The notes under the pieces are model-generated. The model ran no database searches and had not been told where the DNA came from. It saw only the letters and a list, made by a program, of their open reading frames with translations. A stretch of DNA of 64,000 nucleotides, from the NCBI RefSeq assembly GCF_000306785.1, contig NC_017955.1:3162001-3226000 (forward strand). Reading direction: 5' to 3'. Shown here piece by piece: positions 1 through 64,000 of the stretch. Position 1 is the stretch's first letter, and the number at the start of each line of letters is the position of its first letter. A program made the position numbers and the translations under genes. This DNA comes from Modestobacter italicus. Its GTDB lineage: Bacteria; Actinomycetota; Actinomycetes; Mycobacteriales; Geodermatophilaceae.

Positions 1-309
1 CACCATGTCGGCGTGCACCTGCGCCGGGTCCCCGGCGGTGAGCCGGAGGTCCGCGCCCGGCAGCAGTGGCAGGTCGCGGTGGGTGAACACCCACGCGGGC
101 CGCTCCGGCGTCCACCCCGGCTCGTGCTCGCAGACCCACAGGTAGGTCGTCGCGCCCATCGCCAGGGCGCCCACGCCGGCGATGAAGCCGTCGTAGCCCA
201 TCGGCCCGTCGGCGTCGGTCTTCCGGCTGAGCAGCCAGTCCAGGGAGTTGTCGGGAGTGGCGATGAAGCCGTCCAGCGACGTGGCGGTGTAGTAGACGGT
301 GCGGGTCAC
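1..309 (-). CDS. Dihydrofolate reductase family protein (RibD C-terminal-like), 3' end outside window
   Basis: The first 103 codons are visible and the gene runs off the left edge. The N-terminus MTRTVYYTATSLDGFIA, followed by a Leu-Asp-Trp segment, is the usual opening of small stand-alone reductases of the DHFR/RibD-C fold. These bind NADPH; their substrates are mostly unknown, and FolA activity should not be assumed. The GTG start at 309 overlaps the stop of the upstream AraC-type gene by 4 nt (GTGA), so the two are translationally coupled and probably share function or regulation. Confidence 0.82.
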   Translation of the reverse strand, partial: MTRTVYYTATSLDGFIATPDNSLDWLLSRKTDADGPMGYDGFIAGVGALAMGATTYLWVCEHEPGWTPERPAWVFTHRDLPLLPGADLRLTAGDPAQVHADMV

Positions 310-1244
310 GAGGTCCTCCTCCTCGACCAGTCGATGGGGTCGCCGGCGTCCACCGGCACCCCGGCGTCCCGGAGCCAGTGCCGGGCCAGCTGCCGGCGGT
401 GCGCGCCGAAGGTCAGCACGTGCGCGACCACGCTGCCCAGCACGAACGTCTCCGGCGGGTCGCACAGCGCGTCGACCAGCCGGTCGCCCCAGGCACCGCG
501 CCGGGACACGTCCCGGACGACGGCCAGCCAGCGGGGCGCGGCCTCGTCGTGCCGGGCGAGCAGGGCGGCCGGGTCGTCCGCGCCGCGCGCCGGGTGGTCG
601 GCGCCCTCGATGCAGGCCAGCCAGACCTCCGTCGTCCGGACCAGGTGCTCCAGCACGGCGGCCAGCGACTCCTCGGGGCCGTCCCAGCCGAGCACCTCCC
701 AGCCCGGCGCGCGGGACCTCCGGTACTCGTCCTCGGGCACGCCCTTGGCCAGGTCGAGCAGCGCCCGGGTGTCCTCCAGCGCGTGGTACACCAGCAGCGC
801 GGTGACCTCGTCGCCCCCGCGGGCGCCCTGCTCCCCGGTCACCCACAGCGAGGTGGGCGGGTGGAAGTGGACGCCGTTGGGCGCCGGCAGCCAGTGCCCG
901 TCCCGGGTGGTCGGCCCCGGCGCGGCGGACCGGTGCCCGGGCGAGCGGCCGTAGGCCCGGGCGAACGCCCGGCTGAAGCCCTCCACCGACTCGTACCCGG
1001 CGGCGAACGCCACCTCGGTGACGCTGCGACCGGCCTGCAGCAGCCAGGCCGCGCGCTCCAGCTCCACCCGCCGGCGCAACGCCACCGGCGACTCCCCCGC
1101 ACCCCTGGTCACCTGCCGGCTGAAGTGCCACGGCGAGGCGAAGGCGTCCCCCGCCATCTCGGTGAGCGTCCGGTTGTCCTCGGCCAGGACCGCGTCGAGC
1201 AGCTCGCGCAGCCGGTCCCGCCCGGTGGGCACGTCCTCGGTCAT
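306..1244 (-). CDS. AraC-type HTH regulator fused to a DinB-like domain
   Basis: 312 residues. Residues about 10-100 form an AraC/XylS DNA-binding domain: the first helix-turn-helix carries a WHFSRQ segment and the second reads VTEVAFAAGYESVEGFSRAF. The C-terminal half (about 150-305) resembles the DinB/YfiT four-helix bundle, with spaced histidines in an EHL segment and a late AHVLTFGAHRRQ segment that could bind metal. The ATG at 1244 is chosen because the AraC domain begins close behind it; an upstream in-frame extension to 1337 is low-complexity. No good Shine-Dalgarno site precedes the ATG. The gene ends in a GTGA overlap with the DHFR-like gene, suggesting that it regulates or senses for that partner. 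The ligand is unknown. Confidence 0.85.
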   Translation of the reverse strand: MTEDVPTGRDRLRELLDAVLAEDNRTLTEMAGDAFASPWHFSRQVTRGAGESPVALRRRVELERAAWLLQAGRSVTEVAFAAGYESVEGFSRAFARAYGRSPGHRSAAPGPTTRDGHWLPAPNGVHFHPPTSLWVTGEQGARGGDEVTALLVYHALEDTRALLDLAKGVPEDEYRRSRAPGWEVLGWDGPEESLAAVLEHLVRTTEVWLACIEGADHPARGADDPAALLARHDEAAPRWLAVVRDVSRRGAWGDRLVDALCDPPETFVLGSVVAHVLTFGAHRRQLARHWLRDAGVPVDAGDPIDWSRRRTS

Positions 1245-1366
1245 GGGAGGAGTCTCGCGGCTCGGGCCCGCTCCGCACCCGACCGTTCTTGCTCGGTCCG
1301 GATCGCCCGCCGCGCCGCGGTGCCGGACGATCCTCACGACCCGACCGCCCCCGAGGGAGCTGCCCG

Positions 1367-2005
1367 ATGCGCCTGTACGCCGACCGACCCGACCACCGCA
1401 CCCGTCAGCTGGCCGCCGACGCGGGCCTGCTGGCCTGGGCGGTGCTGTGGGTGCTGGTCGCCCGGGTGGTGCACGGGGCGGTGCTGGTGCTGGCCGAACC
1501 CGGCCGGGCCGTCGCCGACCTGGGCCGGTCGATCTCGGACTCGATGGACTCGGCAGCCGGCGCGGCCGACGGCGTCCCGCTGGTCGGCGACGAGCTGTCC
1601 GCGCCGTTCGGGGCGCTGAGCGACGCGGGCGGCTCGGTCACCGGCGCGGGCACCAGCGCCTCGGACGCCGTGCACACCCTGGCGGCGGTGCTGGCGGTCG
1701 TGCTGGTGGTGCTCCCGGTGGGCTGGCTGCTGGTCCGCTGGCTGCGCTGGCGCCTGGCCTGGCTGCGGGAGGCCACCGCCGCCGACCGGCTGCTGGCGCA
1801 CGGGGCGGACGGCCTGCCCGACCTCGAGCTGCTGGCGGCCCGGGCGATGGCGACCGCCCCGCTGCCGCAGCTGGCCCGCCTGCCGGCCGGCACCGGGGCC
1901 GGCTGGCGGGCGGGCGACCCGGCCGCGCTCCGTGCGCTGGCCGGGCTGGAGCTCCGCCGGCTGGGCCTGCGGGTGCCCGAGGCGGACGGCGCCGGCGTCA
2001 GCTGA
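1367..2005 (+). CDS. Small two-pass membrane protein of unknown function
   Basis: 212 residues, not recognised as a named family. There are two clear hydrophobic segments (about residues 19-40 and 104-127) flanking a Gly/Ser/Ala-rich stretch of about 60 residues that would lie outside the membrane. An Arg/Trp-rich segment follows the second helix, and the C-terminal tail is a soluble Ala/Leu-rich helix. A GAGGGAG sequence ahead of the ATG at 1367 is a plausible ribosome binding site. The gene converges on the HbpS/GlcG-like gene and their ends overlap by 8 bp, leaving no room for a terminator. Confidence 0.7.
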   Translation: MRLYADRPDHRTRQLAADAGLLAWAVLWVLVARVVHGAVLVLAEPGRAVADLGRSISDSMDSAAGAADGVPLVGDELSAPFGALSDAGGSVTGAGTSASDAVHTLAAVLAVVLVVLPVGWLLVRWLRWRLAWLREATAADRLLAHGADGLPDLELLAARAMATAPLPQLARLPAGTGAGWRAGDPAALRALAGLELRRLGLRVPEADGAGVS

Positions 2006-2411
2006 GGGTGTACCCGCTGGCGGTGACGGCGGCGGCGCAGACGTCCTCGTCCTGCTGGCCGGTGCCGCCGCTGCCGCCCAGCGCGCCGACCAGCCGGCCG
2101 TCGGAGTACACCGGCACCGCGCCGGTCTGCGGGGTGAACCGGCCGTGGGTCATCGTCGTCACCGCCGTGGCGAAGTTCGGCATCGGCTCCATCTTCGCCT
2201 TCTGGGCCGCGCTGGGCGCCCCGTAGGCCGCCGCCGTCCACGCCTTGCCCTGGGCCACGTCGGTCGAGATCCACGGGGCGCCGTCCATCCGGATCAGCGC
2301 CAGGAGGTGGCCGGCGGGGTCCATGACGGCGAAGGACATCGGCACGCCGAGCTTGGTGGACTCCTCGCGGGCGGCCTGCAGCAGGGACAGGGCCTGGTCA
2401 TGTGTGAGCAC
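1998..2411 (-). CDS. Heme-binding/GlcG family protein (DUF336)
   Basis: 137 residues, the typical length of the HbpS/GlcG (DUF336) family. Family hallmarks visible are the N-terminal LTHDQALSLLQAA helix, the segment MDPAGHLLALIRMDGA, and the C-terminal GGSGGTGQQDEDVCAAAV stretch. Members include Streptomyces HbpS, a heme-related redox sensor component, and GlcG of glycolate clusters; the family name alone does not give the substrate. The GTG at 2411 is supported by a GGAGGG site about 7 nt upstream. The gene lies just downstream of the kinase gene on the same strand (44 bp gap). Confidence 0.82.
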   Translation of the reverse strand: MLTHDQALSLLQAAREESTKLGVPMSFAVMDPAGHLLALIRMDGAPWISTDVAQGKAWTAAAYGAPSAAQKAKMEPMPNFATAVTTMTHGRFTPQTGAVPVYSDGRLVGALGGSGGTGQQDEDVCAAAVTASGYTLS

Positions 2412-2455
2412 CCGGCCACCCTCCACTGCTCCTCCCGCCGACGGCAACCCGGGGG

Positions 2456-4261
2456 TCAGCCGCCGGGCCGGCCGCCGCGGCCGGTCCAGCCGGCCGCCGG
2501 GGCCGAGCTCTGCCCGTCCTCCGGCGGCGCGGCCGAGGAGCTCCCGGCGGCGGACGACGCGGCGGCCGAGGACGTCGGTGCGGTCTCCGAGGAGGACGGC
2601 GCGGGAGACGAGGTCGGTGCTGTCGAGCCCGGGACCGAGTCGGAGGACGGGGCGGCGCTCTCGCCGGCGCTCTCCGACGGTGCGGCGTCCGTCGGCGTGG
2701 CGTCCGTCGGCGTGGCGTCCGTGGGCGCGCTCTCGGTGGGCGCGCTCCCGGTCGGGGTGCCGTCGGTGGGACCGGTGCTGGTCGACCCGGTGCCGGTCGG
2801 GCTGCCGGCCGCCGGGTCGCTCTGCGTCGCTGTCGTCCCGGGGGCGGCGGGCGTCGCCGGGGTGACCGGCGCCGGCCCGGCGTCGGTCACCGGTGCCTGC
2901 GTGGCGGCCTGCGTCGGTGCCTGGGTCGGCGGTGCGGCGGCCCCGGTGACCCCGGCAGCCGGGGCGTCCCCGACCGGGGCGCTGTCGGCCGGCGCGCCGT
3001 CGGCGAAGAAGACGGTCACGGCGTCCCCGGCGACCAGGGCCCGGCCGACCGGGTCGAGCTGCGTGACGCGCCCCGGGGCGACGTCGGGTGCGCTCTGCGG
3101 CTGCCGGTCCACGGCGAGCCCGAGCGCGGTCAGCTGGAGGGCGACGGCGTCGACCGGCCGGCCGACGTAGTCCTGGCCGTCGAGCTCGATGGTCGGCTGC
3201 TGCGGCTGCTCGGTCGCCGTGGCGTCCGGCGGCGTCCGGTCGTCGTCGCGGAGCACGCCCAGCCCGAGGACGGCGGCGACGCCGGCGAACAGCGCGCAGA
3301 CCACCGGCAGCACCGTCCGCAGCCGCCGCCGGGACCGTGCCGGCCCGGCCGGCGGGCGGCGCCGCGCGAGCGCCGGGCGCTCGGTCAGCGGGACCGCCCG
3401 GGTGCCGGCCCCGTCCCTGGCCGGATCGCCGACGCGGACCCGGTCGAGGGCGGCCACGAAGGCGTCGCCGTCCGGGGGCCGCTCGCCAGGGTCCTTGGCC
3501 ACGGCCTCGTCGACGAGCGCGCGGAGCCCGGCCGGGAGGTCGTCGGGCAGCGGCTCGGGCTCCTCGTTGACCTGCTTGAGCGCGACCGTCACCGGGTTGT
3601 CCCCGGCGAAGGCCGGCTCGCCGGTCAGGCACTCGTAGCCGACCAGGCCGAGGGAGTACACGTCGCTGGCCGGGGAGGGCTGGTGGCCCACCGCGATCTC
3701 CGGGGACAGGTACTGCGGCGTGCCCAGCACCTTCCCGGCCTCGGTGAGCGGCACGCTGCCCGCCGACCAGGCGATCCCGAAGTCGGTGATCTTCACCCGC
3801 TCGTCCGGCCCGACCAGGATGTTGCCGGGCTTGACGTCGCGGTGGACCATCCCGACGTGGTGGGCCTCGGCCAGGGCGGCGGCGGTCTGCCGGAGCACCG
3901 ACATCGTCGCCTCGGGGCTGAGCGGCCCCTCCTCGCGCAGCAGCGTGGACAGCGGCGCGCCCTCGACCAGCTCCATCACCAGGTAGGCCAGGTGCTCGCC
4001 GCCGTCCTCCGGCGTCAGCTCGCCGTAGTCGTAGACGGCGGCGATGTTGGGGTGGCTGAGCGCCGCGGCGTGGGTGGCCTCGGCGCGGAACCGGGCGAGG
4101 AAGCTCGGGTCGCCGGTGTACTCGCTGCGCAGCAGCTTGACCGCGACCGGCCGGCCGAGCAGGGTGTCGCGGCCACGCCAGACCTCGCCCATCCCGCCGG
4201 AGGCGATCAACGAGTCCAGCTCGTAGCGGTCGCCCAGCACCCGCCTGCCCGGCTCGTCCAC
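2456..4261 (-). CDS. Transmembrane Ser/Thr protein kinase with one PASTA domain
   Basis: 601 residues. The N-terminal Hanks-type kinase domain (about 12-275) has a Gly-rich loop (IASGGMGEVW), VAVK lysine, HRDVKPGNI catalytic loop, DFG and an activation-loop end GTPQYLSPE, so it should be active. A juxtamembrane Arg-rich stretch and a single membrane helix follow. One extracytoplasmic PASTA-like repeat (QDYVGRPVDAVALQL...) comes next, then a long Pro/Ser/Thr/Ala-rich tail. Kinases of this PknB-like plan sense cell-wall fragments; one PASTA unit is fewer than the usual three or four. The GTG at 4261 follows a GGGGGGACGAG site. The gene is not in the usual pknAB-pbpA-rodA cluster, so its target is unknown. 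Confidence 0.9.
   Translation of the reverse strand: MDEPGRRVLGDRYELDSLIASGGMGEVWRGRDTLLGRPVAVKLLRSEYTGDPSFLARFRAEATHAAALSHPNIAAVYDYGELTPEDGGEHLAYLVMELVEGAPLSTLLREEGPLSPEATMSVLRQTAAALAEAHHVGMVHRDVKPGNILVGPDERVKITDFGIAWSAGSVPLTEAGKVLGTPQYLSPEIAVGHQPSPASDVYSLGLVGYECLTGEPAFAGDNPVTVALKQVNEEPEPLPDDLPAGLRALVDEAVAKDPGERPPDGDAFVAALDRVRVGDPARDGAGTRAVPLTERPALARRRPPAGPARSRRRLRTVLPVVCALFAGVAAVLGLGVLRDDDRTPPDATATEQPQQPTIELDGQDYVGRPVDAVALQLTALGLAVDRQPQSAPDVAPGRVTQLDPVGRALVAGDAVTVFFADGAPADSAPVGDAPAAGVTGAAAPPTQAPTQAATQAPVTDAGPAPVTPATPAAPGTTATQSDPAAGSPTGTGSTSTGPTDGTPTGSAPTESAPTDATPTDATPTDAAPSESAGESAAPSSDSVPGSTAPTSSPAPSSSETAPTSSAAASSAAGSSSAAPPEDGQSSAPAAGWTGRGGRPGG
2685..2729. repeat. 15-bp tandem repeat, three copies, in the kinase tail
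   Basis: Three consecutive copies of a 15-bp unit (gcgtccgtcggcgtg; the third is diverged) encode a Thr/Asp/Ala pentapeptide repeat in the low-complexity extracytoplasmic tail of the kinase. Copy number may vary between strains without changing frame. Confidence 0.7.
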
Positions 4262-4294
4262 GCTGCTCGTCCCCCCGTTCCCCCTCCGGCACGC

Positions 4295-4329
4295 CGCAGC
4301 CGACCGGGTGCGTGACCCGGTCGGCTGCG
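4295..4329 (-). terminator. Hairpin after the pyrG-NUDIX genes
   Basis: A perfect 15-bp inverted repeat (arms 4295-4309 and 4315-4329) with a 5-nt loop lies in the gap between the NUDIX gene and the kinase start. There is no U-tract, which is common for actinobacterial terminators. It probably separates pyrG-NUDIX transcription from the kinase gene. Confidence 0.7.
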
Positions 4330-4389
4330 TCCGCCGTCCTCCGTGGGTCCCCACTCGGACCCCCCGCTACACCTCCGGTGCCGCGCGGC

Positions 4390-4973
4390 TCAGCCGGCGT
4401 CGAGCGGGCGCAGCCGCGGCGAGGTCGCCCGCACCTGCGCGGCGGCCAGCAGGCCGATGACGGCCAGGGCGTTGCGCACCTTGCCGTCGAACACCCACTG
4501 CACGGCCTCCGCGAGCGGCACCCGCTCGACGGTCATGTCCAGCTCCTCGTGCTCCACCACGAACCCGTCGGGCCGGGCGACCTCGGAGAGCCCCTCGGCC
4601 AGGTAGAGCTGGATCAGCTCGTCGCAGAAGCCGGGCGAGGGGTGCTGGCTGACCAGCAGCGACCACTTCTCCGCGGCGAGCTGGGTCTCCTCGGCGAGCT
4701 CCCGGCGGGCGCTGTCGACCGGCGGCTCGCCGTCGACGTCCCGCAGCCCGGCGGGCAGCTCCCACAGGTGCTCGCCGATCGCGTGCCGGTACTGGCGCAC
4801 CATCACGACCCGGTCCTGGTCGTCGAGGGCGACGACGCCGACCGCGCCGGGGTGGTGCACGACCTCCCGGTCGCTGGTCCCGCCGCCGGGCATCGCCACG
4901 GTGTCCTTGCGCAGCGAGATGATCCGGCCGGTGTAGATGTCCTCCGACGCCACCACCTCGTAGTCGTGACTCA

Positions 4974-4974
<1 letters not shown>
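4390..4974 (-). CDS. NUDIX hydrolase, ADP-ribose pyrophosphatase-like
   Basis: 194 residues. The NUDIX box is visible as GLRDVDGEPPVDSARRELAEE, matching the GX5EX7REUXEE pattern, preceded by EHLWELPAG, typical of ADP-ribose pyrophosphatases. The enzyme would hydrolyse ADP-ribose to AMP and ribose-5-phosphate in the cytoplasm. The ATG at 4974 shares one base with the pyrG stop (TGATG), so it is coupled to pyrG. The same gene pair occurs in M. tuberculosis (Rv1699-Rv1700). Exact substrate preference cannot be read from sequence. Confidence 0.92.
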
Positions 4975-9062
<4,088 letters not shown>

Positions 9063-9066
<4 letters not shown>

Positions 9067-10220
9067 CGGGGAGGCCCGGCCGGCCCGAGCAGCTCGGCGT
9101 AGAGCTCGACCAGCTGGCCGGCGGTGGCCGCCTCGTCCGGCCAGGTCGCCGCCTGCCGCGGACCGGCGGCGCACAGCCGCCCGGTGAGCCCGGGGTCGCT
9201 GAGAACGGCGGTCACCGCCGCGGCGAGAGCGCCCGCGTCACCGGCCGGCACCAGCTCGGCGGCGTCCCCGACGAGCTCCGGGATGCCCCCGACGGCGGTG
9301 GCGACCAGCGGCGTCCCGGCGCGCAGCGCCTCCTGGGCGGTGAGCGAACGGGCCTCCCACACCGAGGGCAGCACGCAGACGTCGGCCGCGCCGAGCAGGT
9401 CGGCGACGTCGCTGCGCCGGCCGAGCAGGCTGACCGGCAGCCCCTCGGCGCTGATCCGCGCGGACAGCTCGTCGTGCAGCGGGCCGTCCCCGGCGATGAC
9501 GACCAGCGGGGCCGGCCGCAGCCGCCCCTCGGCCGTCCAGGCGGCGACCGCGTCGAGCAGCACGTCGTAGCCCTTCTGCGGGTGCAGCCGGCCGACCGCG
9601 ACGACCAGCGCCCGGCGGTCGTCGTCGAGCCCGAGGGCGCGGCGGACGTCGGGCCGGGACCGCTGGGCCGGCGGCAGCCGCGGGGCGGCCACCGGCGCGA
9701 CCCGCACGTCGCGGGCGCCGAGCCGCCGGGCGTTCTCCGCCAGGTCGCCGGACGCGGCCAGGACGACGTCGGCGCCGCGGATCGTGGCCGCCTCGGCCGC
9801 CTGCAGCACCTGCCGCCGGGCCCCGCCCCCGCCGGGGAGCGCGTTGTGCAGGGTGAGCACCAGCGGGCGGTCCCGCTCCCCGGCCAGCCGCCGCGCGGCG
9901 GTGGCGACCAGGCCGGCGCGCAGCCCGTGGGCGTGCACCAGGTCCGCGCCGGCGGTGGCCCGGCGCAGCGCCAGCACCGCGCGCACGTCGGCCACCGGCG
10001 CCAGCCCGGCGGAGATGCCGACCTCGCGGAAGTCCGCACCGGTGGCGGTGAAGGCGAACAGCTCCTCGGTGGACCGCGGCCCGCACACCCGCACCGAGGC
10101 GCCGGCTCGGCCCAGCGGCACCAGCAGCGAGCGCAGGTGGGTGCCCACCCCGCCGGTGCTGGTGGCGAGCACCTCGGCGACCCGGCGGTCGGCGAGCAGG
10201 CGCCGGTCCGGCTCAGACAC
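9063..10220 (-). CDS. GT4-family glycosyltransferase
   Basis: 385 residues with the GT-B fold. The N-terminal acceptor half has STGGVGTHLRSLL and HAHGLRAGLVA. The C-terminal nucleotide-sugar half has VGRLHPQKGYDVLLDA and an EX7E motif (EARSLTAQE) before ALRAGTPLVATAVGGIPE. Such retaining enzymes transfer sugars from NDP-sugar to lipid-linked or other glycan acceptors at the inner membrane face. The GTG at 10220 overlaps the end of the frame-restored MurJ-like gene, and the stop overlaps the phosphatase-like gene. This supports co-function in assembling a lipid-linked glycan; acceptor and sugar are unknown. Confidence 0.88.
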
Positions 10221-10403
10221 CAGCCACCTCCGTCCTCCCCGCGCGCCGCAGCCCGGTCACGGCCGCGAGCAGCGGCCGCCGGGAGGTCCCCATCATGACC
10301 GCCGCCGCGACCACCAGCACCACCCCTCCGGCCACCGCGCCGGTGCCGATCGCGACGAGCACCCCGCCGCCGGGCACCGGGTCCGCGCCGAGCGCCCGGG
10401 CGG
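10213..10403 (-). pseudogene. Displaced C-terminus of the MurJ-like flippase (different frame)
   Basis: This stretch continues the MurJ-like protein in a different frame: LLTARALGADPVPGGGVLV followed by a hydrophobic helix (TGAVAGGVVLVVAAAVM) and a basic tail, ending at a TGA at 10213. The stop overlaps the GTG of the glycosyltransferase by 8 nt, which is the normal gene junction for this region. One missing base near 10405-10410 would restore a single gene of about 543 codons. Whether the lesion is real or a sequencing error cannot be decided here. Confidence 0.7.
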
Positions 10404-11846
10404 TCAGCAGCCGGCGGCCCCGGCCAGGACCGCGGCGAGCAGCGCCGGCAGCCCGGTGCGGACCACCCCGGCGAGCACGTCGGCGCCGGCCTTGCGGGCG
10501 ACGACGACCAGCAGGGCGAGCCCGGCGACGGTGACCCCGGTGCTGTGCCCCGCGCCGAGGGCGACCGCCCGGTCGGCGTCGGGCAGGACCTGGGACAGCA
10601 CGACGTCGGCGACGACGGCGACCAGCCAGCCGCCGGCGACGCAGACCGTGGGGGCGCGCCACAGCCCCCGGGCGTAGAGGGCCCGGGACAGCAGCGCGAC
10701 CAGCCCGTAGCCGACCAGCCCCGGGGCGAAGGCGACGATGGTCGGCTGCAGGGCCCGGGCCGCGTCGGCATCGGCCGCCGACGCCAGGAAGACCCGGGCC
10801 ATCGGCCCGGAGACCGCGGCCAGCCCGGCGGCGGCGACCGCACCGGCCACGACGGTCAGGACGGCGGCCGGCGCCAGCGTCGCCGCGTAGCCCACCGCGT
10901 CACCGCGGTCGGCGCGCTCGCTCAGCTCCGGGTACACCGAGGTGGCGATGGGCACCGCCAGCGCCGCCCAGGGCAGCAGGAACACCGTCATCCCGGCGAG
11001 GTAGACGACCTGGGTGCCGTCGGGGGCCCCGGCGTTGGCCAGCCGGATCGCCACGATCGCGACCAGCTGCTGACCGGCCAGCGTCAGCACCCCGGCCAGC
11101 GCCAGCCGGCGCACCCGCGGAGCGGCGCCGACCGGGAACCGCAGCGCCGGCCGCAGCCGCAGCCGCAGGCCGTGCAGCGGAGGGAGCAGCGCGAGGGTCA
11201 GCGCGAGCACCCCCAGCGTCGTCCCGACGCCGAGCACCAGCTCGGCCGACGGAGCCAGCCCGTCGACGTCCCGGTCGCCGCCGATGCCGGCGAACAGCAG
11301 GTAGGCCGCCGCGACGACCAGCGAGGACAGCAACGGCGCCAGCGCCGGGCCGGCGAAGCGCCGGTGCGCCTGCAGCACGCCGGTGAGCACCACGGCGATC
11401 CCGTAGAGCACCACCTGCGGGGCGAAGACGAGCAGGAAGCGGGCGGCCAGGTCGACCTTGGCCGGGTCGCCGCCGTCCCCGCCGAGGAGGGCAGCCGCGA
11501 TCGGCCGGGCGAAGGCTGCCAGCAGGGCGGCCAGCGGCACCAGCACCAGCAGCGCCCACCCGAGCAGCGCCGAGGCGGTGCGGCGGACCTGCTCCCGGTC
11601 GCCGGCGGCGATCCCGCCCGCCAGCATCGGCACGACGAGACTGGCCAGCGCGCCGCCGGCGACCACCTCGAAGACGATGTTGGGCACGTTGTTGGCGGCC
11701 TGGTAGGTGTCACCGGTGCTGTCGGCGCCCACCGCGTTGGTGAACACGACGGTGCGGCCGAACCCGGCCAGCCGGGACAGCAGGGTGAGCACCGAGATGA
11801 GGAGGGCGGCGCCGGCCGCCCCGTGGGCGAGCCGCCGGCCGGTCAC
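10404..11846 (-). CDS. MurJ/MviN-like lipid flippase, C-terminus lost to an apparent frameshift
   Basis: 480 residues in the intact frame, hydrophobic throughout with about 12 membrane segments. The N-terminus LISVLTLLSRLAGFGRTVVF and the following NNVPNIVFEVVAGGALA are hallmarks of the MurJ/MviN branch of the MOP exporter superfamily, which flips undecaprenyl-linked glycans across the membrane. The frame stops early at 10404. Continuing homologous sequence with a further membrane helix lies in another frame down to 10213, giving about 543 residues if joined. A GTG start at 11846 lies 25 bp after the MraY/WecA-like gene. Actinobacteria usually carry the essential MurJ elsewhere, so this is probably a paralogue. 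Confidence 0.85.
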   Translation of the reverse strand: MTGRRLAHGAAGAALLISVLTLLSRLAGFGRTVVFTNAVGADSTGDTYQAANNVPNIVFEVVAGGALASLVVPMLAGGIAAGDREQVRRTASALLGWALLVLVPLAALLAAFARPIAAALLGGDGGDPAKVDLAARFLLVFAPQVVLYGIAVVLTGVLQAHRRFAGPALAPLLSSLVVAAAYLLFAGIGGDRDVDGLAPSAELVLGVGTTLGVLALTLALLPPLHGLRLRLRPALRFPVGAAPRVRRLALAGVLTLAGQQLVAIVAIRLANAGAPDGTQVVYLAGMTVFLLPWAALAVPIATSVYPELSERADRGDAVGYAATLAPAAVLTVVAGAVAAAGLAAVSGPMARVFLASAADADAARALQPTIVAFAPGLVGYGLVALLSRALYARGLWRAPTVCVAGGWLVAVVADVVLSQVLPDADRAVALGAGHSTGVTVAGLALLVVVARKAGADVLAGVVRTGLPALLAAVLAGAAGC

Positions 11847-11871
11847 CGGGGACCGCCGCAGCTGGCCGCGC

Positions 11872-12711
11872 TCACGCCGGGCGGCGGCCGAGCCGGTCGA
11901 GCTCCCGCAGCCCGGCGGTCGACTCGATGACCCGGGTGAAGCTGACCTTCTCGCTGGCCAGGGTCAGCGCGGTGACCACGCCGAGCAGCCCGGCGCGGCG
12001 GCTCCGGCCGGGCAGGGCGGCGAGCCGGAGCCCGAGGAGCGCGCCGACGGCGTTCGCGCCGCAGTCGCCGAGCATCACCCGCTCGCCCAGGTCGTCGGGG
12101 AGCACGCCGAGGGTCGCGCCCAGCGGGCCGGCGACCAGGCCGCCGGCGGGACCGCCGACCGTCGACGCGGCCAGCAGCACGGCGGCCTTGCCGGCCCGGC
12201 CGGGGCGCAGGTCGAGCAGGTTGAGCAGGTTGGCGGTGCCGGCGACCAGACCGGTGGTGAGCACGCCGTCGACCACCGCCGGCAGGCCGCTGCCCCGGCG
12301 GGTGAGGAGGGCCGCCACGACCCCGGCGGCGCCGATGCCGGCGACCTTCACCGCGCCGGCCGAGATCCGGCCCGCCCGCAGCGCGGCCAGGTGCCCGGCC
12401 AGCCCCTTGTCCCCCGCCTGCTCCGGGCGGGCGCCGGCCAGGTCGTCGTAGCCGCCGACGATCCCGGTCACGGTGCCGACGACCGCCGCGGCGGCCCGCT
12501 GGCCGTCGGGCGCACCGGCCACCGCGGTGACGGTCGCGGCGGCGGCCAGCACCGGTCCGCCGAGCAGGCTGACCGGGCGGCGGGCGTAGTTGGTGCGCTG
12601 CCACGGCGCGCCGGCCTCCTGCGCGGCCAGCCGGCCCGCGCCGGCGAGGCCCAGCCGGGCGGCCAGCGCACCGGCGGCGGCCAGTGCCGCGCGTCGTCCT
12701 GCGGGGTTCAC
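11872..12711 (-). CDS. MraY/WecA-like polyprenyl-phosphate sugar-1-phosphate transferase homologue
   Basis: 279 residues, shorter than typical MraY or WecA (about 320-370). Family-like motifs in order are TNYARRPVSLLGGP, GGYDDLAGARPE with a following Lys, ANLLNLLDLRPGRAGK (the NxxNxxD signature), and VMLGDCGANAVGALLGL (the GDxG signature), all separated by hydrophobic segments. This suggests attachment of a sugar phosphate to undecaprenyl phosphate. The distal acceptor-binding loop of the family is not obvious, so activity is uncertain. GTG at 12711 overlaps the mctB stop (GTGA). Together with the flippase and GT4 genes it makes a glycolipid pathway. Confidence 0.75.
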   Translation of the reverse strand: MNPAGRRAALAAAGALAARLGLAGAGRLAAQEAGAPWQRTNYARRPVSLLGGPVLAAAATVTAVAGAPDGQRAAAAVVGTVTGIVGGYDDLAGARPEQAGDKGLAGHLAALRAGRISAGAVKVAGIGAAGVVAALLTRRGSGLPAVVDGVLTTGLVAGTANLLNLLDLRPGRAGKAAVLLAASTVGGPAGGLVAGPLGATLGVLPDDLGERVMLGDCGANAVGALLGLRLAALPGRSRRAGLLGVVTALTLASEKVSFTRVIESTAGLRELDRLGRRPA

Positions 12712-13661
12712 GAGGCCGGCGGCGGGACCGGCTGGGTGTCCTCGCCCACGCCGTACTCGCCCGAGGTGCCGCGGCGCTCGGCCGCCAGCGCGAGCACGGT
12801 GCTGATCCGGCCGGCCGCGGTGTCCACGTTGTCCACCGTCGACACCGCAGCCGCGGCCGACCGGTCGCTGCGCACGGCCTCCACCAGGCCGCCCTCGCCG
12901 GCGGAGGCGAGGTCGCCGGCGACGACGGCGCCCGAGCCCTCGGCGTCCAGCGCGGTGGCCAGCTGCACCAGGTCCGCCGTCCGGGCGGCGTCCTCGCCGC
13001 CGGCGACCGTGCCGGCGGTGAGCACGACGGCGAGGTCGGCGGGGCTGACCGACGAGGTGTCCTGGCTGAGCACGTCCAGCTCGGTCAGGCCGGCGAGCAC
13101 GGTGGAGGTGTCGGTCGTGCTCGGCGGGATGCCGGCGTCGGGGCTGCCGTCGCCGGGGACCATCAGCACCTGGGCGAGCACGGACGCGGTCAGCTCGCCG
13201 ACGTCCTCGGTCGCCGGCCGGGTCACCGTGGCGGGCACCCCCGCGCCGGTCAGGTAGCTCTCCACCGTGCCGTCGGAGGCGGGGTCGGCGTAGCTGTCGG
13301 TGAGCCGGATCGTGCCGGTGACGGTGGCCCCGGCGCTGCCCAGCAGCGCGGTCACGCCCTCCACCACCTCGGCGTCCAGGTCGGGGCTGGCCACGACCAG
13401 CAGCACGCTCTCGCCGGTGAGGGTGTTCTCCACCAGCGTCGGGCCGACGGCCTCGTCGAAGGCGCCGACGTCGTCCAGCTGGGTCTGCAGCCCCTGCGTC
13501 TGGTCCTCCAGCGACCGCTTGTCGTCCTGCAGCGCGGTGACCTGGCCCTGCAGGTTGTCCGTCAGCGGGCCGTTGAGCTGGGTCGTGCCGATGACGATCC
13601 CCAGCGCCACCGCGAGGAACACCGCGATCAGCGAGACGAGGTGGTAGCGGAAGTCGATCAC
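12708..13661 (-). CDS. MctB/SteB family protein (copper transporter family, DUF3186)
   Basis: 317 residues. The N-terminus IDFRYHLVSLIAVFLAVALG is the family's hallmark and forms a single membrane anchor. A coiled-coil stretch (about 33-65) and a Gly/Ala/Val-rich extracytoplasmic domain follow. M. tuberculosis MctB (Rv1698) affects copper tolerance. The corynebacterial homologue SteB works with SteA in septal cell separation. The GTG at 13661 overlaps the steA stop (GTGA), which fits the SteA-SteB pairing. Which role applies here cannot be told from sequence. Confidence 0.9.
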   Translation of the reverse strand: MIDFRYHLVSLIAVFLAVALGIVIGTTQLNGPLTDNLQGQVTALQDDKRSLEDQTQGLQTQLDDVGAFDEAVGPTLVENTLTGESVLLVVASPDLDAEVVEGVTALLGSAGATVTGTIRLTDSYADPASDGTVESYLTGAGVPATVTRPATEDVGELTASVLAQVLMVPGDGSPDAGIPPSTTDTSTVLAGLTELDVLSQDTSSVSPADLAVVLTAGTVAGGEDAARTADLVQLATALDAEGSGAVVAGDLASAGEGGLVEAVRSDRSAAAAVSTVDNVDTAAGRISTVLALAAERRGTSGEYGVGEDTQPVPPPAS

Positions 13662-14842
13662 GTGAAGAGGTTCTCCAGCCAGAACACGAAGCTGTCCCAT
13701 TGGTCGACGAGCAGGTCGAAGTAGATGTGGCTGGCGGTGGACACCGCCAGCGCGGCGACGATCGACGCCAGCGCGGCGAGCACGAGCAGGACGAGCGCGA
13801 GGGTGGAGATGCGGCTGCGGTACAGCCGGCTGACGCCCTTGGCGTCGACCAGCTTGCCGCCCAGCCGGAGCCGGGTGAGGAAGGTCGAGGCCATCCCGCC
13901 GCGGCCCTTGTCCAGGAACTCGATCAGCGTGGCGTGCGTGCCGACGGCGACGATGAGCGAGGCGCCCTTCTCGTCGGCGAGCAGCATCGCGATGTCCTCG
14001 CTGGTGGCCGACGCCGGGAAGGTGATCGCGTCGACCCCGAGGTCCAGCACGCGCTGCAGGCCGGGCGCGCGACCGTCGGCGTAGGCGTGCACCACGACCT
14101 CGGCGCCGCAGCGCAGCACCGAGTCGCTCACCGAGTCCATGTCACCGATGATCATGTCCGGCTGGTAGCCGGCCTCGATCAGCGCGTCGGCGCCGCCGTC
14201 GACGCCGATGAGGACCGGCCGGTAGTCGCGGATGTAGGGCCGCAGCGCCTGCAGGTCCTCCTTGTAGTCGTAGCCCCGGACGACGACCAGCACGTGCCGG
14301 CCCTCGATCTGGGTGGTCACGTCGGGCACGCCCACGCCGTCGAGCAGCAGCGCGCGCTCGCGCTTCATGTACTCCATGGTGTTGGCGGCGAACGCCTCCA
14401 GCTGCACCGACAGCCCGGCCCGCGCCTCGGCCATCGCCTCCGCGACGGTGTCCGGCGTCTGCTCGACGCCCTCGGCCACGACCTGGTCGCCGGCGAACAC
14501 CTGGTTGCCCTCGATGCGGAGCTCCACCCCCTCCTTGACCCGGGTGAAGACCTCCTTCCCGACGCCGTCGACGAGCGGGATGCCGGCCTCGACGAGGATC
14601 CCGGGACCCAGGTTGGGGTAGCGGCCCGAGGTGCTGGGCGCGGCGTTGACCACCGCGGCGACCTTGCAGGCCACCAGCGAGTCGGCGCTCACCCGGTCGA
14701 CGTCGACGTGGTCGATGACCGCGATGTCACCCGGCCGCAGCCGCTTGGTCAGGTTCTTCGTCCGCCGGTCGAGACGCGCGGTACCGGCGACGCCGGGGGC
14801 GGTCTCGGTCGCTCGTCCGCGCCGCAGGGTGCCGATGCGCAT
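13658..14842 (-). CDS. steA: Cytokinetic ring protein SteA (Rv1697 family)
   Basis: 394 residues. The middle of the protein (about 180-330) has a thiamin-pyrophosphokinase-like fold with GVDGGADALIEAGYQPDMI and IGDMDSVSD. The C-terminus has one strong membrane segment (about 350-372) followed by a short aromatic tail. Corynebacterial SteA sits at the division septum and acts with SteB and the RipA hydrolase. A true thiamin-pyrophosphokinase activity is not implied. The ATG at 14842 is used; it is divergent from the TetR gene with a 154-bp gap that holds both promoters. It heads the overlapping run down to pyrG. Confidence 0.9.
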   Translation of the reverse strand: MRIGTLRRGRATETAPGVAGTARLDRRTKNLTKRLRPGDIAVIDHVDVDRVSADSLVACKVAAVVNAAPSTSGRYPNLGPGILVEAGIPLVDGVGKEVFTRVKEGVELRIEGNQVFAGDQVVAEGVEQTPDTVAEAMAEARAGLSVQLEAFAANTMEYMKRERALLLDGVGVPDVTTQIEGRHVLVVVRGYDYKEDLQALRPYIRDYRPVLIGVDGGADALIEAGYQPDMIIGDMDSVSDSVLRCGAEVVVHAYADGRAPGLQRVLDLGVDAITFPASATSEDIAMLLADEKGASLIVAVGTHATLIEFLDKGRGGMASTFLTRLRLGGKLVDAKGVSRLYRSRISTLALVLLVLAALASIVAALAVSTASHIYFDLLVDQWDSFVFWLENLFT

Positions 14843-14996
14843 GGCCGCGATGTTCCCACGGGCCCCGGGGTCGGCGGACCCGACGCGCACCAGCGACCGG
14901 TCGATCACGGTCAGTGAACGACACCACAAGAGCAGGCAAATCAGTCGTGTCGGGTCGGGTGTCGCTGTCCGGGGACCGGACCGTCCCGTCACTAGC

Positions 14997-15935
14997 GTGA
15001 CTGGTGTGACTGCAGGGGCCTCCGCGAGCCGGAGTACAGCGACAGTTCTCGCCGACGACCTGGTGGAGGAGCTCGCCGGTCGCCGCGATCCCGAGGCGGC
15101 TGCAGCCGCTGCAGTGGCCGACGCGACGCCGTCCGGTGCCGAGGTCGAGGCGCACGTCGTCCCGCTGGCGGCGCGGTCCGCGGCCGAGGAACCGGAGCCG
15201 CTGGTGGAGGAGCCCGACCCGGTCGCCGACCGGGCGGACGCCCCGGCCGCGTTTTTTGCCGACGTGCCCGGTCCGGGCCGGCGCCCCCGCCGCCGGGAGC
15301 GGCGCGGTCCCACCCTGCGCGAGCAGCGGCGGCTGCGGACCCGGGAGGCGATCGTCGACGCGGCTGCCGAGCTGTTCGTCGAGCGCGGGTTCGACCACGT
15401 GAGCGTGATGGAGATCGCGCAGCGCGCCGGCGTGGTCGAGAAGACGGTGTTCAACCACTTCCCGGTCAAGGAGGGGCTGGTCTTCGAGGCCGACCCGCCG
15501 ATCCGGGCCGCCCTGCTGGACGCCGTCCGCCGCCGGCCGGCCGGGGAGTCGGTGGCCGCCGCGGCGGGTGGGTTCGTGGTGGCCGCGGTCAGCCAGCTGG
15601 GCTCCCCCGCCGCCGCGGAGGGCATGACCGAGATGGCCCGGGTTATCCGCGGCAGCCGGACGCTGCAGGCCCGCGAGCGGGAGATCCTCGGCACGCTGAC
15701 CGACACGCTGGCCGAGCAGATCACCCTGGAGACGCGGGCGGCGGCCGGCGAGCTGGAGCCGTGGCTGGCCGCCAACGCCGTCATGGGGCTGTACTCGTCG
15801 CTGCTGGAGCTGGCCCGCGACCGGGTGCTCGCCGGCGCGTCCGGGCCCGAATTGGTGGCGATGCTGCGCACCCGCGGGCAGCGCGGCCTCGCCCTGCTGC
15901 AGTTCGGCCTCGCCGGCTACGCCAAGCGCCGCTGA
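14997..15935 (+). CDS. TetR-family regulator with a long acidic/Ala-rich N-terminal extension
   Basis: 312 residues. The TetR helix-turn-helix occupies about residues 110-160: TREAIVDAAAELFVERGFDHVSVMEIAQRAGV, then KTVFNHFPVKE. An all-helical ligand domain follows. Residues 1-100 are an unusual Ala/Glu/Pro/Asp-rich extension ending in an Arg-rich patch, not seen in ordinary TetR proteins of about 200 residues. The start is GTG at 14997 or 15006; a TAGCGT -10-like box lies immediately before the first GTG, so the mRNA may be nearly leaderless. It converges on the desaturase gene across a strong terminator and may control that lipid module or the divergent steA. Confidence 0.82.
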   Translation: MTGVTAGASASRSTATVLADDLVEELAGRRDPEAAAAAAVADATPSGAEVEAHVVPLAARSAAEEPEPLVEEPDPVADRADAPAAFFADVPGPGRRPRRRERRGPTLREQRRLRTREAIVDAAAELFVERGFDHVSVMEIAQRAGVVEKTVFNHFPVKEGLVFEADPPIRAALLDAVRRRPAGESVAAAAGGFVVAAVSQLGSPAAAEGMTEMARVIRGSRTLQAREREILGTLTDTLAEQITLETRAAAGELEPWLAANAVMGLYSSLLELARDRVLAGASGPELVAMLRTRGQRGLALLQFGLAGYAKRR

Positions 15936-15957
15936 CGGAGGACCCCCGAACAGCGAG

Positions 15958-15986
15958 AGGCCCCTCTCCCGTCGGGAGAGGGGCCT
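15958..15986. terminator. Bidirectional terminator between tetR and the desaturase gene
   Basis: A perfect 13-bp inverted repeat (arms 15958-15970 and 15974-15986, loop GTC) lies between two convergent genes. It is GC-rich and followed by short T-containing sequence. It would serve both strands. Confidence 0.88.
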
Positions 15987-15996
15987 TCGTGCGCTG

Positions 15997-17190
15997 TCAG
16001 GCGGCGTTCTGCAGCTGGCGGCGGACCTTCGGACCGCCGGTCGTCATCTTGTAGAGCTTGGCGACCTGCGCCGGCACGTTCGCCGGGGTGGTCTGGGCCA
16101 GCCAGCCGTTGGGCAGCGAGAGCCGGATGACCTTGTGCCAGGCCGAGCCGACCTGGCGGGGCAGCGACGCCGAGTGGTACCGAAGCCCGTACCGGCGGAA
16201 GAGGTCCTCGACCTTCGGGGCGATCTCGGCGTACCGGTTGCTCGGCAGGTCGGGGAACAGGTGGTGCTCCACCTGGTGCGACAGGTTGCCGGTCATGAGG
16301 TGCATGGCCTTGCTGCCGGAGATGTTGGCCGAGCCGAGCATCTGGCGCAGGTACCACTCGCCGCGGGTCTCGCCGTCGATCGACTTCTTCTCGAAGGTCT
16401 CGACGCCCTCGGGGAAGTGCCCGCACATGATCACCGAGTGCGACCACAGGTTGCGCACCACGTTGGCGGTGAAGTTCGCCGCCAGGGTCGGCAGGAACGA
16501 CGGGCCGGACAGCAGCGGGTGGACGACGTAGTCCTTGGTCATCTGCTTGCGGATCTTGCGCAGCACGGCCTTGCCGCGGGCCTTGAACTCCGGGTCCTTG
16601 CGGCGCTCGGGCGTGGCCAGGTTCTTGCCCAGCTCCAGGTCGTAGGCGGCGATGCCGTACTCGAAGAAGCAGGCGTTGACGAAGTTCCACACCGGCTGCA
16701 GCAGGTACAGCGGCACCCACTTCTGGTCCTCGTCGACGCGCATGATGCCGTAACCGAGGTCGTTGTCCTTGCCGATCACGTTCGTGTACGTGTGGTGCAG
16801 CTCGTTGTGCGAGTGCTTCCACTGCTCGGCCGGGCTGGCCATGTCCCACTCCCAGGTCGTGGAGTGGATCTTCGGGTCGCGCATCCAGTCCCACTGGCCG
16901 TGCAGGATGTTGTGCCCGATCTCCATGTTCTCCAGGATCTTGGCGACCGAGAGCCCGACGGTGCCCAGCACCCAGGCGGGCGGGAACTTGGAGAACAGCA
17001 GGACGGCGCGGCTGCCCAGCTCGAGCTTGCGCTGCACGTCGATCACCCGGCGGATGTAGGCCGCGTCGGACTCGCCGCGGCTGTCCATCACGCCCTGCCG
17101 GAGGGCGTCGAGCTCGACGCCAATGGCCTCGATGTCCTCGGCGCTCAGGTGGGCGATCGGGTTGTCGGACTTCTTCTGCAGGACGGTCAT
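15997..17190 (-). CDS. Membrane fatty-acid desaturase (acyl-CoA desaturase, DesA3-like)
   Basis: 397 residues. The three histidine boxes of the di-iron membrane desaturases are present: HNILHGQWD (about 93), HSHNELHHTYTN (about 123), and HQVEHHLFPDLPS (about 305). Hydrophobic segments lie between them. It would introduce a double bond into a fatty acyl chain using electrons from the adjacent reductase. The ATG at 17190 has a strong GGAGGAG site 7 nt upstream. The reductase gene ends 41 bp upstream on the same strand. This is the arrangement of mycobacterial Rv3230c-desA3, which makes oleate from stearoyl-CoA; the regiospecificity here is inferred. Confidence 0.92.
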   Translation of the reverse strand: MTVLQKKSDNPIAHLSAEDIEAIGVELDALRQGVMDSRGESDAAYIRRVIDVQRKLELGSRAVLLFSKFPPAWVLGTVGLSVAKILENMEIGHNILHGQWDWMRDPKIHSTTWEWDMASPAEQWKHSHNELHHTYTNVIGKDNDLGYGIMRVDEDQKWVPLYLLQPVWNFVNACFFEYGIAAYDLELGKNLATPERRKDPEFKARGKAVLRKIRKQMTKDYVVHPLLSGPSFLPTLAANFTANVVRNLWSHSVIMCGHFPEGVETFEKKSIDGETRGEWYLRQMLGSANISGSKAMHLMTGNLSHQVEHHLFPDLPSNRYAEIAPKVEDLFRRYGLRYHSASLPRQVGSAWHKVIRLSLPNGWLAQTTPANVPAQVAKLYKMTTGGPKVRRQLQNAA

Positions 17191-17231
17191 GTGCAGCTCC
17201 TCCTGGGGGGCGGCGCGTGGTGCGGGATCGG

Positions 17232-18335
17232 TCAGTGGTCGATGTCGCAGGCGCCGGCGGCGGCGCTGATGCAGGTCTGGACGAGCACGCCGTCGCCGGG
17301 GGCGGCGGTGGTGACCTCGCCGGTGCGCAGGTCGCGGACGGCGCCCTCGCGGAGCGGGAGCACGCAGCCGTAGCAGATGCCCATCCGGCAGCCACTGGGC
17401 ATGAGCAGCCCGGCCTCCTCGGCGGCGTCGAGGATCGGCGTGGCGCCGTCGACCTCGAGCGAACGGCCGGACCTCCCGAAGCTCACCGTGCCGCCCTCCC
17501 CGGTGACCAGCACCCGGGGGCGGAACCGCTCGGTGTAGAGCTGGTCGGCGATTCCGGCGGCGGCCCAGTGCTCCTCGAGGGCCTCCAGCAGCCCGACCGG
17601 ACCGCAGGCCCAGGTGGAGCGCTCCGCCAGGTCGGGCACCAGCTCGGCGAGCGCGGCGGCGTCCAGCAGGCCGGCGCTCTCGGTGTGCCGCTCGACCAGC
17701 CGGATCTGCCCGGTGCGGGCCAGCTCGCGCAGCTCGGCGCCGAAGATGACGTCGTCGGCGGTGGGCGCGGAGTGCACGACCACGACGTCGTCGTGCTCGT
17801 GCACGTGGTTGCGCAGGATGCCCATCACCGGGGTCACGCCGGACCCGGCGGTGACGAACAGGCACTTCTCCGGACGCCGGGCCGGCAGCACGAAGTCACC
17901 GGTGGCCTGGTCCAGCTGCACGATCGTGCCCGGCCGCGCCCGGTGGACCAGGTGGTTGCTCACCTTGCCGCCCGGGATGGCCTTGACGGTGATGGTGAAG
18001 CAGCCGTCGGCCCGCCCGAGCACCGAGGTGATCGAGTACGCCCGCCACTGCCGGACGCCGTCGACGTCGATGCCGATCCGGACGTACTGACCGGGCGTGT
18101 GCGGGAGCCAGTCCCGGCCGGGGCGGATGACCACCGTCGCGGCGTCCCGGGTCTCCGGGCGGACCTCCTCGATCCGGCCGCGCAGCGCGGCGCCGGAGCG
18201 GAGCGGGTCGACGAGGTCGAGGTAGTCCGAGGGCAGCAGCGGCGTGGTGACCAGCTCGGCGACCCTGACCACCCGGTCGCGGAGCTTCCCCAGCACCGGC
18301 CGGGCCGAGGAAGGGCGCGGGACGGTTGCGGTCAT
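17232..18335 (-). CDS. Ferredoxin reductase with C-terminal 2Fe-2S domain, desaturase electron donor
   Basis: 367 residues. After an N-terminal extension comes an FAD-binding beta-barrel with WRAYSITS, then an NAD(P) domain with VTAGSGVTPVMGILRN and a late WACGPVGLLEAL. A plant-type 2Fe-2S domain follows: CRMGICYGC with a fourth cysteine near the C-terminus. This order matches Rv3230c-type reductases, which pass NADPH electrons to stearoyl-CoA desaturases. The ATG is at 18335. The gene lies immediately upstream of the desaturase and is divergent from the PucR-type gene, so the two form a small regulated operon. Confidence 0.92.
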   Translation of the reverse strand: MTATVPRPSSARPVLGKLRDRVVRVAELVTTPLLPSDYLDLVDPLRSGAALRGRIEEVRPETRDAATVVIRPGRDWLPHTPGQYVRIGIDVDGVRQWRAYSITSVLGRADGCFTITVKAIPGGKVSNHLVHRARPGTIVQLDQATGDFVLPARRPEKCLFVTAGSGVTPVMGILRNHVHEHDDVVVVHSAPTADDVIFGAELRELARTGQIRLVERHTESAGLLDAAALAELVPDLAERSTWACGPVGLLEALEEHWAAAGIADQLYTERFRPRVLVTGEGGTVSFGRSGRSLEVDGATPILDAAEEAGLLMPSGCRMGICYGCVLPLREGAVRDLRTGEVTTAAPGDGVLVQTCISAAAGACDIDH

Positions 18336-18375
18336 ACAGAGAGCTTTCCCAGTTCCCCGACCAATCACCTGCTCT

Positions 18376-18391
18376 CTCGACGTGAATCGAG
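18376..18391. promoter_or_regulatory. Dyad in the reductase/PucR intergenic region, possible operator
   Basis: CTCGA and TCGAG half-sites flank a 6-bp spacer in the 87-bp region between the divergent ferredoxin-reductase and PucR-type starts. It is short and could be chance; the position is the only support for an operator role. Confidence 0.35.
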
Positions 18392-18422
18392 CGGTAAGTT
18401 CTGTTCTCCACGAACAAAGGAG

Positions 18423-19616
18423 GTGGCGGCGACGAGCGAGCTCATCACGTTCCCACCCGCCGTGGTGGCGGCGATGCAGGCCGAGCTGCCCGCGGTGGCC
18501 CAGCACACCGTCGCCACCATCGTGGTGGAGGTGCCCAGCTACGCCGACGCGTTCGCCGGGGAGATGGGCCGGGCCATCTCCAGCGCCGTGGAGCTGGCCC
18601 TCGGTGGCTTCCTGGACCTCGCGACGGCGACCGGCGGCGTCGACCCGAGCCGGCCGATCGGGCCGGCGCTGGAGGGCGCCTACAAGCTGGGCCGGGGCGA
18701 GGCGCGCAGCGGCCGGTCGATGGACTCGCTGCTGGCCGCCTACCGGGTGGGCGCCCGGGTGGCCTGGCGGCACATGAGCGACACCGCCGTGGCCGCCGGG
18801 CTGACCGTCGGGTCGCTGGCCCGCTTCGCCGAGCTGGTGTTCGCCTACATCGACCAGCTGTCGGCCTCCAGCGTCGCCGGCCACACCGACGAGCTGGAGA
18901 CGACCGGCCGGGTGCGCCGGCACCACCGGGAGCGGCTCGGTGCGGTGCTGCTGGCCGGCCGGCCGGTGCACGAGCTGACCGCCGCGGCCGAGCGCGCCGA
19001 CTGGCCGACCCCGCGCACGCTCACCGCCGTGCTGCTGCCGGAGGTGCGGGCGCGCGGTGCCCTGGGGCTGCTCGACGCCCGCACGCTGCAGGTCAGCGAC
19101 GACCCGCCGGGGCTGGACCCCTCGACCGAGCTGACCGTCCTGCTCGTGCCCGACGCCGGCGAGGGTGCCCGGCCGGCGCTGCTGCGCGCCCTGCAGGGCC
19201 GGTCCGCGACGGTCGGGCCGGCGAAGCCGTGGGCGTCGGTGGCGGCCTCCTACGGCCGGGCGCTGCGGGCGCTGCGGCTCGGGCTGGTCGCCGAGGGGCC
19301 GGCCGCGCTGGACACCGAGCAGCGGCTGCCCGACCTGGTGCTGCGGGCCGACGACGAGGCGCTGGCCGACCTGCGCGCCGCCGCGCTGGCGCCGCTGGAC
19401 GGGCTCAGCGGAGCCGCCCGGGAGAAGCTGGTCGCCACGCTGCGCTCCTGGCTGCTGCACCACGGCCGGCGTGAGCAGGTGGCCGCGGAGCTCTTCGTGC
19501 ACCCGCAGACCGTGCGCTACCGGATGGGGCAGCTGCGCGAGCTGTTCGGCAACCGGCTCGACGACCCGCAGCGGGTGCTCGAGCTGACTCTCGCCCTGGG
19601 CGCGACGCCGGGCTGA
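18423..19616 (+). CDS. PucR-family transcriptional regulator
   Basis: 397 residues. The C-terminal PucR helix-turn-helix (about 345-395) is clear: LRSWLLHHGRREQVAAELFVHPQTVRYRM and then LRELFG. The N-terminal half is helical, rich in Ala/Leu, and probably senses a ligand or oligomerises. The gene is divergent from the ferredoxin reductase-desaturase pair and is their likely regulator. The start is ambiguous: the GTG at 18423 lies within a good AAAGGAGG ribosome binding sequence (18416-18423). Translation might therefore begin a few codons later, possibly at an ACG at 18432. It converges on recN. Confidence 0.85.
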   Translation: MAATSELITFPPAVVAAMQAELPAVAQHTVATIVVEVPSYADAFAGEMGRAISSAVELALGGFLDLATATGGVDPSRPIGPALEGAYKLGRGEARSGRSMDSLLAAYRVGARVAWRHMSDTAVAAGLTVGSLARFAELVFAYIDQLSASSVAGHTDELETTGRVRRHHRERLGAVLLAGRPVHELTAAAERADWPTPRTLTAVLLPEVRARGALGLLDARTLQVSDDPPGLDPSTELTVLLVPDAGEGARPALLRALQGRSATVGPAKPWASVAASYGRALRALRLGLVAEGPAALDTEQRLPDLVLRADDEALADLRAAALAPLDGLSGAAREKLVATLRSWLLHHGRREQVAAELFVHPQTVRYRMGQLRELFGNRLDDPQRVLELTLALGATPG

Positions 19617-19640
19617 CCCGCCCGGCCCCCCGGTCCGCCG

Positions 19641-21452
19641 TCAGCCGCGGCCCTCGGCGGCGACGGCGATCAGCTCGCGGGCGTGCGCCTGGCCGGTGTC
19701 GCTGTCGGCCAGACCGGAGAGCATCCGGGCCAGCTCGCGCACCCGGTCCTCGTCGCGGACGGCGCGGATGTCGGTGGCGGTGACCCCCTGCGCGCTGTCC
19801 GGGGACTTGTCGACGACGAGGTGGGTGTCGGCGAAGGCAGCGACCTGGGCGAGGTGGGTGACCACGACGACCTGGTGCTCCCGGGCGAGCCGGGCCAGCC
19901 GCCGGCCGATCTCCCCCGCCGCCTGACCGCCCACGCCGGCGTCGACCTCGTCGAAGACCATCACCGGCACCGGGTCGGCGCCGGCGAAGACGACCTCGAT
20001 GGCCAGCATGACGCGGGAGAGCTCACCGCCGGAGGCGCCCTTGTGCACCGGTCGCGCCGGCGCGCCGGGGTGCGGGGAGAGCAGCAGCGCCACCTCGTCG
20101 GCACCCTCGGGCCCGGGCTGGTCGGGGTCGCTGTCGATGTGGAAGGACACCTGGGCGTTCTTCATCGCCAGCCCGGCCAGCTCGGCGCCCACCTCGGCGG
20201 CGAACCCTTCGGCCGCGGCCCGGCGCCCCGCCGTCACCCGGGCGGACAGCGCGGCCAGCTGCTCCCGCGCCGCGTCCCGCTGCGCCTCGAGCGCCTCGAG
20301 CGCCTCGTCGGAGACGTCCAGCTGGGAGAGCCGGGCCTGGGCGTCCGCCGCCCACGCCAGCACCCCGGCCAGGCCCTCACCCGGCTCGGCGTACTTGCGC
20401 ACCAGAGCGGTGATCGCCGCCCGTCGGTCGAGCACCTCGGCCAGCCGGGCCGGGTCGGCGTCGAGGTCGGCGACGTAGCTGGCCAGCTGCACGGCGACGT
20501 CGGAGACCACGGCGACCGCGTCGGCCAGGTCCTGGGCCAGCAGCACCAGGGTCGGGTCGTCGGAGCCGGCCAGCGCCCGCTCGGCGGTGGACAGCGCGGT
20601 CGATGCGTCCTGCGGGAGCTCCCCGCCCCCGAGGTCGCCGGTGACGTCCCCGACGAGGGCGAGCCGGGCGGTGTCGGCGACGGTGCGCAGCGCATCGGCG
20701 TCGCCGAGCCGCCGGGCCTGGGTGTCCAGCTCCTCGTCCTCCCCCGGCTCGGGTCCGAGCGCGGAGATCTCCTCCAGGCCGTGCCGCAGCACGTCGGCGG
20801 CCTGGGTCAGCTCGCGGACCTGGCTGCGGCGCCGGTCCAGGTCGTCGGCCAGCTGCCGCCAGGTGGCGTGGGCCGCCCGGTGCTCCTCCACCAGCGCCAG
20901 GTGCTCCGGGCCGGCGTAGCGGTCCAGCGCGCGGCGCTGCTCCGCGGGGCGGGTGAGCCGCAGCTGGTCGGTCTGGCCGTGCACCGCGAGCAGGTCCTCC
21001 GCCAGCTCGGCGACGACGCCGACCGGCACGCTGCGGCCGCCGAGGTGCGCCCGCGACCGGCCCTCGGCGCTGACCGTGCGGGCCAGGATGAGGCTGCCGT
21101 CGTCGTCCGGCTCCGCGCCGGCGTCCGCGGCCCGCGCCCACACCGGGGACTCCGCGGGCAGCACCAGCCGGCCCTCGACGCCGGCCCGGCCGCCGGCGCG
21201 CACCCGCCCGGGGTCGGCGCGGCCGCCGAAGAGCAGCGTCAGGCCGGTGACGACCATCGTCTTGCCCGCACCGGTCTCGCCGGTGACCACGGTGAGACCC
21301 GGGCCGAGGTCCAGGGTGACGTCGTCGATCGCGCCGAGCCCGCGGATCCGCAGCTCGGTCAGCGCGCCGTTGACCGCCGTCCCGGCCTCCCGGGGGCGGG
21401 ACGGTGCCCGCGACCGGGAGCGGGGCTCAGGCCGCGCCGTCCTCGTGGCCAC
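19641..21452 (-). CDS. recN: DNA repair protein RecN
   Basis: 603 residues. An SMC-like ATPase acting at double-strand breaks. Walker A is VVTGETGAGKTMVVTG near residue 50. A long coiled-coil middle is rich in Leu, Gln and Glu. Near residue 480 come the ABC signature (SGGELSRVMLAIE) and Walker B (VMVFDEVDAGVGGQAA). The GTG at 21452 has a GGAGGAGGT site about 6 nt upstream and overlaps the end of nadK by 26 bp. The order tlyA-nadK-recN is conserved in actinobacteria. The N-terminal 25 residues before the ATPase core are an Arg/Pro-rich extension. Confidence 0.96.
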   Translation of the reverse strand: MATRTARPEPRSRSRAPSRPREAGTAVNGALTELRIRGLGAIDDVTLDLGPGLTVVTGETGAGKTMVVTGLTLLFGGRADPGRVRAGGRAGVEGRLVLPAESPVWARAADAGAEPDDDGSLILARTVSAEGRSRAHLGGRSVPVGVVAELAEDLLAVHGQTDQLRLTRPAEQRRALDRYAGPEHLALVEEHRAAHATWRQLADDLDRRRSQVRELTQAADVLRHGLEEISALGPEPGEDEELDTQARRLGDADALRTVADTARLALVGDVTGDLGGGELPQDASTALSTAERALAGSDDPTLVLLAQDLADAVAVVSDVAVQLASYVADLDADPARLAEVLDRRAAITALVRKYAEPGEGLAGVLAWAADAQARLSQLDVSDEALEALEAQRDAAREQLAALSARVTAGRRAAAEGFAAEVGAELAGLAMKNAQVSFHIDSDPDQPGPEGADEVALLLSPHPGAPARPVHKGASGGELSRVMLAIEVVFAGADPVPVMVFDEVDAGVGGQAAGEIGRRLARLAREHQVVVVTHLAQVAAFADTHLVVDKSPDSAQGVTATDIRAVRDEDRVRELARMLSGLADSDTGQAHARELIAVAAEGRG

Positions 21453-22479
21453 GTCTCACCTCCTCCGGGGTCCGCAGCACGCCGTCGCTGGTGTTCACGT
21501 CACCGGTGAGCACGTTGACCCGCGTGGTCGGCGCCTCGTGCCCGGGGCCGTGCGACCGGGCGTCGCGGAACCCGCGCACCGGCAGCCCGAACTTGGCGAC
21601 CAGCCGGTCACCGAAGGAGGTCGGGTTGACCCGGGCGATCCGCACCGGGCGGTCGGAGCGGCGCACCTCGACCCGGCCGCCGTCGGGCACCTCGATGATC
21701 CGGCGGCCGTCGGCGGAGACCCGCGCGCGGGTGCCGTCCGGCGGCACGGCCACGGTGAGCACCGAGGTCGGCGAGGTGACCAGCGGCCGGGCGAACAGCG
21801 CGTGCGCGTTGGTGGGCACCAGCAGCAGCGCCTCCACGTCGGGCCAGACCACCGGGCCGCCGGCGGAGAACGCGTAGGCGGTCGAGCCGGTCGGGGTGGC
21901 GCAGAGGATGCCGTCGCAGCCGAAGGAGGTCAGCGGGTGGCCGTCGACCTCGAGGACGACGTCGAGGACCCGGCTGCGCTCGACCTTCTCCACCGACACC
22001 TCGTTGAGCGCCCAGGTCTCCGCGCCGGTCGGCACCCCGTCGGCGTCGAGCACCACGGCGTCCAGGGTGAGCCGCTCCTCGACCTCGTACTCGCAGTTCT
22101 CGACGGCGGTCAGCATCTCCTCCACCGCCTCGGGCTCGGTCTCGGCGAGGAAGCCGACCCGGCCGAGGTTCACCCCGGTGATGGCGGCATCGGTGTTGCG
22201 GGCGAGCTCGGCGGCCCGCAGGAAGGTGCCGTCGCCGCCGAAGACCAGCACGATCTCCACCCCGTCGGACGCCGCCGGCCCGAAGGCGCACACCTCGGCG
22301 CCGGGCACGGCCATCGCCTCGGCCTCGTCGTCCAGCAGCCGGACGACGATCCCGGCCGCGGTCAGCCGCGCGGCCGCGGACCGGGCGAGCTGGACGATGT
22401 CGGACCGCCCGGTGTGCACGGCCAGCAGGACGCGCCGGGTGCCCGGGCCGGACCCGCAGGCGGCGGTGCCGTCGGTCAC
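21427..22479 (-). CDS. nadK: NAD kinase
   Basis: 350 residues. It phosphorylates NAD to NADP using ATP or polyphosphate. The signature VFGGDGTFLRAAELAR is at about residue 80. The downstream NEVSVEK and CATPTGSTAYAFSAGGP segments form the NAD-binding part. The C-terminus, about 60 residues beyond the core, is somewhat extended and hydrophilic. GTG at 22479 is preferred because a GAGGAGGAG site sits just upstream; an in-frame ATG at 22515 lacks one. The start overlaps the stop of a 26-codon mini-ORF (GTGA). Confidence 0.96.
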   Translation of the reverse strand: MTDGTAACGSGPGTRRVLLAVHTGRSDIVQLARSAAARLTAAGIVVRLLDDEAEAMAVPGAEVCAFGPAASDGVEIVLVFGGDGTFLRAAELARNTDAAITGVNLGRVGFLAETEPEAVEEMLTAVENCEYEVEERLTLDAVVLDADGVPTGAETWALNEVSVEKVERSRVLDVVLEVDGHPLTSFGCDGILCATPTGSTAYAFSAGGPVVWPDVEALLLVPTNAHALFARPLVTSPTSVLTVAVPPDGTRARVSADGRRIIEVPDGGRVEVRRSDRPVRIARVNPTSFGDRLVAKFGLPVRGFRDARSHGPGHEAPTTRVNVLTGDVNTSDGVLRTPEEVRRGHEDGAA

Positions 22480-22556
22480 TGCTCCTCCTCGCTGGCACTC
22501 GTCGGACCGGTGCACCCGGGTGCGGTGCTCCCGGGTGCGCTCGCGGGCTCGCTCAC
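22476..22556 (-). CDS. 26-residue mini-ORF bridging tlyA and nadK
   Basis: The tlyA stop and this GTG overlap as GTGA, and its own TGA overlaps the nadK GTG in the same way. The peptide is Ser/Ala/Pro-rich with a Glu-Glu-Glu-Gln end, and its last codons contain the nadK ribosome binding site. It may serve only to carry ribosomes from tlyA to nadK. No family was recognised, and it may not be a functional peptide. Confidence 0.4.
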   Translation of the reverse strand: MSEPASAPGSTAPGCTGPTSASEEEQ

Positions 22557-23350
22557 GTGGGTCCTTCCTGAACTGCTCGGTCGATGGCGGTGCGGTCCGC
22601 CGGCGGCGCGTCCCGGCGCAGCCAGAGGAAGAACTCCACGTTGCCGGCGGGGCCGGGCAGCGGGCTGGCCACCACCCCGGCGGTGCCCCAGCCGAGGTCG
22701 GCGGCGGCCTGGGCGACGGTGGCGACGGCGTCGGCCCGGTGGGTGAGGTCGCGGACGACGCCCCCGGCGCCCAGCCGGTCGCGGCCGACCTCGAACTGCG
22801 GCTTGACCATCGGCAGCAGGTCGGCGCCGGGTGCGGCGCAGGCGGTGAGCGCCGGCAGCACCAGCCGCAGGGAGATGAAGGACAGGTCGGCGACGACCAG
22901 CTCGACCGGGCCGTCGATGGCCTCGGGGGTCAGCTCGCGCACGTTGGTCCGCTCGTGCACCACGACCCGCTCGTCGGTGCGCAGCGACCAGGCCAGCTCG
23001 CCGTACCCCACGTCGACGGCGACCACCTGGCGGGCGCCCCGGCTGAGCAGGACCTCGGTGAACCCGCCGGTGGACGCGCCGGCGTCGAGGGCCCGGCGGC
23101 CCGCCACCTCGACCGGGAAGGCGGTCAGCGCGCCGAGCAGCTTGTGCGCGCCGCGGGAGACCCAGCTGGGCTCGTCGGGGTCGGTGCGGACGACGACCGG
23201 GGTGCCGGCCTCGACCCCGGTGGCCGGCTTGCTGGCCGCCTGGCCGCTGATGGTGACCCGCCCCTCGGCGATGAGGCTGACCGCGTGCTCGCGCGAGCGG
23301 GCCAGTCCGCGGCGCACGAGCTCGGCGTCGAGCCGGCTGCGTCGGGCCAT
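22553..23350 (-). CDS. tlyA: TlyA family 16S/23S rRNA 2'-O-methyltransferase
   Basis: 265 residues. An N-terminal S4 RNA-binding domain (about 5-60, RLDAELVRRGLARSREHAV) precedes a Rossmann methyltransferase domain with ALDAGASTGGFTEVLLSRGA and the second motif VVADLSFISLRLVLP. The mycobacterial enzyme methylates C1409 of 16S and C1920 of 23S rRNA and determines capreomycin sensitivity. The ATG at 23350 shares a base with the stop of the upstream small gene. The conserved tlyA-nadK-recN order supports the assignment. Confidence 0.94.
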   Translation of the reverse strand: MARRSRLDAELVRRGLARSREHAVSLIAEGRVTISGQAASKPATGVEAGTPVVVRTDPDEPSWVSRGAHKLLGALTAFPVEVAGRRALDAGASTGGFTEVLLSRGARQVVAVDVGYGELAWSLRTDERVVVHERTNVRELTPEAIDGPVELVVADLSFISLRLVLPALTACAAPGADLLPMVKPQFEVGRDRLGAGGVVRDLTHRADAVATVAQAAADLGWGTAGVVASPLPGPAGNVEFFLWLRRDAPPADRTAIDRAVQEGPT

Positions 23351-23640
23351 CAGAGCTGGTCGACGGTGGACAGTTCGCGCTGCAGCCGGTCGTGCTCGGC
23401 CTCGAAGACCGCGACGTGCTCGGCCACCGGCCGCTCGGCGAGCCCGGCGAAGCGCTCCGCCGGGGGCTGCGGCACGGTCCCGGTCGCGTCCGCCGGGGCG
23501 GGGCCGGCGGCCGGGTCGGCGGCCGGACGCGGCGGGCCGGGGACGGGGCGCGGCGGGCCGGGGACGGGGCGCGGCGGGCCGGGACCGGTCGCGGCTGGTC
23601 GGGTGCGGTCACGGTCTCCTCCTCCACGGCCTCGGGTCAC
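23350..23640 (-). CDS. Small Pro-rich protein, Rv1693-like
   Basis: 96 residues if started at GTG 23640. The first two thirds are Pro/Gly/Arg-rich and built on a 21-bp repeat. The last 30 residues (AERPVAEHVAVFEAEHDRLQ and LSTVDQL) form an amphipathic helix resembling the small conserved protein (Rv1693 in M. tuberculosis) that lies directly before tlyA. Its function is unknown. The start is uncertain: a strong GGAGGAGGAG site points to a GTG in another frame that does not give the conserved tail. Stop and tlyA start share one base (TGATG pattern). Confidence 0.6.
   Translation of the reverse strand: MTRGRGGGDRDRTRPAATGPGPPRPVPGPPRPVPGPPRPAADPAAGPAPADATGTVPQPPAERFAGLAERPVAEHVAVFEAEHDRLQRELSTVDQL
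23530..23592. repeat. 21-bp tandem repeat, three copies
   Basis: Three consecutive 21-bp units (two identical, the third diverged) encode a Pro-Gly-Pro-Pro-Arg-Pro-Val heptapeptide in the small gene before tlyA. The unit length keeps the frame if copies are gained or lost. Confidence 0.8.
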
Positions 23641-23836
23641 GGGCTCGTCCCCGCGTCCCTCTCGGAGGTTACCGGCCGGTGCCGACGGACGACGGTGCGC
23701 TGGCAGGAGCGGTGGACGCAGCGACCGCCGGTGCCGGTCCGGCGCTGCGGGCTGTCCGAGGGCGGCGGTAGCGTCCCGCTGCGGACCGCACGGCCGGGAC
23801 GAGCCCGGCCCCCTGGCTGATGGAGGCGACCCGCCC

Positions 23837-24175
23837 GTGGCGACGCTCGAGCAGTGCATGACCGCCTTGGACGGTTTCGTCGGCAAACTGGCCTCCGCCG
23901 ACGGGGCCCGCGACCTCGACCGCAGCGTCTCGTGCCGGCTGACCGACCTCGGCCAGGTCGTCGCCGGGCGGCTGGCCCGCGGCGCGGTGCACGACATGAC
24001 CGCCCAGCCCGACGGGCCGGCGGTGCCCAAGGCCGACATCCGGCTGACCATGAGCAGCGACGACCTGCTGGCGCTGACGTCGGGGCAGCTGTCCTTCACC
24101 CCGGCCTGGGCGAGCGGCCGGGTGAAGCTGGAGGCCGGTCTGCGCGACATGCTGCGGCTCCGCTCGCTGCTCTGA
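23837..24175 (+). CDS. SCP2-like lipid-binding domain protein
   Basis: 112 residues. The C-terminal half, IRLTMSSDDLLALTSGQLSF then AWASGRVKLEAGLRDMLRL, is the typical end of an SCP2 sterol-carrier fold. Such proteins bind acyl-CoA or other lipids. The GTG at 23837 has only a weak ribosome site; a TAGCGT -10-like box lies about 65 bp upstream. It is divergent from the tlyA run and converges on the HAD gene. It is a stand-alone domain with no catalytic partner visible. Confidence 0.75.
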   Translation: MATLEQCMTALDGFVGKLASADGARDLDRSVSCRLTDLGQVVAGRLARGAVHDMTAQPDGPAVPKADIRLTMSSDDLLALTSGQLSFTPAWASGRVKLEAGLRDMLRLRSLL

Positions 24176-24187
24176 CCCCGCCGCGGC

Positions 24188-25261
24188 TCAGCCGACGGGG
24201 AGGTCCCACCCGGCCAGCACGGTGGCCGCCTGGTCGTCGCCGGCCCGGACGACCGGCGGGCTGCCGCCGTCGGGGTGCCGCGCCCACTGCGCGAGGGCCA
24301 GGGCGCGCAGGCCGTCGAGGCCGTCACCGCCCTCCCGCTCCGGGCCGGTCGAGCGGAGCACCAGGGCCTCCCCCGTCGCGTCGGCCTGCCAGCCGCCGCA
24401 CCGCCAGGCGCCCTCTACCGCGGTGACGGCGGGGTGCGCAGTGAGCACCCCGGCGACGTCGGGGGCGAGCAGGTCCGGTCGGTGCTCGGGGACGGCGGCC
24501 AGCAGGTCGGCCGGCCGGGCCACCCCGGTGAGCACGAGCAGGCTGGCCGCCCCGGCGCGGCGGGCGCCCTCGATGTCGGTGTCGAGCCGGTCGCCGACGA
24601 CGAGCGGGCGGCGGGCCCCGGTCCGGCGGACGCACTCGGCGTGCATCGCCGGGTCCGGCTTGCCGGTGACCAGGGGCTGCTGGCCGGTGACGGCGCTGAC
24701 CACGCCGACCAGGGCTCCGTTGCCGGGGAGCACGCCGCGCGGCGAGGGGATGGTCGCGTCGGTGTTGGTGGCGACGTGGCGCGCCCCGTTGCGGACGGCC
24801 ACGACCGCCTCGGCCAGCTGCGCCCAGCCCACGCCCGGCCCGTAGCCCTGCACGACCGCGACCGGGGACTCCTCGGCGCGGTCGACGACGGTGAGCCCGG
24901 CCGCGGTCAGCGCCGCCGCGACGCCGGGACCGCCGACGGGCAGCACCGCGGCACCGGCCCCGAAGCGCTCGGCCACCACCGAGGCGGCCGCCTGCGAGCT
25001 GGTGATGACGTCGGCGGAGCCGGCCGGGACACCGAGCGCGGTGAGGTGCTCGGCCACCTGCTCGGGCGTCCGCGCGGCGTTGTTGGTGACGTAGCCCAAC
25101 CGCATGCCGGCCGCCACGGCCGAGGCCAGCGCCGCGGGCACGCCGGGCACGGCGTCCGGGCCGACGTAGACCACGCCGTCGAGGTCGAGCAGGGCGACGT
25201 CGTAGGTCTCCGCCGGGGGCTCGGCCGCACCCGCGGCGAGCGGGAGCGGCGCCGGGCTCAC
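24188..25261 (-). CDS. HAD-superfamily phosphatase (NagD/PGP-like, Rv1692 family)
   Basis: 357 residues. HAD motif I is VALLDLDGVVYVGPD, motif II is in YVTNNAARTPEQVAEHL, motif III Lys is in VTGKPDPAMH, and motif IV is VVGDRLDTDIEGARRAG. The C2 cap arrangement is that of NagD/phosphoglycolate phosphatase proteins. M. tuberculosis Rv1692 in the same position is a glycerol-3-phosphate phosphatase that recycles polar heads of phospholipids. A C-terminal extension of about 90 residues follows the core. GTG at 25261 is coupled to a 19-codon mini-ORF; no separate Shine-Dalgarno site is seen. Confidence 0.9.
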   Translation of the reverse strand: MSPAPLPLAAGAAEPPAETYDVALLDLDGVVYVGPDAVPGVPAALASAVAAGMRLGYVTNNAARTPEQVAEHLTALGVPAGSADVITSSQAAASVVAERFGAGAAVLPVGGPGVAAALTAAGLTVVDRAEESPVAVVQGYGPGVGWAQLAEAVVAVRNGARHVATNTDATIPSPRGVLPGNGALVGVVSAVTGQQPLVTGKPDPAMHAECVRRTGARRPLVVGDRLDTDIEGARRAGAASLLVLTGVARPADLLAAVPEHRPDLLAPDVAGVLTAHPAVTAVEGAWRCGGWQADATGEALVLRSTGPEREGGDGLDGLRALALAQWARHPDGGSPPVVRAGDDQAATVLAGWDLPVG

Positions 25262-25317
25262 GCGGCACCGCCGGACGGGTGGGCGGGTCGGACCCGGGGT
25301 GCGGGGACGGTGTTCAC
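25258..25317 (-). CDS. 19-residue mini-ORF bridging the TPR and HAD genes
   Basis: It begins at a GTG overlapping the TPR gene's stop (GTGA) and ends with a TGA overlapping the HAD GTG (GTGA). The peptide is Pro/Ala/Arg-rich. The arrangement is the same as the tlyA-nadK mini-ORF. It may only keep ribosomes on the message so that the HAD gene, which lacks a ribosome site, is translated. Confidence 0.35.
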   Translation of the reverse strand: MNTVPAPRVRPAHPSGGAA

Positions 25318-25715
25318 GGCAGCTCCTCTGCGAGACCGCGGCGGGCTCGGACGCCGCGCAGCGCTCGTGCGTAGTGACCCAGGTCGGGGCGCATGGCCAC
25401 CGCCAGCGCGAGGTGCTCGGCGGCGGTCTCCAGGTCACCGGCCCGGCTGGCGGCCAGACCGAGCCCGAACTGGGCGTAGTCGTCGGTGGGGTTGACGCTG
25501 ATCAACCGGGTGAAGCTGTCCATCGCGGCCCGGTACCGGTGGGCACCGTACTGCGCCCGGGCCAGGGCCTCGAGCACGCTGCGCGACCCGGGCTCGGCGG
25601 TCAGTGCGCGCTCCAGCAGGGTCGCCGCGGCGTCCGGGTGGCCGTTCCCGAGCAGCTCGAGCCCGCGCTGGTACCACTCGTAGACCCCGCCGTCCGGCTG
25701 CCCTGGCCCGGTCAC
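25314..25715 (-). CDS. Small TPR protein (Rv1691-like)
   Basis: 133 residues with about three tetratricopeptide-like helical pairs: VYEWYQRGLELLGNGHPDAA, then ALARAQYGAHRYRAAMDSF, then AQFGLGLAASRAGDLETAAE. It is probably a protein-interaction scaffold. The GTG at 25715 has an AGGAGGGGAG site about 7 nt upstream. The gene occupies the position of Rv1691 upstream of the HAD phosphatase in M. tuberculosis. The partner is unknown. Confidence 0.85.
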   Translation of the reverse strand: MTGPGQPDGGVYEWYQRGLELLGNGHPDAAATLLERALTAEPGSRSVLEALARAQYGAHRYRAAMDSFTRLISVNPTDDYAQFGLGLAASRAGDLETAAEHLALAVAMRPDLGHYARALRGVRARRGLAEELP

Positions 25716-25808
25716 CGCCGCTCCCCTCCTGGCGCGCCCCAGCCGGGCGGCTGTCCCGGCAGGGCAGCGCCGGCAGACGCCGCCGCCGGATCCCAGCCGG
25801 TGCGCTCC

Positions 25809-25823
25809 TACGATCGACTCGTG
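25809..25823 (+). promoter_or_regulatory. -10 box and leaderless start of the DUF1015 gene
   Basis: A TACGAT -10 box (25809-25814) ends 6 nt before the GTG at 25821, so transcription would start at or next to the start codon. There is no Shine-Dalgarno site. The -35 region is weak. Confidence 0.6.
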
Positions 25824-27149
25824 CCCTCGACGTCGGCGGACGCCCCGCCCCCTGACGCAACGGGCCTCGACGTCCGACCGTTTCGTGCTCTGACCTACCG
25901 GGAGCACGACCCGGAGCACCTGGCCCGGGTCAGCTCGCCGGCCTACGACCTCGTGACCGCAGCAGGCCGCGACCGGCTGGCCGCGGCTGATCCGCACAAC
26001 ATCGTCCGCCTGATCCTGCCGCACGTCGACCCGGTGCCCGGCCAGGACACCAGCCGGCCGGCGCGGGACGGCCGCTCGGCCGACGCCGCCGCGCGGACGC
26101 TGCACCGCTGGCTCGCCGACGGGGTGCTGCAGCAGGACGACGGCCCCGCGCTGTGGCGCTACGAGATGGCCGGGCCGGACGGCGCGGTGACCACCGGCTG
26201 GCTGGGTGCCGTGACGCTCCCGCCGCCCGGCTCGGCGGCCGTGCTCCCGCACGAGGACACCTTCGCCCCGGCCGTGGCCGGCCGGACCGCGCTGCTGGCG
26301 GCCACCCACACCGACCTGGAGCCGATCGTGCTGGCGCACGACCCCGACCCGGAGGTGGCCGAGCTGACCCGGCTGACCGGCACCGGGACGCCGTCCCTGC
26401 AGGTCGCCGACCCCGACGGGGTGGTGCACCGGCTGTGGCGGGTCGCCGACCCGGCGACGGTGGACCGGCTGACCCGGGCGCTGGCCGGCACCCGGTCGGT
26501 GATCGCCGACGGCCACCACCGGTTCGCGGCCGCGCGCGAGCACCTCGCCACCGCGCGGGGTGCGGACGAGGCGGACAGCGGCCACGGCCGGGTGCTCGCC
26601 CTGCTCACCCCGATGGGCCCGGGCGGCCTGCGGCTGCACGCCATCCACCGGGTGGTGCCGGACCTCTCGCTGACCGACGCCCTGGCCGCCGCGGGGCACG
26701 GGTTCCGGGTGCGAGAGGTGGCACCGGCAGGCGAGGACCTCCGGGCCACCGCGCAGGAGTGGACCGAGCAGGCAGGCGGACCGGCGTTCCTGGTCACCGA
26801 CGGCGCCCGGCTGGCGGAGCTGTCCGGCCCTTCCCCGGAGATGACCGCTGCCGTGCCCGCGGAGGCGCCGGCCGCGTGGCGGGGGCTGGACGTGGTGCTG
26901 GCCCACGCGGCGCTGCTCACCGGACTCTGGGGCCGCTCGGACGACCCGTCGTCGGTGCTGGTCGCCCACGACGTCGACGAGGCGCTGCGGCTGGCCGACG
27001 AGCGGGCGGGGGTGGCCGTGCTGCTGCGGTCGCCGTCGCCGTCGGACGTGGCGGCGGTGGCCCGGGCCGGGGCCCGGATGCCGCGGAAGTCGACGCTGTT
27101 CGTGCCGAAGCCCAGGACCGGGCTGGTGCTGCGGCCGCACGGCGACTGA
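25821..27149 (+). CDS. DUF1015 family protein
   Basis: 442 residues, the usual length for DUF1015. Family marks include the start DVRPFRALTYREHD, SSPAYDLVTAAGRDRL, PHNIVRLILP, the conserved IADGHHRFAAAREHL, and the C-terminal RMPRKSTLFVPKPRTGLVLR. The biochemical role is unsettled; in some bacteria DUF1015 genes sit beside serine-biosynthesis or phosphate-ester genes. It is divergent from the TPR gene and converges on the SSB-like gene, so it is probably monocistronic. Confidence 0.9.
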   Translation: MPSTSADAPPPDATGLDVRPFRALTYREHDPEHLARVSSPAYDLVTAAGRDRLAAADPHNIVRLILPHVDPVPGQDTSRPARDGRSADAAARTLHRWLADGVLQQDDGPALWRYEMAGPDGAVTTGWLGAVTLPPPGSAAVLPHEDTFAPAVAGRTALLAATHTDLEPIVLAHDPDPEVAELTRLTGTGTPSLQVADPDGVVHRLWRVADPATVDRLTRALAGTRSVIADGHHRFAAAREHLATARGADEADSGHGRVLALLTPMGPGGLRLHAIHRVVPDLSLTDALAAAGHGFRVREVAPAGEDLRATAQEWTEQAGGPAFLVTDGARLAELSGPSPEMTAAVPAEAPAAWRGLDVVLAHAALLTGLWGRSDDPSSVLVAHDVDEALRLADERAGVAVLLRSPSPSDVAAVARAGARMPRKSTLFVPKPRTGLVLRPHGD

Positions 27150-27163
27150 GACCGCGGGCCGGG

Positions 27164-27523
27164 TCACGCCGACCGCGGCGCGGTGCGCTGGCCGGCCTTG
27201 GCGATCCGCCGGGCGCGACGGCAGCTGACCTCGTAGGCGACGGCGGTGCCGGTCGGGGTGCGCCAGAAGCGTCGCTGCAGCGAGCCCTCGACCTCGAGCA
27301 CGTCATCGGGCGCCCAGGCGCTCGCGTGCCGGTGCAGTGACCGCAGCGTGCTGACGCAGGTGAAGACATCGGACTTCGGGCCACCGGGGCGCGGCTTCTC
27401 CCGGCGCACGACGAGCTTGACGACGAGCAGCGTGTCGCCGCTGGGCAGCGGACGGAGCTCGGGAGGGGCCGACAACCGTCCGCGCAGGACGACGTCGTTC
27501 CGGTCGATGACGGCGAGGCTCAT
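27164..27523 (-). CDS. Single-stranded DNA-binding protein-like OB-fold protein
   Basis: 119 residues. The OB-fold pattern is visible: NDVVLRGRLSAPPELRPLPSG, a strand LLVVKLVVRRE, and DDVLEVEGSLQRRFWRTPTG. This resembles SSB proteins, but the C-terminus ends in a basic, Ala/Arg-rich sequence instead of the acidic DDDIPF-type tip. A paralogue acting in recombination or transformation is possible. The ATG at 27523 lies 85 bp after the repeat-rich TPR gene, on the same strand. The DUF1015 gene ends only 14 bp beyond the stop, on the opposite strand. Confidence 0.78.
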   Translation of the reverse strand: MSLAVIDRNDVVLRGRLSAPPELRPLPSGDTLLVVKLVVRREKPRPGGPKSDVFTCVSTLRSLHRHASAWAPDDVLEVEGSLQRRFWRTPTGTAVAYEVSCRRARRIAKAGQRTAPRSA

Positions 27524-27608
27524 GCAGCCAGCGTCGCGTCCGGTCCCCCACCCCGGCCAGGGCCGCCACGGATCTGTGGACGGCCCTGGCGGGTGTGGAC
27601 GGCGGCGG

Positions 27609-29978
27609 TCAGTCCGTCGGTGGGCGCTGCTCCTCGTCGGGGGTGGCCTCCTGGAACAGCCGGGTGTGGTCGCGCTCGACGGGCGGCGGGACCTCCCCGA
27701 GCAGCTCGGCGACCTCGGCCTCGATGTCGTCCTGGGTCACCTCGCCGCCGACCTCGTCGGCCAGCGCCCGGCCGAGCTCCTCGTCACCGGCGGACCCGGC
27801 GGTCGCGTCGTCGGAGTCCTCCCCGGTCACGTCGTCGTCCGCGTCGTCGTCCTCGTCGTCCGCGTCGTCGTCCTCGTCGTCCGCGTCGTCGTCCTCGTCG
27901 TCCGCGTCGTCGTCCTCGTCGTCCGCGTCGTCGTCCTCGTCGTCCAGCTCGGTGAGCTCGTCGTCGACGTCGTCCGAGTCGTCGAGGTCGTCGTCGGGGT
28001 CTTCGGCGAAGTGCTCGGACACGCCCGTCAGGTCGTCCGGGTCGGCCGCGGCGATGGCCGAGTACCACTCCCGGGCCAGCTCGGCGTCCCCCCGGGCGGC
28101 AAGCAGGTCCCCGTAGGCGGTGGCCAGCCGGAGCTGCCCCAGGTCGGGGTGGCCCAGGCCGGCCGGGGTGGGCCGACCGCCGAGGGCCGCCTCGAGCACC
28201 AGCGCAGCTGCCGGCAGCTCACCGAGGTCCTGCCGGGCGCCGGCCTCGACCAGCCGGAGCTCGACGAGCTCCTCGGCGTCGGGCTGGGCCTCGAGGGCCT
28301 CCTGCACCAGCCGGAGGGCGTTCTCCGGGCGACCGAGCGCCCGCTCGCAGTCGGCGAGGACGGCACGGTAGCTCTGGTCGCCGCTCATCCGGGCGTAGGC
28401 GCGGAGCTCGCGGGCCGCCTCGGCGAAGTCGCCGGCGTGGTACGCGGCGACGCCGACGGCCTCCCGCACGGGGGCGAGCCGGGAGGCGCGGTCCCGGGCG
28501 GCGCGGGCGTGCTCGAGCGCGAGCTCCGGGTCCTCCTCCAGCAGGCCACCGGCGGCCACGAGGTGCCGGCCGACCGTGTCGGCGTTGCGGGTATCGAGGC
28601 CGCGGAGCGCGGTCCGCACCGACGGGTCCAGCTCCCGGGCGTCCGCCCAGTCGGGCAGCGCAGGACCGGGGGCGCGGCGGGGAGCCGCGTCGTCCCGAGC
28701 AGGCGGTCGGCGATCCGACGACGACGGGCGGCCGGCGGCGGAGCCACCCCGCTCGGGACGGCGCTCACGCCAGTTCCCGCCGTCACCGGCCTCACCGGTG
28801 GGGCCCCCGGCGCGCTGCGGCCGACGGTCCTGCCAGGCGGGACGGTCGGAGGCGGGGCGGTCGCCGCCCGGACGCCTGTCCTGACCCTCCGGACGCCCAC
28901 CGGCGGACCGGTCGCGGTACGGGCGGTCGCCACCGCCGTGCCGGTCCTGCCAGGCACGCTGGGCCACCTCCGGGTTCGCCGGCCGGTCGGTGCGCGGACG
29001 GCGCTCGGGTGCTGCCTCACGCTCGCCGGTCGGGCGGTCCTGACGGGGGCGCTCGCCGCCCGGGCTGCGGTCCTGCCACTCGCGGCGCGGTCCACCCGAG
29101 GACTGCGGACGGTCCCCGGAGGGACGACGGTCCTGCCAGCTGGGGCGGTCACCCGAGGGTCGGCCACCACCCTGCGGGCGGTCACCGGCGGGACGGCGGT
29201 CCTGCCAGCTCGGACGGTCACCCGAGGGCCGGCCCCCGCCCTGCGGACGGCCACCGCCCTGGGGGCGCCCGCCGCCCGGGCTGCGGTCCTGCCACTCCCG
29301 GCGGGGTCCACCCGAGGACTGCGGGCGGTCACCCGCCGGACGACGGTCCTGCCAGCTCGGGCGGTCACCAGACGGTCGGCCACCACCCTGCGGGCGGTCT
29401 CCCGCCGGACGACGGTCCTGCCAGCTGGGGCGGTCACCGGAGGGCCGGCCACCACCCTGCGGACGGCCACCGCCCGGGCTGCGGTCCTGCCACTCGCGGC
29501 GGGGTCCACCCGAGGACTGCGGGCGGTCACCCGCCGGACGACGGTCCTGCCAGCTGGGGCGGTCACCGGAGGGGCGGCCACTCCCCTGCGGGCGGTCACC
29601 CGCCGGACGACGGTCCTGCCAGTTGGGGCGGTCACCGGAGGGGCGGCCACCACCCTGGGGGCGGTCACCGAACGAGCGCTGGTCCCGCTGCGGACGTCCG
29701 CCGCTCTGCGGCCGGTCGCGCTGCGGACGGTCACCTGTGGGACGGCCCCACTCACCGCCGGCCGCACCGCCCTGGGCGCGGTAGCGATCGTCACGTGACG
29801 ATCCCTCGCGCGGAGCCGCGCCGCGGCTGCCGTCGCTGGGGCGGGAGCCGCGGTGACCGGCAGGACGCTGCGGCCGACCTCCGGTACCGCCCTGCCGGGG
29901 CCCGCCGCTGCTACCTCGGGAACCGCCGGTGCCCCGACCTCGGTCTGAGCCGGCCGGCCCGCGTCGCGGAGAAGTCAT
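27609..29978 (-). CDS. Arg/Asp-repeat TPR protein with an acidic C-terminal repeat
   Basis: 789 residues. Residues 1-65 are Gly/Ser/Arg-rich. Residues about 70-380 are built from imperfect units of RPSGDRPSWQDRRPAGDRPQ with Gly-rich linkers, giving a disordered chain with many Arg and Asp. Residues about 420-660 are TPR-like helical repeats (DWADARELDPSVRTALRGL, LEHARAARDRASRLAPV). Near residue 685 begin five exact repeats of an Asp/Glu/Ala heptapeptide, then a short end. It may bind nucleic acid or proteins as a charged scaffold. ATG 29978 is the first in-frame start. A related TPR protein is found after tyrS in other actinobacteria, but the long repeat is unusual. Confidence 0.82.
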   Translation of the reverse strand: MTSPRRGPAGSDRGRGTGGSRGSSGGPRQGGTGGRPQRPAGHRGSRPSDGSRGAAPREGSSRDDRYRAQGGAAGGEWGRPTGDRPQRDRPQSGGRPQRDQRSFGDRPQGGGRPSGDRPNWQDRRPAGDRPQGSGRPSGDRPSWQDRRPAGDRPQSSGGPRREWQDRSPGGGRPQGGGRPSGDRPSWQDRRPAGDRPQGGGRPSGDRPSWQDRRPAGDRPQSSGGPRREWQDRSPGGGRPQGGGRPQGGGRPSGDRPSWQDRRPAGDRPQGGGRPSGDRPSWQDRRPSGDRPQSSGGPRREWQDRSPGGERPRQDRPTGEREAAPERRPRTDRPANPEVAQRAWQDRHGGGDRPYRDRSAGGRPEGQDRRPGGDRPASDRPAWQDRRPQRAGGPTGEAGDGGNWRERRPERGGSAAGRPSSSDRRPPARDDAAPRRAPGPALPDWADARELDPSVRTALRGLDTRNADTVGRHLVAAGGLLEEDPELALEHARAARDRASRLAPVREAVGVAAYHAGDFAEAARELRAYARMSGDQSYRAVLADCERALGRPENALRLVQEALEAQPDAEELVELRLVEAGARQDLGELPAAALVLEAALGGRPTPAGLGHPDLGQLRLATAYGDLLAARGDAELAREWYSAIAAADPDDLTGVSEHFAEDPDDDLDDSDDVDDELTELDDEDDDADDEDDDADDEDDDADDEDDDADDEDDDADDDVTGEDSDDATAGSAGDEELGRALADEVGGEVTQDDIEAEVAELLGEVPPPVERDHTRLFQEATPDEEQRPPTD
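27841..27945. repeat. Five exact 21-bp tandem repeats encoding an acidic heptapeptide
   Basis: Five identical consecutive 21-bp copies (gcgtcgtcgtcctcgtcgtcc) encode an Asp/Glu/Ala repeat near the C-terminus of the TPR protein. Sequence identity between copies indicates recent expansion; the unit preserves frame. Confidence 0.93.
28790..29760. repeat. Imperfect 60-70 bp repeats encoding the Arg/Asp-rich region
   Basis: About eleven occurrences of a cggtcctgcca core, spaced mostly at 58-70 bp in the denser part, encode Trp-Gln-Asp-Arg within units resembling RPSGDRPSWQDRRPAGDRPQ. Spacing and sequence vary, so this is an old degenerate array. It produces long spurious open frames on the opposite strand. 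Confidence 0.85.
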
Positions 29979-30104
29979 GATGCTGTACGTACCTCACTGG
30001 TGAACGGCGCACGCCCGACGGGGGCACCTCTACGGCATCGCATCCACCCGGCACCGCTCGCTGAGCAGCACCCGGTCGGTCGACGAAAGTGGGACACACG
30101 CACA

Positions 30105-30140
30105 AAACGGGGGCCGGAGCAGATGCTCCGACCCCCGTTT
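30105..30140 (-). terminator. rrn operon terminator
   Basis: Arms AAACGGGGG and CCCCCGTTT with an inner GGAGCA/TGCTCC stem flank a short loop; on the minus strand it is followed by a short T-run. It lies just after the 5S gene. The 65 bp between it and 30040 hold nothing else recognisable. Confidence 0.88.
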
Positions 30141-30152
30141 CGTTGAGTTATG

Positions 30153-30269
30153 TCCGGCGGCGTCCTACTCTCCCACCCGGTCCCCCGAGCAGTACCATCG
30201 GCGCTGAAAGGCTTAGCTTCCGGGTTCGGAATGAGACCGGGCGTTTCCCTTTCGCCATGACCGCCGTAA
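30153..30269 (-). rRNA. rrf: 5S ribosomal RNA
   Basis: About 117 nt. Reading the minus strand, it begins near a TTACGGCGGTCATGGCG sequence, contains the conserved CCGAACCCGGAAGCTAAG, and ends with GGGAGAGTAGGACGCCGCC. Ends are placed by similarity to other actinobacterial 5S genes and may be off by a few bases. It is the last gene of the rrn operon. Confidence 0.95.
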
Positions 30270-30384
30270 CACTGTGAAGATGTACCCACCCACCACCACC
30301 CCGATCCCGTGAGGGATGGTGTGGCGGCTGGAGGTGGGGGAACCGCGCCCGGTCGAATGATCGGGGGTTCCGTACCTTCAGAGC

Positions 30385-30401
30385 TGCACAGTGGACGCGA
30401 G
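30385..30401 (-). other. 3' arm of the 23S processing stem
   Basis: This 17-base sequence is an exact reverse complement of 33682-33698 on the other side of the 23S gene. The transcript can form a long helix that brings the two 23S ends together for RNase III-type processing. One further base pair extends it. Confidence 0.82.
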
Positions 30402-30437
30402 ACGATCAAGCACGTTGGAGCAATGTTGCTGGATGTA

Positions 30438-35571
<5,134 letters not shown>

Positions 35572-35705
35572 GATGATTTGATCGCAGCTGAGACCGAGAG
35601 TTGGCACTCTCGTTCAATCAACCAAAGGAACCCAAGACCATGACCACCCATAAAGGCAGTCAGGCCAGGGGGTATTGATACTTGGCACTGACTTTCGGCA
35701 CGCTG

Positions 35706-35722
35706 TTGAGTTCTCAAGGAGC
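35706..35722 (-). promoter_or_regulatory. Conserved rrn leader element (boxA-like)
   Basis: On the minus strand it reads GCTCCTTGAGAACTCAA, the motif found in actinobacterial rrn leaders between promoter and 16S and associated with antitermination or processing. A related TTGAGAACT element recurs in the spacer ahead of 23S. Confidence 0.65.
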
Positions 35723-35824
35723 GGACGCGCGGAGAACCAGACCTTGGAAGGTCGTCGTCTCCGGCTTGTGTTGTCCTGCTCGGCGCCCGGGCCCGGCCTC
35801 GCGGTCGTTCCCGGCGCAGAGAGA

Positions 35825-35853
35825 AAGTTACGTGGATCCGGCGGGGGTGTCAA
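35825..35853 (-). promoter_or_regulatory. rrn promoter
   Basis: On the minus strand, TTGACA (35848-35853) and TAACTT (35825-35830) are separated by exactly 17 bp, a near-consensus housekeeping sigma promoter. It lies about 250 bp upstream of 16S, in the 357-bp gap after tyrS. No second promoter of comparable quality was seen, and no clear terminator after tyrS. Confidence 0.85.
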
Positions 35854-35928
35854 ACCCGGGGGTCGTGACGCGCGCCACCTGCCCGGAACCCGGCCGTCAT
35901 CCGCTGTTCACACGGCCCGGGAGCCCCG

Positions 35929-37213
35929 TCAGACGGAGCGTCCTGCCCCCGCCCGGTGCACGCCGGCCACCGACCGCTTGCCCTTGCGGAGCACCAGCCA
36001 CCCCCCGGGCAGCCAGTCCCCCGGCTCCGGCACCGCGTCGGCGTCGGCGACCCGCACGTTGTTCACGTACGCCCCGCCCTCCTTGACCGTCCGGCGCGCG
36101 TCGGACAGCGAGGACGCCAGCCCGGCGCGCTGAAGGAGCGTGGACACCGGTGCCGCCGGGTCCTCGACCTCCACCGCACCCGCCTCGGTGAGCGCGGCCG
36201 CCAGCGTGGCCGGGTCGAGCTCGCTGAGCTCCGCCCGCCCGAACAGCGCACGCCCCGCCGCCTCGGCCTGGGCCAGCTGCTCCGGTCCGTGCACGAGGCG
36301 GGTCAGCTCCTCGGCCAGGGCCCGCTGCGGAGCCCGGGACGCCGGGCGCTCCACCGACTCCGCGACCAGCGCCGCGACGTCGTCCGCCGGTCGTTCGGAG
36401 AACAGCGGCAGCCAGGCGCGCGCGTCGACGTCCTCGATGTTCAGCCAGTACTGGAAGAACGCGTACGGGCTGGTGAGCTCGGGGTCGAGCCAGACGGTGG
36501 CGCCCTCGGTCTTGCCGATCTTCTTGCCGTCGGCGGTGGTGATCAGCGGCGTCGCCAGCGCGTGCGCCGAGGCGCCGTCGGTCCGCCGGACGAGGTCCAC
36601 GCCGGCGGTGATGTTGCCCCACTGGTCGGAGCCACCGGACTGCAGCGTGCAACCGTGCCGGAGGAACAGCTCGCGGAAGTCGTTGGCCTGCAGGATCTGG
36701 TAGCTGAACTCGGTGTAGCTGATCCCCGCGTCGCTGTTCAGCCGGGCGGACACCGCCTCCTTGGCCAGCATCCGGTTGACCCGGAAGTGCTTGCCGAGGT
36801 CGCGCAGGAAGTCGATGGCCGACAGCGGCGCGGTCCACTCCAGGTTGTCCACGTAGATCGGCGCGGCCAGCCCCTGCTCGGCCGCCGGCAGGTCCAGGAA
36901 CGGCGCGACCCGCTGCCGGATCCGGTCCACCCACGCGGCCACCTGGCCCGGGTCGTTGAGCTGCCGCTCCGCGGACGGTCGCGGGTCACCGATCAGCCCC
37001 GTGGCCCCGCCGACCAACACGATCGGCTGGTGGCCGGCGCGCTGGAGTGCCCGCAGCACCATGAACTGGATCAGGTGCCCGACGTGCAGGCTCGCCGCGG
37101 TCGGGTCGAAGCCGCAGTAGTAGGTGACCGGGCCCTCGGCCAGGTGCGCGCGCAGCGCCTCCTCGTCGGTGCTCTGGGCGATCAGCCCACGGCGGTGCAG
37201 CTCGTCGATCACG

Positions 37214-37221
<8 letters not shown>
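35929..37221 (-). CDS. tyrS: Tyrosyl-tRNA synthetase
   Basis: 430 residues. A class I synthetase attaching tyrosine to tRNA-Tyr. The HIGH motif appears as LHVGHLIQF at about residue 45; the KMSKS region is KKIGKTEGATVWLDP. Tyrosine-binding YCGFDPTA, YTEFSYQILQA and QSGGSDQWGNI are intact. The C-terminal S4 domain (about 365-425) reads SLSDARRTVKEGGAYVNN. GTG 37221 overlaps the end of mpg by 8 bp. It precedes the rrn operon, and transcription could run into it since no terminator is visible. Confidence 0.97.
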
Positions 37222-39872
<2,651 letters not shown>

Positions 39873-39902
39873 CGCCGACTCCCGGCGGTCATCGGCGTCG
39901 CC

Positions 39903-42027
<2,125 letters not shown>

Positions 42028-42031
<4 letters not shown>

Positions 42032-43016
42032 GGTGCTGACTCCTCTCCTGGTGCGGCAGGGACGACCATCGTCCCGGTGCCCTCGGTGGTGAACATCTCC
42101 AGCAGCAGGGCGTGCGGGAGCCGGCCGTCGACGACGGTCGCCCGCTTCACCCCGCCCTCGACCGCGCGCAGGCAGGCGGCCATCTTCGGGATCATCCCGG
42201 CGTCCAGGGTCGGCAGGATCTCGGCGAGCTCGGTCGCGTCGATCTGCTCGACCAGCGAGTCCCGGTCGGGCCAGTTGGCGTAGAGCCCCTCCACGTCGGT
42301 GAGGACGACGAGCTTCACCGCGCCCAGCGCGACCGCCAGCGCCGCGGCGGCGGTGTCGGCGTTCACGTTGTGCACCTGGCCGGCCGCGTCGGGGGCGACG
42401 GTGGCGACGACGGGGATGTGGCCGGACTCGATCAGCGCGGTGACCGGGGTCGGGTCGACCGCGACGACGTCACCGACCAGGCCGACGTCGACCTGCTCGC
42501 CGTCGACGACGGCGGCGGTGCGGGCCGCGGTGAACAGCCCGCCGTCCTCACCGGACAGCCCGACGGCCAGCGGGCCGTGCGAGTTGATCAGGCCGACGAC
42601 CTCCGGGCCCACCTGACCGGTGAGCACCATCCGGACGACGTCGATGGTCTCCTCGGTGGTGACCCGCAGCCCGCCGCGGAACTCGCTGGGGATGCCCAGC
42701 CGGTTCAGCATCGCGCTGATCTGCGGGCCGCCGCCGTGCACGACGACCGGGAAGATGCCGCACGTCCGCAGGAACACCATGTCCTCGGCGAAGGCGCGGC
42801 GGCACTCCTCGTCGACCATCGCGTGGCCGCCGTACTTCACGACCACCACGTTGCCGTGGAACTCGCGCAGCCACGGCAGCGCACCGGTGAGGACGGCGAC
42901 CTTGCGCGCGTCGCCCTCGGGGTCGTTGGTCCGCATCACCCGCCGGGTGCCGATGAGCGGCTTGGGCGGGGTCTCGTCGACCGCGACGTCGGGTGGGGTC
43001 GGGTCCTGGGCAGCGC

Positions 43017-43020
<4 letters not shown>
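42028..43020 (-). CDS. argB: Acetylglutamate kinase
   Basis: 330 residues. It phosphorylates N-acetylglutamate, the usual arginine feedback point. Motifs: [29 protein letters not shown], and [20 protein letters not shown]. An N-terminal extension of about 25 residues before the kinase fold is typical of arginine-sensitive enzymes. The ATG at 43020 overlaps the argJ stop (ATGA). Confidence 0.97.
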
Positions 43021-45241
<2,221 letters not shown>

Positions 45242-45354
45242 CTGCCGGGCACCGGTGTCGCGTTCGCCGCGACCGGCCCGCGGCGGGCACAGTGCTCCCT
45301 GCCGGGCCCTCCGCGCCTGCCCGACCACCCGCGCACCCCGAGGAGCCCGCCGCC

Positions 45355-46236
45355 GTGTCCCCGTTCGACCGCATCGTCATCGTCTTCAACCCGCACAGCA
45401 CCGGGGACGCTCCGGCGTCCGCCGAGCAGCTGCGGGCCGAGCTGGCGCAGCGGCTCCCCACCGTGCCGCTGGAGCTCCGCCCCACCCGGTACGCCGGCCA
45501 TGCCCGGGAGATCGCCCGCGAGGTGGCGGCCACCGGCGCACCGCTGCTGGTCTCGGTGAGCGGCGACGGCGGCTACAACGAGGTGGTCGACGGCGTCCTG
45601 CAGGCCGGCAACGACCGGGCGGTCTGCGCCGTGCGCGCCGCCGGCAACGCCAACGACCACCGCCGGACGACGCGGCGGCGTCCGCTGGCCGACGCGATCG
45701 TCGCCGGCGACGTCCGGCGGATCGACGCGCTCCGGCTCACCCTGGGCAGCGGGCCCGACGCGGTGACCCGCTACGCGCACTCCTACATCGGCGTCGGGCT
45801 GACCCCGGTCGTCGCCGTGGACCTGGAGGAGGGCGGCAAGGGCTCCTGGCGGGAGATCGTGTCGGTGGTCCGCGGGTTCGCCCGCTTCCGGCCCTTCCCC
45901 GTGCAGCTCGAGGACGGTCGGCGGCGCAGCATCGACAGCCTGCTGTTCGCCAACATCCCCGAGATGGCCAAGTACGCCCGGCTCAGCGACGGCGGCCGGC
46001 CCGACGACGGCGTCTTCGAGGTGGTGACCCAGCAGCGGACCGGCAGGCTGCGGGTGCTGGCCACCGCGCTGCGCGCCGCGACCCGCGGTCTGGGTCCGCA
46101 GCCGAGCACCACGCACTACGCGTTCACCGCGCTGGCGCCGATGCCGCTGCAGCTGGACGGCGAGCTGGTGGAGCTGGAGGCCGGCACGCAGGTGACCGTC
46201 GACATCGCCGCGGGGGCGCTGGCGACCGTCGGCTGA
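45355..46236 (+). CDS. Diacylglycerol/lipid kinase-like protein (DAGK catalytic domain)
   Basis: 293 residues. The nucleotide-binding motif is LVSVSGDGGYNEVVDGVLQA, a variant of GGDGTxNEV, and the next conserved block is AAGNANDHRRT in place of GTxNDFAR. A C-terminal beta-sandwich domain ends QLDGELVELEAGTQVTVDI. Such enzymes phosphorylate diacylglycerol, sphingoid bases or related lipids; the loop changes make the substrate uncertain. GTG 45355 has GAGGAG about 9 nt upstream. It stands alone, divergent from argC. Confidence 0.85.
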   Translation: MSPFDRIVIVFNPHSTGDAPASAEQLRAELAQRLPTVPLELRPTRYAGHAREIAREVAATGAPLLVSVSGDGGYNEVVDGVLQAGNDRAVCAVRAAGNANDHRRTTRRRPLADAIVAGDVRRIDALRLTLGSGPDAVTRYAHSYIGVGLTPVVAVDLEEGGKGSWREIVSVVRGFARFRPFPVQLEDGRRRSIDSLLFANIPEMAKYARLSDGGRPDDGVFEVVTQQRTGRLRVLATALRAATRGLGPQPSTTHYAFTALAPMPLQLDGELVELEAGTQVTVDIAAGALATVG

Positions 46237-46374
46237 CCCGGCCGCGGGGCTGGTGCTGCTGGGGCGCGTGGGGCTGCGCAGCCGACTGGGAGGTCGCTCC
46301 GGCGGTTCTGTCAGCACCCGCGTGCACAGTCCTGCTCGACCGGGACGACGGGCCCGGTCGGGAGGAGCACTGCC

Positions 46375-46710
46375 ATGGAGACCAGCCCCGGACCGCACCA
46401 GCTCGAGCTGCCCGGCGCCATCCACCTGGTCGAGGAGGACGGCGAGCTGGTGCTCCGGCTCAGCGGCGAGGTCGACTCCCTGGTGGTCGACGACTGGCAC
46501 GCCACCGCCCCGACCGGGTCCTCCGCCGCGGTGGCGGTGGACGTCTCGGCGACCACCTTCCTCGACTGCCGCGGGCTGCGGCTGCTGGTCCGGGAGACCG
46601 AGCCGACCCGGCGCTCGGGCCGGGTGCCGGAGCTGCGACACCCGTCCCGCGCCGTGCGGCGGGTGGTCGAGATGACCGGTGCGGCCGCGCTGTTCGCGAC
46701 CGTGGCCTGA
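46375..46710 (+). CDS. STAS-domain protein (anti-sigma factor antagonist-like)
   Basis: 111 residues, the size of a single STAS domain. The segment VAVDVSATTFLDCRGLRLLVRE aligns with the SpoIIAA phosphorylation loop, where the usual Asp-Ser-Ser-Gly is Asp64-Cys-Arg-Gly67, so the phosphorylatable serine is missing. It may act as an antagonist that is not switched by phosphorylation. ATG 46375 has GGGAGGAG about 9 nt upstream. No cognate anti-sigma kinase is nearby. It converges on the SDR gene. Confidence 0.8.
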   Translation: METSPGPHQLELPGAIHLVEEDGELVLRLSGEVDSLVVDDWHATAPTGSSAAVAVDVSATTFLDCRGLRLLVRETEPTRRSGRVPELRHPSRAVRRVVEMTGAAALFATVA

Positions 46711-46726
46711 GCTCGCCGCCCGCGGC

Positions 46727-47533
46727 TCAGCCCAGCGGGTCGTCGGGACCGTAGGGCAGCAGCCGCAGCTGGCGGGCCTCGCCCTCCGGGGCCGTGGCGC
46801 GCAGCAGGTCGAGGTCGTCGACGCCGGCCCGGAAGAACCGGCCCGACCACTGGTCGAGCTCGCCGGCGGCGAGGGCCACCGCGAACGCGACAACGTCCTC
46901 CGGCCGGGTCCACTCGGTGCGCCCGGCGTGCATCGGCATGGCCCGGGTCATCTGCGTGTCGATCACGCCGGGGGCCAGGTCGAACGCCCGCACCCCGTGC
47001 TCGGCACCGGCCAGGTGGAGGCCCTCGGTGATCCGCATCTGCCCGCTCTTGCCCGCCGAGTATGCGCTGCACTCGGCGCTGCCCCGGGTGCCCAGGCCGC
47101 TGGCCAGCCCGATCACCCGACCGCCGCCAGCGGCGATCATCCCGGGGACCACGGCGCGGGAGACGAGGAAGGGCCCGTGCACCTGGCTCTCCACGACCTG
47201 CCACCACTGGTCGGGGTCGGCCTCCCAGAGCGGCACCTCCGCGGCGTCGATCGACCCGGCGTTGTTCACCAGCAGCGTCACCGGACCGAGCTCGGCGGTC
47301 ACCCGGTCGACCGCCGCCTGCACCGCGGCGGCGTCGGTGACGTCGGCGGCCACCGCGAGCGTGCGCGCACCGGTCGCCGCGGCGACCTCGTCCATCGCCG
47401 TGCTGAGCCGGTCCGCCGAGCGGGCCAGCCCGGCGACGGCCGCCCCGCGCTCGGCGAGCCCCTGCGCCAGGTGCCGGCCGATGCCGGCCGAGGCACCGGT
47501 CACCAGGGCCACGGTGCCGCTCAGGTCAGCCAC
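46727..47533 (-). CDS. Short-chain dehydrogenase/reductase
   Basis: 268 residues. The NAD(P)-binding motif VTGASAGIGRHLAQ and the structural NNAG are at the N-terminal side; the catalytic motif is YSAGKSG. The Ser of the triad is in GLASGLG. It reduces or oxidises a small carbonyl or alcohol; the substrate is unknown. GTG 47533 overlaps the pheT end by 8 bp, so it rides on the pheST message. Confidence 0.9.
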   Translation of the reverse strand: MADLSGTVALVTGASAGIGRHLAQGLAERGAAVAGLARSADRLSTAMDEVAAATGARTLAVAADVTDAAAVQAAVDRVTAELGPVTLLVNNAGSIDAAEVPLWEADPDQWWQVVESQVHGPFLVSRAVVPGMIAAGGGRVIGLASGLGTRGSAECSAYSAGKSGQMRITEGLHLAGAEHGVRAFDLAPGVIDTQMTRAMPMHAGRTEWTRPEDVVAFAVALAAGELDQWSGRFFRAGVDDLDLLRATAPEGEARQLRLLPYGPDDPLG

Positions 47534-49987
47534 GGAGCACCGCCCCGGTGCGCTCGGCCGCCACCGCGATCGCCGCGTCGCGCGCCGCGTTCGCCTCCTC
47601 GCCGGTCAGCGTGCGCTCCGGCGCCCGCAGGGTCAGCGCATAGGCCAGCGACCGGGAGCCGGCCGGCACCGGCGAGCCGGTGTAGACGTCGAAGAGCCGC
47701 AGCTGCTCCAGCAGCTCACCGGCGCCCGCCCGCAGGGCAGCCTCGACGTCCGCGGCCGGGACCTCGTCGGGCACCACCAGCGCCAGGTCGACCAGGACCG
47801 GCGGGAACGTCGACACGTGCGGGCCGACCGGCACCGCGGCGGCCGGGAGCGCGTCGACGTCGAGCTCCATCGCACAGGTACGCGCCGGGAGGTCCAGCGC
47901 CGCGCACACCCGCGGGTGCAGCTCACCGGCGTGCCCGACGACCTGCTCCCCCACCACCAGCTCGGCGCAGCGGCCCGGGTGCCAGGGCGCCAGCTCACCG
48001 GCGCGGACGGTCAGCTCGACCCCGGCGGTGGCCGCCACGACCCGGGCGGCCTGGACCGCGTCGGCCCAGTCGACCGGCCGGCCCGGGCCCCACCAGCCGC
48101 GGGGCTCGCGGTGGCCGGTGAGCGCCACGGCGACGTGCCAGGGCTGGGCCGGCACGGCGCCCAGCAGCGCGGCGAGCGTCTCGTCGTCGGGGCGCCGCTC
48201 GACGCCGGGGACGGGTGCTGGGGTGCGGTGGTCCCCGGGGAACACCGACCCGTGCTCGAAGACAGCCACGTCGCGCTGGCCGCGGGACAGGTTCCGGGCC
48301 AGCGTCGCGAGCAGGCCGGGCAGCAGCGTCGTCCGCAGCGCCGGCTCCTCCTCCGACAGCGGGTTGCGCACCACGACCACCGACCGCCGGACGTCGTCCT
48401 CGGGCATGCCGAGCGCGTCCAGCGCCGCCGTCCCGACGAAGGGGTAGGCCGGGGCCTCGACGTAGCCGGCCTCGGCCAGCGCGCGGCCGATGCTGCGCCG
48501 GCGGCGCTGCCGCTCGGTCAGCCCGCGCCCGGGCGGCACGTTGGGCAGCACGGAGGGGATGTCGTCGTACCCGGCGAGCCGGACGACCTCCTCGACCAGG
48601 TCGGCGGGGTCGGTGAGGTCGGGCCGCCAGGACGGCGGGGTGACCTGCAGCTGGTCCCCGTCGGCGTCGACGGTGGCGCCGACCGCGGTCAGCGCCTCGA
48701 CCACCTGGGAGGTCGGGTAGGCGACGCCGGCGATGCGTGCGGGCCGGCCGGCGTCCAGCGGGATCGCCGGGCGCGGTCCGCGGGTGTCCGGGTCGACCGG
48801 TGCGCCGACGACGCGGGCGCCGCCGTGCTCGGCCAGCAGGGCGGCCGCCCGGGCCAGCGCCACCACGGTGACCTCCGGGTCGGTGCCGCGCTCGAAGCGC
48901 TTGGCCGCCTCGCTGGGCAGCTTGTGCCGGCGGACGGTGCGGGCGATGCCGGTCGGCTCCCAGTGCGCCGCCTCCAGCAGCACGCTCGTGGTGCCGTCGC
49001 CGATCTCGGTGGACGCCCCGCCCATGACGCCGGCCAGGCCGATGGGGCCGGAGTCGTCGGTGATCAGCAGGTCGTCGGGGTCCAGCGCGCGGTCGACGCC
49101 GTCCAGCGTGGTCAGCCGCTCCCCCGCCGTCGCCCGCCGCACCGCGATCGGGCCGCGCACGGTGTCCCGGTCGAAGGCGTGCATCGGCTGGCCGAGCTCG
49201 AGCATCACGTAGTTGGTGACGTCGACGGCGAGCGAGATGCTGCGGATGCCGGACTGCGCCAGCCGGCGGCGCATCCACCACGGGCTGGGCGCGGTCGGGT
49301 CCAGGCCCTCCATCGCGATCATGGAGAACCGGTCGCAGCGGGCCGGGTCGGCGACCTGCACCTGCCAGGCCGGCTCGCCGGACCAGGCCGGCGGGGTGAC
49401 CGCGCCGGGGTCGCGCCAGTCGACGGCCAGCCCGGTGCCGATCTCCCGGGCGATGCCGCGCATGGCCAGGCAGTAGCCGCGGTCGGGCGTCACGTTGAGC
49501 TCGATCACGACGTCGTCCAGGCCGAGCAGCCCGGCGGCCGGCGTCCCCGGCTCGAAGCCGTCCTGGCCGAGCACCAGGATGCCGGCGTGGTCCTCGCCGA
49601 TGCCGAGCTCGCGGACCGAGCAGATCATCCCGTCGGAGACGTGGTCGTAGGTCTTCCGGGCGGCGATCGCGAAGTCGCCGGGCAGCACGGCCCCCGGCAG
49701 CGCCGCGACGACCAGGTCGCCGACGGCGAAGTTGCGGGCGCCGCAGACGATGCCGCGCGGTTCCTCCTCCCCGACGTCCACCTGGGTGTACCGGATCGGC
49801 TTCTTGAAGCCGGTCAGCTCCTCGATCTCCAGCACCCGGCCGACCACCAGGGGGCCGGTGGTCACCGGGGCGCGGTGGACCTCCTCCACCTCCAGGCCCA
49901 GCCGGACGAAGGCGGTGTCGAGCTCCTCGACCGTCGTGCCCGCGGGCAGGTCGACGTGTTCGGCCAGCCAGCCGATCGGGACGCGCA

Positions 49988-49988
<1 letters not shown>
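47526..49988 (-). CDS. pheT: Phenylalanyl-tRNA synthetase beta subunit
   Basis: 820 residues. Domains in order: N-terminal EMAP-type tRNA-binding (about 40-155), B3/B4 editing domain, B5 domain, a class-II-like core, and a C-terminal ferredoxin-fold anticodon-binding domain (about 730-820, VSTFPPVLVDLALVV). It pairs with PheS in an alpha2-beta2 enzyme. GTG 49988 overlaps the pheS stop by one base (TAGTG), so synthesis is coupled. Confidence 0.97.
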
Positions 49989-51115
<1,127 letters not shown>

Positions 51116-51183
51116 TCACCCTTTGGTGTGCTCGGACGGGCCGCCGGGGTGCGGGGCGTGCGGCACGGGTCGATGTACCCAGG

Positions 51184-53436
51184 GTGACCACGACTGAGGC
51201 ACCGGCCTCGACCATCGACCAGGTGCTCCGCACCGGCGGCGTGCACAGCGTCTACCAGCCCATCGTGGAGCTGGACTCCGGCCGTGTCGTCGCCTACGAG
51301 GCGCTCGCCCGCGGGCCGCAGGGACCCCTGCACACCCCCGACGCGCTCTTCAGCGCCGCCCGGTCCGCCGGACGCCTCGGCGAGCTGGACGCGCTCTGCC
51401 GCGCGGCCGCACTCCGCGGAGCGGTGGCCGCGGAGCTCGGCCCGCCGCTGACCGTGTTCGTCAACGTCGAGCCCGAGGTGCTGGAGTCCGCCCCGCTGGA
51501 GGAGCTGCTCGCGATCGCGACCACGGCCCCGGCCGGTCTGCGGGTCGTCGTGGAGATCACCGAGCGGGCGCTGGCCACCCGGCCGGCCGACCTGCTGCGC
51601 GCCGTCGAGCGGGTCCGCGAGGTCGGCTGGGGCATCGCCCTGGACGACGTCGGCGCCGACTCGATGTCGCTGGCCTTCATGCCGCTGCTCCGCCCGGACG
51701 TCATCAAGCTCGACCTCCGCCTGGTCCAGGAGCGGCCCGGCCCGGCCGTCGCCGAGATCATGAACGCGGTCAACGGCTACGCCGAGCGCACCGGTGCGGT
51801 CATCCTCGCCGAGGGGATCGAGGACGAGGCCCACCTGGCCATGGCCTCCGCGCTGGGCGCCAGCCTCGGCCAGGGCTGGCACTTCGGCCGGCCGGCCGCC
51901 ACCGTGGACCACGGGCGCCCGGTCGGCCGGCTGGTGCTGCCGTCGACCGGCGTCCCCGCCGTCGACCCGGACGAGTCGCCGTTCCGCTGCCTGCCCGCGG
52001 GCACCCAGCTGCGGACCGCCCCCAAGGCGCTGCTCATCGAGCTCAGCAAGCACCTGGAGCGCCAGGCGATGCGGCTCGGCGAGACCTGCGTCGTCGCCGC
52101 GACCTTCCAGGAGGCCCGGCACTTCACCCCGGCGACCGCGCTGCGCTACCGCGACCTGGTGGCGCGCACCGGCTTCGTCTGCGCCCTCGGCGAGGACCTG
52201 CCGGTCGAGCCGCTGCCCGGCGTCCGCGGCGCCGCCCTGGCCCCGGACGACCCGGTCCGCGGTGAGTGGGACGTCGTCGTGCTCAGCCCGCACTTCAGCG
52301 CCGCGCTTCTCGCCCGGGACCTCGGCGACGGCGGCCCGGACCTGCAGCGCCGCTACGAGTACGCGCTGACCTACGAGCGGCGCACCGTCGAGCAGGCCGG
52401 CGTCTCGCTGGTCGCCCGGGTGGCCGCGCAGCCCGTCGTCCCCGAGCCGGTCGAGGAGGTCGCCGAGGAGTCTCCGGCGGTCGTCCGCCGCAGCGGGAGC
52501 GCCGACGGCGCGACGCTGCAGGAGATGGTGCTGCAGCGGGCGCTCGCCGCCACGACCAGCGGGGTCGCGATCGCCGACATGACCGCCCCGGACCAGCCGC
52601 TGGTCTACGTCAACGCCGCGTTCGAGCAGCTCGCCGGCCTGCCCGCCGGCCGGGCGCTGGGTCGCAACTGCCGCTTCCTGCAGGGTCCGGACACCGACCC
52701 GGGCGTGGTGGCCCGGATGCGCCAGGCCATCCGGGAGGGCGCGGAGTTCCGCGCGACGCTGCTCAACCACCGCGGCCCCGAGCGGGAGCCGTGGTGGAAC
52801 GAGATCCACCTGGCGCCGGTGCTGGACAGCTCCGGCCAGCTGGTGCAGTACATCGGCGTGCAGACCGACGTGACCGCGCGGGTGACCGCCGAGCGCGAGC
52901 TGCTGCAGGAGCGCGACCGCACCCGCCGGCACCTGGCCCAGATCGAGGAGCTGGCCTACACCGACCCGCTGACCGCGCTGCCCAACCGGCGCCGGTTCGA
53001 GGAGCGGATGGAGTCCGCGCTGTGGCAGGCCCGGCTCGACGGGACCGCCGTCGCCCTGCTGTTCCTCGACCTGGACGGCTTCAAGGCGGTCAACGACGCA
53101 CTCGGCCACGCCGCCGGCGACGAGCTGCTGCAGGTGGTCGCCGACCGGCTCCGCGGCCGGCTGCGCCGCGGTGACCTGCTGGCCCGGCTCGGCGGCGACG
53201 AGTTCCTGGCCGGCCTGGTCGGGCTGGACCCGGCGACCGCCCCCGCGGAGGCCGCCCGGGTCGCCGACCAGCTGCAGGCCGTGCTGACCGAGCCGGTGCT
53301 GCTGGGCACGGAGCGGGTGCGCGTCCGGGCCAGCGTCGGGGTGAGCGTGCACCCCGACGACGGCGCCGAGTTCGGACCGCTGCTGCACCGCGCCGACGCC
53401 CGGATGTACGCCAGCAAGCACCCCGCCGCGGGCTGA
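51184..53436 (+). CDS. Blue-light-sensor-like c-di-GMP protein: EAL-DICT-LOV-GGDEF
   Basis: 750 residues. An EAL phosphodiesterase domain (about 10-250) has YEAL at 38-41, FVNVEPEVLE, EITERAL, ALDDVGADS, KLDLRL and LAEGIEDEAHL, so most catalytic positions are kept. Residues about 265-430 resemble a DICT sensory domain. Residues about 450-565 are a LOV domain with GRNCRFLQG (Cys496) and a closing VQYIGVQTDVT. A GGDEF domain (about 585-750) has GGDEF at 670-674 and an RxxD inhibitory site five residues before it. It should both make and break c-di-GMP under flavin-based blue-light control. GTG 51184 has no Shine-Dalgarno site; the gene is monocistronic with a strong terminator. Confidence 0.92.
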   Translation: MTTTEAPASTIDQVLRTGGVHSVYQPIVELDSGRVVAYEALARGPQGPLHTPDALFSAARSAGRLGELDALCRAAALRGAVAAELGPPLTVFVNVEPEVLESAPLEELLAIATTAPAGLRVVVEITERALATRPADLLRAVERVREVGWGIALDDVGADSMSLAFMPLLRPDVIKLDLRLVQERPGPAVAEIMNAVNGYAERTGAVILAEGIEDEAHLAMASALGASLGQGWHFGRPAATVDHGRPVGRLVLPSTGVPAVDPDESPFRCLPAGTQLRTAPKALLIELSKHLERQAMRLGETCVVAATFQEARHFTPATALRYRDLVARTGFVCALGEDLPVEPLPGVRGAALAPDDPVRGEWDVVVLSPHFSAALLARDLGDGGPDLQRRYEYALTYERRTVEQAGVSLVARVAAQPVVPEPVEEVAEESPAVVRRSGSADGATLQEMVLQRALAATTSGVAIADMTAPDQPLVYVNAAFEQLAGLPAGRALGRNCRFLQGPDTDPGVVARMRQAIREGAEFRATLLNHRGPEREPWWNEIHLAPVLDSSGQLVQYIGVQTDVTARVTAERELLQERDRTRRHLAQIEELAYTDPLTALPNRRRFEERMESALWQARLDGTAVALLFLDLDGFKAVNDALGHAAGDELLQVVADRLRGRLRRGDLLARLGGDEFLAGLVGLDPATAPAEAARVADQLQAVLTEPVLLGTERVRVRASVGVSVHPDDGAEFGPLLHRADARMYASKHPAAG

Positions 53437-53450
53437 CCCAGCCCGCTGCT

Positions 53451-53486
53451 GCCGGCCCCTCCCGCGACCTCGCGGGAGGGGCCGGC
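53451..53486 (+). terminator. Terminator after the EAL-LOV-GGDEF gene
   Basis: A perfect 17-bp inverted repeat (53451-53467 and 53470-53486) with a 2-nt gap at the centre starts 15 bp after the stop codon. It is GC-rich and without a U-tract. Confidence 0.85.
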
Positions 53487-53544
53487 TGCGCGTGCGGGAC
53501 CATCGGTGCCCGCGCCCGGCGCGGGACGGGTCCGGGGAGGTCGC

Positions 53545-54387
53545 GTGGCGGTCGTGCTGGCGCTGGCGTCAGCCGTGGTCTACGGCGCCTCGGACTTCCT
53601 CGGCGGGCTGTCCAGCCGGCGCGCGTCGGTGTTCGGCGTCGTCGTGCTGTCCCAGGCCGTGGGCCTGCTCGCGCTGCTGGTCCTGCTCCCCTGGCTCGGC
53701 GGGCCCGTGCAGCCGGCCGACCTCGCCTGGGGTGCGGCCGCCGGGCTGGCCGGCGCGGCCGGGCTGGTGGTCTTCTTCCGGGCGCTGGCCTCCGGCGTGA
53801 TGAGCGTCGTCGCGCCGGTCACCGCGGTGACCGCAGCCGCGGTCCCGGTCCTCGTCGGCCTGGCCAGCGGCGACAGCGTCACCGCGTGGGCCGCCGTCGG
53901 CATCGCCCTCGCGCTGGTCGCCGTGGTGCTCGTCTCGGCCGACGGCGGCCTCTCCGCGCTGCGGACGGCCCGGCCGGCCAGCCTGCTCCCCGCGCTCGTC
54001 GCGGGTGCGGCCTTCGGCGTCTTCTTCGTGCTCCTGGACCGCATCTCCGCCGACGCCGGGCTGACCCCGCTGGTGGCGGCGCGGGTGGTGTCGGCGGCCT
54101 TCGTCGCCGGCCTGGCGCTCGTCGGCCGGCAGTCGCTGCGGGTGCCGAGGCCGGCGCTGCCGCTGGTGGCGGCGTCCGGGGTGGGCGACATGTCCGCGAA
54201 CGCGCTGTTCCTGCTCGCCACCCAGCAGGGCGGCGCCCTGGCCATCACCGGTGTGCTGGCCTCGCTCTACCCGGTCAGCACCGTCGTGCTGGCCCAGCTC
54301 GTGCTGCGCGAGCGGCTCGGGGGCGCGCAGGTGGCCGGGCTGGTGACGGCCGTGGCGGCCGTCGTCCTGATCACCCTGCCCGGCTGA
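53545..54387 (+). CDS. DMT/EamA-family transporter
   Basis: 280 residues, ten hydrophobic segments in two homologous halves, the EamA plan of drug/metabolite exporters. The first helix begins VAVVLALASAVVYGASDF and the last half ends with ASLYPVSTVVLAQLVLRERL, the conserved EamA closing motif. The cargo is unknown. GTG 53545 is chosen since GGGGAGG lies 5-10 nt upstream; a longer ATG-like reading has no ribosome site. It converges on the methyltransferase gene with a 6-bp gap. Confidence 0.9.
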   Translation: MAVVLALASAVVYGASDFLGGLSSRRASVFGVVVLSQAVGLLALLVLLPWLGGPVQPADLAWGAAAGLAGAAGLVVFFRALASGVMSVVAPVTAVTAAAVPVLVGLASGDSVTAWAAVGIALALVAVVLVSADGGLSALRTARPASLLPALVAGAAFGVFFVLLDRISADAGLTPLVAARVVSAAFVAGLALVGRQSLRVPRPALPLVAASGVGDMSANALFLLATQQGGALAITGVLASLYPVSTVVLAQLVLRERLGGAQVAGLVTAVAAVVLITLPG

Positions 54388-54393
54388 GCGCGC

Positions 54394-55200
54394 TCAGCCT
54401 TGGGCGAGCTGGGTGGCGTAGAGGCAGATGGACGCCGCGACGGAGAGGTTGAGGCTCTCCGCCCGGCCGCGCATCGGGATCCGCACCCGGGCGTCGGCGG
54501 TGGCCGCCAGCTCGGGGTCCAGGCCCCGGGCCTCGTTGCCGAACAGCCAGAGCACCGGGGCGGCCAGCAGGCCGTCGTCGGCGGCCTCGTCCAGCGCCAC
54601 CTCCCCCCCGCCGTCGGCGGCCAGCACCATCGTCCCGGCGGCCTGGACCTGCGGCACCAGCTCGGCCAGCGACGCACCGCGGACGACGTCGACGTGGAAG
54701 AGGCTGCCGGCGCTGCTGCGCACCACCTTGCCGTTGTACGGGTCGGCCGAACCGGACCCGAACACGACCGTGCCGGCACCGCAGGCGTCGGCGGTGCGCA
54801 GCACGGTGCCCGCGTTGCCCGGGTCGGCGAGCTCGGCGAGCGCGACCGCGAGCCGGGGCGGGTCGGTGACCAGCGTGCCGGCGTCCACGTCGCGCAGCGC
54901 GCAGACGGCGACCAGGCCCTGCGGGGTGACCGTCTCCGACAGCGACGCCGCGGCGCGCTCGGTGACCAGGTGCACCGGCACCCGGGTGCTGGCCAGCAGC
55001 TCGCCGTGGGCGACCGCGGCCGCCTCGGTGGCGAACAGCTCGAGGACGGCGTCCGGGTCGGTCTCGGCCTCGGCGAGCGCCTCGGTGACCGCCTGCCGCC
55101 CCTCGGCGAGGAAGGCCCCGGCGTCGTCCCGGCCGGTGCGGCGGGTCAGCTTGCGGGCCGCGGCGACCCGCGCCGAGCGCTCGGTGAGCAGATCGGGCAC
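54394..55200 (-). CDS. SpoU/TrmH-family RNA 2'-O-methyltransferase
   Basis: 268 residues. An N-terminal substrate-binding domain (about 1-100) is followed by the SPOUT knot with ADPGNAGTVLRTADACGAGTV, LWLFGNEARGLDPEL and a final RIPMRGRAESLNLSVAASI. These are the three SpoU motifs. It methylates a ribose in rRNA or tRNA. The position after rplT matches the tsnR-like gene (Rv1644) of mycobacteria. Exact target nucleotide is unknown. Confidence 0.92.
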   Translation of the reverse strand: MPDLLTERSARVAAARKLTRRTGRDDAGAFLAEGRQAVTEALAEAETDPDAVLELFATEAAAVAHGELLASTRVPVHLVTERAAASLSETVTPQGLVAVCALRDVDAGTLVTDPPRLAVALAELADPGNAGTVLRTADACGAGTVVFGSGSADPYNGKVVRSSAGSLFHVDVVRGASLAELVPQVQAAGTMVLAADGGGEVALDEAADDGLLAAPVLWLFGNEARGLDPELAATADARVRIPMRGRAESLNLSVAASICLYATQLAQG

Positions 55201-55235
55201 CTGTGACCTCCGGGTCCGTCAGGGGTGGGCAGACG

Positions 55236-55282
55236 ACGACGCCGTCGTGAGCGGGTCGGGGACCCGCCCACGACGGCGTCGT
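55236..55282 (-). terminator. Terminator of the infC-rpmI-rplT operon
   Basis: A 14-bp plus 7-bp inverted repeat with one mismatch and a 3-nt loop (arms 55236-55257 and 55261-55282) lies 12 bp after the rplT stop on the minus strand. No U-tract follows. Confidence 0.82.
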
Positions 55283-55294
55283 GGGTGCTGCTGA

Positions 55295-55684
55295 TCAGGC
55301 GGCTGCGGCGCCGGTCGCCTCGGGGTTCGCGGCGAGCGCGGCCCGGGCGGACTCCACCAGCGTGGCGAACGCAGCGGGCTCGTTGACGGCGAGCTCGGCC
55401 AGGACCTTGCGGTCCAGCTCGATGCCGGCCAGCTTGAGGCCCTGCATGAACCGGTTGTACGTCATGTCGTTCTGCCGCGCCGCGGCGTTGATCCGGGTGA
55501 TCCACAGCTTGCGGAAGTCACCCTTGCGGACCTTGCGGTCGCGGTAGTTGTAGGTCGCGGAGTGGAGGATCTGCTCCTTGGCCTTGCGGTACAGCCGCGA
55601 GCGCTGGCCGCGGTAACCGCTGGCCGCCTCGAGGGTGGTGCGACGCTTCTTCTGGGCGTTGACCGCCCGCTTCACGCGTGCCAC
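55295..55684 (-). CDS. rplT: Ribosomal protein L20
   Basis: 129 residues, starting [15 protein letters not shown] with the basic N-terminal tail that enters 23S rRNA and including [20 protein letters not shown]. It is an assembly protein of the large subunit. The GTG start is at 55684. The C-terminus has an Ala-rich extension common in actinobacteria. Confidence 0.97.
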
Positions 55685-55718
55685 GTGAGCTCCGTTCTGC
55701 TCGTAGAGGTGGGGGCGG

Positions 55719-55913
55719 TCAGAGACCGAGGAGCTTCTTCATCCGGCCGGTGTCGGCCTTGGAGAGCTCACCGGTGCCGCTGATCCGACGCTTCCGCGAG
55801 CCGGACTTGTACTCGAACTTGTGCTGGTTGTTCTGGTGCTCGGCGACCAACTTGCCGGTGCCCGTGACCTTGATCCGCTTCGCGGCGCCCTTGTGGGTCT
55901 TGTTCTTCGGCAT
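55719..55913 (-). CDS. rpmI: Ribosomal protein L35
   Basis: 64 residues, very basic: [20 protein letters not shown] and the closing [10 protein letters not shown]. Length and sequence are typical. It lies between infC and rplT, the universal order. Confidence 0.97.
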
Positions 55914-55994
55914 CTCTGGCGTCCTGTTCGTGTCTGCCCGGCGTCGCGCAGCAGTGCTGCGCGACGCGGGTGCGTCGGGTGGTGCCGCCGACCG

Positions 55995-56597
55995 TCAGGC
56001 CGGGGGCGCCTGCTCAGCCTGAGCCGGCTCGTCGTGGGCGGCGTGCTTCTCCTGCTTCGCGGTGCGCCGGGCGGCATCGGTCGCCGCCTGGTTCCGGTGC
56101 GGAGCGATCACCATGACCATGTTCCGGCCGTCCTGCTTGGGGTTGGACTCCACCACCCCGAGGTCGGCGACGTCGCCGGCCAGCCGCTGCAGCAGCTTGT
56201 AGCCCATCTCGGGCCGGGACTGCTCGCGACCGCGGAACATCACGGTGATCTTGACCTTGTCGCCGCCCTTGAGGAAGCGCTCGACGTGGCCCTTCTTGGT
56301 CTCGTAGTCGTGCGGGTCGATCTTCAGGCGCAGCCGCATCTCCTTGATGACGGTGAGCGCCTGGTTGCGCCGCGCCTCACGGGCCTTCTGCGCGGCTTCG
56401 TACTTGAACTTCCCGTAGTCCATGAGCTTGACGACGGGCGGCCGGGCCATGGGCGCGACCTCGACCAGGTCGAGTTCGGAGTCCTGGGCCAGGCGCAGTG
56501 CCTCGCCGATCGAGACGACGCCGACCTGCTCGCCCTCAGGTCCGACCAGGCGGACCTCGGGGACGCGGATGCGGTCGTTGATACGGGGCTCGGTGAT
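55995..56597 (-). CDS. infC: Translation initiation factor IF-3
   Basis: 200 residues from an ATC start. The N-domain begins [18 protein letters not shown], the linker is Lys-rich, and the C-domain has [19 protein letters not shown]. It keeps 30S and 50S apart and monitors start-codon fidelity. ATC at 56597 fits an AGGAGAGG site, and the protein aligns from there; TTG at 56654 or GTG at 56645 or 56636 would add about 15-20 poorly conserved residues. Rare starts on infC are classical for IF-3 autoregulation. An Ala/Gln/Glu-rich C-terminal tail is family-typical. Confidence 0.94.
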
Positions 56598-56655
56598 GGC
56601 CTCTCCTCTGCTGCTGCGGTGAGGATCCGCACCCACCCGGACCACCGACGACAAA

Positions 56656-56683
56656 GGCCCCGTGAGCTGGTGCTCACAGGGCC
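56656..56683 (-). terminator. Hairpin in the infC leader, possible attenuator
   Basis: On the minus strand, GGCCC-T-GTGAGC, a 4-nt loop, GCTCAC-G-GGGCC is followed by TTTGT, a terminator-like structure about 60 nt before the infC start. It lies between a candidate promoter and the gene, which suggests leader control of infC-rpmI-rplT. Confidence 0.65.
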
Positions 56684-56882
56684 CACTCGCCGGGTGCCGC
56701 AGCGGCCCGCGGACGGGTCTCTGCGGACGCGACGACCGGACGTGCCGTTCGTCGCGAACCGGGACCTGGGTGCCTGAGCGGCGCCAGGTGGGAGCGGGCT
56801 CCTCTTTGGTGGATGGCCGGGACTGGAAGGATCTCGGCCACCGTGGTTCTCGCGCCTCGATGTAGCGGGGGGAGGCGCGCCT

Positions 56883-56912
56883 ACCCTACAGCGCCGCACC
56901 GGCCCCCGTCAT
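56883..56912 (-). promoter_or_regulatory. Candidate promoter of the infC operon
   Basis: On the minus strand, ATGACG (56907-56912) and TAGGGT (56883-56888, preceded by TG as in extended -10 boxes) are 18 bp apart. It would give a leader of about 280 nt containing the hairpin at 56656-56683. The -35 box overlaps the end of the PH-domain gene. Confidence 0.45.
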
Positions 56913-57403
56913 TCCCGGGGGTACAGCAGGTCCTCACGGGGGACGGCGTGCCGGGCCTGGTGGTCGGCGAGCAGCGCCCGCAGCCCGCGGACGGCGACCA
57001 GCGCGCGCTCCCCGTCGGCCGCCTGGACCGCGGAGACGGCGAGCTCGTCGTCGTTGGTGAGCAGCAGGGTCGCCCACGGCGAGTGCTCGTTGAACCGCAC
57101 CGCCTTCACCGCCGACCAGGGCACCTCGTGGTTCATCAGCACGTTGCGCACCCGCAGCCCGTCGGCGTCGGCGTCCACCCGGGACCTGCCGATGAGCAGC
57201 ACGCCGGCGCCCATCGCCAGGCCCAGCCCCACCATCGCCACCTGGTCGGCGGTCTGGAACGAGACGACGCCGGTGGTCGAGGACTTCAGCAGGACGGCGA
57301 CCACGGTCATCGCCGCGACCAGCCCGGCGGCGGCCAGTGCGGTGATCAGCCGCAGCCGCCGGGGGACGGCGGAGACCGGGCGGGGCGTGTTGTCGGTGGC
57401 CAC
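56909..57403 (-). CDS. Membrane protein with bacterial PH-like domain
   Basis: 164 residues. Two membrane helices (about 20-42 and 52-72) precede a PH-like domain: SRVDADADGLRVRNVLMNHEV, WSAVKAVRFNEHSPWATLLL. This two-helix plus PH arrangement is common for small actinobacterial proteins next to the infC operon; function is unknown. The GTG at 57403 is divergent from the P-loop kinase gene, only 39 bp separating the starts, so their promoters overlap. Confidence 0.82.
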   Translation of the reverse strand: MATDNTPRPVSAVPRRLRLITALAAAGLVAAMTVVAVLLKSSTTGVVSFQTADQVAMVGLGLAMGAGVLLIGRSRVDADADGLRVRNVLMNHEVPWSAVKAVRFNEHSPWATLLLTNDDELAVSAVQAADGERALVAVRGLRALLADHQARHAVPREDLLYPRE

Positions 57404-57442
57404 GCCCCCATCGTGCACCGCCCGCGCTGGCAGAGTGCGGGC

Positions 57443-58057
57443 GTGCAGGTGGAGAGCGGGACGGCGACACCGGCGCGCGGCACCGTCGCGGCCCTCGCCG
57501 ACCAGGTACGGGCGGCGGCACCTCGGCTGGGCGGCACCCGGCTGGTGTGCGTCGACGGGCCGGCCGGGTCGGGCAAGACCACCTTCGCGGGCCGGCTCGC
57601 CGCCGCGCTCGGCGCCCCGGTGCTGCACATGGACGACGTCTACGCCGGCTGGACCCTCACCGGCGGGTTCGCCCGGCTGGCGGCCGGGGTGCTGCGGCCG
57701 CTGCGCGAGGGCCGGGCCGGCGCCGTCCACCGCTTCGACTGGGACGCCGGGCGGTTCGCCGAGGTGGTGCCCGTGCCGGCGGGGCCGGCGCTGGTGGTCG
57801 AGGGCTGCGGCAGCGCGCCCCGGGACGTCGACCCCTACGCCGTCCTGCGGGTGTGGGTGGAGGCGCCGGCCCCGGTGCGGATGGCGCGCGGGATCGCCCG
57901 GGACGGCGAGGCGCTGCGGGGCGAGTGGGTCCGGTGGCAGCAGCAGGAGGCCGCGGAGTTCGCCCGCCAGGACACCCGCGCCCGGGCCGACCTGCTGGTC
58001 GACGGCACCGCGGGGTGGGGCGAGCACGGGTACGTCGTCCTGCCCGGCACGGACTGA
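57443..58057 (+). CDS. P-loop nucleoside kinase-like protein (uridine kinase-like)
   Basis: 204 residues. Walker A is VCVDGPAGSGKTTFAGRLA near residue 37. The following APVLHMDDVYAGW places two acidic residues as in uridine kinase/AAA-like small kinases. A Val-Glu-Gly segment lies mid-protein and an Arg-rich lid (RMARGIARDGEALR) follows. It likely phosphorylates a nucleoside or related small molecule; the target is not evident. GTG 57443 lacks a strong ribosome site. It lies 46 bp before the HemD-like gene on the same strand. Confidence 0.82.
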   Translation: MQVESGTATPARGTVAALADQVRAAAPRLGGTRLVCVDGPAGSGKTTFAGRLAAALGAPVLHMDDVYAGWTLTGGFARLAAGVLRPLREGRAGAVHRFDWDAGRFAEVVPVPAGPALVVEGCGSAPRDVDPYAVLRVWVEAPAPVRMARGIARDGEALRGEWVRWQQQEAAEFARQDTRARADLLVDGTAGWGEHGYVVLPGTD

Positions 58058-58103
58058 CCGACCGCGTCACACGGATGGAACACCGAGGCCGCACCATGGA
58101 GGG

Positions 58104-59285
58104 GTGACCGACCCCGCGCTCGACCGTCCCGCGGGCGGCCCGGCCGGTGCAGCGCCCGCTGCCGGCACCGCCGCTCCCCCGGCCGAGGAGCTGCTGCCGC
58201 TGCGCGGCTACACCGTGGCCGTGACCGCTGCCCGGCGCAGCGAGGAACTGGGCGCGCTGCTGGACCGGCGCGGCGCCCGGGTGGTCTACGCGCCGGCCAT
58301 CCGGATCGTGCCGCTGCCCGACGACGCCGACCTGGTCGCCGCCACCCGCGAGGTCCTCGCCGCGCCGGTGGACCTGGTGGTGGCGACGACCGGGGTCGGG
58401 TTCCGCGGCTGGCTGGAGGCGGCCGAGGCGTGGGACCTGCCGCTGCGCGAGCACCTGCAGTCCGCCCGGGTGCTGGCCCGCGGACCCAAGGCCCGCGGGG
58501 CGATCCGCGGCGCGGGTCTCGTCGACGCCTGGTCCCCGGACTCGGAGAGCTCCGCGGAGGTGCTCGAGCACCTGCTGTCCGGTGCCGAGGGCCCGCTGCC
58601 CGGCCGGCGGATCGCCGTCCAGCTGCACGGCGACCCGCTGCCCGAGCTCGTCGCCGGGCTGGTCCGGGCCGGTGCGGAGGTGGTGCGGGTCCCCGTCTAC
58701 CGGTGGGTGCTGCCGGAGGACACCGCCCCGCTGCGCCGCCTGGTGGTCACGATCGCCGGACGCGGGGTGGACGCGGTGACCTTCACCAGCGCGCCGGCGG
58801 CCGCCAGCCTGCTCCAGGTGGCCGCCGAGGAGGGCGTGCGCGCCGGCGTGCTCACCGCCTTCGCCGAGGCCGTCCTTCCGCTGGCGGTCGGCCCGGTGAC
58901 CGCCGCCCCGCTCGAGGCGGCCGGCATCCGCACGGTCCAGCCGGAACGGGCCCGGCTGGGCGCGCTGGCCCGCTCGGTCGTCGCCGAGCTGCCCGCCCGG
59001 CACCCGGTGCTGGCCGCCGGCGCGCACACCCTGCAGGTCCGCGGGCACGCCGCCGTCCTCGACGGCCGGCTGGTGGAGCTGCCGCCCGGCCCGATGGCGG
59101 TGCTGCGGGCGCTGGCCCGCCGGCCCGGCGTCGTGGTGTCCCGGCCCGACCTGCTCGCCGAGCTCTCCGGCGGCGGCGACGCGCACGCGGTGGAGATGGC
59201 GGTGACCCGGCTGCGGGCGGCCCTCGGCGCGCCGGTCGTGGAGACCGTGGTCAAGCGGGGCTACCGGCTCGCGGTCCGCGCCTAG
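58104..59285 (+). CDS. HemD-like regulator with C-terminal winged helix (NnaR/Rv0260c type)
   Basis: 393 residues. Residues about 35-290 match the uroporphyrinogen-III synthase fold: GYTVAVTAARRSEELGALLD, VATTGVGFRGWLE, VTFTSAPAAASLL. Residues about 310-393 form an OmpR-type winged helix: LVELPPGPMAVLRALARRPG, VEMAVTRLRAALG, VVKRGYRLAV. Proteins of this plan (Streptomyces NnaR, mycobacterial Rv0260c) are linked to nitrate/nitrite assimilation genes, and narK lies about 0.9 kb beyond its end here. It is more likely a regulator than the heme enzyme. GTG 58104 follows GGAGG closely. Confidence 0.88.
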   Translation: MTDPALDRPAGGPAGAAPAAGTAAPPAEELLPLRGYTVAVTAARRSEELGALLDRRGARVVYAPAIRIVPLPDDADLVAATREVLAAPVDLVVATTGVGFRGWLEAAEAWDLPLREHLQSARVLARGPKARGAIRGAGLVDAWSPDSESSAEVLEHLLSGAEGPLPGRRIAVQLHGDPLPELVAGLVRAGAEVVRVPVYRWVLPEDTAPLRRLVVTIAGRGVDAVTFTSAPAAASLLQVAAEEGVRAGVLTAFAEAVLPLAVGPVTAAPLEAAGIRTVQPERARLGALARSVVAELPARHPVLAAGAHTLQVRGHAAVLDGRLVELPPGPMAVLRALARRPGVVVSRPDLLAELSGGGDAHAVEMAVTRLRAALGAPVVETVVKRGYRLAVRA

Positions 59286-59758
59286 GGCGACACGGGCAGC
59301 ACGACCACGCCGTCCGCGTCGGCGACCAGCCACTCGCCCTCGCGGAAGGTGACCCCGGCGAACCGGCAGGTCCCGCCCTCCCGGCCGCGGTCGCCGCCCG
59401 CGCCCCGGCGCGGGTACACCGCCAGCGCGCGCACCCCGACCGGCTGGTCCGCCATCTCCGCGACGTCCCGCACCGCGCCGTTGACCACCACCCCGGCCCA
59501 GCCCGACCCCGCGGCGACCGCGGCCAGGCCGCCGCCGAAGAACGCGCAGCGCTCGTTGCCGCCGCCGTCGACGACCAGCACCCGCCCCTCCCCCGGCCGC
59601 TCCAGCACCGCCCGGACCAGCGCGTTGTCCTCGGTGACCGTGACGGTCGCGATGCGGCCGCTGAACGCGGCGGTGCCCCCGAAGGCGGAGAGCACCGGGT
59701 CGCACACCTGCGCGTCGGGACGCTCGTCGCACAGGTCGGCGGTGGGCTGGGGCGGCAT
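59282..59758 (-). CDS. RraA family protein (class II HMG aldolase-like)
   Basis: 158 residues. The fold's active-site region is GVVVNGAVRDVAEMAD, with the Arg-Asp pair that binds metal and substrate in 4-hydroxy-4-methyl-2-oxoglutarate aldolases. VLVVDGGGNERCAFFGG is the other conserved block. Members are either RNase E inhibitors (RraA) or aldolases/oxaloacetate decarboxylases; sequence alone does not decide. ATG 59758. The stop overlaps that of the HemD-like gene, convergent. Confidence 0.85.
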   Translation of the reverse strand: MPPQPTADLCDERPDAQVCDPVLSAFGGTAAFSGRIATVTVTEDNALVRAVLERPGEGRVLVVDGGGNERCAFFGGGLAAVAAGSGWAGVVVNGAVRDVAEMADQPVGVRALAVYPRRGAGGDRGREGGTCRFAGVTFREGEWLVADADGVVVLPVSP

Positions 59759-59858
59759 GGGACGGGCTCGCTCTCCTCGGACGGACGGGAACCGCCGATC
59801 ATGCTCGCGGCCCGCCGGCCGGCGCCGCCGGGCGGCCCGGGTGCGGGATGATCCGGGG

Positions 59859-60182
59859 ATGGAACCGCCTGTCATGGACCTCGTGGGCTTCCTGCTGGCC
59901 CGCATCGCCGAGGACACCCACGCCGTCGCCACCACCGCCGAGGACGCCGGGGCCGAGGCCACGGCCGCGCGGGTCCGCGCGGACTGCGCGGCCAAGCGCA
60001 AGGTCGTGCTCGCCTGCCAGGCCGCCGCGCCGGACCTGCGCTTCCTGGGCACCCGGCCGCCGGGTCTGGCCGACTTCCCGCTGCCGCCCCGGGACCTGCA
60101 CCAGCTCGCCGCGGTCACCCTCGCCCTGCTCGCCACCCCCTACGCCGACCACCCCGACTTCGAGCAGGCCTGGCGCCCTTGA
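59859..60182 (+). CDS. DUF6221-like small protein
   Basis: 107 residues. An N-terminal helix MDLVGFLLARIAEDTHA and a central CAAKRKVVLACQ helix resemble the actinobacterial DUF6221 family, often near phage or accessory genes; function unknown. ATG 59859 is used; a second ATG five codons later (59874) is possible. It is divergent from rraA and converges on narK. Confidence 0.65.
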   Translation: MEPPVMDLVGFLLARIAEDTHAVATTAEDAGAEATAARVRADCAAKRKVVLACQAAAPDLRFLGTRPPGLADFPLPPRDLHQLAAVTLALLATPYADHPDFEQAWRP

Positions 60183-60206
60183 CGGCTGCGGACGACGACG
60201 GAGCCC

Positions 60207-61589
60207 TCACACGCCGGCGACCTGGCTCCCCGGGCGGAGGTAGACGACCCAGGTGACGACGACGCAGACGGCGTAGAACGCGATGAAGGCGAGGTAGGCG
60301 CCGTCCCCGCTGCCGGTGGACAGGAACGACTGGCGGAAGGCGAGGTTCACCAGCACCCCGCCGAAGGCGCCCACGGCCCCGGCGATGCCGATCACCGCAC
60401 CGGACGTCCGCAGCGCGTGCCGGTCGGCGGCCACCGGGTCGGTGCCGGCGGCGACGGCGTCCATCGCCCGGGTGCGGAAGACCGCCGGGATCATCTTGTA
60501 GGTCGAGCCGTTGCCGATCCCGCTGAGCACGAACAGCAGCACGAAGCCGAGCAGGAACAGCGGCAGCGACTCGGCCTGGCTGGCGACCAGCACGACCGCC
60601 GCACCGGCCGCCATCGCGATGAAGTTCCAGAAGGTGATCCGCGCGCCGCCGAACCGGTCGGCGAGCGACCCGCCCAGCGGCCGGATCAGCGAGCCGAGCA
60701 GCGGCCCGAGCCAGGTGAGCTGCGCGGCGGCGAGCGGGGTGGCGAAGTCGTCGGCGAACTGGTTCTGCAGCACCTGGCCGAAGGCGAACCCGAAGCCGAT
60801 GAACGAGCCGAAGGTGCCGATGTAGAGGAACGACAGGATCCAGGTGTGGCCCTCGCGGGCGGCCTCGCGCATCGCCCGGGGCTGGTTGCGCGCCGTCGTC
60901 AGGTTGTCCATCAGCAGCGCCGCGCCGACCGCGGCGAGCACGATGAACGGGATGTAGACGTACAGGACGATGCGCGGGTGCTCGACGCCCGCGGTGGCCA
61001 GCACCAGCAGCCCGACGAGCTGGATGACCGGCACGCCCAGGTTGCCGCCGCCGGCGTTGAGGCCGAGCGCCCAGCCCTTGAGCCGGGTCGGGTAGAAGGC
61101 GTTGATGTTGGTCATCGAGCTGGCGAAGTTGCCGCCGCCCACGCCGGCGAGGCAGGAGACGACCAGCAGGGTGGTGTACGAGACGCCGGGCTCGAGCACG
61201 ACCGCCGTCGCGATGGTCGGCACCAGCAGCAGCGAGGCGCTGATGATCGTCCAGTTGCGGCCGCCGAACTTCGCCACCGCGAAGGTGTAGGGCAGCCGGA
61301 CGAACGCGCCCAGCGCGGTGGGCAGCGTGGTGAGCAGGAACTTGCCGGCCGGGTCGATGCCGAACACCGGCTCGGGCAGGAAGAGCACCATCACCGACCA
61401 CAGGCTCCAGATGGAGAACCCGATGTGCTCGGAGAAGACGGAGAAGAACAGGTTCCGCCGGGCGACGGGCTTGCCGGTCGAATCCCAGAAGTCCACGTCC
61501 TCGGGCCGCCAGTCGTCGATCCACCGACCGCCGAGGCGGCCGGGGACCCGCTGGGTCGCGGTGCTGGTGGGTTCGGTGGCGGTGGCCAT
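60207..61589 (-). CDS. narK: Nitrate/nitrite transporter NarK
   Basis: 460 residues, an MFS protein with 12 hydrophobic segments. The nitrate signature sequences are visible: GVGGGNFASSMTNINAFYP in the first half and LSGIGNGSTYKMIPAVF in the second, with an Arg in each half's motif region (RLPYTFAVAKFGGRNW). It imports nitrate or exchanges it with nitrite. An N-terminal cytoplasmic extension with DWRPEDVDFWDSTGKPVARRN is typical of actinobacterial NarK. ATG 61589. No nitrate reductase gene lies in the window. Confidence 0.94.
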   Translation of the reverse strand: MATATEPTSTATQRVPGRLGGRWIDDWRPEDVDFWDSTGKPVARRNLFFSVFSEHIGFSIWSLWSVMVLFLPEPVFGIDPAGKFLLTTLPTALGAFVRLPYTFAVAKFGGRNWTIISASLLLVPTIATAVVLEPGVSYTTLLVVSCLAGVGGGNFASSMTNINAFYPTRLKGWALGLNAGGGNLGVPVIQLVGLLVLATAGVEHPRIVLYVYIPFIVLAAVGAALLMDNLTTARNQPRAMREAAREGHTWILSFLYIGTFGSFIGFGFAFGQVLQNQFADDFATPLAAAQLTWLGPLLGSLIRPLGGSLADRFGGARITFWNFIAMAAGAAVVLVASQAESLPLFLLGFVLLFVLSGIGNGSTYKMIPAVFRTRAMDAVAAGTDPVAADRHALRTSGAVIGIAGAVGAFGGVLVNLAFRQSFLSTGSGDGAYLAFIAFYAVCVVVTWVVYLRPGSQVAGV

Positions 61590-61734
61590 GCCCTGACGGT
61601 GGCGGTCCGGCGTTCCCCGGCCGTTGCCGGGACGGTGAGCTCGTGTTCCGTTGTCCGCACCGCGGCTGCCCCGCTGTGGTGAGGCGCTCCGGGTGGCGGG
61701 TGCGTCCCGCCGCCGTGCGCGCCATGATCAGCCC

Positions 61735-62520
61735 GTGAGGGACTCCGAGGAGCGCGCGCCCGGCCGGGACCTGGTGGAGACCGGGGAGCTGGTCGCCGGC
61801 TCGATGAGCCGCGCCGTCGCCGGGCTGCTGTTCGACCCCGCGTCGAGCCCGCTGCGGCTGGACGACCGGCTGGCCGGCTGCCTGCGCGACGCCGCCACCT
61901 CGGCCGCCGCGCTGCCGCTGACCTGGGAGCGCGCCCGCGCCGGCGCGGTCCTCGCCTTCGTCGCCGAGCTGTCGGTCACCCGCGCCCACCAGGGCCGCGC
62001 GGTGCGCACCGACGGCTTCTTCAGCGTGACCACCGCCGCGCGCTCGGCCGCCGAGCGGCTGGTCGAGGACGTCGTCCAGGCGGCCCGGCGGACCACCGAG
62101 GAGCGGCGGGTGCGGCACCTGGGCTACCTGGTGGCCGAGGTCGTCGTCTCCCCCGACATCGACGTGGCGCTGGCCGCCCGGGCGCTGCAGCTGGCCGAGT
62201 CCTGCAGCTGGCGGCAGCTGGTGCTGCTGGCCGCGGTGGGCCGCCGGGACCGCGCACCGCTGCCGATGGCCCCGCTGGAGGACGACCCGCGGGCCTGGCG
62301 GGCCTGGGGCGCCCGGGAGGACGTCGCCGACCTGCAGCGCGCCGGGCTGCTCGACCCGCCGCCCACCGTCGTCCGCCCGGGCTCCCGGCCGCGGCTGCGC
62401 CCGGCCGACCTGCGGCTGACCCGCCGCGGTGTGCTCCTGCACCGGTTGCTGGCGCTGGACTTCGTCCGCGAGGACGACGTGCAGGCGGCGCTGGCCGACC
62501 TGGACCTGCCGCCCGCCTGA
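61735..62520 (+). CDS. Soluble helical protein of unknown function
   Basis: 261 residues, not recognised. No signal peptide or membrane segment is visible; the sequence is rich in Ala, Leu and Arg and predicted helical throughout, with a polar Arg/Pro-rich stretch at about 205-235. GTG 61735 has a CATGAT -10-like sequence about 10 nt upstream, hence a possible leaderless message. Its stop shares a base with the ATG of the next gene (TGATG), so the two act together. It is divergent from narK. Confidence 0.65.
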   Translation: MRDSEERAPGRDLVETGELVAGSMSRAVAGLLFDPASSPLRLDDRLAGCLRDAATSAAALPLTWERARAGAVLAFVAELSVTRAHQGRAVRTDGFFSVTTAARSAAERLVEDVVQAARRTTEERRVRHLGYLVAEVVVSPDIDVALAARALQLAESCSWRQLVLLAAVGRRDRAPLPMAPLEDDPRAWRAWGAREDVADLQRAGLLDPPPTVVRPGSRPRLRPADLRLTRRGVLLHRLLALDFVREDDVQAALADLDLPPA

Positions 62521-64000
62521 TGAAGGGCGGCGACGAGGACGTCGACGCCGCTGTCTCCCGCGTGCTCCCGGAGCTGACGCCGGCCGCCGTCCTGCTCACC
62601 GACACCCCGGAGGAGGCCGTCCGGCTGCTGGGCGCCGCGCTGGGCCGCCCCGGCGCACTGGACTCCGGCGGGGCCGCGCGCCGCGCGCTGGCTGCGGCGC
62701 ACCGGACCGGCCAGCAGCAGCTGATCGGGTCGCTGGACCTGTCCCCGTCCGAGCAGGACCCCGCGCTGGCCGAGGCGCTGCGCGCGCTCCCCGCCACCGA
62801 CCGGGCGGCGGCCGTCCTCGAGCTGCTGGACGCCGGGCCGCACGGAGGCGCCGCGGTCGCTGCGCTGCGCGCGGAGCTGGCCGGACGGGACGAGCAGGCC
62901 CGGGCCGCGCGCGCCCGGCAGCGCTCGCTGTTCGCCGTGCCCGGCACGGCACCGGGGCCCGAGGTCCCGGCCGCCCCGCTGCCCGAGCGGCTCGCCCGGC
63001 TGGCCGCCGGCCGGCGTCTCCCGCCCAGCGCGGCGGACACGGTCGCCGGCATGGTGACCGCCGCCCGGGCGGCCCGCCGCCGCCGACGGCTGCTGCTGGG
63101 GGCCGGCGCTCTCGTCGTGCTCGCGCTGGCGGTCGTCGTCCCGGTGCTGCCGCGCGGCGCACCGGCCCCGGCGCCACCGCCCGCCCCGTCCGCCGTCCCG
63201 GTGCCCACCGGGCCCTCCGTCTTCACCGGGGCTCCCCGCGGGTCGCTCGCCGGGGACGAGGCGTTCCTGGCGGGCCTGGTCGCGCTCGACTGGCCCCCGG
63301 CCCGCGCCGCGGACCCCCGGCGGGTGGTCTACGCCGGCGACGTGCCCGGCGGGCGGTGGGCGCTGCTCACGTCCGGCGGCACGGCGGACCGGCCGGCGGC
63401 AGCGGCGTGGTTCACCGGCCCCGCGGGCGCCGGACCGGACGGCCTGCGGCTGGTGTCGGGCTGGAGCACGCCCGACCCCGGCCGGCCGGTCGCGCTGACC
63501 GACCCGGCCACCGGCAGCCTGGTGGTGCTGGCCGCCCCGGACGACCAGGTCGCGGTGTCCGGGCGGCCGGAGGTCACCGCGGACGGCGGCGTGCAGCGCG
63601 CCTACGGTCTGGTCGGCACCGCGGCCGGCCTGGCCGAGGTGCACCTCCGACCGGTGCCGGGCGCCACGGGTAGCTCCGTCCAGCTGCTCTGGCGACGGGC
63701 CGGCCGGTCACCGCAGCCGCTCACCCCCGCCGTCGTCACGACGGAGGCCGCACCGGGGACGCCCCAGCTCGACCGGGTCCGCCCGGCTCCCCCGCCGGCC
63801 CGCGGGGACGCCGCGGTCGGTCCTCAGCTGGCGTCCGTGCTGGACCGGCTGGGCCAGCCCGCGCACGACGCCGTGGTCACCGTCCTCTGGGCCGGCGACG
63901 TGCCCGGCCCGCACGAGCTGCCCGCACGGGTGACCGTCCTCGCCGTCGGGCAGCAGTCCGGAGCCGCGGTCGTCACCGCGCCCTACGGCCTGGCCACCGG
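62520..64000 (+). CDS. Single-pass membrane protein of unknown function, 3' end outside window
   Basis: At least 493 residues without a stop. The N-terminal 180 residues are soluble, with ALRALPATDRAAAVLELLD, reminiscent of a sigma-70 region-4-like helix but too short to call. A basic patch and one membrane helix (about 191-210) follow, then a Pro-rich linker and an extracytoplasmic region with beta-rich repeats. The layout resembles a membrane-bound sensor or anti-sigma-like protein. ATG 62520 is coupled to the upstream gene (TGATG). Confidence 0.7.
   Translation, partial: MKGGDEDVDAAVSRVLPELTPAAVLLTDTPEEAVRLLGAALGRPGALDSGGAARRALAAAHRTGQQQLIGSLDLSPSEQDPALAEALRALPATDRAAAVLELLDAGPHGGAAVAALRAELAGRDEQARAARARQRSLFAVPGTAPGPEVPAAPLPERLARLAAGRRLPPSAADTVAGMVTAARAARRRRRLLLGAGALVVLALAVVVPVLPRGAPAPAPPPAPSAVPVPTGPSVFTGAPRGSLAGDEAFLAGLVALDWPPARAADPRRVVYAGDVPGGRWALLTSGGTADRPAAAAWFTGPAGAGPDGLRLVSGWSTPDPGRPVALTDPATGSLVVLAAPDDQVAVSGRPEVTADGGVQRAYGLVGTAAGLAEVHLRPVPGATGSSVQLLWRRAGRSPQPLTPAVVTTEAAPGTPQLDRVRPAPPPARGDAAVGPQLASVLDRLGQPAHDAVVTVLWAGDVPGPHELPARVTVLAVGQQSGAAVVTAPYGLAT

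Follow-up and report, generated by a model that had tools for sequence, protein, structure and literature searches.

A cyclase domain and a phosphodiesterase domain for cyclic di-GMP (c-di-GMP) occur together in many bacterial proteins, which raises the question of how one such protein chooses between the two activities. The closest described systems are the LadC enzymes. In the portions of the LadC reports available, the RxxD loop is described as packing on the LOV domain in the dark, with the cyclase off, and light as extending the linker (PMC10396304, PMC12805367); linkers of 35 residues go with a fold change of >10,000 and those of 21 residues with one of ~15 (PMC10396304), and a salt bridge has been proposed for LadC homologues (PMC12805367). 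The LadC authors also suggested that light may aim at the EAL domain in LOV-GGDEF-EAL proteins (PMC10396304, excerpt), and SL2 of Synechococcus elongatus, which has that architecture, appears in the excerpt of a 2022 review as a blue-light phosphodiesterase (PMC8846402). The same excerpt lists DICT among the sensory domains without discernible physiological purpose (PMC8846402). Among open-licence papers, none was found that joins the DICT domain, GGDEF and LOV, none that joins LOV, EAL, GGDEF and Modestobacter, and none on an EAL-first order.

We analysed a stretch of 64,000 nucleotides (the window), in which an open reading frame on the forward strand (51184..53436, +) begins with GTG, stays open for 750 codons and encodes a protein of 750 amino acids. 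A Pfam search of this product, in which all four domain matches exceeded the curated cut-offs, recovered EAL (residues 12-237; 51217..51894, +; E 7.7e-40), DICT (residues 273-418; 52000..52437, +; match to PF10069 at 277-379, E 3.9e-13, 49.9 bits against a gathering score of 23.8), LOV (residues 450-567; 52531..52884, +; PAS_9 at 466-565, E 1.3e-14) and GGDEF (residues 591-746; 52954..53421, +; E 2.1e-40). These are the domains, in the order, that the initial annotation had read from the sequence and had expected such a search to return; PAS_9 is a family that takes in LOV domains, as stated in the excerpt of PMC8846402. The canonical LOV motif GRNCRFLQG lies where it had been placed, with its cysteine at residue 496 (codon at 52669..52671, +). 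The C-terminal GGDEF domain does carry an RxxD inhibitory (I) site (R661-D664; 53164..53175, +), five residues N-terminal to an intact GGDEF active-site motif (residues 670-674; 53191..53205, +).

The source genome is a single contig of 5,575,517 bases whose nearest named relatives are Modestobacter. It holds 32 GGDEF matches, 28 EAL matches (27 above the cut-off) and one DICT match. When domains were paired by position and frame length, 18 ORFs contained both GGDEF and EAL; GGDEF came first in 17 of them and EAL only in the EAL-DICT-LOV-GGDEF protein, in keeping with the earlier remark that GGDEF usually precedes EAL. A query with the LOV domain returned one other match in this genome, and the LOV cysteine motif occurred at only two of the 30 loci examined (from 37 PAS_9 matches), the other belonging to a PAS-GAF-SpoIIE protein (L221:877-3213; C1:5503111).

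A search with residues 240-445 returned 885 homologous proteins (E ≤1e-5); all of the best 120 of these contained DICT, and 113 of the 120 contained EAL, DICT, PAS and GGDEF. Among Geodermatophilaceae genomes, 88 of 112 contained DICT, as did 47 of 394 genomes drawn from the class, the source genome included. A scan of named genomes, which used peptides of close relatives as queries and thus favours the EAL-DICT-LOV-GGDEF architecture, yielded 95 relatives, 80 of which were kept: 69 from Geodermatophilaceae, 7 from Kineosporiaceae, 2 from Cellulomonadaceae, 1 from Streptomycetaceae and 1 with no family assigned. The EAL-DICT-LOV-GGDEF order was found throughout Geodermatophilaceae and again in Kineococcus, Quadrisphaera and Cellulomonas, so the survey across actinobacteria that had been proposed earlier shows a recurrent arrangement. 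With profiles built from the family, 159 loci gave 158 DICT ORFs (six loci gave none), 136 of which were distinct: 89 were EAL-DICT-LOV-GGDEF, 17 EAL-DICT, 16 DICT alone, 6 EAL-DICT-GGDEF, 4 EAL-DICT-LOV, 3 DICT-GGDEF and 1 DICT-LOV-GGDEF. Here "DICT alone" means that the rest of the ORF was unmatched by the four profiles, a class that includes a MerR-DICT protein (L031), and two of the 17 EAL-DICT ORFs (L098 and L139) run into contig ends that truncate them. EAL-DICT proteins lacking LOV-GGDEF also occur in other families of the class.

The divergent neighbour of the enzyme gene (49988..51055, -) is presumably PheS-like, and the names TrmH and RplT for further neighbours are likewise our assumption. 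A PheS match was present in 56 of the 69 named Geodermatophilaceae loci, 54 of which also had a TrmH or RplT match, and in 0/11 named loci outside the family. Downstream, on the same strand as the enzyme gene, lies an EamA-family transporter gene (Pfam; 53506..54387, +); a near full-length EamA match stood 3' of the enzyme gene in only 3 of the 80 named loci. In other named loci the EamA match sits on the opposite side of the enzyme gene, between it and PheS; the EamA gene has therefore changed sides. A promoter scan around the gene found none, and a terminator scan found one terminator-like site, located within the next gene. A complete rRNA operon lies at 30152-35573 (-), 15.6 kb upstream of the enzyme gene. 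In at least 20 entries of the family genome survey the DICT match was 15-19 kb from a contig start, distances that fit a conserved spacing to the rRNA operon where assemblies break.

The C-terminal half of the protein resembles MsLadC, a long-linker LadC, in the features given in the available text of PMC10396304 and PMC12805367: LOV directly before GGDEF, a full LOV motif, RxxD, DxLT and a 35-residue linker. Unlike MsLadC, a LOV-GGDEF protein, it is preceded by EAL-DICT, and some relatives have a decayed cyclase or lack one. The putative signalling helix between LOV and GGDEF, from D562 of DVT to L596 of DPLT (52867..52971, +), is 35 residues long, which falls within the long-linker LadC definition in the excerpt of PMC10396304, and residues 564-592 form one helix in the full-length model. 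The conserved LOV motifs that mark LadC proteins, and the intact GG(D/E)EF of diguanylate cyclases together with an RxxD for product inhibition, are both present in the 750-residue protein. Of the solved structures that cover LOV as well as GGDEF (residues 438-700), the best match is 8c05, a LOV-GGDEF protein, and the alignment with it crosses the linker without a gap; the term 8C05 occurs once in the available text of PMC10396304, whose residue numbering agrees with the 8c05 chain at an offset of 7. When the proposed salt-bridge positions were mapped through this alignment, R566 was R in 84/91 and E540 was E in 90/91 aligned sequences.

Between LOV and GGDEF, the stretch that starts with the D of DVT and ends with the L of DxLT has 35 residues in 88 of 91 aligned sequences and 21 in the other three, a count in which the protein of the window was entered twice, and the linker length is constant in 116/116 spanning homologues among the best 120 of the 885. 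In a quick tree of 115 EAL-DICT sequences (SH-aLRT support only, many long branches), the three 21-residue sequences (L042, L059 and L156) fall outside the main group, on long branches, and a separate fusion origin for them is possible.

Some LOV proteins have been described as redox or flavin sensors, and the LOV domain might serve the cell in that way instead of sensing light. We consider this highly improbable: the LOV cysteine is present in 94/94 distinct LOV-bearing ORFs, the flavin-pocket N and Q positions are nearly invariant among the homologues listed, and a role free of the adduct would not explain a fixed cysteine.

Nine EAL residues that we take to be the catalytic, metal- or substrate-binding set are all present in the protein (E39, N94, E124, D154, D155, K175, E210, E213 and Q230). 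They are complete in 96 of 99 sequences that combine EAL-DICT with LOV and/or GGDEF; the three exceptions are L026 and L095, in which the first position is missing, and L119, which carries just a short piece of EAL. Loop 6 departs from the canonical form, reading DDVGADSMS as against DDFGAGYSS in RocR, and it is mostly DDVGA(D/E)xxSL across the family; judged from sequence, this unusual loop is the main doubt on the phosphodiesterase half. The loop would suit an EAL domain that is not an enzyme and instead acts as a receptor for c-di-GMP or regulates the cyclase, leaving nucleotide turnover to LOV-GGDEF, as would the loss of EAL residues in 5 of the 15 EAL-DICT sequences that are not truncated at contig ends (L056, L145, L148, L154 and L155). 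That reading nevertheless seems to us quite unlikely, given how completely the nine residues are kept in the larger proteins, even after the cyclase motif has decayed.

The DICT domain, in its predicted structure, appears to have a phospholipase D-like fold, with the TrmB sensor as its nearest neighbour. The top Foldseek match had a TM-score of 0.44 by query length, and TrmB/TrmBL2 (2f5t, 5bqt) and phospholipase D proteins matched at 7-9% identity. Unlike these proteins, DICT lacks the HKD motif (HxKx4D in 0/79 DICT sequences) and has no sequence-profile support, a comparison of the DICT profile with 14 phospholipase D domains of the genus having returned nothing (best probability 1.1). Two candidate relatives from a profile search of PDB sequences were not trusted, 7on7 because it rested on six weak repeats and 6j05 because of its E of 0.88. 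No open-licence paper was found that joins TrmB, phospholipase D, sugar binding and fold. Weak Pfam CHASE6_C matches in 25 of 79 DICT sequences (alignment A2; best E 0.0015) hint at kinship between the two sensor domains. We regard the modelled TrmB/phospholipase D-like fold as a lead on DICT, a domain of unknown function.

DICT is also joined to a c-di-GMP phosphodiesterase domain in the DICT-HD-GYP proteins of Microcystis; in the excerpt of that report, the catalytic domain differs from the one found here, and LOV and GGDEF are absent from the Microcystis proteins (PMC7063779). Around 18 loci with short DICT ORFs in genomes of the class (L270-L287), 170 ORFs were predicted and 65 were scanned, giving DICT in 17, MerR in 16, amine oxidase in 4, polyprenyl synthetase in 2 and photolyase in 1. 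Many short DICT proteins thus appear to be MerR-DICT regulators; the fusion was checked in one protein (L031) and is presumed for the others. Single neighbours of short DICT ORFs include a photolyase (L276), amine oxidases (L276, L280 and L281) and a polyprenyl synthetase (L273). A link between DICT and light drawn from the raw counts in these 18 neighbourhoods is suggestive only.

Between DICT and LOV the protein has a tether (residues 417-442; 52432..52509, +) that is predicted to be disordered (pLDDT <50) and varies in length in relatives. Among the relatives aligned with the 750-residue protein, the DICT-LOV span is between 39 and 72 residues long. EAL and DICT are 41-52 residues apart in 113 of 114 sequences and 68 in one, a count that leaves out 15 DICT-alone sequences with stray alignment. 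The full-length monomer model has a pTM of 0.57, at which the placement of the domains is unreliable. A fixed LOV-GGDEF linker beside a variable, predicted disordered DICT-LOV tether indicates that LOV is wired to GGDEF and that DICT is left with EAL. From sequence and model we conclude that LOV is coupled to GGDEF; that DICT is coupled to EAL is the more likely arrangement, given the existing EAL-DICT proteins and the spacing. This suggests a protein of two tethered modules, in which each sensor serves its own enzyme. The initial annotation had proposed that light and a second signal choose between making and degrading c-di-GMP. A light-driven choice stays plausible, whereas a single switch shared by both sensors is not what a fixed linker on one side of LOV and a predicted disordered tether, 39-72 residues long, on the other would suggest. 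The protein shares with SL2 the presence of LOV, GGDEF and EAL in one chain; unlike SL2 as described in the excerpt of PMC8846402, it has EAL at the N terminus, an added DICT domain and a flexible tether from EAL-DICT to LOV.

Most relatives retain the cyclase motif: among the 89 distinct full-architecture sequences, 73, including the protein of the window, have an exact GGDEF and one has GGEEF. Four sequences (L023, L116, L120 and L156) differ from the motif by a single change, and RxxD is absent from L116, which has GGDAF, and from L058, in which GGDEF is intact. The cyclase has been lost in three groups of the tree: 11 Blastococcus sequences with LOV; 6 Blastococcus sequences without LOV, one of them duplicated through labelling (L081); and 3 Modestobacter paralogues that have LOV and a coil but no GGDEF. 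The nine EAL residues are intact in all 20 of these sequences. In the 11 Blastococcus sequences, whose loci all have a PheS match, E673, N637 and D646 are changed in 11/11 and R661 and D664 are kept in 11/11; in the 6 without LOV, R661 and D664 are again kept in 6/6, N637 is changed in all 6 and D646 is kept. RxxD is thus retained in 17/17 sequences of the two decayed-motif groups. In the Modestobacter paralogue (L105, L115, L119 and L126), LOV and the coil are followed by a shared tail, TDSPGARRA, in place of GGDEF; in the fourth of these, L119, EAL is incomplete, a short piece, and it was excluded from the loss-group counts. At five loci (L081, L083, L088, L100 and L130) a second copy without LOV and with a decayed cyclase motif adjoins the full-length gene and retains the EAL residues, DICT and RxxD. 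A test of joint LOV and cyclase loss on the tree (median p 0.0625) was set aside, as L081 was mislabelled (two ORFs at one locus) and contig ends truncate the EAL-DICT sequences L098 and L139.

Median pN/pS among the 11 Blastococcus sequences was 0.18 for EAL, 0.15 for DICT, 0.23 for LOV and 0.57 for GGDEF, and among 40 named sequences with intact motifs it was 0.42, 0.47, 0.56 and 0.71, respectively; these values are uncorrected, the pairs are non-independent and the 40-sequence set is more diverged than the 11-sequence set. The value of 0.23 indicates that LOV is still constrained where there is no cyclase for it to control; in the three sequences without GGDEF, LOV (0.39 against 0.19 for EAL) appears less constrained. 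Because LOV is kept after loss of the cyclase in two groups, it probably acts on EAL as well as on GGDEF, which fits the suggestion of the LadC authors that light may be directed at EAL. As far as sequence goes, the cyclase is dispensable in relatives and the EAL residues are not, which suggests that the degrading half is the one retained every time.

Might the protein then be mainly a light-regulated phosphodiesterase, with LOV controlling EAL and GGDEF chiefly regulatory, sensing c-di-GMP through RxxD? The Blastococcus sequences that keep the LOV cysteine, the EAL residues and RxxD beside a decayed cyclase motif, at loci with PheS and with lower pN/pS in EAL and LOV than in GGDEF, point in that direction, as do the EAL-DICT-LOV-coil paralogues with their shared tail and the blue-light phosphodiesterase activity reported for SL2 (PMC8846402, excerpt). 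We hold it to be unlikely for the protein of the window, since exact motifs predominate among full-architecture relatives, the linker has the length of a light-activated cyclase, and L116 and L058 lack RxxD. Retention of RxxD may moreover be a matter of chance: the two decayed groups still keep 22/45 and 21/45 of the conserved GGDEF positions. We did not accept it as proof of c-di-GMP binding, as the chance of R661 and D664 being kept in both groups is ~0.05 and docking on LOV may be what preserves the loop. Dead GGDEF domains act as GTP sensors in some other proteins; such a role is unsupported in the 11 Blastococcus sequences, in which N637 and D646 are changed throughout.

The reading that we favour, and hold to be slightly better than an even bet, is a bifunctional c-di-GMP enzyme of two tethered sensor-enzyme modules, a light-activated LOV-GGDEF and an EAL set by DICT. 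Its domain order, residues and linker length, like the loss patterns in relatives, are read from sequence, and the tether disorder and likely DICT fold from models; the photochemistry, the direction of the light effect, the caging and the product inhibition we infer from the characterised LadC enzymes. By that analogy, in the dark the RxxD loop would dock on LOV and the 35-residue linker would lie outside the stimulating register, keeping the cyclase off, and the EAL half, as set by DICT, would remove c-di-GMP. Blue light would form the Cys496-flavin adduct, upon which the linker would extend into the stimulating coiled-coil register and the cyclase would become active; c-di-GMP would then climb until it bound at RxxD and inhibited the cyclase. 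That blue light turns the cyclase on is most likely, by the same analogy. Control of EAL by DICT, which would sense a ligand through a domain of TrmB/phospholipase D-like fold, and a probable influence of LOV on EAL are proposals of the present analysis. Controlling the cyclase by light cannot be all that such a protein does, since two groups keep LOV with no working cyclase motif or with no GGDEF. A fuller version is possible and more tentative: a two-input, two-output switch in which DICT, as a TrmB-like metabolite sensor with the phospholipase D fold, would gate EAL and LOV would both gate the cyclase through the long-linker cage and act on EAL, the Blastococcus cyclase having become an RxxD c-di-GMP-binding cap that would turn the protein there into a phosphodiesterase under the control of light and product.

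Most relatives carry both motifs, and close relatives at the same chromosomal place lack the cyclase motif; the family therefore offers natural variants for studying each half of the protein. The fold lead gives DICT a testable hypothesis, and the predicted effect of light is specific and may be simply checked.
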